Shown here one piece after another: positions 1-64,000 of a DNA stretch of 64,000 nucleotides. The DNA comes from Mycoplana azooxidifex (GTDB lineage: Bacteria > Pseudomonadota > Alphaproteobacteria > Rhizobiales > Rhizobiaceae). The first letter of the stretch is position 1. The number at the start of each line of letters is the position of its first letter. The stretch covers positions 372,001 to 436,000 of the forward strand of contig NZ_JACIEE010000002.1 of the NCBI RefSeq assembly GCF_014196765.1, in the 5' to 3' direction. A model generated the notes under the pieces. That model saw only the letters and a program-made list of their open reading frames with translations. It ran no database searches and was not told the DNA's origin. The position numbers and the translations under genes are program-made.

Positions 1-45
1 TCCCGCATGTCCCAACGGACCGGATAGTCGGCATTGGATTCAAAT

Positions 46-669
46 ATGAGCGACATTGAGTTAACAACCGGTGACTTCACCGAGGAAAGCGAGCCCTTTT
101 CCCTGTTTGCGAAGTGGCTGGCGGACGCCGGAAAAAGCGAGCCGAACGACCCGAACGCCGTGGCGCTTGCGACCGTGGATGCCTCAGGCCTGCCGAATGT
201 CCGCATGGTGCTCCTGAAGGGATTCGATGAACGCGGATTCGTTTTCTACACGAATTTCGAAAGCCAGAAAGGGCAGGAAATCCTGGGGGCCGGCAAGGCG
301 GCCATGTGTTTCCACTGGAAATCGCTCCGCAGGCAGGTACGCCTGCGCGGCCCCGTCGAGGTCGTCTCCGACGCCGAGGCCGACGAATACTACGCCTCCC
401 GCCCGCGCGGCAGCCGCATCGGCGCCTGGGCGTCGAAGCAGTCGCGGCCCCTGGAGGGCCGTTTCGCGCTGGAGAAGGCGGTGGCGGAATATACCGCCCG
501 CCATGCCATCGGCGAGATCCCCCGCCCGTCCTACTGGTCCGGTTTCCGCATCAGGCCGGTGTCGATCGAGTTCTGGCACGACCGCCCCTTCCGCCTGCAT
601 GACCGGGTGGAGTTCCGCCGTACTGCGGCCGAAGGCGAGGGCTGGGAAAAGGTGCGGATGTATCCGTGA
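46..669 (+). CDS. pdxH: Pyridoxamine 5'-phosphate oxidase
   Basis: Cytosolic FMN enzyme that oxidises pyridoxine or pyridoxamine 5'-phosphate to pyridoxal 5'-phosphate, the last step of vitamin B6 synthesis and salvage. The product of about 207 residues has the family's usual length and hallmark stretches: the early NVRMVLLKG segment, [10 protein letters not shown], the FMN-contacting [14 protein letters not shown] block, the [12 protein letters not shown] segment and the C-terminal end EKVRMYP. The ATG at 46 gives the conserved N-terminus [11 protein letters not shown]; an in-frame TTG at 34 would add four residues and is less likely. Conservation is strong over the full length, so the call is firm. 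Nothing useful can be said about its promoter because the window starts 45 bases upstream. Confidence 0.95.
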
Positions 670-953
670 CGACGGGGAGAGCTTCCCCGCCGGTCTGAAG
701 ATCGAGGGCCGGCGGTTGGACGGCCGGGCCCGTCCTCCATGGCGCCCGCGCCCGGAGCCCGCCGGGCCGCACCTGCAGGCGGCAGGTATACAACTCCCAT
801 TGGTGTGCTATATTTTCGTGCAGCAGCAAGGTGATACAGGCCCGCGGTCGGGAGGACCGTGCGCGCGTTTCCCGTCGTGAAGCGGGCGCACGCATCGAAG
901 GGCAAGACTCAATCCAAGGCATTTGCCCAAGGCGGGGCGTGGAGGAGAGTTCA

Positions 954-2177
954 ATGGCCAGCAATCTTGTTTCCTATCTCATGCAGTTTCTGACACCCGA
1001 CACGATTGCCCGGATTGCGGCCGCGCTGGGCCTCGATACGGACAAGGTGCAGCGCGGTGTCGCGGCCGCCGTGCCGGCGGTGCTGGCGGGGCTCGCGGGT
1101 GTCGCGGCACAACCGGGCGGGGCGCAGAAGCTCGCCGACGCGGCCAGACAGCAGAGCGGCGTCCTCGACAACCTCGGCGGCCTCCTTTCGAGTGGCGGCA
1201 ACCCGGGTTCGCTCACGCAGAGCGGCGTACAGCTGCTTTCGTCGTTGTTCGGCGGCAGCACGAGCGGCACGCTGGCAAACGCGGTCGGCAACTATTCGGG
1301 CCTCGGGCCGAATGCCGGCAGTTCGCTGCTCGGCATGGTGGCGCCCCTCGTCATGAGCGGCATCGCCAAGAAGGTCGGCGGCGACCTCAGCGCCAACGGG
1401 ATTGCCGGCCTGCTCGCCGGCGAGAAGGACAATATCGCCGCCGCGATGCCCTCCGGCCTGAAGGACATGCTCGGCGGGACCGGCGTGCTCGATTCGCTCG
1501 GCGGATCGGCGCGTGCGGCAGCGGCTGCGACTGGCGACGCCGCCGCCCGCTCGGCGGCGGCGGCGTCCGCGGCCGCCCGGCAGACCTCTACGGCGGCGGC
1601 CACGGCTACCCGCAGCGGCAGCAACTGGCTCTACTGGCTGATCGCGGCCCTCGCGCTGCTGGCGATCCTCTACTACCTGTTCGGTCGTCCGACGGAACGG
1701 GTGGCGGAGACCGCGCCGGAGCCGACGCCTCCGGCCCAGACCGAGACCCAGCCGGCGCCCGAGCCCACGGCTGAGCCGGCTCCGGCCGAACCCGCTCCGG
1801 CCGCACCGACCCAGACCGAAGCCCCGGCCACGCCGGCGCCGGCCGGCGGCCTCATGATCGGCGGGGTCGACGTCGGCAAGGAGGTCACTGATACGCTGTC
1901 GGGCCTGCAGACGACCCTGAACGGCGTGACCGATGCGGCGACAGCACAGGCCGCGGCACCCCAGCTCCAGACCGCCTCGTCGACCTTCGACAGGATCAAC
2001 GGCATGCTGGGCCAGATGACGCCCGAGCAGAAGACGACCCTGTCCGGCATCGTCAAGCCGGCGATGACGCAACTCGACACGCTGTTCGAGAAGGTGCTGG
2101 CGATCCCCGGCGTCTCGGACATCCTCAAGCCCGCGATCGACGCGTTGCGGCCGAAGCTCGCCGCGCTGGCACCCTGA
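954..2177 (+). CDS. DUF937/YidB-like membrane-anchored protein
   Basis: Protein of 407 residues with an N-terminal DUF937-type helical region (about residues 1-190, rich in Gly, Ala and Leu), a single predicted membrane span near residues 224-245 (NWLYWLIAALALLAILYYLF), a Pro/Ala/Glu/Thr-rich linker (about 250-310), and a compact C-terminal region of roughly 110 residues. The start is placed at the ATG at 954 because a GGAGGAGAG ribosome-binding site lies a few bases before it; the frame is open further upstream but without a conserved sequence. Its function is not known; the layout suggests a cytoplasmic domain tethered to the inner membrane with a periplasmic tail, which is inference. A CTATAT element near 808 could be a -10 box, but no matching -35 was seen. 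Confidence 0.7.
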   Translation: MASNLVSYLMQFLTPDTIARIAAALGLDTDKVQRGVAAAVPAVLAGLAGVAAQPGGAQKLADAARQQSGVLDNLGGLLSSGGNPGSLTQSGVQLLSSLFGGSTSGTLANAVGNYSGLGPNAGSSLLGMVAPLVMSGIAKKVGGDLSANGIAGLLAGEKDNIAAAMPSGLKDMLGGTGVLDSLGGSARAAAAATGDAAARSAAAASAAARQTSTAAATATRSGSNWLYWLIAALALLAILYYLFGRPTERVAETAPEPTPPAQTETQPAPEPTAEPAPAEPAPAAPTQTEAPATPAPAGGLMIGGVDVGKEVTDTLSGLQTTLNGVTDAATAQAAAPQLQTASSTFDRINGMLGQMTPEQKTTLSGIVKPAMTQLDTLFEKVLAIPGVSDILKPAIDALRPKLAALAP

Positions 2178-2190
2178 GGCGATGACGGGA

Positions 2191-2215
2191 GACCGCCGGC
2201 CCCCTGCCGGCGGTC
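2191..2215 (+). terminator. Stem-loop after the DUF937 gene
   Basis: A perfect 9-bp inverted repeat (GACCGCCGG at 2191 pairing with CCGGCGGTC at 2207) with a 7-base loop lies 13 bases after the stop codon. There is only a weak pyrimidine tract behind it, so it may be a weak terminator or an mRNA-stabilising hairpin. Confidence 0.4.
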
Positions 2216-2266
2216 CTTCCCTTGCGCCGTTCCCGAGACAAGAACACCACAGAAGGAGGCTCAGCC

Positions 2267-2764
2267 ATGGCTGACAAGTCGACGTTCAGTGCCGAGGAAT
2301 GGAACCGGTTGATGAAGGGCGTGATGGCGGCAGGCATCGCCGTGACCGCCGCCGATCCGAGCGGGCTCTGGGGCATGCTGAAGGAGGGGATGGCGAGCAG
2401 CCGCGCCCTGCTCGGCGCCAAGCAAGGGACTGGTGCGACGCAGCTCTCGACGGCGATCGTCGAGGCGTTCGAGCGCTCGGAAGACCGCAATGCCGCCCGC
2501 GACGGGCTTCAGGCGACGTTGAAGGGCGCCAAGCCCGACGAGATCAAGACGCGCTGCATCGAGGCGGTGCGGCAGGCGGCGGCGATCGTCGATGCCAAGG
2601 CGCCTGCCGATGCGGCAGGCTTCAAGAGCTGGCTGCTGCAGATCAGCCAGAGCGTGGCGGAGGCCGCCAAGGAAGGCGGGTTCATGGGCTTCGGCGGCAC
2701 GCCGGTGAGCGATGCCGAGAAGGCGACCGTGGCCGAGATCTCCGGGGCCCTCAAGGTCGCCTGA
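2267..2764 (+). CDS. Conserved hypothetical protein, 165 aa
   Basis: Product not recognised. The ATG at 2267 follows a clear AGAAGGAGG ribosome-binding site. The protein is soluble, Ala/Lys-rich and probably all-helical, with no signal peptide or membrane span. It contains a run of Ala-rich helices around residues 95-140 (AVRQAAAIVDAKAPADAAGFKS region) and an EAAKEGGFMGFGG stretch near the C-terminus. Codon use matches its neighbours, so it is probably a resident gene. It lies 90 bases after the DUF937 gene and may be co-transcribed, though a hairpin separates them. The two downstream genes are convergent, separated by a GC-rich hairpin. Confidence 0.65.
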   Translation: MADKSTFSAEEWNRLMKGVMAAGIAVTAADPSGLWGMLKEGMASSRALLGAKQGTGATQLSTAIVEAFERSEDRNAARDGLQATLKGAKPDEIKTRCIEAVRQAAAIVDAKAPADAAGFKSWLLQISQSVAEAAKEGGFMGFGGTPVSDAEKATVAEISGALKVA

Positions 2765-2780
2765 CGGCGGGTTCCTGAAC

Positions 2781-2806
2781 GGCGGGCGCCCGGCGCCCCG
2801 CCCGCC
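2781..2806. terminator. GC-rich hairpin between convergent genes
   Basis: GGCGGG at 2781 pairs with CCCGCC at 2801, with further GC pairing possible inside. It fills the 42-base gap between two convergent genes and could stop transcription from either side. It lacks a T-run, so confidence is limited. Confidence 0.35.
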
Positions 2807-3862
2807 TCAGCGGCGCATCAGCTTGAAGGGGATGCCGGAGGCGAGTGCAGCGACATACTTGCGCTTCTGGTAGAGCCCGTTCACCGAGATGCGCGGCAGC
2901 GCCATCGCGGTGTCGAAGCTGCGATGGTCCAGAGTTCCGGGCACAGTGGTTACCGCCAGCTCGAAGCCCGCCTCGGCCGCCAGCTTGTATTCGCGCGGCG
3001 TCACCGTGCCACCGAAGCCGTAGGGGAAGGCGAAGGCGACGGGACGCACGCCGGTGATGCATTCGATGCGCTCGGCCGAGGCCTGCATCTCCTCCAGCGC
3101 CTCGTGCTCCTCCAGCCTTGCCAGGGCCCGGTGGCTGATCGTATGCGCGCCGAGCGTGGCGAGCGGGTTCAGCACCAGGCTCTTCAGTTCCGGCTCGCGC
3201 ATGATCAGCCGTTCGGTGATCAGAAGCGGATCGATCCCGTGCGCCTTGGCCGCCTTGTCGAGGCTTGCGACCCGGCTCGTCTCGTCGCCGGACTGGATGA
3301 AGGCGGCGAAGCGGTTGAAGGCCGCGTCCTTCTGCCATGACGTCGCCAGCGGCAGGGTCACCGGCCCTGAGCCGAAGTCGAATTCGATATGTGGCCGCGC
3401 CCGCAGGAGATCGGTCAGCGTCTCCCACCAGATGCTGTGCGTCCGGCAGCAGAAGCCGCCGGTGACGAAGACAGTGAAGGGAGCGCGGTGTTCGGTGAAG
3501 ACCGGCTGGGCATGGACGGCGTTGTTGCGGTAGCCGTCGTCCAGCGTGAAGGCGGCGAAGCGCTCCTCCGGCCGGGCGATCGCCATCCGCGCAGCCATAT
3601 GGTGCAGCGGCACGAACTGGTAACCCTCGGCGGCGAGCAGCGTCAGCGTCTCGTCCAGGAACTCGGGGGTTATCTCCAGGTGGGCGTTCGGATCGAAGGC
3701 CTGTTCGGCCTTCGGGCGGACGTGGTGCAGCGTGAAGATCGCGCCGCGCCCGCGCGCGGACGACATCAGCCCGGCCCGTCCGGCCAGGCTCGACAGTTCC
3801 AGTCCACCGGCTATGGCCGCGTGCTTGATGCTGCGGCGCATAACATTTTTCAATGTCGGCAT
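2807..3862 (-). CDS. Polysaccharide deacetylase (NodB-homology) family protein
   Basis: Carbohydrate esterase 4 family protein of up to 351 residues. The metal-binding catalytic motif TLDDGY is present near residue 145, and the HTISHRAL segment further on supplies the histidines of the second motif. Such enzymes remove N- or O-acetyl groups from cell-wall or exopolysaccharide sugars using a divalent metal; the substrate here is unknown. There is no clear signal peptide; the N-terminus is basic (MPTLKNVMRRSIKH). A start eight residues downstream (MRRSIKHAA) is also possible. The gene is transcribed leftwards and ends against the 165-residue hypothetical protein. tldD lies upstream on the same strand with a gap of about 100 bases, so co-transcription is possible but not shown. 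Confidence 0.85.
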   Translation of the reverse strand: MPTLKNVMRRSIKHAAIAGGLELSSLAGRAGLMSSARGRGAIFTLHHVRPKAEQAFDPNAHLEITPEFLDETLTLLAAEGYQFVPLHHMAARMAIARPEERFAAFTLDDGYRNNAVHAQPVFTEHRAPFTVFVTGGFCCRTHSIWWETLTDLLRARPHIEFDFGSGPVTLPLATSWQKDAAFNRFAAFIQSGDETSRVASLDKAAKAHGIDPLLITERLIMREPELKSLVLNPLATLGAHTISHRALARLEEHEALEEMQASAERIECITGVRPVAFAFPYGFGGTVTPREYKLAAEAGFELAVTTVPGTLDHRSFDTAMALPRISVNGLYQKRKYVAALASGIPFKLMRR

Positions 3863-3964
3863 CTGCGCTCCCGTTGGCGGATCTCCCCACCGCCTTTATG
3901 GAGCATCATGGTATCCGGACCGTTAACGGTTCGTTGCGGCATCGGGCGCGTCGTTCCGGCCGGT

Positions 3965-5380
3965 TCACGCCTTGGTGCCGCCGACGGTGATCTGGTCCAT
4001 GCGCAGGTGCGGCTGGCCGACGCCGACCGGAACGCTCTGTCCGGCCTTGCCGCACATGCCGATGCCGGTGTCGAGCTTCGAATCGTTGCCGACCATGGTC
4101 GCCCGGCGCATCGCGTCCGGACCGTTGCCGATGATCATGGCGCCCTTGACCGGCGCGCCGACCTTGCCGTTCTCGATCAGGTAGGCCTCGGTGCAGCCGA
4201 ACACGAACTTGCCGGAGGTGATGTCCACCTGGCCGCCGCCGAAGGAGACGGCGTAGATGCCGTTCTTCACCGAGGCGATGATCTCGTCCGGGGTCTTGTC
4301 GCCGGAAAGCATGTAGGTGTTGGTCATGCGCGGCATCGGCGTGTGGGCGTAGGACTGGCGGCGGCCGTTGCCGGTCGCTTCCATGCCCATCAGGCGCGCG
4401 TTCTGCCGGTCCTGCATGTAGCCGACCAGCTTGCCGTCCTCGATCAGCACGTTGTAGCCGGACGGCGTGCCCTCGTCGTCGACGGTCAGCGAGCCGCGGC
4501 GGCTTTCGATCGTACCGTCGTCGACCACGGTTACCCCCTTGGCCGCCACCTGCTCGCCGAGCAGGCCGGAAAAGGCCGAAGTCTTCTTGCGGTTGAAGTC
4601 GCCCTCCAGCCCATGGCCGACGGCTTCGTGCAGCATGACGCCGGGCCAGCCCGACGACAGCACCACGTCCATCGTGCCCGCCGGCGCCTCGATCGCCTCG
4701 AGGTTGACGAGCGCCTGGCGCAGCGCCTCGTCGGCGCCGTGCTGCCAGCTCTCGGTCGTCAGGAACTCGCCGAAGCCGCGACGCCCGCCCATGCCGAAGG
4801 AGCCGGTTTCCTGCCGGTCCCCGTCTCCGACCATGACGGAGATGCTGACGCGCGTCATCGGCCGGACGTCGGTGACCCGGTGTCCGTCGGCGCGCAGGAT
4901 GTTGACCACCTGCCAACTGGCCGAGATCGATGCCGTCACCTGCCGGACCTTGGTGTCCTTGCCGCGCAGGTAGGCGTCGATATCCTGCAGCAGCGCGACC
5001 TTTTCCTCGAAGCCGGGGCTGCCGATCGGGTTCTCCGGGCCGTAGAGCCTGCGGTTCGTGCCCTGTGGTGCTGCGGCATAGCTGCCGGCATAGCCGCGGG
5101 TGACCGCACCCGCGGCGTCTGCGGCGCGCTTCAGCGCAGACAGCGACATCTCGCCGGAATGGGCGTATCCGACCGCCTCGCCGGCGACCGCGCGCAGGCC
5201 GAAACCCTGGTCGGTGTTGAAGCTGCCGCCCTTCAGGCGCCCGTTGTCGAAGGTCAGCGATTCCGCCTGCGCATGCTCCAGATAGAGCTCGCCGTCGTCC
5301 GCATTCTTCACCGTTTGCGCGAGCACCGCCCGCACTGCTGCCTCGTCGGCATCGAACAGGGAGGTGAGGTCGGTGTTCAT
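3965..5380 (-). CDS. tldD: Metalloprotease TldD
   Basis: TldD of the TldD/TldE (PmbA) heterodimeric zinc protease, which degrades unfolded peptides and in some bacteria matures microcins or clears CcdA. The protein is 471 residues. The zinc-binding HEAVGHGLEGDFN segment near residue 240 and the C-terminal GNGPDAMRRATMVGND block, with cysteines nearby, are family hallmarks. The start at 5380 gives the N-terminus MNTDLTSLFDADEAAV and follows a GGAG ribosome-binding site; the open frame extends 61 codons further but runs into an intergenic repeat, so that part is not coding. The partner tldE is not in this window. Confidence 0.93.
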   Translation of the reverse strand: MNTDLTSLFDADEAAVRAVLAQTVKNADDGELYLEHAQAESLTFDNGRLKGGSFNTDQGFGLRAVAGEAVGYAHSGEMSLSALKRAADAAGAVTRGYAGSYAAAPQGTNRRLYGPENPIGSPGFEEKVALLQDIDAYLRGKDTKVRQVTASISASWQVVNILRADGHRVTDVRPMTRVSISVMVGDGDRQETGSFGMGGRRGFGEFLTTESWQHGADEALRQALVNLEAIEAPAGTMDVVLSSGWPGVMLHEAVGHGLEGDFNRKKTSAFSGLLGEQVAAKGVTVVDDGTIESRRGSLTVDDEGTPSGYNVLIEDGKLVGYMQDRQNARLMGMEATGNGRRQSYAHTPMPRMTNTYMLSGDKTPDEIIASVKNGIYAVSFGGGQVDITSGKFVFGCTEAYLIENGKVGAPVKGAMIIGNGPDAMRRATMVGNDSKLDTGIGMCGKAGQSVPVGVGQPHLRMDQITVGGTKA

Positions 5381-5480
5381 GGGCTGCTCCTGGATTGGCA
5401 ATTGGCAGCTTATGTAGAGGCTCGCCCCCTGCAGGGCAAGCGAGGCGGGGAAAGCGGACGGGCCAGGGGCCACGATCTCC

Positions 5481-5605
5481 CTCTTCTCCCCGTCGGGGAG
5501 AAGGTGGCCCGAAGGGCCGGATGAGGGGGCGCGGCAAGCGCGGCGTTCGCGACTCCCCTTCATCGCCTCACTGCGTTCGGCTCTTCTCCCCGATGGGGAG
5601 CAGAG
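5481..5605. repeat. RIME-like palindromic intergenic element, copy 1
   Basis: About 125 bp built of palindromes: CTTCTCCCCGTCGGGGAGAAG, then GGCCCGAAGGGCC, then a spacer with ATGAGGGGG, then a second CTTCTCCCC/GGGGAGCAGAG palindrome. This is the pattern of Rhizobium-specific intergenic mosaic elements. A second copy in inverted orientation sits at 38642-38759. It lies upstream of tldD in non-coding DNA. Confidence 0.75.
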
Positions 5606-5680
5606 GAGATTGTGGAGAGGCTTGCCGCCTGACCTTGCTCGCGGCGGCGGCGGTCCCCGCCGTCACACATCCCGTCTTCC

Positions 5681-5794
5681 GTCATACCGGCCTCGAGCCG
5701 GTATCCAGCCCGCGCAAGTCCTTGCGCGATAAAGCATCTTCTGCGCCGCGGACGCGCCGCTGCTGGACACCGGCTCGTGGGCCGGTGTGACGGA
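5681..5794. repeat. Second palindromic repeat family, copy 1
   Basis: A 114-bp element made of stacked palindromes: ATACCGGCCTCGAGCCGGTAT, GCGCAAGTCCTTGCGC, GCGCCGCGGACGCGCCGC and ACCGGCTCGTGGGCCGGT. It begins GTCATACCGG and ends GTGACGGA. The copy at 16148-16260 has the same order and orientation and shares the central GCGCAAGTCCTTGCGCGATA block exactly. It sits 11 bp-scale palindrome by palindrome in intergenic DNA between tldD and the IalB-like gene. Confidence 0.75.
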
Positions 5795-5912
5795 GGAGGG
5801 GCGTCACCGTGTGTAACGAATCCCCGTCTGCACCGCCGTGTTTCGGAACGAACCCGGAGATGCCAAAATGGGACCATTGATCGGCGGACGTCAGCCTTGG
5901 GAAACCCTTAGC

Positions 5913-6446
5913 CTACGGCAGCGCGTCGTAGCCTTCGCCGAAGCCCTTGAGGTCGACGGGGATGCCGATGCCTTCCTCAGGCGTCTGGAAGACGATGAAG
6001 GTGGCGGTGGCGCCGGAGCGGAAGGTCTTCAGCAGTTCGTCCTCGAGCACCACCTCGGCATAGCAGCCGTCGGAGAAGCAGCGCACGAAATAGGCGCGGC
6101 CGATGTCCTTGCCGTCGACGTTCAGCCCGAGCCCGTTGGGCAGAAGCACGCCGAGCGGGGCCAGCACGCGCAGGATCTTCGCCTTGCGGTCAGCGGTCTT
6201 GAGGACGACGACGGAGAGCCCGACCTCGGGACGGTCCTCGGCGATCACGTTCTGCATCAGCGCGCACTGTTCGCCCGACGCACCGGCCGGCTGGTCGCAG
6301 ACGATCGACCACGCGCCATGGTTGGCCTTCACCGTGCCCGGCTGCTGGGGCGCCTGCGACAGGGCCGGCGTGCCGGTCGCCACAATGGCGAGTGCGGCGA
6401 TCGCGCGAACCGTCCGTGCCAGACGCGAAGGGGAGCGGGAACCCAT
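5913..6446 (-). CDS. Invasion-associated locus B (IalB) family secreted protein
   Basis: Small periplasmic or outer-membrane-associated protein of the IalB family, first named in Bartonella but widespread in Rhizobiales, where its role is unclear. The start chosen at 6446 gives a normal signal peptide (basic MGSRSPSRLARTVR, then a hydrophobic stretch ending TPALSQA) and a mature domain beginning with HGAWSIVCD. Conserved features are the two cysteines of the CDQPAG...QCALMQ segment and the later FVRCFSDGCYAEV pair, probably forming disulfides. An ATG 11 codons upstream (6479) is possible. The gene stands alone between a repeat-rich gap and the cox operon, which is transcribed divergently. Confidence 0.85.
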   Translation of the reverse strand: MGSRSPSRLARTVRAIAALAIVATGTPALSQAPQQPGTVKANHGAWSIVCDQPAGASGEQCALMQNVIAEDRPEVGLSVVVLKTADRKAKILRVLAPLGVLLPNGLGLNVDGKDIGRAYFVRCFSDGCYAEVVLEDELLKTFRSGATATFIVFQTPEEGIGIPVDLKGFGEGYDALP

Positions 6447-6793
6447 GAATACCTCGAAATCTCGAATCATACGCGCCATTCTTGAATAGCGCCGGCGAAA
6501 ATGAAAAGCCCTCCGCCGTCTTTTCCAGTCTATACGGCGGAAATTGGACGTCCGCGCGCTTTCCGACGCGATTGCCGCCGTTCCTGCCCGCTCGCGCCGC
6601 CCGCGGTGGTGCGCGCGGGCCGTTCCCGCATCGATCGCGCGCGCTTTGAGGGCTAATCCGGCAAAATTTTGGATGGCTGCGCCGCAGACTTGATTTTGCG
6701 CAAAAATGCCGCATGCGCAAAGGCCTGTGGCTGTTGCGGCGAACCGGAAACTATGATTTTAAGCAGTCAGCATAGCGGGGATTCTGCGGCAAT

Positions 6794-6813
6794 CGTTTGA
6801 TCCCTATCAAACG
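6794..6813. promoter_or_regulatory. FNR/FixK/FnrL-type operator before coxB
   Basis: A perfect palindrome with 8-bp arms: CGTTTGAT (6794-6801), 4-bp spacer CCCT, ATCAAACG (6806-6813). Its core matches the TTGAT-N4-ATCAA anaerobox exactly. It ends 17 bases before the coxB start codon and 4 bases before the ribosome-binding site. That position suggests repression of the aa3 oxidase at low oxygen rather than activation, which is inference. Confidence 0.75.
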
Positions 6814-6830
6814 CTTTGGGGAGATATGTC

Positions 6831-7715
6831 GTGATAAACAAGGTTTTTGCAGCGCTGGCGGCTTGCTGCTGTCTGCTGTTTGGCTCGGGCGCCCTTGCCG
6901 ACCAACCGGTCGACTGGCAGAGGGGCCTGCAGCCCGCAGCCACCTCGATCATGGAAGAAATTCGCTGGTTCGAGCAGTATACCCTGTGGTTTATCGTTCC
7001 GATCACGCTCTTCGTCCTCGCTCTCCTTATCGTCATCGTCGTGAAGTTCCGTGAGCGCGCCAATCCGGTTCCCTCGCGCACCAGCCACAACACGCTGATC
7101 GAGGTGATCTGGACCATCGGCCCGGTCATCATCCTGCTGCTCCTGGCCGTTCCCTCCTTCCAGCTTCTCACCAAGCAGCTCGCCCCGACCGGCGAGCCGG
7201 AACTGACCGTCAAGGCCACCGGCTACCAGTGGTACTGGGGCTACGAGTACCAGGTCGGCGAAGCCCCGGTCTCGTTCGACAGCCTGCTGCTGCAGGACGG
7301 CGACCGTGCAGGGCTGGGCAAGGAAGACCGCGCCACCTATCCGCGGCTCCTCGCCGTAGACAACGAAGTCGTCGTTCCGGTCGGCAAGCACGTCCGTCTT
7401 CTCGTCACCGGCGCCGACGTGATCCACGCCTTTGCCATGCCGTCCTTCGGCGTCAAGATCGACGCCATCCCGGGCCGCCTGAACGAGACCTGGTTCAAGG
7501 CCGACCGCGAAGGCCTCTTCTACGGCCAGTGTTCCGAGCTGTGCGGCAAGGACCATGCCTACATGCCGATCGCGATCCGCGTCGTCTCGCAGGAGAAGTT
7601 CGACACCTGGCTTGCTGCGGCTGCCACCAATGTCGGCGAGGCCAACAAGGCTCTGATGGCATCGATCGACGGCGACAAGAAGTCCGTCGACGTCGCCCAG
7701 AACGCCGCGCAGTAA
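6831..7715 (+). CDS. coxB: Cytochrome c oxidase subunit II
   Basis: Subunit II of the aa3-type terminal oxidase. It accepts electrons from cytochrome c through its binuclear CuA centre and passes them to heme a. The protein has an N-terminal signal sequence (KVFAALAACCCLLF...ALADQPVDW), two membrane hairpin helices (about residues 45-75 and 90-115) and a periplasmic cupredoxin domain. The CuA ligands are visible in CSELCGKDHAYM with the upstream His of VIHAFAMPS, and the aromatic WYWGYEY electron-entry patch is present. The start is taken as GTG at 6831, seven bases after GGGGAG; an in-frame TTG at 6816 would overlap that site. It is the first gene of the oxidase operon and directly follows the FNR/FixK-type palindrome. 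Confidence 0.95.
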   Translation: MINKVFAALAACCCLLFGSGALADQPVDWQRGLQPAATSIMEEIRWFEQYTLWFIVPITLFVLALLIVIVVKFRERANPVPSRTSHNTLIEVIWTIGPVIILLLLAVPSFQLLTKQLAPTGEPELTVKATGYQWYWGYEYQVGEAPVSFDSLLLQDGDRAGLGKEDRATYPRLLAVDNEVVVPVGKHVRLLVTGADVIHAFAMPSFGVKIDAIPGRLNETWFKADREGLFYGQCSELCGKDHAYMPIAIRVVSQEKFDTWLAAAATNVGEANKALMASIDGDKKSVDVAQNAAQ

Positions 7716-9398
<1,683 letters not shown>

Positions 9399-9415
9399 GA
9401 TCCGGAACGATCACG

Positions 9416-9440
9416 GAGGCCGCCGGTTCGAGGCGGCCTC
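9416..9440 (+). other. Intercistronic hairpin between coxA and ctaB
   Basis: Perfect 9-bp stem (GAGGCCGCC at 9416, GGCGGCCTC at 9432) with a 7-base loop, 17 bases after the coxA stop. There is no T-run, so it is more likely to stabilise the coxBA message or reduce read-through than to terminate. Confidence 0.4.
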
Positions 9441-9503
9441 GCACCTTGGAGGCCGGATGACCCGGCCAGCAGAAGCGACAGGCACCGGAAAAGCGACAGG
9501 CAA

Positions 9504-10448
9504 ATGGCAATCATCGATCATCACGAAGCGGCTGGCGACGGTGGGGATTTCGTCCTCTCCGAGGCGACCGCGCGCGATTACTTCGAGCTCCTGAAGCCGC
9601 GCGTCATGTCGCTCGTCGTCTTCACCGCATTTGCCGGCCTGGTGCTGGCGCCCGGCCATATCAACCCGGTCATCGGGGTGATCGCCATCCTCTGCATCGC
9701 CGTCGGCGCCGGCGCCTCCGGCGCGCTCAACATGTGGTACGACGCCGACATCGACGCGGTCATGTCGCGCACGGCGAAACGTCCCATTCCCTCCGGCCGG
9801 ATCAGGCCGCGTGAGGCGCTCGCCTTCGGGCTGACGCTGTCGGCCTTCTCGGTCGCGATCCTCGGCCTTGCCGTGAACTGGCTGTCCGCCGGCCTTCTCG
9901 CCTTCACGATCTTCTTCTACGCGGTCATCTACACGATGTGGCTGAAGCGCTCGACGCCGCAGAACATCGTCATCGGCGGGGCCGCCGGCGCTTTTCCGCC
10001 GATGATCGGCTGGGCCTGCGTCACCGGCGGCGTCTCGGTTGAAAGCATCGTCCTGTTCCTGATCACCTTCCTCTGGACGCCCGCCCATTTCTGGGCGCTG
10101 GCGCTGTTCAAGATGAAGGACTATGCCGACGTCGGCGTGCCTATGCTGCCCAACGTCGCCGGCGAAAAGACGACCAAGCACCAGATCATGGTCTATGCCG
10201 TCCTCACGGCGATCATCTCCGTCGTGCCGAGCTGTCTTGGCTTCGCCAGCCTCGGCTACGGGATCTTCGCCGCCGCCATGGGTGCGTTCTTCGTCTGGTA
10301 CTCGATCGGCGTGCTGCGCATGCCCGAGGGCGACCGCGCCATGGTTCCGGCCAAGAAGCTCTTCGCCTATTCGATCTTCTACCTCTTCGCCATCTTCGCC
10401 GGCTTGATGATCGATCACGCCCTCATCGCAGCAGGATGGAGCCTCTGA
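9504..10448 (+). CDS. ctaB: Protoheme IX farnesyltransferase (heme O synthase)
   Basis: Inner-membrane prenyltransferase of the UbiA superfamily that adds a farnesyl group to heme b to make heme o, the precursor of heme a for the aa3 oxidase. The 314-residue protein has about nine membrane helices and the two Asp-rich prenyl-diphosphate sites: [15 protein letters not shown] with KRPIPSGRI near residue 75, and the [11 protein letters not shown] loop near residue 210. It sits between coxA and the small coxF gene, and its stop codon overlaps the coxF start (TGATG-type overlap), which supports translational coupling. Confidence 0.95.
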
Positions 10449-10588
10449 TGGAAACGGTTACCCTGAGCGACAAGCAGAAGAAGTCGCGGCGCGGCCGCAA
10501 CATCGCGCTCGCCGTCGTGCTCGCGGCACTGGTCGTGCTCTTCTACCTCATCACGCTGGTGAAGATCGCCGGCGAAACGATGGGCTGA
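10448..10588 (+). CDS. coxF: CoxF-like small membrane protein, 46 aa
   Basis: A 46-residue protein ([20 protein letters not shown]...) with a basic N-terminal segment and one membrane span (about residues 19-38), ending KIAGETMG. The ATG shares its A with the ctaB stop codon, and the next gene, ctaG, starts 3 bases after its stop, so it is firmly inside the oxidase operon. Small proteins at this position in rhizobial cox operons are called CoxF and are thought to assist oxidase assembly; its biochemical role is not known. It is easily missed because of its size. Identification rests on position, size and topology. Confidence 0.8.
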   Translation: METVTLSDKQKKSRRGRNIALAVVLAALVVLFYLITLVKIAGETMG

Positions 10589-10591
10589 ACC

Positions 10592-11197
10592 ATGGCGGAA
10601 AAAGAGACGGTCAGGACGCAGAAGTCGGGAAACGGGACGGTCGTCGCCGTGTGCCTCACCTTCGTCGTCGGCATGCTCGGCATGGCCTATGCCGCCGTGC
10701 CGCTCTACGAGATGTTCTGCAAGGTGACGGGCTATGGCGGCACGACGCAGCGCGTCGAGCAGGCCTCCTCCGTCATCCTCGACAAGCCGATCAAGGTGCG
10801 CTTCGACGCCAATACCGGCCCGGGCCTGCCCTGGACCTTCGAGCCGGTGCAGCGCGAGATCGAGATGAAGATCGGCGAGACGGTCATGGTGAACTACCGT
10901 GCCCGCAACAATTCCACGGTCGAGACGACCGGGCAGGCGACCTTCAACGTCACGCCCGAGGCGACCGGCGCCTATTTCAACAAGGTGCAGTGCTTCTGCT
11001 TCACCGAGACGACGCTGGAGCCCGGCGAGGAGATGGAAATGCCGGTTCTCTTCTTCGTCGACCCGGCCATCATCGAGCCGGTGGAGACGAAGAACGTCCA
11101 TACGATTACGCTTTCCTATACCTTCTTCCCGCATGAGAAGACGAAGCCTGTGGCTTCGGTGACGGATGCGGACGGCAAGGATACGGACAAGCTTTAG
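10592..11197 (+). CDS. ctaG: Cytochrome c oxidase assembly protein CtaG/Cox11
   Basis: Copper chaperone that inserts CuB into subunit I. It is 201 residues with a single N-terminal membrane anchor (about residues 14-36, [20 protein letters not shown]) and a periplasmic immunoglobulin-like domain. The anchor-proximal cysteine ([12 protein letters not shown]) and the copper-binding CFCFTE motif near residue 131 are both present, as is the conserved PVLFFVDP segment. It lies between coxF and coxC in the operon, the order usual for alphaproteobacteria. A short hairpin at 11210 separates it from coxC. Confidence 0.95.
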
Positions 11198-11209
11198 GAA
11201 ATAAGCGTT

Positions 11210-11227
11210 TCCGGCGGTAGCGCCGGA
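11210..11227 (+). other. Hairpin between ctaG and coxC
   Basis: TCCGGCG at 11210 pairs with CGCCGGA at 11221 around a GTAG loop. It sits 12 bases after ctaG and 23 bases before coxC, without a T-run. It may tune coxC expression or message stability; no direct evidence. Confidence 0.3.
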
Positions 11228-11250
11228 GGCGACAATGGAGACATTCGGGG

Positions 11251-12138
11251 ATGAATGACATGGCGAATGCGCATCAGAAGAATCACGACTACCACATCAT
11301 CGATCCGAGCCCGTGGCCGCTGCTGTCGTCGGTCGGCGCCTTCCTGCTGGCGCTTGGCGGCATCGTCTACATGCGCTACCTCGGCGGCGGCTCGCTGAAG
11401 CTGTTCGGTCTGGAGATGGCCAATCCCTGGATCATGATCATCGGCCTGGCGATCACGCTCTATTCGATGTTCGGCTGGTGGTCGGACACGATCAAGGAAG
11501 GCAACGAGGGCCATCATACCCGCGTCGTCTCCCTGCACCTGCGCTACGGCATGATCATGTTCATCGCCTCGGAGGTGATGTTCTTCGTGGCCTGGTTCTG
11601 GGCCTTCTTCGATGCGAGCCTGTTCCCCGGCGAGGCCATCCAGGCGACCCGCGTGGAGCACACCGGCGGCGTCTGGCCGCCACAGGGCATCGAGGTTCTC
11701 GACCCCTGGCACCTGCCGCTCTACAACACCGTCATCCTGCTGCTCTCGGGCACCTGCGTGACCTGGGCGCACCATGCGATCCTGCACAACGACCGCAAGG
11801 GCCTCATCAGCGGCCTGACGCTGACGGTGCTGCTCGGCCTGCTGTTCTCCTTCGTCCAGATCTACGAATACGTGCACGCGCCGTTCGCCTTCAAGGATTC
11901 GATCTACGGCGCGACGTTCTTTATGGCGACCGGCTTCCACGGTTTCCACGTCTTCGTCGGCACGGTCTTCCTGCTGGTCTGCCTGCTTCGCGCCGTCAAC
12001 GGCGCCTTCACCCCCAAGCAGCATTTCGGCCTCGAAGCCGCCGCCTGGTACTGGCATTTCGTCGACGTGGTCTGGCTCTTCCTCTTCTTCTCCATCTACA
12101 TCTGGGGCGGATGGGGTGCACCGATCGCCCACGGCTGA
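11251..12138 (+). CDS. coxC: Cytochrome c oxidase subunit III
   Basis: Inner-membrane subunit III of the aa3 oxidase, which stabilises subunit I and supports sustained proton pumping. The 295-residue protein has seven predicted helices. It shows the subunit III signature regions: SEVMFFVAWFWAFFDASL, the GGVWPPQGIEVLDPW loop, LLSGTCVTWAHHA and the closing FHFxDVVWLFLF-type helix (WHFVDVVWLFLFFSIYIWG). The start used is ATG at 11251; a second ATG at 11260 is equally plausible. It is the last structural gene of the operon; a terminator-like hairpin follows. Confidence 0.95.
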   Translation: MNDMANAHQKNHDYHIIDPSPWPLLSSVGAFLLALGGIVYMRYLGGGSLKLFGLEMANPWIMIIGLAITLYSMFGWWSDTIKEGNEGHHTRVVSLHLRYGMIMFIASEVMFFVAWFWAFFDASLFPGEAIQATRVEHTGGVWPPQGIEVLDPWHLPLYNTVILLLSGTCVTWAHHAILHNDRKGLISGLTLTVLLGLLFSFVQIYEYVHAPFAFKDSIYGATFFMATGFHGFHVFVGTVFLLVCLLRAVNGAFTPKQHFGLEAAAWYWHFVDVVWLFLFFSIYIWGGWGAPIAHG

Positions 12139-12161
12139 TCCGGGCCGATTGTGTTGGAGGG

Positions 12162-12186
12162 CGGCCGCAGCGATGCGGCCGTCTTT
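12162..12186 (+). terminator. Terminator-like hairpin after coxC
   Basis: CGGCCGC at 12162 pairs with GCGGCCG at 12175, followed by TCTTTCGTTT. The short stem and imperfect T-run suggest partial termination between the structural subunits and the DUF983/SURF1 pair. Confidence 0.45.
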
Positions 12187-12348
12187 CGTTTGGTGGTCTG
12201 TCATGTCGCAGCCGGCTGAATTGGACGCAGGCCCCGACGAAACGTACATAGGATTGGCCGCAGCGCGGGAGGTGTCCTGCCGGGATGCACGGCGGCCACC
12301 TTCGTGAGCAAGCCGCGAGGCGGCTACGCAATCCACCGGAGAAAGATC

Positions 12349-12756
12349 ATGAGCGAAGACAAGGCCCTCTATCCGCCCGTCGACCCGGTGACGACCGGCC
12401 TGCGCGGCCATTGCCCCCGTTGCGGGCAGGGAAATCTCTTCGACGGCTATCTGAAGCTGAAGCCGCGCTGCGCGGCCTGCGGGCTGGACTATTCCTTCAT
12501 CGACGCCGGCGACGGGCCGGTCGTGTTCGTCCTGCTGATCGTCGGCTTCATCGTCGTCGGCGCGGCCCTGTGGATGGAGGTCAGCTACAGCCCGCCGCTC
12601 TGGCTCCACTTCATCATCTGGATACCGCTCGCCATTGCCTTCGGCCTGACGCTGACGCGCATGCTCAAGGGCGTGCTGATCGCACTTCAGTACCGCAACA
12701 ATGCGAGGCCCGGCCAGATCGACCGCCAAACCGATCGCGAGGGCGACCGTGGCTGA
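12349..12756 (+). CDS. DUF983 family zinc-ribbon membrane protein
   Basis: A 135-residue protein with a four-cysteine zinc-ribbon-like head (HCPRCGQGNLF...PRCAACGLDY, residues about 19-47) followed by two membrane helices (about 58-80 and 84-105). DUF983 proteins are often found beside cytochrome oxidase genes, and this one sits between coxC and SURF1, which suggests a part in oxidase assembly; the function is not known. The ATG at 12349 follows CGGAGAAAG; a GTG start at 12304 is in frame but has no conserved sequence. Its stop overlaps the start proposed for the SURF1 gene. Confidence 0.8.
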   Translation: MSEDKALYPPVDPVTTGLRGHCPRCGQGNLFDGYLKLKPRCAACGLDYSFIDAGDGPVVFVLLIVGFIVVGAALWMEVSYSPPLWLHFIIWIPLAIAFGLTLTRMLKGVLIALQYRNNARPGQIDRQTDREGDRG

Positions 12757-13495
12757 GCTGTCGCGGCAACCCGCCCGCCGCCCGGTCGTCCGGGCCGTGC
12801 TGTCCGGCCTCGTCCTTCTTGCCGCGCTCGCCGTGCTCCTGTCGCTCGGCACCTGGCAGATGCAGCGGCTGGCGTGGAAGGAGCAACTGCTCGCCGACAT
12901 CGCCGAGCGGCGTGCCGAGGCGTCCGTTCCCCTTTCCGCCATCGAAGCGGTCAAGGCGGGCGGCACCGATATCGAATACCGCCCCGTGACAGTGACCGGG
13001 ACCTTCGAGAACGGCCGGGAGCGCCATTTCCTGGCGACCCATGAGGGCCAGTCCGGCTATCACGTCTATGCGCCGCTGCGCCTTGCTGACGGCCGCTTCG
13101 TCTTCGTCAACCGCGGCTTCGTTCCCTATGACCAGAAGGAGCCGGCGACACGGCCGGAGGGGCAGGTGGCCGGCGAGCAGACCATTGCCGGGCTCGCGCG
13201 CCAGAGGCTGGAAGGAAAGCCGTCCTCGCTCGTCCCCGACAACGACCTGATCAAGAACGTGTTCTACTGGAAGGACCTCGACGCTATGGCGGCGAGCGTC
13301 AGGATTGCGCCGGAAGCGCTCGTGCCCTTCTTCGTCGATGCCGACGCGACACCCAATCCGGGTGGCTTTCCCATCGGCGGCGTGACGCAGTTCGAGCTTC
13401 CCAACAATCATCTGCAATACGCATTGACGTGGTACGGACTGGCATTGGCGCTGGTGGCCGTCAGCGGGGTCTATGCCTGGCGGTCGCGGCGCTGA
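12749..13495 (+). CDS. SURF1 family oxidase assembly protein
   Basis: SURF1 homologue (Shy1), which helps insert heme a into subunit I. It has the two-helix topology of the family: an N-terminal span (about residues 15-37) and a C-terminal span (YALTWYGLALALVAVSGVYAW), with a periplasmic domain between. Conserved motifs are the LGTWQMQRLAWKE segment just after the first helix, the FVNRGFVP segment near residue 120, and the PNNHLQYALTWYGLA stretch before the last helix. The GTG at 12749 overlaps the DUF983 stop (GTGGCTGA), implying coupling; an ATG at 12701, lying inside the DUF983 gene, is an alternative. The exact start is uncertain. Confidence 0.9.
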   Translation: MAELSRQPARRPVVRAVLSGLVLLAALAVLLSLGTWQMQRLAWKEQLLADIAERRAEASVPLSAIEAVKAGGTDIEYRPVTVTGTFENGRERHFLATHEGQSGYHVYAPLRLADGRFVFVNRGFVPYDQKEPATRPEGQVAGEQTIAGLARQRLEGKPSSLVPDNDLIKNVFYWKDLDAMAASVRIAPEALVPFFVDADATPNPGGFPIGGVTQFELPNNHLQYALTWYGLALALVAVSGVYAWRSRR

Positions 13496-13630
13496 GGAGC
13501 TGGAGGCGGCTTGGCGCTTTCATCGACGTCAATTTGTGATAAATGCCAGTGGCTTCGCAAAGATGCGAATGACGGCTGGCGGCAAGGCCTGCAAGCACCT
13601 ACATCAATCGGACACCGGTGACATCCTGAT

Positions 13631-14668
13631 ATGGCTTCTTCGACTGCCCTCTCTCCCCTGACGATCCGCCTGTGCGGTCCGCGCGGCTTCTGCGCCGGCG
13701 TCGACCGGGCGATCCAGATCGTCGTGCTGGCGCTGAAGGCCTATGGGGCGCCGGTCTATGTCCGCCACGAGATCGTGCACAACCGCTATGTCGTCGAGGG
13801 GCTGGAGGCGAAGGGCGCGATCTTCGTGGAGGAACTGGACGAGATCCCCGAGGAGCACCGCGCCCAGCCGGTCGTCTTCTCCGCCCATGGCGTGCCGAAA
13901 TCGGTGCCCGAGGATGCCGTCTCCCGCAATCTGTTCTACCTCGACGCCACCTGCCCGCTGGTCTCCAAGGTGCACAAGCAGGCCATGCGCCACCAGCGCC
14001 TCGGCCGCCATGTCATCCTGATCGGCCACGCCGGCCATCCCGAGGTGATCGGCACGATGGGACAGCTGCCGGAGGGAACGGTCTCGCTGGTCGAGACGAT
14101 CGAGGACGCCGACGTTTACGTGCCGGAAGATCCCGACAACCTCGGCTTCGTCACCCAGACCACCTTGTCTGTGGACGACACCGCCGGCGTGATTGCCCGG
14201 CTGAAGGAGCGCTTCCCCAACCTGACGGCGCCCGCAGCCGACTCGATCTGCTACGCCACCACCAACCGCCAGGAGGCGGTCAAGCAGGCGGCGCCCGGCT
14301 GCGATCTCTTCCTCGTCGTCGGCGCGCCGAATTCGTCCAACTCCAAGCGCCTCGTCGAGGTCGCGCTGAGGGCGGGGGCAAGAAAGTCGTTGCTTGTCCA
14401 GCGCGCGTCCGAAATCGACTGGAACGGCCTGGGCGAAATTCGTACCGTCGGCCTGTCGGCGGGTGCTTCGGCACCGGAAGTCATCGTCGACGAGATCATC
14501 GAGGCCTTCCGCGCGCGCTTCGATACGAGGGTCGAACTGGCCGACACGGTGGAGGAGACGGAGAATTTCCTCGTGAACCGCGAACTGCGCAACGTCGAAC
14601 TGACACCGGCCGACATGGCCTTCGTCAACGGCGAACAGGATGGGGGGGCCGTTGGGCCCGGAGCGTGA
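13631..14668 (+). CDS. ispH: 4-hydroxy-3-methylbut-2-enyl diphosphate reductase
   Basis: Iron-sulfur enzyme of the last step of the MEP (non-mevalonate) isoprenoid pathway, giving isopentenyl and dimethylallyl diphosphate. The 345-residue protein carries the three cluster-binding cysteines in [11 protein letters not shown] (near residue 16), [13 protein letters not shown] and [11 protein letters not shown], plus the conserved [14 protein letters not shown] and GAPNSSNS substrate-binding segments. The ATG at 13631 gives a short extension before [10 protein letters not shown]. thrB starts nine bases after its stop and rnhA overlaps thrB, so ispH-thrB-rnhA is probably one transcript. Upstream isoprenoid supply also feeds heme a farnesylation, but the link to the cox operon next door is only positional. 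Confidence 0.96.
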
Positions 14669-14677
14669 GCTGAAGAT

Positions 14678-15646
14678 TTGGCAGTCTATACCGATATCAC
14701 CGAAGACGACCTCGCCCGCTTCCTGACCGACTACGAGGTGGGAACGCTGCTCTCGTACAAGGGCATCGCCGAGGGCGTCGAGAATTCCAATTTCCTGCTG
14801 CACACGACCAAGGGCGTCTTCATCCTGACGCTCTACGAGAAGCGCGTCGATCCGAAGGACCTGCCGTTCTTCCTCGGCCTGATGCACCATCTCGCCGACC
14901 GCGGTCTGAGCTGCCCGCTGCCGCTGTCGCGCAAGGACGGCGAATTGCTGGGCGAGCTTTCAGGCCGCCCCGCCGCCATGATCACCTTTCTCGAAGGCAT
15001 GTGGCTGCGCAAGCCGGCGGCGAAGCATTGCCGCGAGGTGGGCCGGGCGCTGGCGGAAATGCACGTGGCCGGCCAGGGCTTCCAGCTCACCCGCAGGAAT
15101 GCGCTCTCCGTCGACGGCTGGCGGCCGCTGTGGGACAAGTCTGCCGTGCGCGCCGACGAGGTCGAGCCCGGCCTGCAGGACGAGATCGCCGAGGAACTGG
15201 CTTTCCTCGAAAGTCACTGGCCGAAGACGCTGCCGCACGGCGTCATCCATGCCGACCTCTTCCCCGACAACGTCTTCTTCATCGGCGACCAGCTCTCGGG
15301 CCTGATCGATTTCTACTTCGCCTGCAACGACACCTATGCCTATGACGTCTCCGTCTGCCTCAACGCCTGGTGCTTCGAGAAGGACGGGTCGTTCAACCTG
15401 ACCAAGGGCATGGCGCTGCTGGACGGCTACGAGCAGGTGCGGCCGCTGAACGGCGCGGAACTGAGGGCGCTGCCGCTGCTCGCGCGCGGCTCGGCGCTGC
15501 GCTTCTTCCTGACGCGCCTCTACGACTGGCTGACGACGCCGCCGGGCGCTCTCGTCGTCAAGAAGGACCCGCTCGAATACCTGCGCAAACTGCGCTTCCA
15601 TCGCCAGGTGAAATCGGCGGAAGAATACGGCCTGGTGCATAGATGA
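14678..15646 (+). CDS. thrB: Homoserine kinase (aminoglycoside phosphotransferase-fold type)
   Basis: ATP-dependent kinase that phosphorylates homoserine, committing it to threonine synthesis. This is the APH-fold ThrB of Proteobacteria such as Rhizobium and Pseudomonas, not the GHMP-type enzyme. The 322-residue protein has the GVENSNFLL nucleotide-loop region near residue 33, the catalytic [15 protein letters not shown] loop (H-x-D-x4-N, near residue 190), and the metal-binding LIDFYFAC Asp about 20 residues later. It starts with TTG at 14678, the same N-terminus (MAVYTDI) known in related rhizobia. Its stop overlaps the rnhA start by ATGA. The next pathway enzyme, thrC, lies 9 kb away on the other strand. 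Confidence 0.93.
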
Positions 15647-16083
15647 AGCATGTCGACATTTTCACCGACGGTGCCTGCTCGGGCAATCCGGGACCGGGCG
15701 GCTGGGGTGCGGTGCTGCGCTATGGCGACGTCGAGAAGGAGCTCTCCGGCGGCGAACAGCAGACGACCAACAACCGCATGGAACTGCTGGCCGCGATCTC
15801 GGCGCTGGACGCCCTGAAAGCCTCCTGCGAGGTCGACCTCTACACCGACTCGAAGTACGTCATGGACGGCATCGAGAAGTGGATCCACGGCTGGAAGAAG
15901 AACGGCTGGAAGACCGCCGACCGGAAGCCGGTCAAGAATGGTGAACTCTGGCAGGCCCTCGACGAAGCCCGCCGCCGCCACAAGGTCACCCTCCACTGGG
16001 TCAAGGGCCACGCCGGCCACCCGGAAAACGAACGCGCCGACGAACTGGCACGGCTGGGCATGGAGCCGTTCAAGCGGCGGTGA
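15643..16083 (+). CDS. rnhA: Ribonuclease HI
   Basis: Cytosolic nuclease that cleaves the RNA strand of RNA-DNA hybrids (R-loops, Okazaki primers). The 146-residue protein has the typical length and all four metal-binding acids: Asp in [14 protein letters not shown] (near residue 8), Glu in [10 protein letters not shown], Asp in [10 protein letters not shown] and Asp in [12 protein letters not shown]. The start codon overlaps the thrB stop (ATGA), so it is translationally coupled to thrB, an arrangement also found in related rhizobia. Confidence 0.97.
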
Positions 16084-16147
16084 GGGGTAGGACCGGCACG
16101 ACCGGGCGACGGCAGCTTTTCAACGGAGTGGTCTCTCCCTTTTCTCC

Positions 16148-16260
16148 GTCATGCCGGCCTCCGAGCCGGCATCCAGTCGCGCAAGTCCTTGCGCGATAAA
16201 GCATTTACCGCGCCGCAGACGCGGCGCTGCTGGACCCCGGATCTAGTCCGGGGAGACGGA
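16148..16260. repeat. Second palindromic repeat family, copy 2
   Basis: A 113-bp copy of the element at 5681-5794, same orientation: GTCATGCCGG at the left, palindromes ATGCCGGCCTCCGAGCCGGCAT-like, GCGCAAGTCCTTGCGC, GCGCCGC/GCGGCGC and CCCCGGATCTAGTCCGGGG, ending GAGACGGA. The compensating base changes in the arms (ATACCGG/CCGGTAT against ATGCCGG/CCGGCAT) show that pairing is kept. Confidence 0.75.
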
Positions 16261-16342
16261 TAGGGTGTGGCCGGGATCCGGAAAATCACGACTGCGGCAA
16301 TGTCGTGACGGGCGGCACTGCAGCAGCGCCGCCGCAATCGCC

Positions 16343-16828
16343 TCAGAGCTGCCCGATCATCGTCGCCGCAGCCGAGACGGTTGCCTGGCCGGGGCTTTCC
16401 TCGATGTTGAGCGTCTTGACCACGCCGTCCTCGACCAGCATCGAGTAACGCTTGGAGCGCACGCCGAGGCCGTTGGCGGTGAGGTCGATGTCGAGGCCGA
16501 TCGCCTTGGCGAACTGGGCGCCGCCGTCGGCGAGGAAGCGGATCTTGCCGAGGCCGCCGGTCTCCTTGGCCCATGCGGTCATGACGAACGGGTCGTTGAC
16601 GGCGACGACGGCGATCTCGTCGACGCCCTTGGCGAGGATCGCGTCGCGGTTATCGAGATAGCCGGGCAGGTGGTTCAGCGAGCAGGTCGGCGTGAACGCG
16701 CCGGGCACGGCGAAGAGCACGACGCGCTTGCCCTTGAACAGGTCGCCGGTCGAAACCTCCGCCGGGCCGTCCGCGGTCGGTTCCTTGAGCTTCAGGTCGG
16801 GCAGTCTCTCACCTACGGCAATCGTCAC
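16343..16828 (-). CDS. Peroxiredoxin, Prx5/AhpC-TSA type
   Basis: Thiol peroxidase of 161 residues of the Prx5 group, which reduces hydrogen and organic peroxides with electrons from glutathione/glutaredoxin or thioredoxin. The peroxidatic cysteine is Cys49 in AVPGAFTPTCS, with the family Arg much later in the LGVRSKRYSMLVEDG segment. No second resolving cysteine is evident, so a one-cysteine mechanism is likely. The start is GTG at 16828 after an AAGGAG site, giving MTIAVGERLPDLKL; the frame is open further upstream but the sequence there is not conserved. It lies 70 bases after an orphan DsbD-like gene on the same strand; both act on thiol redox. Confidence 0.92.
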   Translation of the reverse strand: MTIAVGERLPDLKLKEPTADGPAEVSTGDLFKGKRVVLFAVPGAFTPTCSLNHLPGYLDNRDAILAKGVDEIAVVAVNDPFVMTAWAKETGGLGKIRFLADGGAQFAKAIGLDIDLTANGLGVRSKRYSMLVEDGVVKTLNIEESPGQATVSAAATMIGQL

Positions 16829-16898
16829 GATCTTACTCCTTGGCTTGTCTTCGCCGCGCGAATTGCGCAGGCGCCAGGCCGCGGATAATAGGCGCTGG

Positions 16899-17735
16899 TC
16901 AATCGATGACAAGCGGCATTTCCACCGTCCGGCCACCGCTTTCGGCGGTAAAGAGAAGGGCGGCGTCTTCGAGGCTGGCCGCCTTCGGCTTGTGCCGCAG
17001 CGGGACTTCCACACGGTAGGAACTGCCGCTGCGCACCGGTGCGGTTCCGGCATCGAACTGGAAGCCCTCCGGCCCGGAAACGAACACCTGCAGCGGCTTC
17101 TCCGCCGTCGGTTCGGGCGCGGTGAAGGTGACGGCAAGCGCGCTGCCGTCAGCATTCCAGCGTGCCTCGGTGACGGTGAAGTCGGGCGAGGGGGAGGCCG
17201 GCAGGGCAGCCTCTGCCGCCGCTGCCATCGCGGCTTCGATCGGGTTGGCGACGGATGCCTTGGCTGTGTCGACCGAGAGCTCCGCCTGCAGCGGGATGCA
17301 GATATTCTCGCAGACGCCGAGGAACACCGATGCCGTGATGCGCTCGCCGTGCGTCGCCTGCTGTCGCTTCAGCGTCAGCGGCAGGGCGAGCGAACGGTCG
17401 TAGCCCGTATAGGCCGTGAAGCCGTCGGAAAAGCGCTTGGGCAGGGGAAAGCGGATCGTCTCCACGACCAGCCCGCTTTCCGGCGACATCGTGATCGTAG
17501 GCGAGATCCCGCTCTCTCCGGGATCGCGCCAGTAGGTCTTCCAGCCCGGCCGCAGTTCGATGTCGAGAAGCGCGGGAATGCGCCCGTCCGCTAGCTCCGG
17601 CAGCACGATCAGGCGGACGCGGCCGCCCTCCGTCTCGGCCCAGGGCGAGGTTGCGGCAACACCCGGCCCCGGCGAGATCGCCAGCAGCGCAAGAGCAAGG
17701 AGAAGGAAACGAAAACCTGTCAGAAAACCTGTCAT
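16899..17735 (-). CDS. Secreted DsbD N-terminal-domain-like protein
   Basis: A 278-residue protein with an N-terminal signal peptide (MTGFLTGFRFLLLALALLAISPGPGVAA) and a domain matching the periplasmic alpha domain of DsbD, the thiol-disulfide reductant carrier. The redox pair is visible in FLGVCENICIPLQ (Cys-x3-Cys, near residue 145), the pattern of DsbD-alpha. The eight-helix membrane domain and the C-terminal thioredoxin domain of full DsbD are absent, so it must take electrons from another membrane carrier such as CcdA; this is inference. The peroxiredoxin gene follows on the same strand. Confidence 0.8.
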   Translation of the reverse strand: MTGFLTGFRFLLLALALLAISPGPGVAATSPWAETEGGRVRLIVLPELADGRIPALLDIELRPGWKTYWRDPGESGISPTITMSPESGLVVETIRFPLPKRFSDGFTAYTGYDRSLALPLTLKRQQATHGERITASVFLGVCENICIPLQAELSVDTAKASVANPIEAAMAAAAEAALPASPSPDFTVTEARWNADGSALAVTFTAPEPTAEKPLQVFVSGPEGFQFDAGTAPVRSGSSYRVEVPLRHKPKAASLEDAALLFTAESGGRTVEMPLVID

Positions 17736-17923
17736 GGGATCACGATTTATGCTTTCGGGATGACGATTGCGTGGTTCCGGCAGCCTTTTCGAAGGGTTTC
17801 TCTTGAATGGCGAAGCCGCTGTCCCAGTTCTTTACAATGTTCCTCTCGAAGCGTCGAACAAAAGCGTCAGAGCAGCCAGAAGGCGCTTTTCATTTCGCTG
17901 CGAATTGATAGGCTATTTGCATT

Positions 17924-18529
17924 ATGGCGATGTCGGTCCTGAAAAACAGACGAGAACGGGGCTTCCTTGACGGTCAATTCCTGATCGCCATGCCGGGGAT
18001 GCTCGACAAGAATTTCGAGCGCACGGTCGTCTATATCTGCGCCCATTCCGACGACGGAGCCATGGGCTTCGTCATCAACCGCCCGCAGCAGATGAGCTTC
18101 ACCGACGTGCTCCTGCACCTGCAACTGGTCGAGGAGGACGAGGTGATCCGCCTGCCGACGCGCACGATCGACTTCCCGATCCGCTCCGGCGGCCCGGTCG
18201 AGAGCGGCAGGGGCTTCGTGCTCCACTCCGACGACTATTCGTCGGAATCCAGCATCCCGGTCAGCGACGACATCAGCCTGACGGCCACCCTCGACATCGT
18301 CCGCGCCATTTCGCGCGGCGAGGGGCCGCGGCGTGGCCTGCTGATGCTCGGCTATGCCGGCTGGGGCGCGGGACAGCTGGAGAACGAGATCGGCTCCAAC
18401 GGCTGGCTGAACTGCCCGGCATCGGAAGACCTGATCTTCGATACGCCGGTCGAAGCGAAGTACGACCGCGCTCTGGCGCTGATGGGCGTCACCCCGGCCA
18501 TGCTTTCCATGGAAGCCGGGCACGCCTGA
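17924..18529 (+). CDS. YqgE/AlgH family protein
   Basis: Member of the UPF0301 (YqgE/AlgH) family, 201 residues, common in Proteobacteria; its function is unknown, although it was once linked to alginate regulation. The signature is seen in [36 protein letters not shown] near the N-terminus and [17 protein letters not shown] in the second half. The ATG at 17924 gives a short basic lead ([13 protein letters not shown]). It is divergent from the DsbD-like gene across about 190 bases of relatively AT-rich promoter DNA. Confidence 0.92.
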
Positions 18530-18668
18530 GCGTCCCGGACGCTGGCGCACGATAGCATGATCGAAGTCTGACCGTCGGGGAACCAACGCCATCCGCGGGC
18601 GTTGTGCGCCGGAGCCATGGCGGCACCCGCATCGCCCGTCCCCCTCATGATCCCATGCTGGAGATCCC

Positions 18669-19736
18669 ATGCGCCTCTTTCGTTGTGAAACCTGCGGACA
18701 GACGCTGCATTTCGGAAACACGGCCTGCGTCCGCTGCGGCGCGCGGCTCGGTTTCGACACGGCCGACATGCTGCTGCACGCCCTCGTTCCGGTCGGGGAA
18801 GACCTCTGGGAGATATCCGGGCGGCCCGGCCGGCGCGTCCGCTTCTGCGACAACGCCGTCATCGACGTGTGCAACTGGCTGGTGCCGGCCGAGAGCGGCC
18901 ATGCCTTCTGCGGCGCCTGCATCCACAACCGCATCGTGCCGATGACCGATCCGGTCGGGCTGGAGCGCTGGCGCCGCATCGGGGCCGCGCAGCACCACCT
19001 GTTCTATTCGCTGCTGCGCTGGAACCTGCCGCATCCGACACGGCAGGAGGCGCCGGAAACCGGCCTCGTCTTCGACATCCTGGCGGACGAGGTGGATGCG
19101 AACGGCAACATCGTGCCGGCCATGACCGGCCACGAGGCCGGCCTGATCAGCCTACGGGCCGCAGAGGCAGACGATGCCGTGCGCGAGGCCGTGCGCGTTG
19201 CCATGGATGAGCCCTATCGCTCCCTGCTCGGCCACCTGCGCCACGAGGTCGGCCACTTCTACTGGGGGCAGATCGTCACGAAAGAGGAAGACCTCGCCCG
19301 CTCACGCGCGCTCTTCGGTGACGAGCGGCAGGACTATGCGGCCGCCCTCCAGTGGCACTACCAGAACGGACCGCCGCCGGACTGGCAGCAGCGCTTCATC
19401 AGTTCCTATGCCAGCGCCCATCCGGCCGAGGATTTCGCCGAATGCTGGGCGCACTATCTCCACATCGTCGATACGCTCGAGACGGCCCGCGCCTTCGGCC
19501 TCAACATCGATCCGAGGGGAGGCCACGACGAACTCGAAGGGGATGTCAGCTTCGATCCCTATCGCGCACTGAGCGCCGACAAGCTGGTCGATGCCTGGGT
19601 GCCGCTCAGCGTCGCCTTCAACGAGATCCAGCGGTCGATGGGCCAGCCGGACAGCTACCCCTTCGTCCTGTCGACGCCCGTGGTCGAGAAGCTGGAGTTC
19701 ATCCGCGGCCTGGTGGCACGCGCCCGGCAGCACTGA
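18669..19736 (+). CDS. Putative zinc-binding metallopeptidase with N-terminal zinc ribbon
   Basis: A 355-residue protein with an N-terminal zinc ribbon (FRCETCGQTLHFGNTACVRCG, four cysteines) followed by a second Cys cluster (FCGACIHN near residue 85) and a metallopeptidase-like domain. The HLRHEVGHFYWGQI segment near residue 195 fits the H-E-x-x-H zincin signature, and HPAEDFAECWAHYLHIVDTLE about 60 residues later offers the further acidic and His ligands typical of this uncharacterised family. Substrate and role are unknown. There is no signal peptide, so it is cytosolic. It is transcribed with YqgE but separated by 140 bases. Confidence 0.8.
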   Translation: MRLFRCETCGQTLHFGNTACVRCGARLGFDTADMLLHALVPVGEDLWEISGRPGRRVRFCDNAVIDVCNWLVPAESGHAFCGACIHNRIVPMTDPVGLERWRRIGAAQHHLFYSLLRWNLPHPTRQEAPETGLVFDILADEVDANGNIVPAMTGHEAGLISLRAAEADDAVREAVRVAMDEPYRSLLGHLRHEVGHFYWGQIVTKEEDLARSRALFGDERQDYAAALQWHYQNGPPPDWQQRFISSYASAHPAEDFAECWAHYLHIVDTLETARAFGLNIDPRGGHDELEGDVSFDPYRALSADKLVDAWVPLSVAFNEIQRSMGQPDSYPFVLSTPVVEKLEFIRGLVARARQH

Positions 19737-19788
19737 TGCGCGCCGGATCGCAGACGATCGCAGGTGACGATTGCAGGCGGCCAGAAGC

Positions 19789-22701
19789 TCAGGCGCGCTT
19801 CATCAGGGGAAATCGTTCCTTCAGCAGACGCAGCACCGAATCGTAGTTGATCGGCGGGCCGAACAGGTAGCTCTGCCCGTATTCGCAGCCCATCCGTCCG
19901 AGCTCGATGGCATCCTCTTCCGTCTCGATGCCTTCGGCGACGACCTGCATCTCCAATTCCCGGGCCATCGAGATCACCGAGCGCAGCAGCACGGTCCGCT
20001 TGTCGGAGGTATCGCGCACCAGCGCCTTGTCGATCTTGATCGTGTCGAAGGGGAAGCGGGTGAGATAGGCGAGCGAGGAATAGCCGGTGCCGAAATCGTC
20101 GAGCGCCAGGCCGAGCCCGGCCTCGCGCAGCTTGTTCAGCACGAGTCGCGCCTGCTCGGCATTCTCCATCACCACCGATTCCGTCAGCTCGAACTTCAGC
20201 TTGTGCGGCTCGCAGCGCGTTTTGGAAAGCACCGCGCGCACGTCGTTGTAGAGCTCGTTGTTGAGCAGCTGCGCGCTCGAAAGGTTGACGGAGACGAAGA
20301 TCGGTAGGTCGCCTGTCTGCAACTGCCAGTCCATCAGGTCGCTCGCCGCCTTGTCGAAGGCGAACGCGCCGAGCTGGCTGATCAGGTCGGACTGCTCGGC
20401 AACGGGGATGAACTCCTCCGGCGAGATGCTGCCGCGCTTGGGATGCTCCCAGCGCATCAGCGCCTCGAAGCCCGCGACCTCGGCATCCGAAAGCCGCACG
20501 ATCGGCTGGTAGACGAGGGAGAGTTCCTTGCGCTCGATCGCCCGGCGCAGGTCCGTCTCCATCTGCAGCCGGTCCGTGCCCATGGTGCGGAAGGCGGGGC
20601 GGAACGGCTCGACGCGGTTGCCGCCGGCCTTCTTCGCCCGGTACATGGCAAGCTCGGCGTCGTTGAGCAGGCTTGCCGCGTCCTGCTGCGGATCGAGGCA
20701 GGAGACGAGGCCGATCGAGGCGGTCAGGATGATCTCGCGGTTGGCGAAATTGATCGGCACGGTGATCGCCTTTGAGACCGCGTCGGCGAAATCGGCGACC
20801 TTGGCGGGGTCGCGTTCCGACAGCAGGATCAGGCCGAACTGGTCGCCGGAAAGGCGCGAAAGCGTGTCCTGCGGCTTCAAGAGCCGGCGCAGCCGCCGCG
20901 ACAGTGCCACCAGGATGTTGTCGCCGGCGGCGATGCCAAGCGCGTCATTCACCTGCTTGTAGCGGTCGATGTCGATGGCGAGAACCGTCGGCCGCACGGC
21001 CTCGCCGGAGCCCGCGATCGACAGCACCGATTGCAGCCGGTCGAGGAAGACCTGCCGGTTGGGCAGGCCGGTGAGATTGTCGTGCAGCGCGTCCTGCAGC
21101 AGCCGGTCGACGGAGTTGCGCTGCTCGGTGATGTCGACGATCGTGCCGACGCAGCGGATGATCTCGCCATTGGCGCCGAGCACCGGCCGGGCGCGGATCG
21201 CCAGCCAATGATAGTGGCCATCCTCGGCGCGGACGCGGAACTGGTGGTTCAGCCGGCCGCGGCGGTGTTCCAGCAGCACGTCGAGCGTGGCGCGGAAACG
21301 GTCGCGGTCGTCGGGATGCAGCCGCGGCAGCCAGTTGCGGGCGGCTCCGTGCATGACGCCGGGCGAAAGGCCGAGCTGGGCGGAAATGTCGGGAATGGTG
21401 ACGACGCGGTCGCGCGCCACGTCCCAGTCCCACACCGTGTCGCCCGAGCCGGTGAGCGCCAGCGACTGGCGTTCGAGGTCGGAGAACAGGCCCTGCTGGT
21501 AGGCGCCGCCGGCAAAGGCGTGCTGCATCACCGTGAACCCGATCAGGAGCACGATCAGCACGAGGCCGCCGCCGAGCGCGGGCTGGATGATGTCGTTGTC
21601 GAGCCGGCCCGTCACCGTCATCCAGGCGCCGAACAACCAGACGAGGATCAGCGCCCAGGCGGGCACGAGCAGGATCGCCCGGTCGTAGCGGTTGAAGCCG
21701 AGATAGGCGATCAGGATGATGCCGGCCGAAGCCGTCAGCGCAAACGACAGGCGGGCGATGCCGGCTGCGATCGGCGGGTCGTAGACGGCGACGCCGAACA
21801 GGAGCCCGAGGCCGAGGATCCAGGCGAGCGTGGCGTAGGAGAGATGGGCGTGCCAGCGGTTCAGGTTCAGGTAGGTGAACAGGAACACGACGAGCCCGAC
21901 GGCGAGTGAAACCTCCGTTCCCGCCCGCCAGATGCGTTCGTCGCCGGCGGTGATGCTGATGAGCTTCGACAGGAACCCGAAATCGACGCAGATATAGCCG
22001 AGCACGGCCCAGGCGAGTGCGGCCGTCGCCGGCAGCATCGAGGTTCCCTTGACGACGAAGAGGATGGTGAGAAACACCGCGAGCAGGCCGGCGATCCCGA
22101 GCACGATGCCGCGGTAGAGGGTGAACGCGTTGACCGTGTCCTTGTAGGCGTCCGGCTCCCACAGGTAGATCTGCGGCAGCTCGGGCGTCGCCAGTTCCGC
22201 CACGAAGGTGACGACCGTGCCGGGGTTCAGCGTGATGCGGAACACATCCGCCTCCTCGCTCTGCTGGCGGTCGAGGGCAAAGCCTTCGCTGGGCGTGATG
22301 GAGAGGATGCGCTGCGAGCCGAGGTCGGGCCAGAACAGCTTGGATCGCACCAGCCGGAAATGCGGCGCGACGATCACGCGGTCGATCTGCTCCTCGGAGA
22401 TGTTGGCGAGCGCGAACACCGCCCAGTCGCCCTCGTGCGAGGGGTTGGACGCCCGCACCTCGATGCGGCGCACGATGCCGTCAGTGCCGGGTGCGGTGGA
22501 GACCTGGAAGGCGTCGCCGCGCCCGGTATAGATCTCCGTCGTCGCCGTCAGGTCGAGTGCCGTGTCGTCGCGGGAGATCTGCACCGGCTCGACGGCGTGC
22601 GCGGTCGACAGCAGCGGTCCGACCAGCGAGAGCGCCGCCAGAAGGGTAAGGGCGAGCACCCGGCTGACGAACAGCAGTGTCGGCACGGAACGGATTGTCA
22701 T
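19789..22701 (-). CDS. Membrane sensor c-di-GMP phosphodiesterase (7TMR-DISM, PAS, GGDEF, EAL)
   Basis: A 970-residue inner-membrane signalling protein. In order: signal peptide (about 1-36), periplasmic sensor domain (about 37-190), seven-helix 7TMR-DISM-type membrane block (about 195-400), PAS domain with PAC segment (about 415-535), GGDEF domain (about 545-705) and EAL domain (about 720-965). The GGDEF active site reads SGDQF (near residue 617), so cyclase activity is probably lost and the domain may sense GTP. The EAL domain looks complete: FEALMRWEHP, SVNLSSAQL, FELTESVV, DDFGTGYSS, IKIDKALV and VVAEGIETEED are all present. The likely output is lowering c-di-GMP in response to an extracytoplasmic ligand. 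Confidence 0.92.
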   Translation of the reverse strand: MTIRSVPTLLFVSRVLALTLLAALSLVGPLLSTAHAVEPVQISRDDTALDLTATTEIYTGRGDAFQVSTAPGTDGIVRRIEVRASNPSHEGDWAVFALANISEEQIDRVIVAPHFRLVRSKLFWPDLGSQRILSITPSEGFALDRQQSEEADVFRITLNPGTVVTFVAELATPELPQIYLWEPDAYKDTVNAFTLYRGIVLGIAGLLAVFLTILFVVKGTSMLPATAALAWAVLGYICVDFGFLSKLISITAGDERIWRAGTEVSLAVGLVVFLFTYLNLNRWHAHLSYATLAWILGLGLLFGVAVYDPPIAAGIARLSFALTASAGIILIAYLGFNRYDRAILLVPAWALILVWLFGAWMTVTGRLDNDIIQPALGGGLVLIVLLIGFTVMQHAFAGGAYQQGLFSDLERQSLALTGSGDTVWDWDVARDRVVTIPDISAQLGLSPGVMHGAARNWLPRLHPDDRDRFRATLDVLLEHRRGRLNHQFRVRAEDGHYHWLAIRARPVLGANGEIIRCVGTIVDITEQRNSVDRLLQDALHDNLTGLPNRQVFLDRLQSVLSIAGSGEAVRPTVLAIDIDRYKQVNDALGIAAGDNILVALSRRLRRLLKPQDTLSRLSGDQFGLILLSERDPAKVADFADAVSKAITVPINFANREIILTASIGLVSCLDPQQDAASLLNDAELAMYRAKKAGGNRVEPFRPAFRTMGTDRLQMETDLRRAIERKELSLVYQPIVRLSDAEVAGFEALMRWEHPKRGSISPEEFIPVAEQSDLISQLGAFAFDKAASDLMDWQLQTGDLPIFVSVNLSSAQLLNNELYNDVRAVLSKTRCEPHKLKFELTESVVMENAEQARLVLNKLREAGLGLALDDFGTGYSSLAYLTRFPFDTIKIDKALVRDTSDKRTVLLRSVISMARELEMQVVAEGIETEEDAIELGRMGCEYGQSYLFGPPINYDSVLRLLKERFPLMKRA

Positions 22702-22708
22702 TGGAACG

Positions 22709-23359
22709 TTAATTTCCTGTCGTCTGCGGGTCCAGCAGCCCGCTCTCCGGCGCGGCCTGGATTCGCGGCTGGACCCTGTCCCCTGCCAGCAGCGAATACA
22801 TCACGTGGTCGCGCCACTCCCCGTTTATCTTCAGATATTCCCTGAGGTAGCCTTCGCGCTGAAAGCCGGCCTTTTCAAGGAGGCGGATGCTCCGCTCGTT
22901 GTCAGGAATACAGGCTGCCTCGATACGGTGCAACTGAAGCTCGCCAAAGATATAGGGGATGGCCAGTTTCAGGGCGGAAAGCATGTGGCCACAGCCGGCA
23001 TGGCGCTCGCCCATCCAGTAGCCCACCATACAGCATTGCGAGGCGCCCCTGCGGATGTAGCCGATCGTCAGGCCGCCCAGCAACTGTTGCTCGGCCTTGA
23101 GGAAGAGAAACAGCGGCAGCGCCTGGCCGCTGGCGAACTCTTGTTCGTTGCGCACGACGCGGGCGCGGAAGGAACTCTCGGTAAGCTCATCGTTGCGCCA
23201 GGTCGGCTCCCAGGGCTCGAGGAAGCGCCTGCTTTCGGAGCGAAGCGGATACCACTGGCGATAATCGGCAAATCGCGGAAGGCGCAAAAGATGCGTTTCG
23301 CTCTCGAGCGCCACGGTGTCGGACTGCCGCGACAGGAACCGAAAGACCGACCGTGCCAT
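22709..23359 (-). CDS. RimJ/RimL-like GNAT acetyltransferase
   Basis: A 216-residue GCN5-related N-acetyltransferase of the ribosomal-protein acetylating type. The features seen are the LGGLTIGYIRRG strand, the YWMGERHAGCGHMLSALKLAIPYIF helix in place of the acetyl-CoA loop, HRIEAACIPDNERSIRLLEKAGFQREGYLREYLKING, and a C-terminal DHVMYSLL. The target is most likely a protein N-terminus, which is family inference. The start at 23359 (MARSVFRFL) follows GGAGAAG; the open frame continues upstream without conserved sequence. Its stop lies 8 bases from the start of the phosphodiesterase gene, so the two may be co-transcribed. Confidence 0.88.
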   Translation of the reverse strand: MARSVFRFLSRQSDTVALESETHLLRLPRFADYRQWYPLRSESRRFLEPWEPTWRNDELTESSFRARVVRNEQEFASGQALPLFLFLKAEQQLLGGLTIGYIRRGASQCCMVGYWMGERHAGCGHMLSALKLAIPYIFGELQLHRIEAACIPDNERSIRLLEKAGFQREGYLREYLKINGEWRDHVMYSLLAGDRVQPRIQAAPESGLLDPQTTGN

Positions 23360-23472
23360 GCATTCTTCTCCGTTGCGCCGACCGCGCCGCCTTGCGGTTA
23401 ACAGTAGGACAATGCCGGCGATCCCGTCAAACCGGATGTTGCGCGCGCCCCTTGTTGGCCGGCGCCGACCCA

Positions 23473-23508
23473 TGAAACGAAAGACCGCCGCGGAACGATC
23501 CACGGCGG
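23473..23508 (-). terminator. Terminator of the thrC-M16 unit
   Basis: Reading the minus strand, a 9-bp stem (CCGCCGTGG with CCGCGGCGG, one mismatch; plus-strand 23485-23508) is followed by TCTTTCGTTTC. It lies about 60 bases after the M16 peptidase stop and before the acetyltransferase gene, where a transcript end is expected. Confidence 0.6.
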
Positions 23509-23566
23509 CCCTCTTTTGGTCTTGCTGCCGGCAGTCGCCGGCAAAGGCTTACCCGGAGGCCGCGCT

Positions 23567-24862
23567 TCAGCTTGCAGCGCGCTGCGGCGCCGCGCCGCGG
23601 GTCAGCGAACCGATGATGTCGCTTGCGGAGGCAAGCTGCTCCAGCGGGCCGATGGCCGAAAGGGTGGGGCGGGTGTCGAAGAACAGCCGGCCGGCGAGGT
23701 CCGTCAGCCGGTCGACGGTGATACCGGCGAGGCGTTCCATCAGTTCGTCGTTCGGGATCGGCCTGCCGTAGAGCATCATCTGCCGTGCGATCTGGCCGGC
23801 GCGGGCCGCCGGGCTCTCCTGGCCCATCAAGAGCTGTGCGCGGATCTGGGCGCGTGCCCGGTCGATCTCCTGCTGGTCGATCCGGTCGGCCGACTTGCGC
23901 AGTTCCTCGATGATCACCGGCACGAGTTCCGGCAGGTTCTCGCCGCCGGTCGCCGCATGGATGCCGAAGATGCCGGTGTCGGAAAAGCCCCAGTGGAAGG
24001 CATAGACGGAATAACAAAGGCCGCGATGCTCGCGCACTTCCTGGAACAGCCGCGAGGACATGCCGCCGCCGAGGACGTTCGCCAGGATCTGCGAACAGTA
24101 GAAGTCGCGCGCATGATAGGCCTTGCCCTCGAAGCCGAGCAGCACCTGCGCGTCCATCAGGTCGCGCGTCTCGCGCACGTCGCCGCCCGTATAGCTGGCG
24201 GCGTCGTAGACCGGCGGCGCCGAGGGCGTCTGCGGCAGCGAGGAGAAGCGCTTCTCCACGTCGCGGACAAAGCTGTCGTGATCGACCGCGCCGGCGGCGA
24301 CCACGAACATGCGGTCGGTGGTGTAGTTGCGGCCGAGATAGTTGCGGATCTGCCCCGGCTGGAAGGAGAGCACCGTCTCGGGCGTCCCGAGGATTGCCCG
24401 GCCGATCGTCTGGTCGCGGTAGGCGACCTCGGAGAACTTGTCGAAGATGACGTCGTCCGGTGTGTCGTTGGCCGCCCCGATCTCCTGCAGGATGACGTGC
24501 TTTTCCCGGGAGAGCTCCTCCTCGTCGAATTCCGATTCCGTCAGGATGTCAGCGAGGATGTCGGTCGCGAGCGGCACATGGTCCTTGAGCACGCGGGCGT
24601 AGTAGGAGGTCGTCTCGGTGGAGGTGGCGGCATTGACCTCGCCGCCCACGTTCTCGATCTCCTCGGCGATCTCGCGGGCGGTGCGGCGCGCCGTCCCCTT
24701 GAAGGCCATGTGCTCGAGCAGGTGGGCGATGCCATGCTCGTCGGTGGTCTCGTTTCGGGAACCGGACTTGATCCACACGCCGAGGGCTACGCTCTCCAGA
24801 TGCGGCATGGTCTCGGTGACGACCGTCAGACCTGACGGCAGCCTGGTGCACTCAACTTTCAT
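23567..24862 (-). CDS. M16 family zinc peptidase (mitochondrial-processing-peptidase-like)
   Basis: A 431-residue pitrilysin-family peptidase close to the beta subunit of the mitochondrial processing peptidase. The inverted zinc motif H-x-x-E-H is in GIAHLLEHMAFKGT near residue 46, and the third ligand Glu lies in the following EEIENVGGEVNA region. The downstream GGGMSSRLFQEVREHRGLCYSVYAF segment is the substrate-binding signature of the C-terminal half. There is no signal peptide, so it is probably cytosolic; targets are unknown. It directly follows thrC with a 20-base gap, the arrangement usual in rhizobia, and a terminator is present after its stop. Confidence 0.93.
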   Translation of the reverse strand: MKVECTRLPSGLTVVTETMPHLESVALGVWIKSGSRNETTDEHGIAHLLEHMAFKGTARRTAREIAEEIENVGGEVNAATSTETTSYYARVLKDHVPLATDILADILTESEFDEEELSREKHVILQEIGAANDTPDDVIFDKFSEVAYRDQTIGRAILGTPETVLSFQPGQIRNYLGRNYTTDRMFVVAAGAVDHDSFVRDVEKRFSSLPQTPSAPPVYDAASYTGGDVRETRDLMDAQVLLGFEGKAYHARDFYCSQILANVLGGGMSSRLFQEVREHRGLCYSVYAFHWGFSDTGIFGIHAATGGENLPELVPVIIEELRKSADRIDQQEIDRARAQIRAQLLMGQESPAARAGQIARQMMLYGRPIPNDELMERLAGITVDRLTDLAGRLFFDTRPTLSAIGPLEQLASASDIIGSLTRGAAPQRAAS

Positions 24863-24882
24863 GTTACGACTTTCCGCGATCG

Positions 24883-26280
24883 CTAGCCCCGAATTCGGGA
24901 GTGTCTGCCGATGAAGGCTTCAACGGTATCCAGTTCCGGATCCAGGATTTCGAACCGCTCCTCCCTTTGCATCATGCCAGCAAGCCACGACGGAAGCGCC
25001 GGGTCAATACCGCTGGCCGATTTTACCGCGGCGGGGAATTTGGCCGGATGGGCGGTCGAAAGCGTGACCATCGGGCTCGCCGTGCGGGCGTTCTTCGCCG
25101 CCACGAAGACGCCGGTCGCCGTGTGCGGATCGAGCAGATAACCGGTCTTTTCAAGTGTTTCGGCGATCGTCGCGGCGACCTGCTTCTGCGTTGCGCGGCC
25201 GGCGCGGAACTCCTTGCGGATCGCCTTCAACACCTTCTCGCCGATCTCGAAGGCGCCCGATTGCTTGAGCCCTTCCATCTGCCTGCGGATCGCCTGCGGA
25301 TCGCGGCCATGGGCCTCGAACAGCAGCCGCTCGAAGTTCGACGAGATCTGGATGTCCATCGACGGCGAGGTGGTGGCGACGACGCCGCGCATCTCGTAGC
25401 GCCCGGTCTTGAGCGTGCGCGCCAGGATGTCGTTGTCGTTGGTGGCGATCACCAGCCGGTCGACCGGAAGGCCCATGCGCTTGGCGACGAAGCCGGCGAA
25501 TATGTCGCCGAAATTGCCGGTCGGCACCGTGAACGAGATCTTCCGGTCCGGCGCGCCGAGCGCGACCGCACTCGTGAAAAAGTAGACGATCTGGGCCATG
25601 ATGCGCGCCCAGTTGATCGAGTTGACGCCCGAAAGCTGCATCTCCTCGCGGAAGGCCTTGTCGTTGAACATCGCCTTGACGAGGTTCTGGCAGTCGTCGA
25701 AATTGCCCTTCACCGCGACCGCATGCACGTTGCCTGCGCTCGACGTGGTCATCTGCCGCTGCTGCACCGGCGAGACCTTTTCATGCGGGAAGAGGATGAA
25801 GATGTCGGTGCGCTCGCGTCCGGCAAAGGCGTCGATGGCGGCGCCGCCGGTATCGCCGGAGGTGGCGCCGACGATCGTCGCGCGCTGGCCGCGCTCGGCC
25901 AGAACATGGTCCATCAGCCGCGCCAGCAACTGCATCGCCACGTCCTTGAAGGCGAGCGTGGTGCCATGGAAAAGTTCGAGGATGAAGTCGTTTGATCCGG
26001 TCTGGATCAGCGGCGCCACGGCCGGATGACGGAAGGTGGCGTAGGCCTCGGCGATCATCGCCTTGAGCGTCGGCTCTGCGATCTCGCCGCCGACAAAGGG
26101 CGAGAGCACGGTGAAGGCGACCTCCTGGTAGCTCATGCCGCGCATCGCCCTGATCTGCTTCTTCGAGAACGAGGGCCATTCCTTCGGCACATAGAGCCCA
26201 CCGTCGCTTGCAAGCCCAGCCAGCAGCGCATCGCAGAAGCCGAGGGTAGGGGCCTCGCCCCGCGTCGAAATGTACTTCAC
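24883..26280 (-). CDS. thrC: Threonine synthase
   Basis: PLP enzyme that converts O-phosphohomoserine to threonine, the step after ThrB. It is 465 residues, the length of the class II (yeast/E. coli-like) enzyme. Visible features are the N-terminal MKYISTRGEAPTLGFCDALLAGLASDGGLYVP, the PLP-lysine segment FHGTTLAFKDVAMQLL near residue 110, the phosphate-binding GATSGDTGGAAI, and TVPTGNFGDIFAGF. The product of thrB at 14.7 kb supplies its substrate. It is the first gene of the thrC-M16 unit; the 400-base upstream gap shows no recognised leader peptide or riboswitch. Confidence 0.96.
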   Translation of the reverse strand: MKYISTRGEAPTLGFCDALLAGLASDGGLYVPKEWPSFSKKQIRAMRGMSYQEVAFTVLSPFVGGEIAEPTLKAMIAEAYATFRHPAVAPLIQTGSNDFILELFHGTTLAFKDVAMQLLARLMDHVLAERGQRATIVGATSGDTGGAAIDAFAGRERTDIFILFPHEKVSPVQQRQMTTSSAGNVHAVAVKGNFDDCQNLVKAMFNDKAFREEMQLSGVNSINWARIMAQIVYFFTSAVALGAPDRKISFTVPTGNFGDIFAGFVAKRMGLPVDRLVIATNDNDILARTLKTGRYEMRGVVATTSPSMDIQISSNFERLLFEAHGRDPQAIRRQMEGLKQSGAFEIGEKVLKAIRKEFRAGRATQKQVAATIAETLEKTGYLLDPHTATGVFVAAKNARTASPMVTLSTAHPAKFPAAVKSASGIDPALPSWLAGMMQREERFEILDPELDTVEAFIGRHSRIRG

Positions 26281-26686
26281 GTGATCATCCCTGAAAGTGA
26301 GCGACAGGCCCGCCGTGGGCAGGCTTCCGGAGGGCGGACATGGCGGGCAGCGGGGCCGGGCTGTACAGAACGGCGGTCACGAAACATCCTTCAATTCGGT
26401 CGCGGTTCCTGCCGCGTCCCCTGGACATATCCGAACCGGGCGGCATGCACGGTTCCCGTTGCGGCGGACGATGGCAAAGCCGCTCGCCCGAAAGCCTTCT
26501 TCCGTCGCATGTATCTCCGGGGGAAATCCTGCATGCGGGCCGATGCAGCAAAAAGTGGAAGGCCGGTTTTGGACAATCGATTTTTTGCCGCACCGCTGCT
26601 ATAGAGCATCCGCGAGGGTCGAGAAAGGCCCGTTTTTTATAAGTTGTAGCGGGCGCCAGAAGTCCGAATGCAGGGGTGAGACACAC
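26281..26686. other. Intergenic region between divergent thrC and lipoprotein gene
   Basis: About 400 bases with no convincing gene. It must hold promoters for both flanking genes. A CTATAG element at 26599 resembles a -10 box for the rightward gene, and a T-rich block lies before it, but no well-spaced -35 could be matched. No riboswitch or attenuator structure was recognised. Confidence 0.4.
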
Positions 26687-27235
26687 GTGATTGGTAAGAC
26701 ACGCCGCCTTCTCGGCATCTCTCTACTCGCCATCGCCGCAGGGTGCAGCCAGACCGACAAGCCGGGCGAGATGGGCGTCGCGGGGGGCACGGGCCAGCAG
26801 GCCTCGCAGCAGCCGTCGGTCATCCAGGGCGCCTGCCCGCAGGTCTACCTGCGCGAAGGCACCGCCGTGCACCGGGCCTATGCCCGCGGCGCGAAGGACG
26901 ATCCGGAAAAGCTGCTCTTCCAGGCGACGCTGTCCGCCACCACGCGCCAGTGCGTGCAGAACGAGAGCAACCTGACCGTCACCGTCATGGCGCAAGGCCG
27001 CGTCGTCTCCGGTCCCGCAGGTGCGGCCGGTGCCGTCGCCCTGCCGATCCGCGTTGCCGCCACCGACGGCGACAAGACGCTCTATTCCAACCTCAGCAAG
27101 TTCAGCGTCACGATCCCGCCGGAAGGCACGGCGCAATACGTCTTCACCGACGCACAAGTCGTCCTCCCCGGTGGCGCCGGCAGCTTCTCCAAGATCTACG
27201 TCGGCTTCGACGAGGGGCCGTACAATACGCAGTGA
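26687..27235 (+). CDS. Conserved rhizobial lipoprotein
   Basis: A 182-residue protein starting with GTG (MIGKTRRLLGISLLAIAAGCSQTDKPG). The lipobox is AIAAGC, giving a mature lipoprotein with Cys at about residue 20. The rest is a predicted beta-rich domain (CPQVYLREGTAVHRAYARGAKDDPEKL, VTVMAQGRVVSGPAGAAG, KFSVTIPPEGTAQYVF) typical of a conserved alphaproteobacterial family of unknown function. Location is probably the inner or outer membrane facing the periplasm. No partner genes are apparent. A longer open frame extends upstream but without a conserved start. Confidence 0.8.
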   Translation: MIGKTRRLLGISLLAIAAGCSQTDKPGEMGVAGGTGQQASQQPSVIQGACPQVYLREGTAVHRAYARGAKDDPEKLLFQATLSATTRQCVQNESNLTVTVMAQGRVVSGPAGAAGAVALPIRVAATDGDKTLYSNLSKFSVTIPPEGTAQYVFTDAQVVLPGGAGSFSKIYVGFDEGPYNTQ

Positions 27236-27485
27236 GGGGACGTGGCGAACAGGGAACGGCGAGTGGCCGATAGATCGGACGTGTTCTGGCGCTTGCCGGG
27301 CAGCGTGCTGATCGAAAGGCCGCAGTCAGATTGTCAGCAAGACCTGCTTCGATTACAGTTCATTATCGTTTGAGCATTCGCGCTGGGCGGGGACAAATCC
27401 GATTTCCCACGCGACGATTGCTTGAGCCCGACTCGACCGCGGGGTGCTTCTGGGGCGTCGATAAAACGCGGGAAGCGTCACCGCG

Positions 27486-28037
27486 ATGCCGACGCTGAAT
27501 CGTGAGCGGGGCGCAGAGGTGGAACAGAACTCGCAGATTGGCCCAGCCGGACCTGACGACTTCCCTGCCATTCGAGCCTTGTGCAACGGCTTTCTCGACT
27601 GGTGCCGGTCGCGCTATGGCGAGAACGCCTGGTTCGTCGACCGCTACTACACGCCGGAGCAATGGGCCTCACTCCTGAATAGCCTGCCGAGGATCCACGC
27701 GGCCCCGGATGGGGAGATCCTTGTTGCCCGCCTGGACGGAAAGGTGGTCGGCTGTGTGATGATGCAGCGGATCGACAAACACACATGTGAGATGAAGCGC
27801 ATGTTCATCGGCCCTGAGGGCCGGGGCTTGGGGCTGGGCCGCCGCCTCGCCGAGACCCTCGTGCGCGTGGCTGCCGAGCGAGGCTACACCACCATGCGGC
27901 TGGACACCGGGCGCAATCACGACGAGGCCCTGCGCCTCTATCGCTCTCTCGGATTTATGGAGATCACTCCCTACTATGAAGCGCCTCCCGAACTGCGCAA
28001 CCATCTCGTCTTCATGGAAGCGTCCCTGGCAGCTTAG
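27486..28037 (+). CDS. GNAT family N-acetyltransferase
   Basis: A 183-residue acetyltransferase of unknown substrate. The GNAT signature is clear in the second half: VVGCVMMQRIDKHTCEMKRMFI, the acetyl-CoA loop GPEGRGLGLGRRLAETL and YTTMRLDTGRNHDEALRLYRSLGFMEI. The first 70 residues are variable (NGFLDWCRSRYGENAWFVDRYYTPEQWASLL). The ATG at 27486 is used; the first dozen residues could be non-coding if a later start is used. It stands alone, opposite a convergent HAD phosphatase gene. Confidence 0.85.
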   Translation: MPTLNRERGAEVEQNSQIGPAGPDDFPAIRALCNGFLDWCRSRYGENAWFVDRYYTPEQWASLLNSLPRIHAAPDGEILVARLDGKVVGCVMMQRIDKHTCEMKRMFIGPEGRGLGLGRRLAETLVRVAAERGYTTMRLDTGRNHDEALRLYRSLGFMEITPYYEAPPELRNHLVFMEASLAA

Positions 28038-28106
28038 CTCCGCTGTCCCGGAATGCCATTTCGGGTCTGACGGCTTTTGCAGCCTGCGGTAACTTTCGCT
28101 ACTCGC

Positions 28107-28796
28107 TCACATCGCTTCCTGCCATTCCGCCAGCGCCGCAATCACCTCCGGCAGATCGCTCATGCGCGAAATCACCGTCTCCGCGCCGGCATCGGTCAGC
28201 CGGTCGGCATGCGAGGGATAGGTGTGCGAGGCGCCGGTGAAGCCGACGACGCGCATGCCGGCGGCGCGCGCGCCATGGATGCCGTGCACGGAATCCTCGA
28301 TCACCAGCGTGCGGGCCGGATCGGCGTCGAACTGCTTGGCGCCATGCAGGAAGATGTCCGGCTTCGGCTTCACCCGGTCGGGGCCGAGGTCCTTGGCCGA
28401 GTAGATGTGCGGCGCAAAGACCTCCTTCAGCCCGACCCGCGTCAGCATCAGGTCCAGCCGGTGCGAGGCGGAATTCGAGCAGATGCAATAGGGGCGACGC
28501 AGCCGCGACAGGGCGAATTTCACGCCCTCGATGACCTTGACCTCGTTGGCCAGCCGCGCGTCGAGCAGTTTCTCCGACTTGTCGAGCAGCGTCGCCGAAA
28601 GCGGGATGGAGGCCTCGCGTTCGATGGTGAGCAGGATGTTGTGCCAGGTCATGCCCGCGAAGCGCTCGCCCATCTCCTCGACGCCGATCGGATAGCCGGC
28701 CTCGGTCAGCAAGCGGGATTCGACCTCCGCCGCGATGATCTCGGAATCGACGAGAACGCCGTCGCAATCGAAAATGATGAGGTCGAAACCTTCCAT
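28107..28796 (-). CDS. HAD superfamily hydrolase (CbbY/phosphoglucomutase-like)
   Basis: A 229-residue haloacid dehalogenase-fold phosphatase of the CbbY/Gph-like subfamily. The motifs are motif I FDCDGVLVDSE at the very N-terminus (nucleophile Asp9), motif II CSNSASH region, motif III Lys in the KPKPDIFLHGAKQF segment, and motif IV VIEDSVHGIHGARAAGM. Probably dephosphorylates a sugar phosphate or glycolate phosphate; the substrate cannot be told from sequence. The start at 28796 (MEGFDLIIFD) is the conserved one; the open frame extends upstream without conservation. It is divergent from bioR across 170 bases. Confidence 0.88.
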   Translation of the reverse strand: MEGFDLIIFDCDGVLVDSEIIAAEVESRLLTEAGYPIGVEEMGERFAGMTWHNILLTIEREASIPLSATLLDKSEKLLDARLANEVKVIEGVKFALSRLRRPYCICSNSASHRLDLMLTRVGLKEVFAPHIYSAKDLGPDRVKPKPDIFLHGAKQFDADPARTLVIEDSVHGIHGARAAGMRVVGFTGASHTYPSHADRLTDAGAETVISRMSDLPEVIAALAEWQEAM

Positions 28797-28966
28797 GGAA
28801 ACTGTCCTATCGGGAGGGGCACGAAGCCGGCGCGACCGCGATGCGGCGCAAAATGGATATGCGGAGGCATTTATACGATGCGGCCGCAAAGCTCAACATC
28901 GACTGCCGGTTTGCCGCAAACATCGGCGCGCTCGACAGGGTTGGTCGAGCCTTCTATCAGTAACGC

Positions 28967-29635
28967 ATGACGAACAGCCAAGACGACACGATCGCAAGCC
29001 GCATCAGCCGCGTTCTCGCCGAGCGGATCATCTCCGGCGCGCTGCCGCCCGGCGCGCGGCTGCGCCAGGATCATCTGGCCGAAGAGTTCGGCGCCAGCCA
29101 TGTCCCGGTCCGCGAGGCGTTCCGGCGGCTGGAGGCGCAGGGGCTCGCCGTCAGCGAACCGCGCCGCGGCGTGCGCGTCGCCGCCTTCGACCTGCGCGAG
29201 GTGCGCGAAGTGGCCGAGATGCGCGCGGCGCTCGAGGTGCTGGCGTTGCGCCACGCCATTGCCAACCTGACGCCGGCCATCCTGGAGCGGGCGGCCGAGG
29301 CGACCACGGCGGCCGATGCCGCGCGCGACGTCCGCGCCTGGGAGGCGGCCAACCGGGCCTTCCACCGCCTGATCCTGGAGCCCTGCGCCATGCCGCGCCT
29401 TATGGCCTCGATCGACGACCTGCATGCCGCCAGCGCCCGCTTCCTGTTTTCCGCCTGGCAATCGAGCTGGCAGCCGCGCACCGACCACGATCATCGCGCA
29501 ATCCTCGCAGCGCTCAGGGACGGCAACGGCGAGGAGGCCGTCTCGATCCTCGGCCGACACGTGCAGTGGATCGGCCGCACGCCCGTGCGCAACGCCACCG
29601 GCGAGACCCGCGAGATCTTCTCGATCGTCGGCTGA
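28967..29635 (+). CDS. bioR: GntR-family transcriptional repressor BioR
   Basis: A 222-residue regulator with an N-terminal GntR winged helix-turn-helix (about residues 8-75, LPPGARLRQDHLAEEFGASHVPVREAFRRLEAQGLAV) and a C-terminal FCD ligand domain (about 85-210) with metal-binding His and Asp candidates (RAFHRLILE, DHDHRAIL). BioR represses biotin transport or synthesis genes in alphaproteobacteria through TTATnnATAA operators. Three such boxes lie in the 220 bases between this gene and bioY, so the assignment as BioR is based on operator and neighbour as well as family. Confidence 0.88.
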   Translation: MTNSQDDTIASRISRVLAERIISGALPPGARLRQDHLAEEFGASHVPVREAFRRLEAQGLAVSEPRRGVRVAAFDLREVREVAEMRAALEVLALRHAIANLTPAILERAAEATTAADAARDVRAWEAANRAFHRLILEPCAMPRLMASIDDLHAASARFLFSAWQSSWQPRTDHDHRAILAALRDGNGEEAVSILGRHVQWIGRTPVRNATGETREIFSIVG

Positions 29636-29674
29636 TGGGCGGCCGTCCCAACGGCCGGGCGCGTAACTTGTGAA

Positions 29675-29684
29675 TTATCTATAA
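29675..29684. promoter_or_regulatory. BioR box 1
   Basis: TTATCTATAA, a perfect match to the BioR operator, 40 bases after the bioR stop and 173 bases before bioY. It is further upstream than the other two boxes and may add cooperative binding by looping; function not shown. Confidence 0.65.
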
Positions 29685-29807
29685 TTTTTTTCACGCCACG
29701 AAAGGCCTGTTTTTCAGGGCGGACGTGCAGGTTCCGCCTGCGTGAGTCGCATCAGCACCCTCTGTCAGCTGCTTGACGGTTCAACGGATTTCGACCTAGC
29801 GTAGGAA

Positions 29808-29817
29808 TTATAGATAA
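29808..29817. promoter_or_regulatory. BioR box 2 at the bioY promoter
   Basis: TTATAGATAA, the same operator sequence read on the other strand as boxes 1 and 3. A TTGACG element at 29773 with a TAGCGT about 18 bases on suggests that this box overlaps the transcription start. Confidence 0.8.
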
Positions 29818-29826
29818 TTATTCCGG

Positions 29827-29836
29827 TTATCTATAA
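29827..29836. promoter_or_regulatory. BioR box 3 in the bioY leader
   Basis: TTATCTATAA, centred 19 bp (nearly two helical turns) from box 2 and 20 bases before the bioY start codon, just before the CCAGGAGG ribosome-binding site. Binding here together with box 2 would block transcription of bioY. Confidence 0.8.
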
Positions 29837-29856
29837 ATCTCGCCAGGAGGATTTTG

Positions 29857-30444
29857 ATGTTCCAACTCGCTGCCGCCGGCCCGTCCGGTTTCGATCCCTT
29901 GCGCCTTAATGCGCGTTCCGCCCCGATGCGCATCGCCTTCGTGCTGGCCGGCACGCTGGCGCTGGCGCTCGCCTCGCGCATCAGCGTGCCGATGGTGCCG
30001 GTGCCGATCACGATGCAGACCTTCGCCGTCACCATGATCGGTGCGCTTTATGGCTGGCGGCTCGGCACGCTCACCGTGCTGGCCTGGCTCGGCGAGGGCA
30101 TGGCCGGCCTGCCGGTGCTTGCAGGCGGGACAGGGGGCATCGCCCATTTCGCCGGGCCGACCGCGGGCTATCTCGTCTCCTTCCCGCTGATGGCGGCGCT
30201 GGTCGGCTGGCTGGCCGAGCGTGGCTGGACGGGCAGCCGGATCGTTCCGAGCTTCGCGGCGCATTTCGCCGCCAACATCTTCTGCCTGGCGCTAGGCGGC
30301 GCATGGCTCGCGACGCTGATCGGCCTGGAGAAGGCGCTGATGCTGGGCGTCGTCCCCTTCGTGCTCGGCGCGCTGCTGAAGTCCGCGCTCGCAGCCGCCG
30401 TGCTGAAGGCCGTCGCACCCCGCCCCGTGCGCGACCTGTCCTGA
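29857..30444 (+). CDS. bioY: Biotin transporter substrate-binding subunit BioY
   Basis: S component of an ECF-type biotin transporter, about 195 residues and six membrane helices. Recognised by the RISVPMVPVPITMQTFAVTMIGALYGWRLG segment near residue 40, the GLPVLAGGTGGIAHFAGPTAGYLVSFPLMA signature and the C-terminal GVVPFVLGALLKSALAAAVLKAV helix. The start is ATG at 29857 after CCAGGAGG; a TTG one codon earlier is also in frame. No bioM/bioN energising subunits are near, so it either shares a general ECF module or works alone. It is controlled by BioR through the boxes upstream. Confidence 0.93.
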   Translation: MFQLAAAGPSGFDPLRLNARSAPMRIAFVLAGTLALALASRISVPMVPVPITMQTFAVTMIGALYGWRLGTLTVLAWLGEGMAGLPVLAGGTGGIAHFAGPTAGYLVSFPLMAALVGWLAERGWTGSRIVPSFAAHFAANIFCLALGGAWLATLIGLEKALMLGVVPFVLGALLKSALAAAVLKAVAPRPVRDLS

Positions 30445-30457
30445 CCTCCGCAGCACC

Positions 30458-30901
30458 GTGACTGTCCGGCTCCGCGCCCATCACCTGCTCTGCATGTTGA
30501 CCTTCGTCGGCAAGGGCTACAGCCCCGCCTTCGTCGACAACTACAGGGCGATCGCCCGCCGGCTTTCGGCGGGCGAGACAATCCTTGTCGTCGAGGGGCC
30601 GGACGATATCTGCGCGCCGCTGCTGGACGGCGATACCCATTGCCACGACGAAAGCGTCGCCGGGCGCGACCGGCAGGCCGCGGAAGCCGTGTCCGCCCTG
30701 ACAAGCACCGCGGTCGCCGCAGGCACGACCATCGTGCCGGACGAGGCGCTGCTGGAGCGCCTGCGCTCCGCCTTCGGCAGTGGCGATCTGCGCACAGCCT
30801 GTGGCGGCTGCGAGTGGAGCGATCTCTGCTCGCGCGTCTCAGCCCACGGCTTTCCCGGCGTCCTCGTGGGCAGGGCACCGGCCACCGGCGAAGGCTGTTG
30901 A
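30458..30901 (+). CDS. DUF1284 domain protein
   Basis: A 147-residue protein of the DUF1284 family, starting with GTG (MTVRLRAHHLLCMLTFVGKGYSP). Conserved cysteine and histidine residues (HHLLC, CAPLLDGDTHCHDES, CGGCEWSDLCS) suggest a metal or iron-sulfur cofactor. It follows bioY by 13 bases and is probably in the same transcript under BioR. The family function is unknown; co-occurrence with bioY raises the idea of a role linked to biotin, which is inference only. Confidence 0.82.
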   Translation: MTVRLRAHHLLCMLTFVGKGYSPAFVDNYRAIARRLSAGETILVVEGPDDICAPLLDGDTHCHDESVAGRDRQAAEAVSALTSTAVAAGTTIVPDEALLERLRSAFGSGDLRTACGGCEWSDLCSRVSAHGFPGVLVGRAPATGEGC

Positions 30902-31008
30902 AGTTTCGCTGCAGTGCCTTCACGCGCTGCCGCAAGAGGGAGAATCGAAATGTGAGGATCGCGCGCCAAGCCTCGAATTCGATTCGGCTTTTGATAGTGA
31001 CGCCGTGC

Positions 31009-31701
31009 TCAGCGGCGCTCCGGCAGCGGGAACAGATCGAGGAACTGCCGCTCGCCCTTGGGCGTGAAATGGATTGCGCGGCTGTCTTCGCTGCGCCGCG
31101 CCCAGCCCGTCTCGATGAAGCGCGAAAGCAGCGCCTCGCCGAGTGAGCCGGCAAGGTGCGAACGCCGTTCACTCCAGTCGAGGCAGGTGCGGCAGACCGG
31201 CCGCCGCTGGCTCCGGAGCCCGGTGACGTCTATGCCGATCCCGGCCATCTTCGCTTCGCCCTCGGCAGTCAGCGCCGCATCGTCGCCGTCGACTGAGACA
31301 TGCCCGTCGGCGACCAGCCGGTCGAGCATGCGCACGCCGAAGTCGCCGGCAAGGTGGTTGTAGCAGACGCGCGCCTTGCGCAGCGCCGGGTCCTTCGGGC
31401 CGGGCCGGGCGCGCAGGAAACCGCGATGGGCGGCAAAGCCCATCAGCCCCTCCAGCATCAGCCCGACCTCGTCGTCGGCGAGCGCGAAGTAGCGATGCCG
31501 TCCCTGCTTGCGCTGGCTGACGAGGCCGCCCGCTTCCAGCTTCGCAAGATGCGAACTCGCCGTCGAAAGGGTGATGCCGGCGGCCCCCGCAAGCTCCGTC
31601 GCCGTCAGCGCCCGGCCGCCCATCAGCACGGTCAGCATGTTGGCGCGGGCAGGGTCGCCGATGAGCGCGCCGATCTGCGCTATGTCCGGTCCTTCTTTCA
31701 T
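31009..31701 (-). CDS. ArsR-family transcriptional regulator
   Basis: A 230-residue regulator with an N-terminal ArsR-type winged helix (about residues 5-80: GDPARANMLTVLMGGRALTATELAGAAGITLSTASSHLAKLEAGGLV) and a long C-terminal extension containing a Cys pair (VCRTCLDWSERRSHLAGSLG near 180). It is longer than a metal-sensing ArsR, and no typical metal site is seen. The start at 31701 (MKEGPDIAQIGALIG) is conserved; the open frame continues upstream over its own promoter. It faces the divergent NIPSNAP and monooxygenase genes across 76 bases, where CTTCG/CGAAG half-sites (around 31703-31720) could be the operator. Confidence 0.85.
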   Translation of the reverse strand: MKEGPDIAQIGALIGDPARANMLTVLMGGRALTATELAGAAGITLSTASSHLAKLEAGGLVSQRKQGRHRYFALADDEVGLMLEGLMGFAAHRGFLRARPGPKDPALRKARVCYNHLAGDFGVRMLDRLVADGHVSVDGDDAALTAEGEAKMAGIGIDVTGLRSQRRPVCRTCLDWSERRSHLAGSLGEALLSRFIETGWARRSEDSRAIHFTPKGERQFLDLFPLPERR

Positions 31702-31777
31702 ACTTCGATCGTAACCGAAGCATTGTCGTCGCGCAACATGCCATCCTGCGGTCATCGAAACAGAAAAGGACGCACCG

Positions 31778-32107
31778 ATGATCACCTGCTTCATCCGCTA
31801 CGAGATCGACCCGTTCAAGAAGGAGGAATTTGCCACCTACGCCCGCAACTGGGGCGAGGCCATCCCGCGCAACGGCGCCGGCCTGATCGGCTATTTCGCC
31901 CCGCACGAGGGCTCGGCTACGGCCGCCTACGGCGTCTACACCATCGAAAGCCTCGCCGCCTACGAGGCCTATCGCGCCCGGCTCGCCGCCGATCCGCTGG
32001 GTGCGGAGAACTACGCGTTCGCCCGCCGCGAGCGCTTCATCCTCAAGGAGGACCGCATCTTCCTGAAGAACGTCTCGACGCCGCATGCCGATCGGGTGCA
32101 ACGATGA
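31778..32107 (+). CDS. NIPSNAP family protein
   Basis: A 109-residue protein of the NIPSNAP fold (ferredoxin-like dimeric alpha/beta barrel). The N-terminus MITCFIRYEIDPFKKEEFATYARNWGEAIPRNGAGLIGYFAPHEGS is the family signature; the C-terminus RRERFILKEDRIFLKNV is also typical. Function is unknown. The stop overlaps the start of the next small monooxygenase-like gene (ATGA), so the two are coupled, and both are divergent from the ArsR-type regulator that probably controls them. Confidence 0.87.
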   Translation: MITCFIRYEIDPFKKEEFATYARNWGEAIPRNGAGLIGYFAPHEGSATAAYGVYTIESLAAYEAYRARLAADPLGAENYAFARRERFILKEDRIFLKNVSTPHADRVQR

Positions 32108-32454
32108 TCGCCGTCATCTTCGAGGTCGCACCGGCACCCGGCCGCCGCGACGTCTATCTGAACCTCGCCGCCGGCCTTGTCGCGCAACTGCAGGAGATCG
32201 ACGGCTTCGTCTCGATCGAGCGCTTCGAGAGCCTGTCGGTGCCGGGCAAGATCCTGTCCTTGTCCTTCTGGCGCGACGAGGCCGCGGTCACAGCCTGGCG
32301 CAACGGCGCCGACCACCGCACAGCCCAGAAGGCCGGCCGGGACGGCGTCTTCGCCGACTATCGCCTGCGGGTGGTCAAGGTGCTGCGCGACTACGGCATG
32401 TTCGAGCGCGACGAGGCGCCGGAGGATAGCCGGACGGTGCACGATGCTGCGTAA
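32104..32454 (+). CDS. Antibiotic biosynthesis monooxygenase (ABM) domain protein
   Basis: A 116-residue dimeric ferredoxin-like fold protein of the ABM superfamily (MIAVIFEVAPAPGRRDVYLNLAAGL...IDGFVSIERFESLSVPGKILSLSFWRDEAAVTAWRNGADHRTAQKAGR). Members include heme-degrading and quinone-oxidising enzymes; the substrate here is unknown. Its start overlaps the NIPSNAP stop by ATGA. The pair may respond to a redox or xenobiotic signal read by the divergent ArsR-type regulator; inference from context. Confidence 0.85.
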   Translation: MIAVIFEVAPAPGRRDVYLNLAAGLVAQLQEIDGFVSIERFESLSVPGKILSLSFWRDEAAVTAWRNGADHRTAQKAGRDGVFADYRLRVVKVLRDYGMFERDEAPEDSRTVHDAA

Positions 32455-32463
32455 GAGGTGAGG

Positions 32464-32812
32464 TTACTGGGGCCCGCCGATGGATGCCCGAAGGGCGAGA
32501 AGCGCCTTCTTGAGGGCAGGCAGGTCATGTGCCGCGACATTCCATATCACGTCGTCGGCGATGCGGTGGTACTCGTGACGCAGGATATTGCCCATGCCGC
32601 GGATGGACCGCCACGGAATGCCCGGCGCCTGCCGGAGCATCGCATCGGGGATGTGCCTGCTCGCTTCGGAAATGATCTCGATGGCGCGCTGGACCGCGAG
32701 CCGGAGAATGTCGTCCTTGCCAAAATCTTCACGCGTCCTCCTGCGAGCGCGGTCTCGATCAGTGCGATCGTCTCCAGCATCTCGGTCAGGATCACTTCGA
32801 TATCGTGCGCCA

Positions 32813-32813
<1 letters not shown>
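32464..32813 (-). pseudogene. HepT-like HEPN ribonuclease toxin, frameshifted
   Basis: DUF86/HepT toxin of a HEPN/MNT pair. Reading the minus strand, the first 25 codons (MAHDIEVILTEMLETIALIETALAG) are in one frame; the rest (REDFGKDDILRLAVQRAIEIISEASRHIPDA...WRSIRGMGNILRHEYHRI) is in another. The shift falls at about 32738-32745, where one base seems to have been lost in GGAGGACGCGTGAAG. The R-x4-x-H-type HEPN active site is present in the second part (MGNILRHEYHRI). The start overlaps the stop of the MNT gene (TGATG). As written no full toxin is made, unless the shift is a sequencing error. Confidence 0.8.
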
Positions 32814-34389
<1,576 letters not shown>

Positions 34390-34703
34390 GCCGGGCGCGA
34401 AAGCGGATCGGCAAAGACATACCTCCTGTCGTGGCCTTCGGCGTTCCCTGCGCCGGAGGTCGCGGCAGTTTCGGTCCCCGGATCTCGCGGAAGGATCCGG
34501 CACGGATGAGGCTTGCGGCTATTCGTCCGCGCGAACCGTTCGGGCGCATTCGCCCGCGGGTAGACATGGACAAAGCCTCGACTGTGTGGGCACAATGCCC
34601 TCGCACATGCCGGGAGGAAATGAGGGCCACCAACAATAATCAAGAGACCGGTGGAACCCGGGGCGTCGGATTGCATTCATAACGTGTAAAGCGGGAGGCG
34701 ATC
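34390..34703. other. Non-coding gap after ccrM
   Basis: About 310 bases with no convincing gene on either strand; the open frames there have no recognisable sequence and no ribosome-binding site. The right end holds a GGGAGG site for the next small gene. Confidence 0.4.
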
Positions 34704-34895
34704 ATGAGGCATATCGAAATCGGAAACCTCGATCCGGAACAGGCAAAGCGTGTCTGGGAGGTTACTGAATACTGCCGCAAGGCCGGCGTCAGCCGGAGGG
34801 AAGAGCAAAGGCTGATCAAGATACTCGGCCGCTATGCTTCCGCCCACGAACTGCAGATGAACATCGTTCGTCCCAACAATCGCTCCCGCTGCTGA
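34704..34895 (+). CDS. Conserved small hypothetical protein, 63 aa
   Basis: A 63-residue soluble protein with a charged helical pattern (MRHIEIGNLDPEQAKRVWEVTEYCRKAGVSRREEQRLIKILGRYASAHEL). The ATG follows a strong GCGGGAGG ribosome-binding site at the right spacing. Codon use is as in neighbouring genes. It is not recognised; the RREEQRLIKILG segment resembles a helix-turn-helix but this is weak. It stands alone between ccrM and a bidirectional terminator. Confidence 0.65.
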   Translation: MRHIEIGNLDPEQAKRVWEVTEYCRKAGVSRREEQRLIKILGRYASAHELQMNIVRPNNRSRC

Positions 34896-35150
34896 ATTTC
34901 AGCCGGAAGCCGCTTCCTCGAGACGCCGCTCGCGCGTCTTCTCTCCAAGTTTCACATCCTGTCCCTGCTGCGGTACGTAGCTCAGCTCCTGCTCCCTTGG
35001 GCGCAGGAATGTAAGTCTTTACGAATATTCGGAGAATACCCGGTTTGGCGGCCGGCGTTCAGCGGCGGTTAACCATCCGGGCCTAAGGTCGACAGCAGAC
35101 AGACAGAGCTTCCGTCTTTCCGGTTTCGTACCTTCAGTCCCGGAGAGACG

Positions 35151-35188
35151 AAAACGCCCGGGACCGGCAACGGCCCCGGGCGTTTTTT
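35151..35188. terminator. Strong bidirectional terminator
   Basis: A 13-bp GC-rich stem (AACGCCCGGG-A-CCG with CGG-C-CCCGGGCGTT) and GCAA loop, with a T6 run on the plus strand and a T4 run on the minus strand. It lies 44 bases after the HAD gene (minus strand), and would also end any rightward transcript coming from 34.7-35.1 kb. Confidence 0.8.
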
Positions 35189-35231
35189 GTCATGGCCGGG
35201 TTTGTCATAGTCGGGTTTTCAGGTGACATGA

Positions 35232-35846
35232 TCAGAGCGTGATGCCGTGCGCGGCGAGGTCGCTCTTCAGCTTCTCGCCATCCTTGAAGTGCACGGCGTT
35301 CCAGCCGGCGGCCCGGGCGCCCTCGACGTTCTTCTCCGCATCGTCGATGAAGAGCGTGTGTTGAGGTTCCAGGCCGAAGTCGCGCGCATGCCGCTCGTAG
35401 ATGGCGACGTCCGGCTTGATCAGGCCGATCTCGCCCGAAACCGTCACCCCGCGCGGCAGGTCGAGGAAGGGGTAGAGCTTGCGCGCCTCCTTGAAGGTGT
35501 CGGCGGCGAAATTGGTCAGCATGGTGACGTCGCGGCCATCGGACACCAGCGTCTCCATGATCGCGACGCTCTCGACATAGGCGTGCGAGACCATCTCCTG
35601 CCAGAGCTTGCGGAAGGCGCGGATGTTTTCCTCGTGCTCGGGATAGTCCCTGATCAGCAGCGCTTCGGCGTCTTCCCATGTCCGGCCGCGGTCCTGTTCC
35701 AGGTTCCAGTCGTGCGTGCAGACATTGGCGAAGAACCAGTTGCGCTCCGCATCGTCGGGGATCAGCCGGCTGAACGGGATGTGGGGGTCGTAATGGATCA
35801 GCACCCGACCGATGTCGAAGACGATGTGGTGGATTTCGATGGTCAT
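35232..35846 (-). CDS. HAD family hydrolase (epoxide-hydrolase/dehalogenase-like)
   Basis: A 204-residue phosphatase of HAD subfamily IA. Motif I is HIVFDIGRVLIHYDP (Asp at about residue 11, with the second Asp of the DxD pair replaced by Gly), motif II MLTNFA, and motif III-IV IKPDVAIYERHARDFGL...LFIDDAEKNVEGARAAGW. The altered motif I is normal for the dehalogenase/epoxide hydrolase-N type branch. Substrate unknown. It follows mutY by 7 bases on the same strand and ends at a strong terminator, so mutY and this gene form one unit. Confidence 0.87.
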   Translation of the reverse strand: MTIEIHHIVFDIGRVLIHYDPHIPFSRLIPDDAERNWFFANVCTHDWNLEQDRGRTWEDAEALLIRDYPEHEENIRAFRKLWQEMVSHAYVESVAIMETLVSDGRDVTMLTNFAADTFKEARKLYPFLDLPRGVTVSGEIGLIKPDVAIYERHARDFGLEPQHTLFIDDAEKNVEGARAAGWNAVHFKDGEKLKSDLAAHGITL

Positions 35847-35853
35847 GGGATGC

Positions 35854-36984
35854 TTACCCTCTCGATTGCATCGGCTCTATTGCGCGGGGCCGCGGCTGGA
35901 ACGCGTCCGGAATAGCCTGCTTGATTGCTTTCTTCATGACGCTGGGCAGCGCCTCTCCCGCAAGGCTTTCCTCGGGTTCCCACCATCCCGGTCCGACACC
36001 CTGTCCTGCAGCGGTCGTGCGGCTGACCCTGGAACGGAAGACCGTGAGGCGCAACTCGAAATGCGTGAACACGTGGACGACCGTCCCGCAGTCGTGCCAC
36101 TTGCCGTCGAAGGGCGCGGTATCCGTGCCGGTGTCGCCGTCCTGCCTTGCCGTCCAGTCGGTGTTCGGCACCTCGGTCATGCCGCCGAGCAGCCCGTGGC
36201 CGGGTCGCTTGCGCAAGAACACAGCCCCCGTCTCGTCGATAGCAACGAAGGCGGCGCCCAACCGGACAGGCCTTTCCTTCTTGCCCGCCTTCACCGGAAA
36301 GCGCTCCGGATCGTCGCTCGCAAGTGCTGCGCAGGACTCGTTGACCGGACAGAGCGCGCAGGCCGGCCGCTTCGGCGTGCAGATCGTGGCGCCGAGATCC
36401 ATCATCGCCTGGGCGAAGTCCCCCGGCCGCGCGGTCGGCGTCATCCTGGCGACGAGGGCGCGCATCAGCGGCTTGGAGCCGGGCAGTGGAGCATCGACGG
36501 CGTTCAGCCGCGAGATGACGCGCTCGACATTGCCGTCGAGCACGGCCGCCGGCCGGTCGAAGGCGATGGCGGCGATGGCGGCCGCCGTATAGTCGCCGAT
36601 GCCGGGCAAGGCCTTCAGGCCCTCCTCCGTATCGGGGAAGCGCCCGCCATGCGAATATGCGACGGCTTCGGCGCATTTCTTCAGGTTGCGCGCTCGCGCA
36701 TAGTAGCCGAGCCCGGCCCAGGCCTTCATCACCTCTTCCGTCTCCGCCTCGGCAAGGCCTGTGACCGTCGGCCATTTGGCGGTGAAGAGCGTGAAGTAGG
36801 ATTTCACCGCCTGCACGGTCGTCTGCTGCAGCATCACCTCCGAAAGCCAGACCTTGTAGGGATCCGGCCGGATGCCGCGCGCGGCCATCGGCGGCGAGAT
36901 GCGCCAGGGCAGGTCGCGATGGTGCCGGTCGTACCAGGCGACGATCTTTCCGGTCTGGTCTGCGGCGGCGGGTGATTTCGTCAT
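35854..36984 (-). CDS. mutY: Adenine DNA glycosylase MutY
   Basis: Base-excision repair enzyme that removes adenine mispaired with 8-oxoguanine. The 376-residue protein has the helix-hairpin-helix (LPGIGDYTAAAIAAIAF, near residue 125), the catalytic Asp and the LDGNVERVISRL segment, the [4Fe-4S] cluster cysteines CTPKRPACALCPVNESC (C-x6-C-x2-C-x5-C), and a C-terminal NUDIX-like domain recognising 8-oxoG (LRKRPGHGLLGGMTEVPNT). The catalytic Glu is in WLSEVMLQQT. The start at 36984 (MTKSPAAADQTGK) is the most plausible. It is divergent from the DciA-like gene. Confidence 0.94.
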   Translation of the reverse strand: MTKSPAAADQTGKIVAWYDRHHRDLPWRISPPMAARGIRPDPYKVWLSEVMLQQTTVQAVKSYFTLFTAKWPTVTGLAEAETEEVMKAWAGLGYYARARNLKKCAEAVAYSHGGRFPDTEEGLKALPGIGDYTAAAIAAIAFDRPAAVLDGNVERVISRLNAVDAPLPGSKPLMRALVARMTPTARPGDFAQAMMDLGATICTPKRPACALCPVNESCAALASDDPERFPVKAGKKERPVRLGAAFVAIDETGAVFLRKRPGHGLLGGMTEVPNTDWTARQDGDTGTDTAPFDGKWHDCGTVVHVFTHFELRLTVFRSRVSRTTAAGQGVGPGWWEPEESLAGEALPSVMKKAIKQAIPDAFQPRPRAIEPMQSRG

Positions 36985-37089
36985 CAGTTTGCCTGGACGC
37001 GATAAGGAAGCGTATAACTGGCGAAGCAACGCTATTTCTTCAAGGCAAATTTCGCCTGCCGAGGAATATTTTCCGCTGGAGTACCTGCC

Positions 37090-37608
37090 GTGAATTCCCG
37101 ACCCGCCCGCAAGGGTGCCCAGCAGATCAGCGAGGTCGCCAACCGCCTGATCGATCCCGTGCTTGCCAGGCGCGCCGGCATCAACACCATGCTGCTCGGA
37201 TCCTGGGACGAGATCGCCGGCAGCGCCTTTGCCGATTGCAGCCGGCCGGAGAAGATCGCCTGGCCGCGCCGGGTGTCGGAGATGGCCGGCGAGGACGGCG
37301 GCCACCAGCCCGGCACGCTGACGATCGCCTGCGAGGGCTCGCGCGCGCTGTTCCTGTCGCATCAGCAGGGCGAGCTCATCCAGCGCATCAACGGCTTCTT
37401 CGGCTTCCCGGCGATCCGCCAGATCCGGATCGTGCAGAAGCCGGTGACGCCGCCCGCAAGGCGCCGGCGCCCGCCGCGGCCGCTCACCGGCGAGGCGGCG
37501 CGTCATCTGGACGCACTGGTGGAGGGGATCGAGGGCGACGCGCTGAAAGCGGCGCTGAAACGGCTCGGCACCGCAGTCCTCGGCCAAAAGGGGTCCAAGC
37601 GCCCCTGA
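37090..37608 (+). CDS. DUF721/DciA-like protein
   Basis: A 172-residue protein of the DUF721 family, which includes DciA, the loader of the replicative helicase DnaB in bacteria that lack DnaC. Recognised by the central KH-like domain (LGSWDEIAGSAFADCSRPEKIAWPRR, PGTLTIACEGSRALFLSHQQGELIQRINGFFG) and the basic C-terminal tail (PPARRRRPPRPLTG). The start is GTG at 37090. Function is by family inference. It lies between mutY (divergent) and the DsbA-like gene (120 bases on), which probably has its own promoter. Confidence 0.85.
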   Translation: MNSRPARKGAQQISEVANRLIDPVLARRAGINTMLLGSWDEIAGSAFADCSRPEKIAWPRRVSEMAGEDGGHQPGTLTIACEGSRALFLSHQQGELIQRINGFFGFPAIRQIRIVQKPVTPPARRRRPPRPLTGEAARHLDALVEGIEGDALKAALKRLGTAVLGQKGSKRP

Positions 37609-37730
37609 GCGGCACCATCACAAGGTCACAATTCTTTGAAGGTCATGGTGTTGGCGCAGCTTGTCCGGTTTGAAAAGCCGGTATATCCCGGCGAACGAAG
37701 CATTTTTACTTGTCCCCTACAGGAGAGACC

Positions 37731-38585
37731 ATGTCCCTTTCCGCAATGAGCCCGTTCAAGCGCCTTCTGGGAGGCGTCGCCGTTGCTGCGCTTGCCGTCA
37801 CGCTCGCCGCATGCAGCGATGAGAAGAAGGAGACCGCCGCGGCTCCTGAGAACCAGGCGACCACCGAGAGCGCTGCGACGCAGCCCGCTCCGGCCGCCGG
37901 CGCCGATGTCGCTTCGACCCCCGCCGCCGCTCCGGCTGCGACCACCGAGACCGCCCAGACCGAGTCAGCCCAGACCGCGCCGTCGGCCGGGACGACCCAG
38001 TCCACCCCGGCAAGCGCGGAAGTTCCGCCCTCCGAGGGCGACGTCGACATGGCCAAGGTGCTGGAGCCCGGCCCGCTGCCGGAAATGGCAATCGGTGAAG
38101 CCAATGCGCCGGTGACGATCGTCGAATACATGTCGATGACCTGCCCGCACTGCGCCAAGTTCCACAACGAGACCTTCGACGCGATCAAGGCCAAGTATGT
38201 CGACAGCGGCCAGGTGCGCTTCATCCTGCGCGAGTTCCCCTTCGACCCGCGCGCGGCAGCCGCCTTCATGCTCGCCCGCTGCGCCCCGCCGGAGCAGTAT
38301 TTCCCGATGGTCTCCATGCTGTTCAAGCAGCAGGAACAGTGGGCTGCGGCGGAAAACGGCCGCGAAGCGCTGCTGCAAATGTCGAAGCTGGCCGGTTTTA
38401 CACAGCAGAGCTTCGAAGCCTGCTTGACGAACCAGAAACTTCTCGATGATGTGAACGCGGTCCGCGAGCGCGGCGCCAAGGAATTCGGCATCGCGGCCAC
38501 GCCGACCTTCATCGTCAACGGCCAGCGCTACTCCGGAGAAATGTCGGTTGCCGTCATGTCGGCCCTCATCGACAGCAAGCTTTGA
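37731..38585 (+). CDS. DsbA-family thiol-disulfide lipoprotein
   Basis: A 284-residue secreted thioredoxin-fold protein. The N-terminus has a lipoprotein signal (RLLGGVAVAALAVTLAACSD; lipobox LAAC), then a long low-complexity Ala/Pro/Thr/Glu linker (about residues 32-105), then a DsbA-like domain with active site Cys-Pro-His-Cys in MTCPHCAKFH (near residue 142) and the cis-Pro segment IAATPTFIVNG near residue 255. It probably oxidises or isomerises disulfides in periplasmic proteins, tethered to a membrane. The ATG at 37731 follows AGGAGAG. The next gene is smc, the usual neighbour in rhizobia. Confidence 0.9.
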   Translation: MSLSAMSPFKRLLGGVAVAALAVTLAACSDEKKETAAAPENQATTESAATQPAPAAGADVASTPAAAPAATTETAQTESAQTAPSAGTTQSTPASAEVPPSEGDVDMAKVLEPGPLPEMAIGEANAPVTIVEYMSMTCPHCAKFHNETFDAIKAKYVDSGQVRFILREFPFDPRAAAAFMLARCAPPEQYFPMVSMLFKQQEQWAAAENGREALLQMSKLAGFTQQSFEACLTNQKLLDDVNAVRERGAKEFGIAATPTFIVNGQRYSGEMSVAVMSALIDSKL

Positions 38586-38641
38586 TCCCGGCCGCGACGC
38601 GGGCGGCGGGGGATTTCGTGCGTCCATAGTGCCGCAAGTCA

Positions 38642-38759
38642 CTTCTCCCCCACGGGGAGAAGTGCCGGAGCGAAGCGAGGCGATGAGGGGGGCTTCACGG
38701 TCCGCGGCTTCCCCCTCATCCGGCCCTTCGGGCCATCTTCTCCCCGTCGGGGAGAAGAG
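38642..38759. repeat. RIME-like palindromic intergenic element, copy 2
   Basis: Inverted relative to copy 1 at 5481-5605. Starts with CTTCTCCCCCACGGGGAGAAG, has the CGAGGCGATGAGGGG segment in the middle, then CATCCGGCCCTTCGGGCC and ends CTTCTCCCCGTCGGGGAGAAG. It sits in the 186 bases between the DsbA-like gene and smc, leaving only 12 bases to the smc start codon. Confidence 0.75.
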
Positions 38760-38771
38760 GGGCCGAAACCG

Positions 38772-41700
38772 ATGAAATTCACCAAGCTCCGCCTGCAGGG
38801 CTTCAAGAGCTTCGTCGAGCCGACCGAATTCGTCATCGAGCGAGGATTGACCGGCGTCGTCGGGCCGAACGGCTGCGGCAAGTCGAACCTTGTCGAGGCG
38901 CTGCGCTGGGTGATGGGGGAGAACTCCTACAAGAACATGCGCGCGTCGGGCATGGACGACGTGATCTTCTCCGGCTCCGGCAATCGCCCGGCGCGCAACA
39001 CCGCCGAGGTCGGCCTTTACCTCGAAAACTTCGACCGCACCGCGCCCGCCGCTTTCAACGATGCCGACGAGATCCAGGTCTCCCGCCGCATTGAGCGCGA
39101 GCAGGGCTCGGTCTACCGCATCAACGGCAAGGAGGCGCGCGCCAAGGACGTGCAGCTTCTCTTCGCCGACGCCTCCACCGGCGCGCGCTCGCCCTCCATG
39201 GTCGGGCAGGGGCGCATCGGCGAGTTGATCCAGGCCAAGCCCCAGGCCCGCCGGCAGTTGCTGGAAGAGGCCGCCGGCATTTCCGGCCTGCATTCACGCC
39301 GCCACGAGGCCGAGCTGCGCCTGCGCGCCGCCGAGACCAATCTGGAGCGTCTCGACGACGTCACCTCGCAGCTCGAAAGCCAGATCGACAGCCTCAAGCG
39401 CCAGTCGCGCCAGGCGAACCGCTTCAAGATGCTGTCGGCCGACATCCGCCGCCATGAGGCGATGCTTCTGCACATCCGCTGGGCGCAGGCCAAGGAGGCC
39501 GAAGGCGAGGCCGAAAGCCAGCTGAACCAGGCGACCTCGCTCGTGGCCGAGCGGGCGCAGGCGCAGATGGAGGCGGCCAAGGCGCAGGCGGTCGCAAGCC
39601 TGAAGCTGCCGGAACTGCGCGAGAACGAGGCGAAGCTCGCAGCCGCGCTCCAACGCCTGCAGATCGCTCGCGCGCAGCTGGAGGAGGACGCCGGTCGCCT
39701 GCTGCGCCGCCGCGACGAACTGGCCCGCAGGCTGGCGCAGCTTTCCGAGGACATCGCCCGCGAGGAGGCGATGGTCGCCGACAACGCACAGGCGCTGGAG
39801 CGGCTTGCCGAGGAAGAGCAGGAGATCGGCGACATCCTCGGCGAGGCCGACGACCGCGCCGCTGCCGCCCGGGAAGCGATGGACGAGGCGGCGGGGCGCC
39901 TGTCCGGAAGCGAGCAGGTGCTGGGCGAGGTCACCGCCGAGCGCGCCGAGGCACAGGCCGTCCGCAACCAGCTGGAAAAGACCATCCGCGACCTCGCGGA
40001 CCGTCAGGCGCGGCTCGCCCAGCAGTTTTCGAGCCTCGAAGCCGAGATTTCCGCCATCGACGAGCGCATTGCTGCCCTGCCGGATCCCGAACGCAAGCGC
40101 GAGGACGTGCAGTCGGCCGAGGCGGCGCTGGAAGAGGCCGGCGAGCGGCTGGCCGAGGCCGAGGAGGCGCTGGAGGAGGCGCGCGCGGCCGAGGTGGAGA
40201 CCCGCGGCCCGGTCGAGACCGCCCGCGGCCAGGTCAATGCGATCGAGACCGAGATGCGCACGATCCGCCGGATGCTGGAAGCGGGGGCCGCCGGCGGTTC
40301 GTTCTCGCCAGTCGTCGAGGACGTGCAGGTCGACAAGGGCTTCGAGACGGCACTCGGCGCCGCCCTCGGCGACGATCTGGATTCGCCCGCCGATACCGCC
40401 GCCGCAGCCCACTGGCGCCTTGTCGGCGACGGCGCGGCCGATGCGCCGCTGCCCGACGGAACAGTGCCGCTTCTCGCTCATGTCCGCGCGCCGGACGTGC
40501 TGACCCGCCGCCTGCGCCAGATCGGCGTCGTGGCGGACGAGGCGACGGCGCTCTCTCTGCTTGCGAGCCTCAAGCCCGGCCAGCGGCTGGTCACCCGCGA
40601 GGGGGCCGTGTTCCGCTGGGACGGGCACGTCGCCGGTGCCGATGCGCCAAGTGCTGCCGCCCTGCGGCTGGCGCAGAAGAACCGCCTGCGCGAACTGGAA
40701 GGCGAACTGGGCGAGGCGCGCGCAGCCCTTGCGACCGCCGAGGTGCGGCTCGCCAATGCCGGTGCCGCGATCCACGTTGCCGCCCAGGTCCAGCAGGACG
40801 GCCGCGAGGCGCAGCGGCTTGCAGTTCGCATGCTTGCCGAGGCGCGCGACGCCCTCGACGCCGCCGAGCGGGCGTCAGGCGAACTGATCCGCCGCCGCGC
40901 CGTGCTCGGCGAGACGAGGGCGCAGCTCGAAGCCCAGTTGGAGGAGGCAGGCGATCAGCTTGAGGAAGCGCGCGCAGCCCTCGAGGATGCGCCCGACATC
41001 GCCGCGCTCGATCTTCGTCTCTCCCAGCAGGCAGCGGCCGTCGCCTCCGATCGCGCCGCCCTTGCCGAGGCGCGCGCCTTCCACGACGGGCTTGCCCGCG
41101 AGATGGCCGAGCGGCAGCGCCGGCTGGCGGCGATCGCAAACGAACGCGAGACCTGGCGCAGCCGCGCCGCCAATGCCGAGCGCCATATCGCCTCGCTGCG
41201 CGAGCGCGAGGACGAGGCGCAGGACGAGGCGGAGCGCATCGCCGAGGCGCCGGAAGAGATCGAGGACCGGCGCCGCGCGCTGATGAGCGAGCTTGCCCGC
41301 GCCGAGGAGGCCCGCCGGCATGCCGCCGACCGGCTGCAGGAAGCCGAGAACGGCCAGCGCGAGGCCGACCGCCTGGCGGTGACGGCGCTTTCGCAGCTGG
41401 CCGAATGCCGCGAGCAGCGGGGCCGCACGGAGGAGCGCCTGGTGTCCGCGCGCGAGCGCCGTCTCGACGGTGAAGCTCGCATCCGCGCGGCGCTGCATTG
41501 TGCGCCGCACGAGGCACTGAAGCTCGCCGAGCATCCCGCCGACCGGCCGCTGCCCGATCCGCGCGACACCGAGCTGGAGCTCGACCGCCTGAAGGTCGAG
41601 CGCGAGCGGCTGGGGGCGGTGAACCTGCGCGCGGAAGAGGAGCAGAAGGAGCTGTCGGAGAAGCTGCAGGCGATCGTCACCGAGCGCGAGGACATCGTCG

Positions 41701-42236
41701 AGGCGATCCGCAAGCTGCGTTCGGCGATTCAGAGCCTGAACCGCGAGGGCCGCGAGCGTCTGCTGGCCGCCTTCGACGTGGTCAACGCCCAGTTCCAGCG
41801 GCTCTTCACCCATCTTTTCGGCGGGGGGACTGCGGAGCTGCAGCTGATCGAGAGCGAGGACCCGCTCGACGCCGGGCTCGAAATCTTGGCCCGGCCGCCG
41901 GGCAAGAAGCCGCAGACGATGACGCTGCTCTCCGGCGGCGAGCAGGCGCTGACGGCGATGGCGCTGATCTTCGCCGTCTTCCTCACCAATCCGGCGCCGA
42001 TCTGCGTGCTGGACGAAGTGGACGCGCCGCTCGACGACCACAATGTCGAGCGCTACTGCAACCTGATGGACGAGATGGCGGCCTCGACGGAGACCCGCTT
42101 CGTCATCATCACCCACAACCCCATCACCATGGCCCGCATGAACCGCCTGTTCGGCGTCACCATGGCCGAACAGGGCGTCTCCCAGCTCGTCTCCGTGGAC
42201 CTGCAGACGGCCGAGCAACTGCGGGAGGCGGTGTGA
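38772..42236 (+). CDS. smc: Chromosome segregation ATPase SMC
   Basis: Structural maintenance of chromosomes protein of 1154 residues. The N-terminal head carries Walker A GPNGCGKSNLVEALRW (near residue 31) and the C-terminal head the ABC signature LLSGGEQALTAMALIFAVF and Walker B PICVLDEVDAPLDD (about residues 1060-1085). Between them are two long coiled-coil arms and a hinge around residues 500-620 (DLDSPADTAAAAHWRL region). It binds the ScpAB kleisin partners, which are not in this window, and compacts and disentangles the chromosome. It is intact. A RIME-like element ends 12 bases before the start, so its promoter must be further up, perhaps before the DsbA-like gene. Confidence 0.97.
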   Translation: MKFTKLRLQGFKSFVEPTEFVIERGLTGVVGPNGCGKSNLVEALRWVMGENSYKNMRASGMDDVIFSGSGNRPARNTAEVGLYLENFDRTAPAAFNDADEIQVSRRIEREQGSVYRINGKEARAKDVQLLFADASTGARSPSMVGQGRIGELIQAKPQARRQLLEEAAGISGLHSRRHEAELRLRAAETNLERLDDVTSQLESQIDSLKRQSRQANRFKMLSADIRRHEAMLLHIRWAQAKEAEGEAESQLNQATSLVAERAQAQMEAAKAQAVASLKLPELRENEAKLAAALQRLQIARAQLEEDAGRLLRRRDELARRLAQLSEDIAREEAMVADNAQALERLAEEEQEIGDILGEADDRAAAAREAMDEAAGRLSGSEQVLGEVTAERAEAQAVRNQLEKTIRDLADRQARLAQQFSSLEAEISAIDERIAALPDPERKREDVQSAEAALEEAGERLAEAEEALEEARAAEVETRGPVETARGQVNAIETEMRTIRRMLEAGAAGGSFSPVVEDVQVDKGFETALGAALGDDLDSPADTAAAAHWRLVGDGAADAPLPDGTVPLLAHVRAPDVLTRRLRQIGVVADEATALSLLASLKPGQRLVTREGAVFRWDGHVAGADAPSAAALRLAQKNRLRELEGELGEARAALATAEVRLANAGAAIHVAAQVQQDGREAQRLAVRMLAEARDALDAAERASGELIRRRAVLGETRAQLEAQLEEAGDQLEEARAALEDAPDIAALDLRLSQQAAAVASDRAALAEARAFHDGLAREMAERQRRLAAIANERETWRSRAANAERHIASLREREDEAQDEAERIAEAPEEIEDRRRALMSELARAEEARRHAADRLQEAENGQREADRLAVTALSQLAECREQRGRTEERLVSARERRLDGEARIRAALHCAPHEALKLAEHPADRPLPDPRDTELELDRLKVERERLGAVNLRAEEEQKELSEKLQAIVTEREDIVEAIRKLRSAIQSLNREGRERLLAAFDVVNAQFQRLFTHLFGGGTAELQLIESEDPLDAGLEILARPPGKKPQTMTLLSGGEQALTAMALIFAVFLTNPAPICVLDEVDAPLDDHNVERYCNLMDEMAASTETRFVIITHNPITMARMNRLFGVTMAEQGVSQLVSVDLQTAEQLREAV

Positions 42237-42264
42237 GGAGAGGCGCGCGGTAGCTTGCGCGTTG

Positions 42265-42573
42265 TCAGGACTCTTCCCCGTGGCCGCCAAGCAGCGTGTC
42301 AATGTCGCGAGATCCGTGCAGGACGCGCTCGATGCGCACGTCGTCACTCGAAGTGACGCTGTAGAAGATCACGTATCGATGAAACGGGATCGACCGAAGT
42401 CCTTCCCAGAGCTCCGGCCGCCGGGCGCCGCCGCGCGGTGCATCGGAAATCTTCGCCAGACGGAGCCTCAGTTCTGAAATGAAACGAAGAGCTGCCCGTG
42501 GGTTCCTGGCATGGATGTAGTCGCCGATCTCCTCGATGTCCCACGCGGCTTCCGCGGACAGGACGACTGGCAT
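42265..42573 (-). CDS. parE: ParE/RelE-family toxin
   Basis: A 102-residue toxin of the RelE/ParE superfamily: MPVVLSAEAAWDIEEIGDYIHARNPRAALRFISELRLRLAKISDAP...ELWEGLRSIPFHRYVIFYSVTSSDDVRIERVLHGSRDI. The ordering alpha-beta and the closing beta strand V-R-I-E-R-V-L-H-G-S-R-D are typical of ParE, which poisons DNA gyrase. Its start codon overlaps the ParD stop (TGATG), the usual toxin-antitoxin coupling. Both genes are intact, so the pair is probably functional. Located just after smc and convergent with it. Confidence 0.88.
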   Translation of the reverse strand: MPVVLSAEAAWDIEEIGDYIHARNPRAALRFISELRLRLAKISDAPRGGARRPELWEGLRSIPFHRYVIFYSVTSSDDVRIERVLHGSRDIDTLLGGHGEES

Positions 42574-42830
42574 CAACCGCGCCCCTGGCCGCGATATTTT
42601 TCCTGCAGGCGGTCGAGGACGTCTTCTGCCGATATGCCCGGCCCGCTTTCGATGCCCTTGCGAATTTCCTCGCGCAGCGCGATCAGCTTCGCCTCTCGCT
42701 GCTCCTCGCGCTCTTCCAGCAGACGCAAGCTGTCGCGAACGACCTCACTCGCGCTCGTATAACGACCGCTTTCGACAAGTGCGCGCACCATGGACTCGTA
42801 GTGTGAGCCGATGTTGTAGCTCGACGGCAT
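42573..42830 (-). CDS. parD: ParD-family antitoxin
   Basis: An 85-residue type II antitoxin with an N-terminal ribbon-helix-helix DNA-binding fold (YNIGSHYESMVRALVESGRYTSASEVVRDSLRLLEERE) and an acidic-basic C-terminal tail that binds the toxin. It should also autorepress the operon. The start at 42830 gives MPSSYNIG; the frame is open upstream without conserved sequence. Coupled to the ParE gene by overlapping stop and start. Confidence 0.88.
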   Translation of the reverse strand: MPSSYNIGSHYESMVRALVESGRYTSASEVVRDSLRLLEEREEQREAKLIALREEIRKGIESGPGISAEDVLDRLQEKYRGQGRG

Positions 42831-43005
42831 GACCACCAATCTCCGTTTATCCAAAATTATCAAAAACCGATACAATCGGCAATTGGATCTTCGGCGAGCT
42901 GCCAGAACTTCCGTCCGGCCTTTTTTGACACCTGAGCGGAACCAAAATCCGCCTGTCGCATTCTCTTCGCGCCAGCCGTTCTGGCCGAACTCGAAGGGGA
43001 TATGA

Positions 43006-43152
43006 ATGAACCGCAACGCTCTCTACATGATCATCGGCGCGCTTGTCGTCGTCGTCGCCGGCTTTTCCTACTATGCCTACCAGGAGGAAAAGAAGCCGGA
43101 AGGGGTCGAGATCCAGATCGGCAAGGACGGCGTGTCGGTCCAGGAGAACTGA
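43006..43152 (+). CDS. Small single-span membrane protein, 48 aa
   Basis: A 48-residue protein: MNRNALYMIIGALVVVVAGFSYYAY forms one membrane helix, followed by a short charged tail QEEKKPEGVEIQIGKDGVSVQEN. It has an AAGGGGAT-type ribosome-binding site and is preferred over a longer out-of-frame reading from the ATG at 43002. Small proteins of this pattern are conserved in rhizobia next to ppdK as far as remembered. Function unknown; it is likely to be an inner-membrane protein with the tail in the periplasm or cytosol. Confidence 0.65.
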   Translation: MNRNALYMIIGALVVVVAGFSYYAYQEEKKPEGVEIQIGKDGVSVQEN

Positions 43153-43344
43153 CGGGAACGCGGGTGCCGCGGCCGGCCCTGGCCTGTGGCCGCGCGGTGG
43201 CCGGCCGTCTGCCCGATCCGCCCCCGGCTTCGACCTTCGTCGGGTAATGGTGCAGCGCAGCATTTTCTGCCTTCCGCTCCGTTCCCAATCCGTGCCATAT
43301 GCTGTAAATCTGTCACAATAGACTGTTTCGGGTGGAGAACAGCA

Positions 43345-46017
<2,673 letters not shown>

Positions 46018-46044
46018 TGACGATCACGGGCTAAGAAGCTGACC

Positions 46045-46305
46045 CTACCAGCCGGGCCCGTACCAGCGACGATAGGGCCCGGGGCCTGACCAGCCGGCAT
46101 CGCCATAGAGGAAGGCGCGGCGGTCGGCGTCGCGATTGAGGTCGATGCGCTGGAGACAGGTGGCAAAGGCACTGGTGCCGCGCCTGAAGCCGTAGTCGAG
46201 GCATTGCCGCTCGTCGGCCGCGCGCCGCTGCTCGGGGGTTATCGTCTGGCAGCCCGCAAGCAATCCGGCAGCCGCAGCCATCGAAACAAGGATGGGCGCA
46301 CGCAT
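46045..46305 (-). CDS. Small secreted lipoprotein, 86 aa
   Basis: An 86-residue protein with a lipoprotein signal peptide (MRAPILVSMAAAAGLLAGCQT; lipobox LLAGC) and a short mature part with two cysteines (RQCLDYGFRRGTSAFATCLQRIDLNRDADRRAF), a pattern of conserved rhizobial lipoproteins of unknown function. A GGAGG site lies 8 bases before the ATG at 46305, so this start is preferred over the ATG four codons upstream. It is convergent with ppdK. Confidence 0.75.
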   Translation of the reverse strand: MRAPILVSMAAAAGLLAGCQTITPEQRRAADERQCLDYGFRRGTSAFATCLQRIDLNRDADRRAFLYGDAGWSGPGPYRRWYGPGW

Positions 46306-46390
46306 TCGGACCTCCATGGCGGCGGATGACCGCCCTCGTCATGAAGGAGATATAGGGGCCGCGAAGGCGGCTGCAAGGTTGTGCCGTGTG

Positions 46391-46813
46391 CTACTGCAAC
46401 GATCGCCGCATGCGTTCCAGCACACCCACGAAGGAATAGGCGAAGTTCTTCAGGTCGCTGGTTTGCTCGCCCGGATCCTCGACCCGGATCGCGCTGCCGT
46501 CGAGAAGGGCGAAGACGATCTTCTGTCCTTTGCCGTTCGCCTCGGGAATGCGAAGGGCGGCGATGCGCTGGCAGTCTTCCGCAAGTCCGGAAGCCGGCAG
46601 GTCGAACAAAAACTCGCCACCGAGCGTGCCCGCTGCGCGATGGACCGCTTCGGAGAAGCCGCCCTCTTCCACTGCGAAACCATCGAGCGAGAGCTCCAGT
46701 TCCACCAGTTCGAGGGCCGGGATCGGCTCGCCGGCCGGCGCATTGGCCGGATCGTCAGATGGTGGCGGCAGTGCCAGGGGCTGCGCCTGAACGGTCGTCG
46801 GTGTCTGCAACAT
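46391..46813 (-). CDS. Conserved hypothetical protein, 140 aa
   Basis: A 140-residue soluble protein, acidic, with a Pro/Ala-rich N-terminus (MLQTPTTVQAQPLALPPPSDDPANAPAGEP) and a predicted alpha/beta core (LELVELELSLDGFAVEEGGFSEAVHRAAGTLGGEFLFDLP; IVFALLDGSAIRVEDPGEQT; FAYSFVGVLERMRRSL). The start follows GGAGAGG. Not recognised; codon use and conservation of the core suggest a real gene. It is followed on the same strand by the small lipoprotein gene. Confidence 0.65.
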   Translation of the reverse strand: MLQTPTTVQAQPLALPPPSDDPANAPAGEPIPALELVELELSLDGFAVEEGGFSEAVHRAAGTLGGEFLFDLPASGLAEDCQRIAALRIPEANGKGQKIVFALLDGSAIRVEDPGEQTSDLKNFAYSFVGVLERMRRSLQ

Positions 46814-47173
46814 CGGTAAACCTCTCCCTATTGCTTGCCCGTTTGATCTGTCCCCAGGAAAAAATCGTTAAGGAGCGTGTCATTTTTGCGGCACACAAGC
46901 ACAAACGGGACCTGTGCGTCATGTTCCACTTATGGGTGCAGCGGCCGCATTGACGAAACGAGACCATCCCTGCCATCAATATCCGCGGCAATACTGCGCC
47001 GGACGCCGGTTCGACCCGGCCGGCCGTAAGCAGAACGTCGATGGAGCCGAAAGGTTCCTTGCAGATATTCGGGATTTGAGGATGCGTGCGGTGCGCGTAT
47101 CCTCAGCAGGAAATCATGAGCGCGAAACCGGCCCCGCGGGACCGGCGCGAGACTGGCAGCGAGGATCGGCCCG
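46814..47173. other. Intergenic region before the DUF1499 gene
   Basis: About 360 bases; no gene with a plausible start and conserved product was found on either strand. It contains the promoters of the flanking divergent genes, but no clear -35/-10 pair was seen. Confidence 0.35.
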
Positions 47174-48082
47174 ATGGCAATGGCCATTCGATATGAGCGA
47201 CCCTATTCCCATTCCGCCCATTGGGCGCGGCGCCTTGCCTGGGTCGGGCTGGTCGTCTTCCTCGCCGCCGCCCTTTCCCATCGCTTCGGACCGCTGACGA
47301 CGCCGCATTTCCTGGTGCTGGCGGGAAGCGGCGCTGCCCTTTCGGCCTTAGCGGTGGTCCTTTCCGGCATCGGCTTCATCCGCCTCTGGCGGGTCGGCGC
47401 GCGCGGTGGCAGGGCGGCCTTCGTGGCCCTTCTTCTCGCAGCCCTGCCGCTCGGCGTCGCCGGCTATGCGGCCTATGCCTATTTCACCCGACCGATGATC
47501 TATGACGTGACGACGGATCCGTTCGCCTCGCCGCCATGGCTGAAGGTGCCCGTCGCCCATCAGGATTTTCTGGCGCGTCCGCCGGTGACGCTGCAGGACC
47601 GAGAGATCCAGGCGACGGCCTATCCCGAACTGACCGGGCGGCGCTACGAGGGCGCGCTCGATCGTGTGCTCGAGGGCGTGCGCAAGGTGGCAGACGAACA
47701 GGGCATCGTCTTTACCGGGGAGGCGGGGCTGGAGAACGTCATCTCCGATCTCGAGGACCTCGCCGTCAAGCCGGACGGGGACACGGGCGGCGAGAGCGCG
47801 ATCACCGTCGTCCCGGTCCCCTCCGCCCGGCCGCTGGAGGAGGGGTTCCTGCCGCGGATCGGCGGGCCGAGCGACGTGCTGCTGCAGGGCGAATGGCGTT
47901 CGCTGGTCTTCGGCTTCCGCTTCGACGTCTCCATCCGCCTGCGCGAGGAGGAGGAGACGGCACTGGTCGACATGCGCGTCGCCTCGCGCTACGGCCCGCA
48001 TGACCTCGGCCTCGGCGCTGCTTTCGCCGAGCGCTACCTGAAGGCGCTGGACGCCCAACTCCTGGGGATCGCGGGCAACTGA
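47174..48082 (+). CDS. DUF1499 family membrane protein
   Basis: A 302-residue protein with three N-terminal membrane helices (about residues 20-40, 48-70, 78-102) and a DUF1499 domain in the C-terminal part (IYDVTTDPFASPPWLKV...VTLQDREIQATAYPELTGRRYEGALDRVL...VASRYGPHDLGLGAAFAERYLKALD). The family is widespread and uncharacterised. The start is uncertain: ATG at 47174 or 47180. It is convergent with the metallo-beta-lactamase gene downstream. Confidence 0.8.
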   Translation: MAMAIRYERPYSHSAHWARRLAWVGLVVFLAAALSHRFGPLTTPHFLVLAGSGAALSALAVVLSGIGFIRLWRVGARGGRAAFVALLLAALPLGVAGYAAYAYFTRPMIYDVTTDPFASPPWLKVPVAHQDFLARPPVTLQDREIQATAYPELTGRRYEGALDRVLEGVRKVADEQGIVFTGEAGLENVISDLEDLAVKPDGDTGGESAITVVPVPSARPLEEGFLPRIGGPSDVLLQGEWRSLVFGFRFDVSIRLREEEETALVDMRVASRYGPHDLGLGAAFAERYLKALDAQLLGIAGN

Positions 48083-48106
48083 CGCTGCCGGTCACGGACG
48101 CGCCGC

Positions 48107-49045
48107 TCAGGCCGGCAGGTAGATCCCCATCAGCATCGGCGGGCCGTCGGTGACGACCTCGCCGCGCTCGACCAGATCCTCCAGATGCGCCAGCACCGAC
48201 AGCGCGGCCGCGCCATGCAGGCGCGGGTCGGTATCCTTGTAGATCACCCTGACCATGTCGGCGATCTGTCGGTCGCCCCTGCGGATGCGCTCCTTTACCG
48301 CATATTCGCGCATCTTGCGATGGATCCGCAGTCCCCGCAGGAACGAGGCCGGATCGGTCACCGGCCCGCCATGGCCGGGCAGATAGAGCCGGTCGTCGCG
48401 CTGCATCAGCGTCTCCAGCGACGCCATGTAGTCGGCCATGGATCCGTCCGGCGGCGCCACGATCGTCGTCGCCCAGGCCATCACGTGGTCGGCCGAAAAC
48501 AGGATGCCGGTACCGCCCAGCGAAAAGGCCGCATGGTTGGCGGTGTGTCCGGGGGTCAGGAGCGCCGTCAGCGACCAGCCGTCGCCCTCGACGCGTTCGC
48601 CGTGGGCAAGTGCAATGTCCGGCACGAACTCCATGTCGGAGCTCTCGGCAAAGGGATTGGTCTCGCCCGCGTGCAGCGGCCGTGCCGAGCGGTGCGGCCC
48701 TTCGGCGACGATCACGGCCCCCGTCTCCGCCTTCAGTCGCCGGGAGAGCGGCGAATGGTCGCGATGGGTGTGGCTGACGGCGATATGCGTCACCTCACGC
48801 CCCTTCAGCGCCGCCATCAGTGCCGCGAAATGCGCCTCGTCCTCCGGCCCGGGGTCGATTACCGCCACAGACCGGTCGCCGACGATATAGCTGTTGGTGC
48901 CGTGGAAGGTGAAGGGGCCGGGATTGTTGACGGTGATGCGCTGGACCTGCGCCGCCACCGGCACCGCCTCGCCATGCGCGGGCCGGAAGGCCAGGTCGAA
49001 GGCGGGGGCTGTTTCCTTGTCTGTATCCTTGTCTACGTCTGTCAC
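48107..49045 (-). CDS. MBL-fold metallo-hydrolase (LACTB2-like)
   Basis: A 312-residue metallo-beta-lactamase-fold hydrolase. The metal-binding motif is SHTHRDHS (near residue 95), with further ligands in LLTPGHTANHAAF, LFSADHVMAW and the C-terminal YLPGHGGPVTDPASFL. A C-terminal winged-helix region (LSVLAHLEDLVERGEV) is typical of the LACTB2/RNase-like branch, whose human member is an endoribonuclease; substrate here unknown. It starts with GTG in a repetitive DKDTDKET-encoding segment, so the exact start is uncertain. A GC-rich repetitive gap lies upstream. Confidence 0.88.
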   Translation of the reverse strand: MTDVDKDTDKETAPAFDLAFRPAHGEAVPVAAQVQRITVNNPGPFTFHGTNSYIVGDRSVAVIDPGPEDEAHFAALMAALKGREVTHIAVSHTHRDHSPLSRRLKAETGAVIVAEGPHRSARPLHAGETNPFAESSDMEFVPDIALAHGERVEGDGWSLTALLTPGHTANHAAFSLGGTGILFSADHVMAWATTIVAPPDGSMADYMASLETLMQRDDRLYLPGHGGPVTDPASFLRGLRIHRKMREYAVKERIRRGDRQIADMVRVIYKDTDPRLHGAAALSVLAHLEDLVERGEVVTDGPPMLMGIYLPA

Positions 49046-49244
49046 GTCTGTCTCATCCTCGCTGGCCGGTGCGCCGGGCCGTCCGCAGGCCCGTTCCGGC
49101 CCGGTTTCTCAACCCGCACCACGGGTCCGTTTTTCGGCCGGTTCCTGCTCGATCCGTCGGCCCGCGCCATTGGCCTGTTTCGCCGGTCCGAGTCGCTGGC
49201 CGTTTAATCTCTGGCCCGTTTACCGGCCCGCATCACTGGGCCAC

Positions 49245-49296
49245 CTCGCTGGCCCGTCTCGCTGGCCCGTCTCGCTGGCCCGTCTCGCCGGCCAAC
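49245..49296. repeat. 13-bp tandem repeat
   Basis: CTCGCTGGCCCGT is repeated three times without change (49245-49283), followed by a degenerate fourth copy. The whole gap 49050-49330 is full of related CTGGCCCGT and CACTGGCC words, so it looks like an expanded array that has partly decayed. It lies in non-coding DNA between the MBL-fold gene and the cupin gene. Confidence 0.75.
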
Positions 49297-49336
49297 CGCA
49301 CTGGCCAGAACTGCACTGGCCAACTGCATTGCCACG

Positions 49337-49633
49337 TCACTTGTATTCGATCTCGATGAAGCTCATCGGCCGGTCGCCACCGTTGACGACATTATGCGCC
49401 ACGCCCGCCTCGCGCCGGTAGACCGCGCCCGCCGCCTGCCGCACCCGCCGCTCGCCGCCGTCCTCCTCGATCAGGAAGTCGCAATCCGTCATCGGCACGA
49501 CCACATAGCCGAGCCCGTGCACGTGATGGCCGGTATCCGCGCCCGGCTCGAAGTCCCAGCGCGTCACGCGAACCATCTCGTCATCGAGAAGAAGCGTGGA
49601 GGTGGCCGGCGGACGGGCGCGGAACGGGCTCAT
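49337..49633 (-). CDS. Cupin domain protein
   Basis: A 98-residue single-domain cupin. The metal-binding motif GADTGHHVHGLGYVVVPMTDC (two His and a later residue) is near residue 33, and the second cupin motif REAGVAHNVVNGGD near residue 77. The start at 49633 (MSPFRARPPA) follows GGAG. Small cupins of this kind act as metal-dependent dioxygenases or isomerases; substrate unknown. Confidence 0.85.
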   Translation of the reverse strand: MSPFRARPPATSTLLLDDEMVRVTRWDFEPGADTGHHVHGLGYVVVPMTDCDFLIEEDGGERRVRQAAGAVYRREAGVAHNVVNGGDRPMSFIEIEYK

Positions 49634-49872
49634 GCAGATCTCCGTAAGGGCGCCGGCGCCATGGCCGGCCAAGGGCAGGAAAACGGACTGGCCGCATGCG
49701 CCCGACACTAGCCGATAAGCCTCGGGCATTGAATTGAAATTCGAAGCCCGCCGCCTTGCATCGTTCGCCCGGCAGGCGGCAAAGAAACTTGCGCCCGACA
49801 GACATTATGGATTGTCCGCCGCTTTTGCCTTTGCTATCAGGCTCCAGCCTGCAGGGCCTTCGGCCCGCATGC

Positions 49873-49947
49873 TGGGGCGTCGCCAAGCGGTAAGGCACCG
49901 GTTTTTGGTACCGGCATTCCCAGGTTCGAATCCTGGCGCCCCAGCCA
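49873..49947 (+). tRNA. tRNA-Gln (UUG)
   Basis: Full cloverleaf: acceptor TGGGGCG paired with CGCCCCA, D-arm GCCAAGCGGTAAGGC, anticodon arm CCGGT-TTTTGGT-ACCGG with anticodon TTG at 49905-49907, T-arm CCAGG-TTCGAAT-CCTGG, discriminator G and encoded CCA (49945-49947). Closely similar to E. coli tRNA-Gln. It is followed within 170 bases by a tyrosine recombinase, so it is the probable integration site of the element that begins here. Confidence 0.97.
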
Positions 49948-50018
49948 AGCTTCCCTTTTCCAGCCAGAATCTTGGTTTTCCAGCACTTCCGAATTAGCTG
50001 GGAATCAAATTCGGGGCG

Positions 50019-50070
50019 CTGTCGTACAGGACTGTCTTACACGACTGTCGTACATAGCTGTCTTACACGA
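50019..50070 (+). repeat. Four 10-bp direct repeats on a 13-bp period
   Basis: CTGTC(G/T)TACA occurs at 50019, 50032, 50045 and 50058, exactly 13 bp apart, alternating G, T, G, T at the variable base. They lie between the tRNA-Gln gene and the recombinase gene, where arm-type recombinase-binding sites would be expected. Confidence 0.75.
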
Positions 50071-50113
50071 AGGCGAACCAAGTCCTGCTCCCCCTCTTAG
50101 CAAAGGGTTTAGC

Positions 50114-52171
50114 ATGGCAACGATTCAACACGTCTACAAGCGCGGTTCCGTCTACTGGTGGCGGCGGCGTTTACCACTTGGAACAGGTGTTCATGCTTGG
50201 GTGAGGCTCGAAATCAGCCTGCACACCAAGGAACTGGAACGGGCGCGGGTCGTCGCTCCGGAGGTGACGCTTGCCAGCCATCGTCTCCTGCCCAGCCTGA
50301 GACACAAGATGATATCGCCGGAAGACGCAAAGAAAATCCTCATCCAAGCCGCCAAGCAGCACAGCTTCCATCTGGATGCGATGATGGCGGCTGGTTCGCG
50401 GGCAGGCGTCGACGCAGCAAGTAAACGGTCAACGGAGATTGGGACCGGGTGGGCGTTTCGTCTGTTCGCCGCGCAGGGGATCAATGCAGGGGGTGGTCCA
50501 GACGAAGAGCGCGAAATGCGCGCCGCCGGCCTTGATGACGAGATGATCCAGGGCGTTCGTGAGACAATGGCGTTCCTCGGCACCAATGGCTTTGGCCAAA
50601 TTAGTCGCCGTCAACTGGAGGCCATCCTCAAGGACCACAACATCGCACCGGCGGAGGCGCACATCCTCCAAGCCGAGCAGCTTTGCTTGCGCGGCATGTC
50701 GGCAGCGTTGCTCAATACTGAACGGCGCTGGTCCGGCGTTCGACCTGACGATATCGTCCTCTTGAACGCGGCGCTTAGCAGCGATACGGCAGCGACGGCT
50801 GCATCGCATACTACGCCGCCTCAGGCCATTTCGCAGCAAACGTCGCCAGTGCCATTTGCGAACCGAACAGCACCGTCGTTTTCACAACCGGGAACGGCTC
50901 TTGAGAAAGTGTCTGCGCCGGTTCGTGCGATCGCGGTTGCGGTTCCTCCGGTGGAAACGGAGGACGAATTCGATCTCGACGACGAGGATGAAGCGGAACT
51001 GGAACTGCAGGATTCGGACAAGGGACTTGTCGAAATCGTCCAACTGGCAGCAGAGGAACGGGTCGCGACCAAAGAATGGCGACACAACATGGTCAAGCAG
51101 CACGTGAGTATTGCCAAGTTGTTTGTCCGATTCGTGGGACACGACCAGCCGGCACGCTTGAGGCAGCGCAACATTTCGGAATTCCGAAGCATGTTGTTCA
51201 AGCTTCCGAAAAATCACGGAAAGTCGCCGAACGACCATATCATGCCCCTGAGCGGGCTTCTGGCTCGTGCCACGACGTTGCCGCCCGAGGAGGTTGGCTT
51301 GTCGCCCGCGACGATAAATCGCTACATGACACAGATGGGCAACATCGTCGACATCTGCAAACACGCGGGATTTCCATTCGGGAATTTCGAGGGTGTTTCT
51401 GGCCTGAGAACCAAAAGGAAGGGAGACGTCAGAGGCGAAAGGGGACGATTTTCCACCGAGGAACTGCAGACGATCTTTTCGCTACCAGTGTGGGAAGGTT
51501 CGACCAGCTTCGATGAGCGCTTCGCCGGCGGGCAAGAAATCTTCCATGACGCCGCCTATTGGGTTCCGTTGCTGGCGATCTATATCGGAGCCCGCCGTGA
51601 AGAGATGTGTGGCTTGCTCCTCGATGAGGTCGAGACCCATTTTGAGCTTCCGTGCATCCGCATTGAGGAAAACTCCGTCCGCAAGCTGAAAAACGCTCAA
51701 TCGAAGCGGCGCGTGCCTATCCACCCGGAATTGCTCCGCCTCGGCTTCCTTGAATACGTTGACGCGCTTCGCAACCTCGGTCACGTCCTGTTATTCCCCG
51801 AACTGAAGGCTGCATCCCCGACGACGCCAATGGGTGACGTATTTGATGGCAGTTGGCAAAAAATACGATCGACAGCGCTGCCCAAGGCCAAGGATGATGG
51901 GAAGGTCCTGCATTCGCTGCGCCATTGGTGCAACAATGAAATGAAGCAGGCCGGCATTCGCGAGGAGTACCGAAAGGATATCCTGGGGCACACCAACGAG
52001 GGTGTGAATGAGGGACGTTACACCGACCCCGCGCGACTGCGTGTCATGGCCGATGCGCTGTCAACATTGCCTATGCCGACCGCGCATCTGAAGGCTCATC
52101 CGATCCGACCGATCGAGTCAGTCCTTACGCATTCTTCCCGACCGGCACGAACCAAGAAATCTGCGGCGTGA
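50114..52171 (+). CDS. Site-specific tyrosine recombinase (DUF6538-type integrase)
   Basis: A 685-residue integrase. The N-terminal part (YKRGSVYWWRRRLPLGTGVHAWVRLEISLHTKELERARV) is the DUF6538-like arm-binding region of large rhizobial integrases, and the middle has a long acidic linker (about residues 275-300). The C-terminal catalytic domain shows the conserved residues: Arg in YIGARREEMCGLLLDEV, Lys region VRKLKNAQSKRRVPIHPEL, LHSLRHWCNNEM (H-x-x-R), GHTNEGVNEGRY with the His and the Tyr nucleophile. It is full-length, so probably active. Adjacent to tRNA-Gln, its likely target. Confidence 0.93.
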   Translation: MATIQHVYKRGSVYWWRRRLPLGTGVHAWVRLEISLHTKELERARVVAPEVTLASHRLLPSLRHKMISPEDAKKILIQAAKQHSFHLDAMMAAGSRAGVDAASKRSTEIGTGWAFRLFAAQGINAGGGPDEEREMRAAGLDDEMIQGVRETMAFLGTNGFGQISRRQLEAILKDHNIAPAEAHILQAEQLCLRGMSAALLNTERRWSGVRPDDIVLLNAALSSDTAATAASHTTPPQAISQQTSPVPFANRTAPSFSQPGTALEKVSAPVRAIAVAVPPVETEDEFDLDDEDEAELELQDSDKGLVEIVQLAAEERVATKEWRHNMVKQHVSIAKLFVRFVGHDQPARLRQRNISEFRSMLFKLPKNHGKSPNDHIMPLSGLLARATTLPPEEVGLSPATINRYMTQMGNIVDICKHAGFPFGNFEGVSGLRTKRKGDVRGERGRFSTEELQTIFSLPVWEGSTSFDERFAGGQEIFHDAAYWVPLLAIYIGARREEMCGLLLDEVETHFELPCIRIEENSVRKLKNAQSKRRVPIHPELLRLGFLEYVDALRNLGHVLLFPELKAASPTTPMGDVFDGSWQKIRSTALPKAKDDGKVLHSLRHWCNNEMKQAGIREEYRKDILGHTNEGVNEGRYTDPARLRVMADALSTLPMPTAHLKAHPIRPIESVLTHSSRPARTKKSAA

Positions 52172-52235
52172 GTGAGTCTGAATCAATCATAAATTGAATT
52201 AGAAAGTACGTCATTAAAATGCAAACTAAAAAATC

Positions 52236-52273
52236 TTGCCGCGTTGAATTCATTTGAGAATCCAGCGCGGCAA
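52236..52273. promoter_or_regulatory. Inverted repeat downstream of the integrase
   Basis: TTGCCGCG at 52236 is matched by CGCGGCAA at 52266 (8-bp arms, 22-bp spacer) in an unusually AT-rich stretch. A TTGACA element lies at 52323. It may be an operator for the next gene or a weak terminator of the integrase. Confidence 0.35.
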
Positions 52274-52415
52274 ACGGCGGGAATCTCTTATGTATAGAGA
52301 AAAACCGTTAAATTACATAGTGTTGACAATCGCGGTTGTAACGCATTTTCGAAATCCATGTCACCATTATCTTACGGTCATTGATGAAGACCGGATTAAA
52401 ACGGAGACAAGACGA

Positions 52416-53516
52416 ATGGCGAAATACACTCATAAGAAGAGGCAGGCGATCGCCGAGACCAGGCCGGGGCAGACCCTCAGCCGGGCACAGCAGGGCGAGT
52501 TGAAGTGGCTACGGGACGCGTTCCAGTCGCTCGGACGTCGGACGACAGCGCAGGCTTACGAGGTCGGCGGCTACCTCGTGCGCGCAAAATCCATTCTCCC
52601 GGAGAGGGCGCTGGGCACGTGGATCAAGGCGGTGTGCAAGTTCACGCCGAAGACCGGTCGCAACTACATCGCGGTCCATACCAACCTGATGGAGTACAAA
52701 GAGCGCCTTGAGGCCGCGGCGGTCGCTCCGACAGTCCTGTTCGTGCTGGCCTACGCCGAACAGCCGGACGTCGAACGGGTTATCTCGGCAATCGAGGCTG
52801 GCGAACAACTCACCGTCGCCCAGGTGAAAACCATGGTCGGCGCGGTGCCTACGAAGAAGGCGACGAATGAAGCGGCCCTCGACGTCGGCGGAATGGCCGG
52901 TCTGCGCAAGATAGCCGAGCTTAAAGTCGAGGAGGACTCGGTGAAGTTCCTCCAGCTGACAACCGGCATCCTGAAACGCGTCGAGAAGGCCATCGAACCG
53001 CTGGCGCAGAACCGTGCGGTGTTCAAGGGTCCGTTGCAGGAATTGATCATGGACGACTGCAAGCACGCGCACGATCTGATCAACAGCATCGCGGCCCCCT
53101 TGCAGCCGGCGATGGTTGCGAGCGTCAACTGGCGGCCGGCCAGGCTGACGGAAGGCACGACCTGGCGCAAGGTGCAGGAGCTTCTGTCCGCCATGGGTGG
53201 AGCCAACGGCTGGCCGGGCAGGGAAGATTTCGCCCCCTGGCTTCAGGCCGAGGTCATTCCCCTGCTTCGCTTCGTCGTCCACGGTGAAGCCTTGCAAGGC
53301 GACGGTGGCGGGGACGATAGTGTGGATGCCGCCGCTCCGCTCGACAATGAGGCTGATGATGGGCTGTTCGCATTCGAAGACATGCCCTCCAAGGTACAGG
53401 AAACCGTTGCGAATGCTCTGGAGATCGTGTCACCCGAGCGCCGGGACGAGATCAGGAGCCAGATCGTTTTCGATCCCAAGCCCATGAAACGCCAATACAA
53501 GAAGCTGGCAGCTTGA
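52416..53516 (+). CDS. DUF3102-like protein of an integrative element
   Basis: A 366-residue protein of unknown function. The N-terminal third (AYEVGGYLVRAKSILPERALGTWIKAVCKFTPKTGRNYIAVHTNL) resembles the DUF3102 pattern found in phage and plasmid proteins (a helical segment followed by a DNA-binding-like region). The middle is helical and the C-terminus acidic (EADDGLFAFEDMPSKVQETVANAL). The start is ATG at 52416; the open frame extends upstream into AT-rich non-coding DNA. It is followed by a clear terminator. The role in the element is unknown; possibly transcriptional or partition related. Confidence 0.65.
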   Translation: MAKYTHKKRQAIAETRPGQTLSRAQQGELKWLRDAFQSLGRRTTAQAYEVGGYLVRAKSILPERALGTWIKAVCKFTPKTGRNYIAVHTNLMEYKERLEAAAVAPTVLFVLAYAEQPDVERVISAIEAGEQLTVAQVKTMVGAVPTKKATNEAALDVGGMAGLRKIAELKVEEDSVKFLQLTTGILKRVEKAIEPLAQNRAVFKGPLQELIMDDCKHAHDLINSIAAPLQPAMVASVNWRPARLTEGTTWRKVQELLSAMGGANGWPGREDFAPWLQAEVIPLLRFVVHGEALQGDGGGDDSVDAAAPLDNEADDGLFAFEDMPSKVQETVANALEIVSPERRDEIRSQIVFDPKPMKRQYKKLAA

Positions 53517-53530
53517 AGATGACGTCCAGG

Positions 53531-53560
53531 AGCCCCGCCGCCGTGCGGGGCTATTTTTTT
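53531..53560 (+). terminator. Rho-independent terminator
   Basis: AGCCCCGC at 53531 pairs with GCGGGGCT at 53545, loop CGCCGT, followed by A and T7. It lies 15 bases after the DUF3102-like gene and separates it from the nuclease-ATPase-protease cluster. Confidence 0.85.
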
Positions 53561-53765
53561 GTCTGCTGGTTGCCGCGTATGCCGTTAACCATACCGGGGC
53601 TCTCTGTTCCGGATGCGTTCTGACCGGCTTGCCGGACACGATTCTCCGGGCTATGTCGACGGGGTCAGCAGAAACTGAATATATGCAGACACTTAGCGGC
53701 CCCCGCCGGTGCTCGAACACCGAACGAGGGCCTGACCCGCAACCTTGTGTTCTAAGGAATGGGCT

Positions 53766-53900
53766 ATGTCGACCCTTACCTGCTTCGCTTCCGAACGGGA
53801 AGCTTCTCCGTCTGCTGATCCTGTTGATGAGCGCATGTCGCCGCGGCGCCGGTTGGCATCGTGTGCGATCGCCCACGCCTCTGGGCTGGCGCTCGCCTGA
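53766..53900 (+). CDS. Possible small protein, 44 aa
   Basis: An open frame of 44 codons (MSTLTCFASEREASPSADPVDERMSPRRRLA...) preceded by AAGGA about 8 bases upstream. It has no recognised sequence and could be chance. The rest of the 520-base gap between the terminator and the next gene shows no gene. Confidence 0.25.
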   Translation: MSTLTCFASEREASPSADPVDERMSPRRRLASCAIAHASGLALA

Positions 53901-54042
53901 TCTCATTCAACTGATCGTCCCTGACTTCGGACACGGCTTCGTTTGAAGCCAGCCGGTCCCCGGATGCGGAAATCATTTCCGTGTCGGACGCCGTGCGCCT
54001 GAAGTTTGCGGGTCGATCGCTACCGTCAGCAGGAGCAATACC

Positions 54043-54954
54043 ATGACGACCATTTCTTCCGGTGTGCCTGACGCGCCCGCCTATCCGGCTACCGTCGATC
54101 CCGACGCCCTCCAGTCCCGCTTCGAAGTCCTCATCGACGAGCTTTCGTCGCAACCCTTCTCGGCCGGCGCTCTTTCCAAGGCGCTTGCCGGGGGTGTCTC
54201 TGACGCCGCCGCGATCCTGCGCGCCATTCCTATCCAGGAAGGGAGGCTGCTCGAGCGCGGCATTGGGATCATTGCCGACCTTAACCCGGACCTGGTGGTG
54301 CTGACGCAAAATTTGCGGTTGCCGGTCACGAAGACGGCGCTCGAGCTGGTCGAGAAAAACGATCCGAAACACTTTCGGTCCCTGACGCTCGATGCGGATA
54401 CCGGCGGGCGCAAAACATATACGCCGGACCTGATCATCGTGAACAGGAAGACGAAACTCGCGCACGTCATCGATGTGAAACGCAGTCTCGGCTCGTACGA
54501 GGTATCACGTATCAATGATCTGAAATGCCGCATGCTGGCCGCAGCACTCGTCGTTCCCGATCTCCTCTACCGCGACCATCATCGGCTGGTGGCCGAAGAA
54601 GTCCGCGTCGTCATCCTGAACGCGGAAAACCAGCGCTCCGACATTGCCGGCGGCGTCTGGCCGCTCAGCGATCTCGATCATCTTGTCGAGGTCGGCGGGG
54701 CGGGGAAGGCGATCGGCATGCTGCGCGAACGCTTCCATGCACGGATCGACGAGAACTGGAAGCTGGCTCGAAATGCCTTTTCCGGACCGACTGAGGAACG
54801 GGTCCGTCGCGGTGCCTCGGCGGACATTGCAGACGCGAACGAAAGGGAGAGGTGCGATCCTGGCGCTGGCTCGATCACCGAGGTCCATCAGCCAGTTGGT
54901 CGTGGCCAAATCCGTGTCGGCTTCGCCCGCATCCCACGGACCGGCATGGGCTGA
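54043..54954 (+). CDS. PD-(D/E)XK nuclease-like protein of the element cluster
   Basis: A 303-residue protein of unrecognised family. Its central part has the hallmark of PD-(D/E)XK nucleases: Asp129 in TYTPDLIIVN, a beta hairpin of about 13 residues, then HVIDVKRSLGSYEV with Asp144-x-Lys146. An acidic residue upstream in ALELVEKND could be the first catalytic Glu. The N-terminus and the C-terminal tail (from about residue 240) are low in order. The ATG follows AGGAGC. It is the first gene of a co-directional set with a 139-residue protein, an AAA+ ATPase and an M41-type peptidase. Whether it cleaves DNA is inference. Confidence 0.65.
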   Translation: MTTISSGVPDAPAYPATVDPDALQSRFEVLIDELSSQPFSAGALSKALAGGVSDAAAILRAIPIQEGRLLERGIGIIADLNPDLVVLTQNLRLPVTKTALELVEKNDPKHFRSLTLDADTGGRKTYTPDLIIVNRKTKLAHVIDVKRSLGSYEVSRINDLKCRMLAAALVVPDLLYRDHHRLVAEEVRVVILNAENQRSDIAGGVWPLSDLDHLVEVGGAGKAIGMLRERFHARIDENWKLARNAFSGPTEERVRRGASADIADANERERCDPGAGSITEVHQPVGRGQIRVGFARIPRTGMG

Positions 54955-55036
54955 CAGGCCCGCCGACGTTCCTTTCCGCTTTCTGTTCCATTCGTTCGCG
55001 CCGAACCGTGCTGTTCGGCGACAGGAGACGTCTGTC

Positions 55037-55456
55037 ATGAGCCGACACCCTTCCAACGTGATCCCTTTCCCAAACAACCTTGCGCACGAAGTACCTTCGA
55101 CGCCGAAGCCGTCCAGCCAGCTGAAGCGACTGACGAAGTTGCAAGGGGCGACGAACCGCGGCGTGACTTCCAGGTCACAAGCCATTCCTCAGGCCATGGC
55201 CATGTGCGCGGCAATGCCCGCTGCCCTGCCCGATCCGGCAATCGTCGCCCAGGTCGTGATCGGCTTTGCCCGGCGCAAGGGCATCGCCATGACCAGCATC
55301 CCGAAAATCTTCCGTGAGCAACTCTTCACGCTGTGCGCGGCCGGCGATCCGACGGCGCTGATGCTGCGCGACTGGCTCGAGGGCAATCGCAAGCTGCTGG
55401 CCGTCGATGGGATGCCCACCCCTCACTGTATTCATGGAACAGAGGAGGGCGCGTGA
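55037..55456 (+). CDS. Hypothetical protein, 139 aa, coupled to the AAA+ ATPase
   Basis: A 139-residue protein not recognised by sequence. The N-terminus is Pro/Ser-rich (MSRHPSNVIPFPNNLAHEVPSTPKPSS), the rest helical (QAIPQAMAMCAAMPAALPDPAIVAQVVIGFARRKGIAMTS, LFTLCAAGDPTALMLRDWLEGNRKLLAV). A CAGGAG site precedes the ATG at 55037. Its stop overlaps the start of the AAA+ gene (ATGA), so they are translated together. It may be an adaptor for the ATPase; this is inference from coupling only. Confidence 0.6.
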   Translation: MSRHPSNVIPFPNNLAHEVPSTPKPSSQLKRLTKLQGATNRGVTSRSQAIPQAMAMCAAMPAALPDPAIVAQVVIGFARRKGIAMTSIPKIFREQLFTLCAAGDPTALMLRDWLEGNRKLLAVDGMPTPHCIHGTEEGA

Positions 55457-57492
55457 TGGAAACCCTGACCGATCGCATCACGCGCTATCTGCTTGCCCGC
55501 ATCCGTCGGCTTGCCATCCTCGATCTTTACGAGCGCGCCGCCGTCGTCGGATTGCTGGAGGCGGACTTCATCGTCGCGGGCGATGAGACGACCGGCACGG
55601 TCTGGCGTGTCCCGGAGGAATCCCTGCGATTGCTCGACGCCGACCCGGCAAAGGTGCGGGCCGAACTTGTGCGGCGTCTCGGGAAAGCGCCATACAAGAC
55701 GACGGCGATCGATGTGCTGATCCAGGACCTTCCAGGAGAACCGCCCCATCAAAACGTCCGTTCCGCCCCGAAGGAGAGGACCGATCGGGAAAACCTTGCC
55801 GTCGAGGGTCGCCTGGAATCGCAACCGGTCGATGCATCGAGCGCTTCTGAAGCACCATCGGCATCCAGCGAATTCCTGGCGCTGCTTCGCGAGCAACTTG
55901 CTCCGCCGAGCGTCGCCCATGTCGCCGTCGCCCTGCTGGTCGCCCGTGCCGTTGGCTCAAGCGTTGCCGACTTGTCGGCGCTGTCAACCGTCCTTCGAAC
56001 CCCTGGCGCCTTTGTGCTGATCAAAGCGCCGGTTGGCCGCTTCGAACGCCGCTTCGGTATTATGCTAGAGGACGGCTTGATCCTGCCATACTGGATGAAA
56101 CTCGAAGACGTTCATCGCAGCAGCCCGCTCTCGGACGGTTACGGTGATCGCCGCCGGGGAAAGACCCGCAAGACGATCAAGACACTCGCCGGCACCGATG
56201 TGCCGAAGGCGGTCGAGCGGTCGTTGAGCCGCTTCCTCGTGGATGTCCTGCTGGAGCGGTCAGCGCCCGTGGTTCTTGCCGATGAGACACAGACCGCGCT
56301 TCCGCCTTTTGTGTCGATGACGGCCGATCTTATTCTTGAGGCCGGTGGTCTCCATCATGAATTCATCGCGGAACTCCTGCAGACGTGTTGCGGTATCGCG
56401 CCGAAGCAGTCGCTGCGACAGATGGAAAGGATGGCGCTCGACCTTGAAGGGCTTTCGATCGATGCGCTGGCGTTGGCAATTCGTCCCGGACGTGGTCTCG
56501 AACACATCCTGTCGATCCTCGAAGTCCTCGGCGAACGGGCTCGCTCCGCCGACAAGTCGGACGATGATGATAACGATGGCCGCGGCTCCGGGCGCGGCAG
56601 CGGTAGGTCGGGGCGGCCGAAGGTCAAGAGCCGATTTTTGATCAAGGACGGTGATGAACCGCCAAAATCCGTGGACGGGATCGACGTCGTTCAGCCGGAA
56701 AAGGCGGCGGAGGCATCCGGGAAGGAGGGCGGCGGTGGCGCATCCGTTGATCCGGCCAATCCGGAACACAGCCGACTGCGCCATCTGCGGGTCGAGACGC
56801 TCTCGGGTTATGGCGAGGCGCGGGATTGGGCGCTCGACCTCAAGACAGACCTTCAGCTTTGGCGCGACGGTGGGCTGGCCTGGAGCGAGATGAGTACGAA
56901 ACTGATCCTGTCGGGACCGCCCGGCACCGGCAAGACGACCTATGCCCGCGCGCTCTGCAATACATTGCAGGTTCCGCTGCTTGTGACATCGGTGGCGTCT
57001 TGGCTTGAACCCGGCTATCTCGGTGATGTCCTGAAGCGCATGTCCAAGGCCTTTGAGCTGGCGCGGGAAAATGCGCCGGTCGTCCTGTTCATCGACGAAA
57101 TCGACAATATCGGTAGCCGCTTTGGCGGGAGACGCGAGCAGCACGATGACTACTGGCGCTCGCTGATCAACCGGCTGCTTGACCTTCTTGACGGGACTTC
57201 AAAGACCGATGGCGTGATCGTCGTGGCGGCAACGAACCTCCCCGAAAAGATCGATCCGGCCCTGCTGCGGTCCGGACGGCTCGAAAAGCATGTCGCCATT
57301 CCCCTGCCGGATTTGGGGGCGCTGACCGGCATCCTCGCTCATCATCTCGGTGACGATCTGGCTGTTGTGTTGGCGTCCGCGCCGTCAGGCAGCCCCAAAA
57401 CGATCGAAGCGACACGGCAGCGCCATGCCGATGTCGGCAGTGATGCGGACGTCATTGACCAATCCAATAGAGGAGCTCCCCACAATGTCTGA
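55456..57492 (+). CDS. Soluble FtsH-like AAA+ ATPase
   Basis: A 678-residue protein. The N-terminal 370 residues are not recognised and contain no membrane span, unlike genuine FtsH. A charged, Gly/Ser/Arg-rich linker (about 370-400, SDDDDNDGRGSGRGSGRSG) follows. The C-terminal part is an AAA+ module of the FtsH/CDC48 type: Walker A GPPGTGKTTYARAL (near 487), Walker B VVLFIDEIDN (near 545), sensor AATNLPEKIDPALL and Arg-finger RSGRLEKHV (near 600). The lid domain is missing, and it is supplied by the start of the next gene. Its stop overlaps the start of the peptidase gene. Confidence 0.8.
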   Translation: METLTDRITRYLLARIRRLAILDLYERAAVVGLLEADFIVAGDETTGTVWRVPEESLRLLDADPAKVRAELVRRLGKAPYKTTAIDVLIQDLPGEPPHQNVRSAPKERTDRENLAVEGRLESQPVDASSASEAPSASSEFLALLREQLAPPSVAHVAVALLVARAVGSSVADLSALSTVLRTPGAFVLIKAPVGRFERRFGIMLEDGLILPYWMKLEDVHRSSPLSDGYGDRRRGKTRKTIKTLAGTDVPKAVERSLSRFLVDVLLERSAPVVLADETQTALPPFVSMTADLILEAGGLHHEFIAELLQTCCGIAPKQSLRQMERMALDLEGLSIDALALAIRPGRGLEHILSILEVLGERARSADKSDDDDNDGRGSGRGSGRSGRPKVKSRFLIKDGDEPPKSVDGIDVVQPEKAAEASGKEGGGGASVDPANPEHSRLRHLRVETLSGYGEARDWALDLKTDLQLWRDGGLAWSEMSTKLILSGPPGTGKTTYARALCNTLQVPLLVTSVASWLEPGYLGDVLKRMSKAFELARENAPVVLFIDEIDNIGSRFGGRREQHDDYWRSLINRLLDLLDGTSKTDGVIVVAATNLPEKIDPALLRSGRLEKHVAIPLPDLGALTGILAHHLGDDLAVVLASAPSGSPKTIEATRQRHADVGSDADVIDQSNRGAPHNV

Positions 57493-58235
57493 GCCGATCC
57501 ACACGATCGCAACAACACAGCATCCCGATCTTCGACGGCTGGCCTTGCTGGCGACCGGCAGCACCGGAGCCGACATTGAGCGACTTGTTCGTGACGTTCG
57601 GCGAAAAACCAGACGGCAACAGCGGTCGCTGACCTGGGGCGATCTCGAGCATGCTCTGCTTGCCGGCCAGGTGAAACTCTCGGACGATGTACGCTGGCGT
57701 ACCGCCATCCACGAGGTCGGTCATGCGATCGCCTTCTGTGACATGGGGATCGCAGAGGTCATCACGGCAAGCATCGGGGTCGGAGGAATGGGGCAAGGTG
57801 GTCAGCCGGCAATGTCAACATCTCCCGCAGACGCAGGACTGGCTGATGCGCAGCATCGCCTGCATGTTAGCAGGTCGGACGGCAGAACTGCTGATCTTTG
57901 GCGAGGCGGTGGCCGGGGGAGGTGGATACGATGATAGCGATCTGGCCAGGGCCACCGAACATGCGGTCGCCGCCGAGACCCGGCTCGGGTTCTCCAATCA
58001 TCAGCCGTTGCTCTATCGGTCATTGGCGGTAAGCATCAACGAGCTCAGTCTCGACCGGCAGCTGGCTGACCGGGTCAACAGTCGATTGATGGAAGCCGAA
58101 GCGATGGCACGCAGTCTGCTGGAGAACAGGCGGGACGCGCTGGTCACCATCGCCACGCAGTTGACGGATGTCAGGGTCATGACGGGCGAGGAGATCACGC
58201 GCCTGCTCATCGCATCCCCCGGTCCACCGGCCTGA
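57485..58235 (+). pseudogene. M41-type zinc peptidase of the split FtsH-like pair, frameshifted
   Basis: The protein that follows the AAA+ gene by overlapping start and stop (ATGTCTGA). Its first part supplies the AAA+ lid (LRRLALLATGSTGADIERLVRDVRRKTRRQQRSLTWGDLEHALL) and then the zinc site HEVGH (residues 76-80). After about 57795 the reading frame changes; the rest, DWLMRSIACMLAGRTAELLIFGEAVAGGGGYDDSDLARATEHAVAAETRLGF, is M41-like with the third zinc ligand Asp in DDSDLARAT and is in a different frame. As written no intact peptidase results. The change fits an 8-base deletion between two GGTCA words, or a sequencing error. Confidence 0.8.
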
Positions 58236-58261
58236 CGAAAACCAACGGGGAGCTCTGAAAT

Positions 58262-58366
58262 TGCGATTCCTGCCGGCGCCACTGCGATTCACCGTTCCCG
58301 AATGCCGATTCCGAAGTCGCGGAAATCGATTCCGATCTGCGGCAGTTCGATTCCCGCCCCCGGTAC
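58262..58366. repeat. Five 21-bp repeats centred on GATTC
   Basis: GATTC occurs at 58265, 58286, 58307, 58328 and 58349, exactly 21 bp apart. The surrounding bases (nnCGATTCC) are partly conserved; the remaining 12 bases of each unit vary. Every unit contains a GANTC site, the target of the CcrM methyltransferase. The unit length also equals seven codons: read on the plus strand in the frame following the peptidase stop, it gives heptads of the AIP/PIP/SIP kind. It lies 27 bases after the peptidase gene, in a 650-base stretch otherwise without a gene. Confidence 0.75.
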
Positions 58367-58884
58367 CGGCACCGTTGGGACGAGTTCGGGTGACCTGCCA
58401 TCGGCAGCCGTCGGAGGTGGCGTAGGCTGCAAGAGGGCGATGACGAGGTGCATGGAGTGACCCTCGATGCCTCACCAAAATCTAGTCGGAGAGTTGGTTG
58501 GGCAGGCCTCAGGGTACGTTGTCGAGAGTTGTGATGCTGTCCACCGCGAAGGCGGCATCTCAACGTAGAGGCAACGCGCTTCACGCCGGCTCAAGGCTTC
58601 TGCAAATCTACACCCGTCAGATCAAAGCGCCGTGCCTTGGTCTACGTTCCGGGCAACTCGAAACACATCATCTCAATTTACCCTTCCGCGATTCCTGTTC
58701 CAATTTTGTCGTTGCAAAGTCGCGATCGGCGATTCCATCAGACCGCGTTTGCAGGCCGCGCACCGTCCGGCTGGCGATTGGAGACGATCCGACCCTCCCT
58801 GTCCGAGATATCAACACAGGCACCCCCGCTTGTTCCTTGCGTGGCCGGCACCGAGGCTGAGGCTCCACAACAAGGAGACAGGCA

Positions 58885-59220
58885 ATGCCCCGAAAATCGA
58901 AGAAACAACGCAGTGCAGAACAAGTCGCCCGGCAGCAGCGGGTGAGGGATGCGGCCAAGGCCCGACGTCGGCCGTCTCGTGATGATTTGGCGAGGGTGCT
59001 GCTCTGGCAGATGATCACGGCCGCTCAGAGACGGGAAGATGCGCGGCTCGCCCTGGACAAGCTCAGCGAAGCCATCGTCGGCGAGCTGGAACGCCAGGGC
59101 TTCGATGTCCGCGAAAGCGAGGATGTCTTCGAAGACCTGGCCGATCGGTACTCGGATGGCCTGTTTCCGTTCCGGCCCAAATGGCATCTCAAGCCTCGCC
59201 CTATGGTCTCCCAACCATGA
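58885..59220 (+). CDS. Hypothetical protein, 111 aa
   Basis: A 111-residue basic protein (MPRKSKKQRSAEQVARQQRVRDAAKARRRPSRDDLARVLLWQMITAAQRREDARLALDKLSEAIVGELERQGFDVRESEDVFEDLADRY). The N-terminus is Lys/Arg-rich and helical, possibly nucleic-acid binding. An AAGGAG site precedes the ATG. It is not recognised. It lies within the element, apart from the protease cluster, and its neighbour downstream is a degraded restriction gene. Confidence 0.55.
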   Translation: MPRKSKKQRSAEQVARQQRVRDAAKARRRPSRDDLARVLLWQMITAAQRREDARLALDKLSEAIVGELERQGFDVRESEDVFEDLADRYSDGLFPFRPKWHLKPRPMVSQP

Positions 59221-59284
59221 TGGTGATGGCGCGGTGCGGCGATGTCACCTCACACTTCCTCTGAAGTCTTGCAGCATCATTCCG

Positions 59285-59345
59285 CAAACGGCGTTCCATA
59301 CTTCCCAACGTCTTCCCCCCATTACTCCTGATCACGCCGTTTGCA
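59285..59345. repeat. Perfect 10-bp inverted repeat at the left of the hsdR remnant
   Basis: GCAAACGGCG at 59285 and CGCCGTTTGC at 59336 are exact reverse complements separated by 41 bases. It lies 88 bases before the hsdR-like sequence begins and may be a stem-loop or the scar of a small transposable element. Confidence 0.4.
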
Positions 59346-59432
59346 GTGGAATCGAAAATTCACAGCAGGTCGTCATCACCTGTTCTCAGGGTTGCATTGA
59401 CGCTGCGAACACTATTCATATTCTTCTTCACC

Positions 59433-60290
59433 AAGGGGCGGATCACCGTGCGTGGCAAGCTGGTCGCCCGCGGCAACGCCAAGAAGACGGACGTCGTCCT
59501 CTACTATAAGCCGAATATCCCGATCGCGCTCATCGAGGCGAAGGACAACAATCATGGGGTGGGTGATGGCCCGCAGCAGGAGCTGGACTACGCCGAAACG
59601 CTGGCTATCCCCTTCGTGTTTGCCTCGAATGGCGACGGCTTCGTGTTTCATGATCGCACCGGCCTGCGGGACCTAAAGGAAGAAAATCTCCGCCCAGACC
59701 AGTTCCCGTCGCCAGACGAGCTTTGGCGGCTCTACAGCCAATGGAAGGGTCTGGATACCTCCGCAGAAGCACTGGTGCTTCAGGACTACTACGATGACGG
59801 CAGCGGCAAGGCTCCGCGCTATTGCCAGGTCAACGCCGTCAACGCGGCCATCGAGGCCATCGCCAAGGGGCAGGATCGCGTTTTGCTGGTTATGGCGACG
59901 GGGACCGGTAAGACCTCTACCGCCTTCCAGATCATCTGGCGTCTGTGGAAGGCCGGTCGCAAGAAACGCATCCTGTTTCTCGCGGATCGCAACGTCCTGA
60001 TCGACCAGACCATGGTCAACGACTTCCGCCCCTTCGGCGGCGCGATGGCCAAGCTCTCGACCAAGTCGAAGACGATCGAGCGCTCGGACGGAACGGAAGT
60101 GGACGTGCCGCTGGCGCTGGACATAAAGCGCCGCATCGACACCTCCTTTGAAATCTGTCTCGGTCTCCATCAGGCCATCACCGGCCCAGAGGAACGGCAA
60201 AAACTGTTCCGCGAATTCTCTCCGGATTTCTTCGACCTGATCGTCATCGACGAGTGCCATCGCGGCAGTGCTGCCGAAGATTCTGCCTGA
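59433..60290 (+). pseudogene. Truncated type I restriction subunit R (HsdR)
   Basis: A remnant of the motor/endonuclease subunit of a type I restriction system. It begins at [41 protein letters not shown], so the first part of the N-terminal nuclease domain is missing; the D...EAK catalytic pair is seen. The helicase begins with [20 protein letters not shown] (motif I) and reaches the DEAD-like [13 protein letters not shown] (motif II), where a stop occurs. About three quarters of the normal protein is missing, including all later helicase motifs. No hsdM or hsdS is nearby. It cannot work as a restriction enzyme. Confidence 0.85.
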
Positions 60291-60650
60291 CGGGAAAACT
60301 ACGGGCGACGTCGCTACTACTCTTGCGCCGTCGATACTTTGTAGCGCGACGATAACTGCCAGAGCGCAGAACTCATTCCAAGACCGGGTCTGCCAGCGCC
60401 ACAGTTCATCGACGATTGGCTTGCGGTTAGGCAGTTCGTGCCAAAGCGATCACTACCTTCGTTGTTGGGCTCATGCTGCGCAGGTCCGCCGCGATCGCCC
60501 TCCCACCCTTCGTGCCGAGCTAAATCCGGAGCTGCGGGAACGGGTCGGCATCTGATGATCGTGCAGTACATACTCGTCGAGGGATCTTCATTATTGTGCC
60601 GTTGGTGCGAGGTGCTCGCACGGGGAAAGGGTCATCGATCTGGCGTTGTG
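60291..60650. other. Non-coding gap between the two pseudogenes
   Basis: About 360 bases with no recognisable gene; short open frames carry stop codons or no conserved sequence. It probably holds other decayed gene fragments. Confidence 0.35.
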
Positions 60651-62212
60651 TCAGACCTGCGAGTCAATCGGGAGGAGTTTCACGAGGTCGGCGACGAAAC
60701 GCCGGCGGAACCCCGCTTCCGGCTCGTCCCGGTAGCTGACAATCTTTCCGTCCCGCACCGTCTCCCAGACGATCCCGCCATTCGGATCGAGGAAGACACG
60801 GTAGCTGTTGACGGGCGCGACCCCGGTCGCCATGTAAGCCGTCAGCCTCTCGGCAAGTTCGGGGCTTTCGATATAGAGACCGGCTTCCGTGTTGATCAAC
60901 TCAGATCGTGGGTCGAGATTGAAGCTGCCGATGAACACGGCCTTGCGGTCGAAGACCATGGCCTTGGTGTGCAGGGCCGCCCGCGACAGGCCGGAACGGA
61001 GCGACCAGCCCGGCCGGAAGGCGTCGGTGTCCGGACGCAGCTCGTAGAGCTCCAAACCGTTTTCGAGCAGGCGCCTGCGCGTCTTGGCATAGCCCGAATG
61101 CGCGGCGAGCTGGTTGTTCGAAGCGAGCGAGTTGGTCAGCACGCGCACCCGCACTTCGCGCTCGTGCAGGGCCTTGACGGTCGCCTGCGCCCCGGCGGGC
61201 AAGACGAAATAGGGTGCCTCGGCGAGCAACTCCTCCTTCAGCTCGGCGACCCGTCCGCGAATGAAGGTGACTACGTCGTCGGCTGCCTTGCCGCTGGCGA
61301 TTGCTTCGGGGTCGTCGGCGATGATCCGGCCTGGCGCCCACACGAGACTGTCGCGCAACTCGGCGCCCCGGGCCGCCAGCGCGTCGAGATCCTGATCGAT
61401 CGGATAGGGGTATTCGACGGCGGCGATCTCCTTTCGCAAGCGGGTGAGGATTGCCTCGAGATCGGCGGGGCCATGGCTCGCGCGACTATGGTTGCGATCG
61501 GGACGGTCGAGGCGCTGTTCCAGTAACGGTCGAACACCCCCGACAGATCGCTCACCACGGGCCCGACCGCCAGCACGTCCAGATCGCGAAAATTGGCGAC
61601 GGTGTTCACGCCATAGTAGTCGTCGCCGATGTTGCGGCCGCCAACGATCGCCGCTCTATTGTCGGCCACCATCAGCTTGTTGTGCATGCGGCGGTTGACG
61701 CGGCGGAAGTCGACGAGGAAGTCCAGCCTGGACCACCTGCGGTTACTGGTCGGGTTGAACAGACGGATCTCGACGTTCGGGTGGGCGTCGAGGGCAGCTT
61801 TGACCTGATCGCTGGCCTTGTAGTAGGGATCGTCGACGAGGAGCCGCACACTGACCCCGCGATCGGCCGCCCTCATGACCCGTTCGACGATGATCCGGCC
61901 GGTCGTATCGCCGTCCCAGATATAGTACTGCATGTCGAGACTGCGCTCGGCCAGGTCGGCGAGTGCCAAACGGGTGATGAAGGCCTCCCGCGCCTGGCCC
62001 AAGAGGCTGAAACCGGAGAGGCCAGGATGCGCGGCGGCCGCCGGGCCGAAGAACCGGCCCAACCGGGTAGATGCGGCATCCTCGAACCCCGTCATGCCCT
62101 CACCTCTGGTTAGTGGCGGCGGCGATTGGTCTCCTTCGAGACGCTGCATGATCTGGGCCTTCATCGTCAGGTCGTCTGCTTCGGAGGCGAGGGTCTGGTT
62201 GATGTAGCCCAC
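60651..62212 (-). pseudogene. Phospholipase D/cardiolipin synthase-like gene with one frameshift
   Basis: A protein of the phospholipase D superfamily, with two HKD motifs: HNKLMVADNRAAIVGGRNIGD in the first half and HTKAMVFDRKAVFIGSFNLDPRS in the second. It resembles cardiolipin synthase C (YmdC/ClsC), which makes cardiolipin from two phospholipids. The first half (62212 to about 61470) and second half (about 61465 to 60651) are in different frames, and the shift falls at a run of C (GGGG at 61467-61470 on the plus strand), fitting loss of one base. Otherwise the gene reads in full, ending in LLPIDSQV. The N-terminus lacks a signal peptide. Confidence 0.85.
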
Positions 62213-62545
62213 TTCGTCCTCGGGAACGCCAGCCGACCTGTCGATTCCTTGATCGGTCAGCCATTGCGCCGTCGCGCGGTCGAGTTGGACTTTACGAAAA
62301 CCGTGTGCCCAATGTGAACGCTAGGGAATAGGCGCCGCAAACAGCGGGCGTCACCTGCTGCTCCCCGCCTATGTTCTAGTAAAACGATAGCATGGTTCAC
62401 ATGCAATGTCGTCGCCGTTCAAATTGGGGCGGTGCGCGTGAGGGCGCTCTTGGGTATTGCGGAGATCCGCGGCTGGCGACCTCCGGCGTGGCGAAGGTGA
62501 CGGGTCCCGGAAGCTTACCGCGTATGCCCGGCCGGGCATCACTAC

Positions 62546-62808
62546 TTTTTTGTCGTCGTTTCTGTGATTGCACATCTTATCGAGATCATGGTTTGGGCGG
62601 TCGTGTACCGGCCGACGGGCCGAACTGCCGAGCTTCGAGGAAGCCGTCTATTTCTCGGCGATCACCTTCGCCACGATCGTTATGGCGACATCACGCCATC
62701 CTCCGAGTGGCGGCGCGCAAGTCCATCGAAGGTATGAACGAAATCCTATTGTTCGGCTGGACCGCGGCATGTCTCTTCAAGGTATCGGAAACATGGTTCT
62801 CGCGGCGG
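62546..62808 (+). pseudogene. Two-transmembrane potassium channel, shattered by frameshifts
   Basis: A decayed ion-channel (Ion_trans_2) gene. In one frame: VSVIAHLIEIMVWAVVYRPTG, a typical transmembrane helix. In another: ELPSFEEAVYFSAITFATI, the pore helix; and in a third the filter and the end: EGMNEILLFGWTAACLFKVSETWFSRR. The selectivity filter would read TIGYGDITP but a base is missing between ATCG and TTATGGCGAC (about 62679). At least three frame changes are needed, so it is certainly not functional. It is bounded by non-coding DNA. Confidence 0.75.
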
Positions 62809-62830
62809 ACGCCCATCAGAAGACCGATCG

Positions 62831-63214
62831 ATCGTGAAAGTAACCGCTTACGGTGCGGGACGCGCCACAGGGGACACGAGGACCAGAGCTACGCAGCCAT
62901 GAACGCCTGTCCCTCGCTTGGGGGGCTTCGATTGACGAGACCTACAATGGCTGGGCTTCGTGACCTGCTGGGCGAGTTCGGGGCAAGGTCTCAGCTCATC
63001 CTCGATGAAGCCCACCCGCGCCATGCGCCGGATTGCAGGCGGCTTCGAGCACCATCTGTACCTGTAGGCTAAGCCGCATAACGGCCATCTCGGGTCTCCT
63101 GCAATGAAATACATCCACTGCTTGAAACGCTTGCACAAGTGTGTACTATTACAAAATAACAGTGTGCATTTAGTCATATATCGGGTCGTCGGCCATCAGG
63201 TCGAGGGGGGCGCC
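62831..63214. other. AT-rich intergenic stretch before the transporter gene
   Basis: About 380 bases with no gene. The part from 63120 to 63180 is AT-rich and includes TTGCACAAG and TACAAAATAAC, which could be promoter elements for the transporter. The last 50 bases have no clear ribosome-binding site apart from GAGGGGGG at 63203, just before the start. Confidence 0.35.
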
Positions 63215-64000
63215 ATGATTGACTGGTTCGTGAACACACTTCGTACCTATCCTGAAATTGCAATATTTCTATCCTTGGCCCTCGGGTATTACTTCGGCTC
63301 CTTTACTTACAAGGGACTCGGCCTTGGAGCTGTAACTGCCACGCTTGTAGCTGCCGTGATCATCGGTCAGATAGGGATCACGATTTCGCCCCCTCTCAAG
63401 GCGACATTCTTTCTGATGTTCCTGTTTGCGATCGGCTACGGAGTGGGGCCGCAGTTCGTCCGCGGCATCGCGAAAGACGGCATACCGCAGGCATTGTTCG
63501 CCGCCGTCGTTTGCGTCTTTTGCCTCGGCGCACCCTATCTTGCAGCCAAGTTCGCGGGCTACGACGTTGGATCCGCGCTAGGCCTTTATGCCGGTTCACA
63601 GACCATATCCGCGTCGATGGGATTGGGAACGGACGCGATCAATCGCCTTGGCCTGCCGCCGGAAGAAACCAAGCGGCTGCTCGATGCAATGCCGGTGGCC
63701 TATGCCGTTACCTATATCTTCGGCACCGTCGGATCGGCCATCGTGCTGGCACTGTTCGGTCCTGCGCTTCTCGGCATCGACCTGGAGGCGGAATGCAAGC
63801 GATACGAGGCCGAGTTCGGTGGCAAGAAGGAACTGGGAGGTGCCGGTACGGCCTGGCATCACTACGAGCTGCGCGCATACCGCGTGCGCGAGGGTGGGCC
63901 GGTCGTGGGAAAGACGGCTCGTGCAGCCGAATCCCTTATTCCCGAGCAGCGCGTGTTCATCGAGCGCATCCGCCGCGGCGGGAAAATCGAGGACGCGACT
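63215..64000 (+). CDS. AspT/YidE-type transporter, partial
   Basis: The first 262 codons of a gene that runs off the right edge. The protein ([55 protein letters not shown]...) has five or six N-terminal membrane helices, followed by the start of a cytoplasmic region ([39 protein letters not shown]), which is where TrkA-C domains begin in the AspT:alanine exchanger family. The family includes aspartate:alanine antiporters and putative transporters YidE and YbjL. A GAGGGGGG site precedes the ATG. It seems intact as far as can be seen. Confidence 0.85.

Follow-up and report, generated by a model that had tools for sequence, protein, structure and literature searches.

Sequence comparison identifies a conserved set of four genes, kept in a fixed order, occurring in split and in fused forms and preceded by a 5′ RNA element, within a stretch of 64,000 nucleotides of Mycoplana azooxidifex DNA (hereafter, the window) and in related loci. 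The set, which encodes a nuclease-like protein, a small protein, an AAA+ ATPase and an M41 peptidase, looks like an undescribed defense or element-maintenance system, and no description of this gene combination was found in the open-licence literature. We consider it to be an accessory system for conflict, carried by rhizobial islands and plasmids, with a probability of about 0.4, most likely directed against phages or rival elements and possibly serving element maintenance as well.

Gene order, recurrence and carriers

All genes described here lie on the plus strand. The nuclease-like gene (54043-54954, 303 aa) is followed by a small gene without known family (55037-55456, 139 aa), whose homologues occupy the same slot, the ATPase gene (55456-57492, 678 aa) and the peptidase gene, which is interrupted in the window. 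The stop of the small gene and the start of the ATPase gene overlap by 1 base, and the last 8 nt of the ATPase gene are also the first 8 of the peptidase gene (ATGTCTGA), in agreement with the earlier note, which had described the last three genes as coupled by overlapping stops and starts. Programmed frameshifting from the ATPase into the peptidase was considered and rejected: the frame relation, taken from coordinates, varies among the loci (L010 and L013 are unlike most), and plain translational coupling is therefore preferred.

Of 78 loci that carry the nuclease and extend 4 kb or more beyond it, 72 have the full set with its order unchanged, a gene being interrupted in a few; since the loci were mostly gathered via the nuclease, this co-occurrence is measured from the nuclease side. 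Thus the neighborhood recurs in other genomes and elements, unbroken peptidases included. The earlier note had named lack of recurrence, homologues in a characterized housekeeping pathway and a nuclease model without the expected fold as outcomes that would speak against it, and none of these was found. Sequence distances, taken pairwise, correlate among the nuclease, the ATPase, the peptidase and two companion genes, U and D (r 0.72-0.90), and for every pair 0 of 500 permutations gave a value as high. The RNA element, small gene, ATPase and peptidase are kept in L179 and L180, where the nuclease is absent, and the M41 gene was undetected in three weak nuclease relatives (L105-L107), indicating that neither part is indispensable everywhere. 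Divergent candidates for the small gene were picked by eye in L065, L081, L095, L100 and L123.

The island host is a soil bacterium. The earlier note placed the four co-directional genes behind a terminator in an integrative element, and the ORFs, the hairpin and the island could all be located. The island is about 39.4 kb long and inserted in a tRNA-Gln gene (49873-49947, recognized by ARAGORN and as Rfam tRNA), the last 20 bases of which (49928-49947) form its left repeat and recur at its far end (G000:C2:461373-461392). Adjoining the tRNA is the gene of a tyrosine recombinase, the island integrase (50114-52171), with Pfam matches to Phage_integrase (E 7e-5) and DUF6538 (E 6e-6) that are both slightly short of the cut-offs. 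Gene U (52416-53516, start codon assigned by eye) is the usual upstream companion; it is DUF3102-like (E 0.049 only), and among the 87 loci with room for it, an HMM homologue lies upstream in the same orientation in 60 and was not found there in the other 27. A terminator-like hairpin with a T-run, read from the sequence, follows gene U at approximately 53532-53561. The usual downstream companion is gene D (58885-59220), encoding a Lys/Arg-rich protein of 111 aa; of 76 loci with enough downstream sequence, 52 have an HMM homologue of it on the same strand at a distance of up to 2 kb. Neither companion gene, nor the 5′ RNA, appeared in the earlier note. The block from U to D is common to L024 and the window and the integrase region is not, so that U to D can travel together.

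The distribution is patchy, chiefly in Rhizobiaceae: carriers make up 55 of 297 genomes at the family level, 8 of 397 at the order level and 1 of 337 at the class level, the last being the own genome of the window. Tyrosine-integrase-like neighbor clusters were recognized by eye near 18 loci and serine-recombinase-like clusters near 17, and Pfam detected both recombinase kinds among the neighbors. In three plasmids repABC adjoins the gene set, a setting that suits maintenance equally well. In IMG/VR, one of 106 pattern-matching stretches encodes a relative, and the best 10 of 93 phage records match the AAA core alone, none of them covering more than 80% of the query.

A putative soluble FtsH-like protease divided within the AAA+ lid

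The ATPase matches Pfam AAA (E 2.4e-33) and, with a score far below the model cut-off, NCBIfam FtsH_fam (E 1.5e-32). Walker A (G487, G490-K493), D547/E548, N594, R605 and R608 are present in 60 of 60 ATPases, and position 521 in the pore loop is Y, H or F in all of them. The AAA core with Walker A, Walker B, a sensor and the arginines of the second region of homology is therefore shared with FtsH and related M41 proteases, which bears out the FtsH-type motifs that had been read from the sequence at the outset. The conserved core begins at about residue 444. The part preceding it, which sets the protein apart from FtsH, is thus closer to 440 residues than to the 370 of the earlier note. Residues ~138-370 possibly form a degenerate AAA-like domain, as suggested by the structure model; a search for an internal AAA duplication by sequence found none (hhalign probability 0.2). 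For the ATPase model, Foldseek placed tandem AAA proteins of the p97/Cdc48 type at the top, with alignments of about 500 columns and a best E of 3.8e-16, but the TM-score is only ~0.27 and the first domain would here be without Walker A.

The earlier note also held that the ATPase has no membrane span. This is likely. Hydropathy reaches 1.6 within the first 128 residues in only 1 of 60 ATPases, so that the hydrophobic N-terminal segment of FtsH is absent in 59. Some doubt comes from a hydropathy peak of 1.78 at residues 153-171 of the window ATPase, in a helix belonging to a domain that is predicted to be folded; 20 of 60 ATPases reach 1.6 anywhere along their length. A separate FtsH candidate of the same genome (L103:7878-9842) has a strongly hydrophobic segment, with a peak of 2.43.

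The profile of the peptidases matches FtsH structures best (E 1.1e-29). HExxH and D150, the latter aligning with the Asp that is the third ligand in FtsH, are present in 63 of 63 peptidases, a sample to which the window pieces do not belong, and lid helices precede the M41 domain as in FtsH. In the window, the first frame (57485-57934) carries the lid remainder and HEVGH, and the second (57687-58235; Pfam M41 E 2.7e-9) carries the remainder of the M41 domain, with homology from about codon 31 of the ORF; both align to the unbroken peptidases of relatives. The window system is probably inactive through this interruption, provided that it is not an error of assembly.

FtsH carries ATPase and peptidase on one polypeptide, whereas the two are fused in none of the 78 main-clade loci: the ATPase ends past the first lid helix and the rest of the lid is encoded with the peptidase. 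The earlier note had placed the lid and the HEVGH peptidase domain on a separate gene. The present set also differs from FtsH in being accessory and in sharing an operon with a nuclease. In 10 divergent loci (7 genomes), however, ATPase and peptidase are a single protein adjoining a nuclease relative, which ties ATPase and peptidase together in function. Re-fusion was considered for L119 and L120, both of which the best tree nests in the split clade, and is not claimed, since a single split clade is not rejected by the AU test (p 0.325). L114, scored as split, has two ORFs that break outside the lid and was excluded from the split group in the tree tests.

The nuclease-like protein and the 5′ RNA element

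No significant match to the nuclease-like protein was present in Pfam, NCBIfam, PADLOC or PHROGs. In an alignment of 55 rows, E66, E71, Y126, D129, D144 and K146 are invariant, so that the D...D-x-K core recognized earlier (D129, D144, K146) is conserved together with the upstream acidic residue expected of PD-(D/E)XK nucleases; a plasmid homologue outside the 55 rows (L014) has Glu at position 144. In a single AlphaFold model (pLDDT 82.1) the PD-(D/E)XK order of elements (alpha-beta-beta-beta-alpha-beta) is visible. Foldseek placed R2 endonucleases, BstEII and MunI at the top with non-nucleases listed too, the best PDB match having E 5e-3 and none of 166 matches reaching E 0.001. A nuclease fold is suggested by this model, with its weak Foldseek matches. 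Two loci hint at an exchangeable nuclease slot: in L185 a gene with a weak GIY-YIG match (E 0.0012, below the cut-off) lies between a hairpin of the same type and an AAA gene, and in L021 a gene annotated as GIY-YIG, for which the domain scan gave sub-threshold related domains only, precedes a fused ATPase-M41 gene.

A conserved 5′ RNA before the nuclease is a new observation. In the window the element (53665-53772, plus strand) consists of an upstream hairpin, a core hairpin (53698-53732) and a third hairpin (53743-53757), which extends into a Shine-Dalgarno-like AAGGA, and the start codon at its end (53766) opens a short ORF of 44 codons (53766-53900) beginning MSTLTCFASEREAS. The window copy is matched by nhmmer at 53690-53757 and by model R1. 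Of 121 nuclease loci, 108 have an element of three hairpins with a start codon at the end ahead of the nuclease gene, and in 58 loci this codon opens a non-nuclease ORF, many of which begin alike. The alignment covers 93 of the 103 distinct copies; several of the most divergent are among those left out (L023, L043, L086, L109, L110, L112, L121, L122, L123 and L128). RNAalifold on the MAFFT alignment gave 5 pairs only, with a covariation term of 0 and changes on both sides in 2 of the 5; the inner stem is misregistered in this alignment, and the stems were therefore assessed by a permutation test instead.

Only tRNAs reached the Rfam gathering score, in a permissive search of window positions 49800-64000 and in 8 loci searched at the gathering threshold. 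The 5′ RNA resembles the 3′ hairpin of scr4677, a Streptomyces sRNA (GGCCCCCGCC...GAGGGCCUGACC; E 0.0012), but this RNA is from another phylum and the match, at 26.2 bits, is far under the gathering score of 41. According to PMC3896431, the gene for scr4677 lies upstream of SCO4676, on the other strand.

Possible functions of the gene set

A role in defense or maintenance fits the defense-rich neighborhoods and the hints of an exchangeable nuclease. At E 1e-10, 140 neighbor proteins of relatives matched 161 PADLOC families and 140 control proteins from 19 other stretches matched 21, where the figures count families rather than proteins and the controls are arbitrary contig stretches rather than other islands. 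The 25 matches listed include OloA, OloB, a Druantia methylase, DrmD, BrxB and PtuB, and also type I specificity subunits, to which 9 of the 25 belong, each model with one matching protein. Pfam identified GmrSD_N in two neighbors of relatives, along with ordinary transporters, regulators and metabolic enzymes. Defense genes travel on islands without functional links. Nuclease effectors encoded together with an ATPase on mobile islands are familiar from McrBC and Septu, which the present system resembles; none of the PADLOC models that match the four proteins belongs to these types, and we know of no such nuclease-ATPase defense system with an FtsH-type peptidase.

We infer a mechanism in which the nuclease would be the effector, the ATPase and peptidase its regulator and the RNA a gate, and the complex, its trigger, its target and the direction of regulation would be as follows. 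The 5′ RNA would hold back translation of the operon until need arises. The ATPase and peptidase would form a soluble FtsH-like AAA+ protease, to which the peptidase subunit gives the lid remainder in trans; the ATPase would draw in a target protein by way of its pore, for cleavage by the zinc peptidase. When an invader is sensed, ATP-driven unfolding or proteolysis would turn on the PD-(D/E)XK protein, which would cut DNA, and the small protein may be an adaptor or inhibitor of the nuclease. The full version of this proposal, an RNA-gated rhizobial immune system in which a trans-lid AAA+ protease, switched by the 5′ RNA at whose end the first start codon of the operon lies, controls an interchangeable PD-(D/E)XK or GIY-YIG nuclease, is tentative and somewhat doubtful. 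If true, an FtsH-type protease would be added to the known components of bacterial conflict systems, and a natural AAA+ module cut within the lid could be compared directly with its fused relatives. The 5′ RNA is a defined candidate regulatory element open to testing, and the system is amenable to study because many rhizobia and Shinella carry it unbroken.

IetAS and SgiAT, pairs of an AAA-ATPase and a subtilase on mobile elements, act as toxin-antitoxin and are anti-phage by model name. A maintenance module of this kind, in which loss of the element frees the nuclease or protease and kills element-free cells, is a rather unlikely explanation of the present set. The set is frequent on plasmids, three of them with adjoining repABC, and sits in a tRNA-targeted island, and there are precedents: PMC5006074 describes the AAA-ATPase and serine protease of SGI1 as toxin-antitoxin, the closest relative being pTiC58, and PMC8562856 describes such pairs acting likewise in mycoplasmas. 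However, the partner here is an M41 and not an S8 subtilisin-like protease, divergent relatives have it fused with the ATPase, and a nuclease, small gene and 5′ RNA are added. PADLOC IetA models match the AAA core only (E 1.9e-22, weaker than FtsH_fam), and NCBIfam IteA scores 75 bits against a cut-off of 510. The nuclease is whole beside a broken or missing protease in the window, in L014, where the ATPase stops ahead of IS genes and the peptidase was not found, and in L032, where the peptidase is split over two ORFs; in L012, L024, L093 and L095 the ATPase is in two ORFs with a whole peptidase. Such copies, which may be errors in draft assemblies, are unexpected under a simple antitoxin model and argue against the simple form.

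Regulation of the life cycle of the element, with the protease degrading a repressor or replication factor, the nuclease cutting element DNA and U as DNA-binding partner, is unlikely. It would suit the frequency of U upstream, the mobility of the U-to-D block and the integrase-like and serine-recombinase-like clusters, but 27 of 87 loci are without a detected U, and the carriers, with surroundings of tyrosine or serine recombinases or repABC plasmids, look unrelated, so that the set is not tied to a single system of replication or excision. A housekeeping quality-control protease beside an unrelated nuclease is highly improbable: the peptidase profile does fit FtsH structures best, but the set is accessory and patchy, its conservation extends to the nuclease, the small gene and the 5′ RNA, and the genome encodes another FtsH candidate, which has the strongly hydrophobic segment mentioned above.

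Recurrence of the four-gene operon

Reading of the window confirmed the four co-directional genes that the earlier note had claimed, all on the + strand: a nuclease-like ORF (54043-54954), a small ORF (55037-55456), an ATPase ORF (55456-57492) with a significant AAA domain, and a peptidase gene starting at 57485. The peptidase gene is divided between two reading frames: the first carries the remainder of the AAA+ lid together with HEVGH, the second most of the M41 domain. Relatives with an intact, single-ORF peptidase do exist, for example at loci L022 and L023, which show 88-89% identity to the window over 53516-59354; the window operon is therefore most likely a decayed copy, or the draft contains an error at this gene.

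The neighbourhood itself recurs. Scanning genomes with the nuclease alignment yielded 79 loci, from the best 80 of 86 relatives. The pooled set comprised 92 loci with the nuclease, including the window's own copy, L001; 78 of the 92 had 4 kb or more of downstream sequence. All four genes were found in 72 of these 78. The small gene had no HMM match in five (L065, L081, L095, L098 and L100), L098 additionally lacked the ATPase and peptidase, and L014 lacked the peptidase; divergent candidates for the small gene were seen by eye in four of the five (L065, L081, L095 and L100) and also in L123, a locus collected later. The ATPase was in two ORFs in 5 of the 78 loci and the peptidase in 2, and an ATPase-peptidase fusion was found in none of the 78. 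Upstream, the DUF3102-like gene U (52416-53516 in the window) was present in 60/87 loci and, downstream, the 111-aa gene D (58885-59220) in 52/76. Because the nuclease was the collecting query for most loci, these rates express how often the other genes accompany the nuclease, not the reverse.

Nuclease profile matches were found in 55/297 genomes of the family, 8/397 of the order and 1/337 of the class, the last being the own genome, and several genomes in the family scan carried two or three copies. The named loci of the nuclease genome scan were mostly from Rhizobiaceae, with single loci or pairs each from Aurantimonas, Consotaella, Aquamicrobium and a Devosia bin. Plasmid records gave 11 nuclease matches and, at E 1e-30, 52 ATPase matches, four of which covered at least 80% in one place.

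Active sites and the split ATPase-peptidase

The FtsH-like motifs proposed for the ATPase were upheld: they were invariant in 60/60 rows, and each of these rows has Y, H or F at position 521, which lies in the pore-loop region. HExxH and the third-ligand Asp were present in 63/63 peptidase rows, and the best matches of the peptidase profile were FtsH structures (E 1.1e-29). The nuclease-like reading of the first gene was upheld by the invariance of E66, E71, D129, D144 and K146 in 55 rows. Its structure model (pLDDT 82.1) has the PD-(D/E)XK order, but Foldseek support for the fold was weak: the leading hits (R2 endonucleases, BstEII and MunI) were all above E 1e-3 and were listed together with unrelated folds. 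Searching PDB sequences with the nuclease profile gave nothing better than E 0.46. With the ATPase model (pLDDT 74.2, pTM 0.51), tandem AAA proteins ranked first at low TM-score. This ranking points to a possible first AAA-like domain, in degenerate form, at about 138-370; sequence support for this domain was not found.

A fused ATPase-M41 protein lies beside a nuclease relative in ten divergent loci (L108, L115-L122 and L128) from seven genomes, some near-identical. In a tree of the AAA core and M41, built after the split rows had been thinned at 68% identity, the split forms grouped with L119/L120 (support 99/98) and the remaining fused forms fell outside, and a single split clade was not rejected by the AU test (p 0.325). 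The simplest reading of these sequences would be that an FtsH-like fusion is ancestral and was later cut once within the lid, an order of events that depends on a single long-branched FtsH outgroup. Near the weaker nuclease relatives L105-L107 (39-49 bits), no M41 gene was found by HMM in the stretches examined; L105 and L106 have an AAA gene nearby. Fused ATPase-M41 genes with no detected relative of this nuclease were also seen at L101, L102, L020, L011 and L015; the window's own genome has two of these. By annotation, L011 and L015 lie next to metallophosphoesterase genes, and Pfam places such genes near the nuclease relative L106.

The conserved RNA element before the nuclease

A conserved hairpin element, the 5′ RNA (53665-53772), sits just before the nuclease and carries a start codon at 53766. 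Over the collected loci nhmmer gave 109 copies, and 108 of 121 nuclease loci had one, 12 having no match and one no room; ten of the 12 are very divergent in the nuclease, and in L115 a copy is visible with a relaxed pattern. The start codon shares the reading frame of the nuclease ORF in 48 loci and opens a separate short ORF in 58, with two not classed. The short ORF in the window (53766-53900) could be a leader peptide; ORFs of relatives begin similarly (MSTLxCFAS..EAS).

Over 70 distinct arm pairs, stems were longer than when the arms were permuted between loci: the core stem reached 4.77 versus 3.98 on average after permutation, with 4.26 as the maximum of 300 permutations, and the upstream hairpin 5.26 versus 4.45 (maximum 4.78). 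CCTT...AAGG occurred in 82 of 85 distinct downstream stretches. Since the permutation makes no correction for relatedness and no covariation term came out of RNAalifold for the element, this is support for the conserved stems, not proof. No Rfam family reached threshold.

Model R1 has five pairs and essentially describes sequence; it matched 64 places in 40/199 family genomes, and in 48 of the 64 a nuclease match followed within 1 kb. Among the other 16, one had a nuclease match at 1.8 kb and one was a partial match. The operon was present except for its nuclease at L179 and L180, a weak nuclease match at L175 and L176, gene U with a truncated ATPase at L171, and gene D beside the RNA at L173 and L174, the latter also with gene U. 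The contig ended at L177 and L178; L181 had a distant AAA gene and metallophosphoesterases (Pfam). No operon gene followed the RNA at L182, L183 and L184, and no operon lay behind the solitary high-scoring copy at L172:4258-4363. Across the phylum, 5/249 genomes matched at E 0.01, including the own genome and three weak matches (E 0.004-0.009); in the remaining one, L185, the hairpin precedes a gene whose GIY-YIG match is sub-threshold, followed by an AAA gene.

Genomic context and possible function

The window corresponds to G000:C2:372001-436000. In G645, of the same genus, the DNA after tRNA-Gln is that which resumes in the window's genome at G000:C2:461401, and the 20 bases that end the tRNA, at window 49928-49947, are repeated at G000:C2:461373-461392. 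From this comparison and the repeat at both ends, the island spans about 39.4 kb, with its left part inside the window. ACTGTCGTACA-like motifs, seen by eye, are repeated at window 50000-50110 and near 461250-461320 of the same contig; these repeats near both island ends are possible integrase arm sites. The window, L022 and L023 have 49901-53290 and 53516-59354 in common, whereas L024 shares only 52194-53290 and 53532-59362, a difference suggesting that gene U to gene D form a block able to move as a cassette.

PADLOC at E 1e-10 was run on 140 of 266 representative neighbour proteins and on 140 of 232 proteins of 19 arbitrary stretches from genomes of the family. The matched families numbered 161 among operon neighbours, of which the first 25 were listed and many were redundant models matched by a single protein, versus 21 in the arbitrary stretches, mostly helicases and other housekeeping relatives as judged by name. 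Parts of Olokun, DISARM, BREX, Septu, Druantia and type I restriction were among the listed neighbour matches; ordinary metabolic genes were likewise found beside the operon.

By its spread and context, the operon is well supported as an accessory conflict or maintenance system, and defence is our first choice among the functional readings. From the operon anatomy we infer a mechanism in which the nuclease would be the effector, the AAA+/M41 pair would be a regulator whose target is the small protein, the nuclease or a protein of an invader, and the 5′ RNA would serve as a translational gate. Some copies combine a whole nuclease with a broken protease, which argues against the protease being a simple antitoxin.

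Other genes of the island were also noted. An EcoAI-type type I restriction subunit R at 59346-60290 covers only profile positions 31-293 of 768 and therefore looks truncated or interrupted. On the minus strand, a PLD-like protein at 60651-62212 is spread over a pair of overlapping ORFs that both match PLDc_2, and looks interrupted as well. To the right of the window, the same island encodes an Orn/Lys/Arg decarboxylase (L104:1060-3801).
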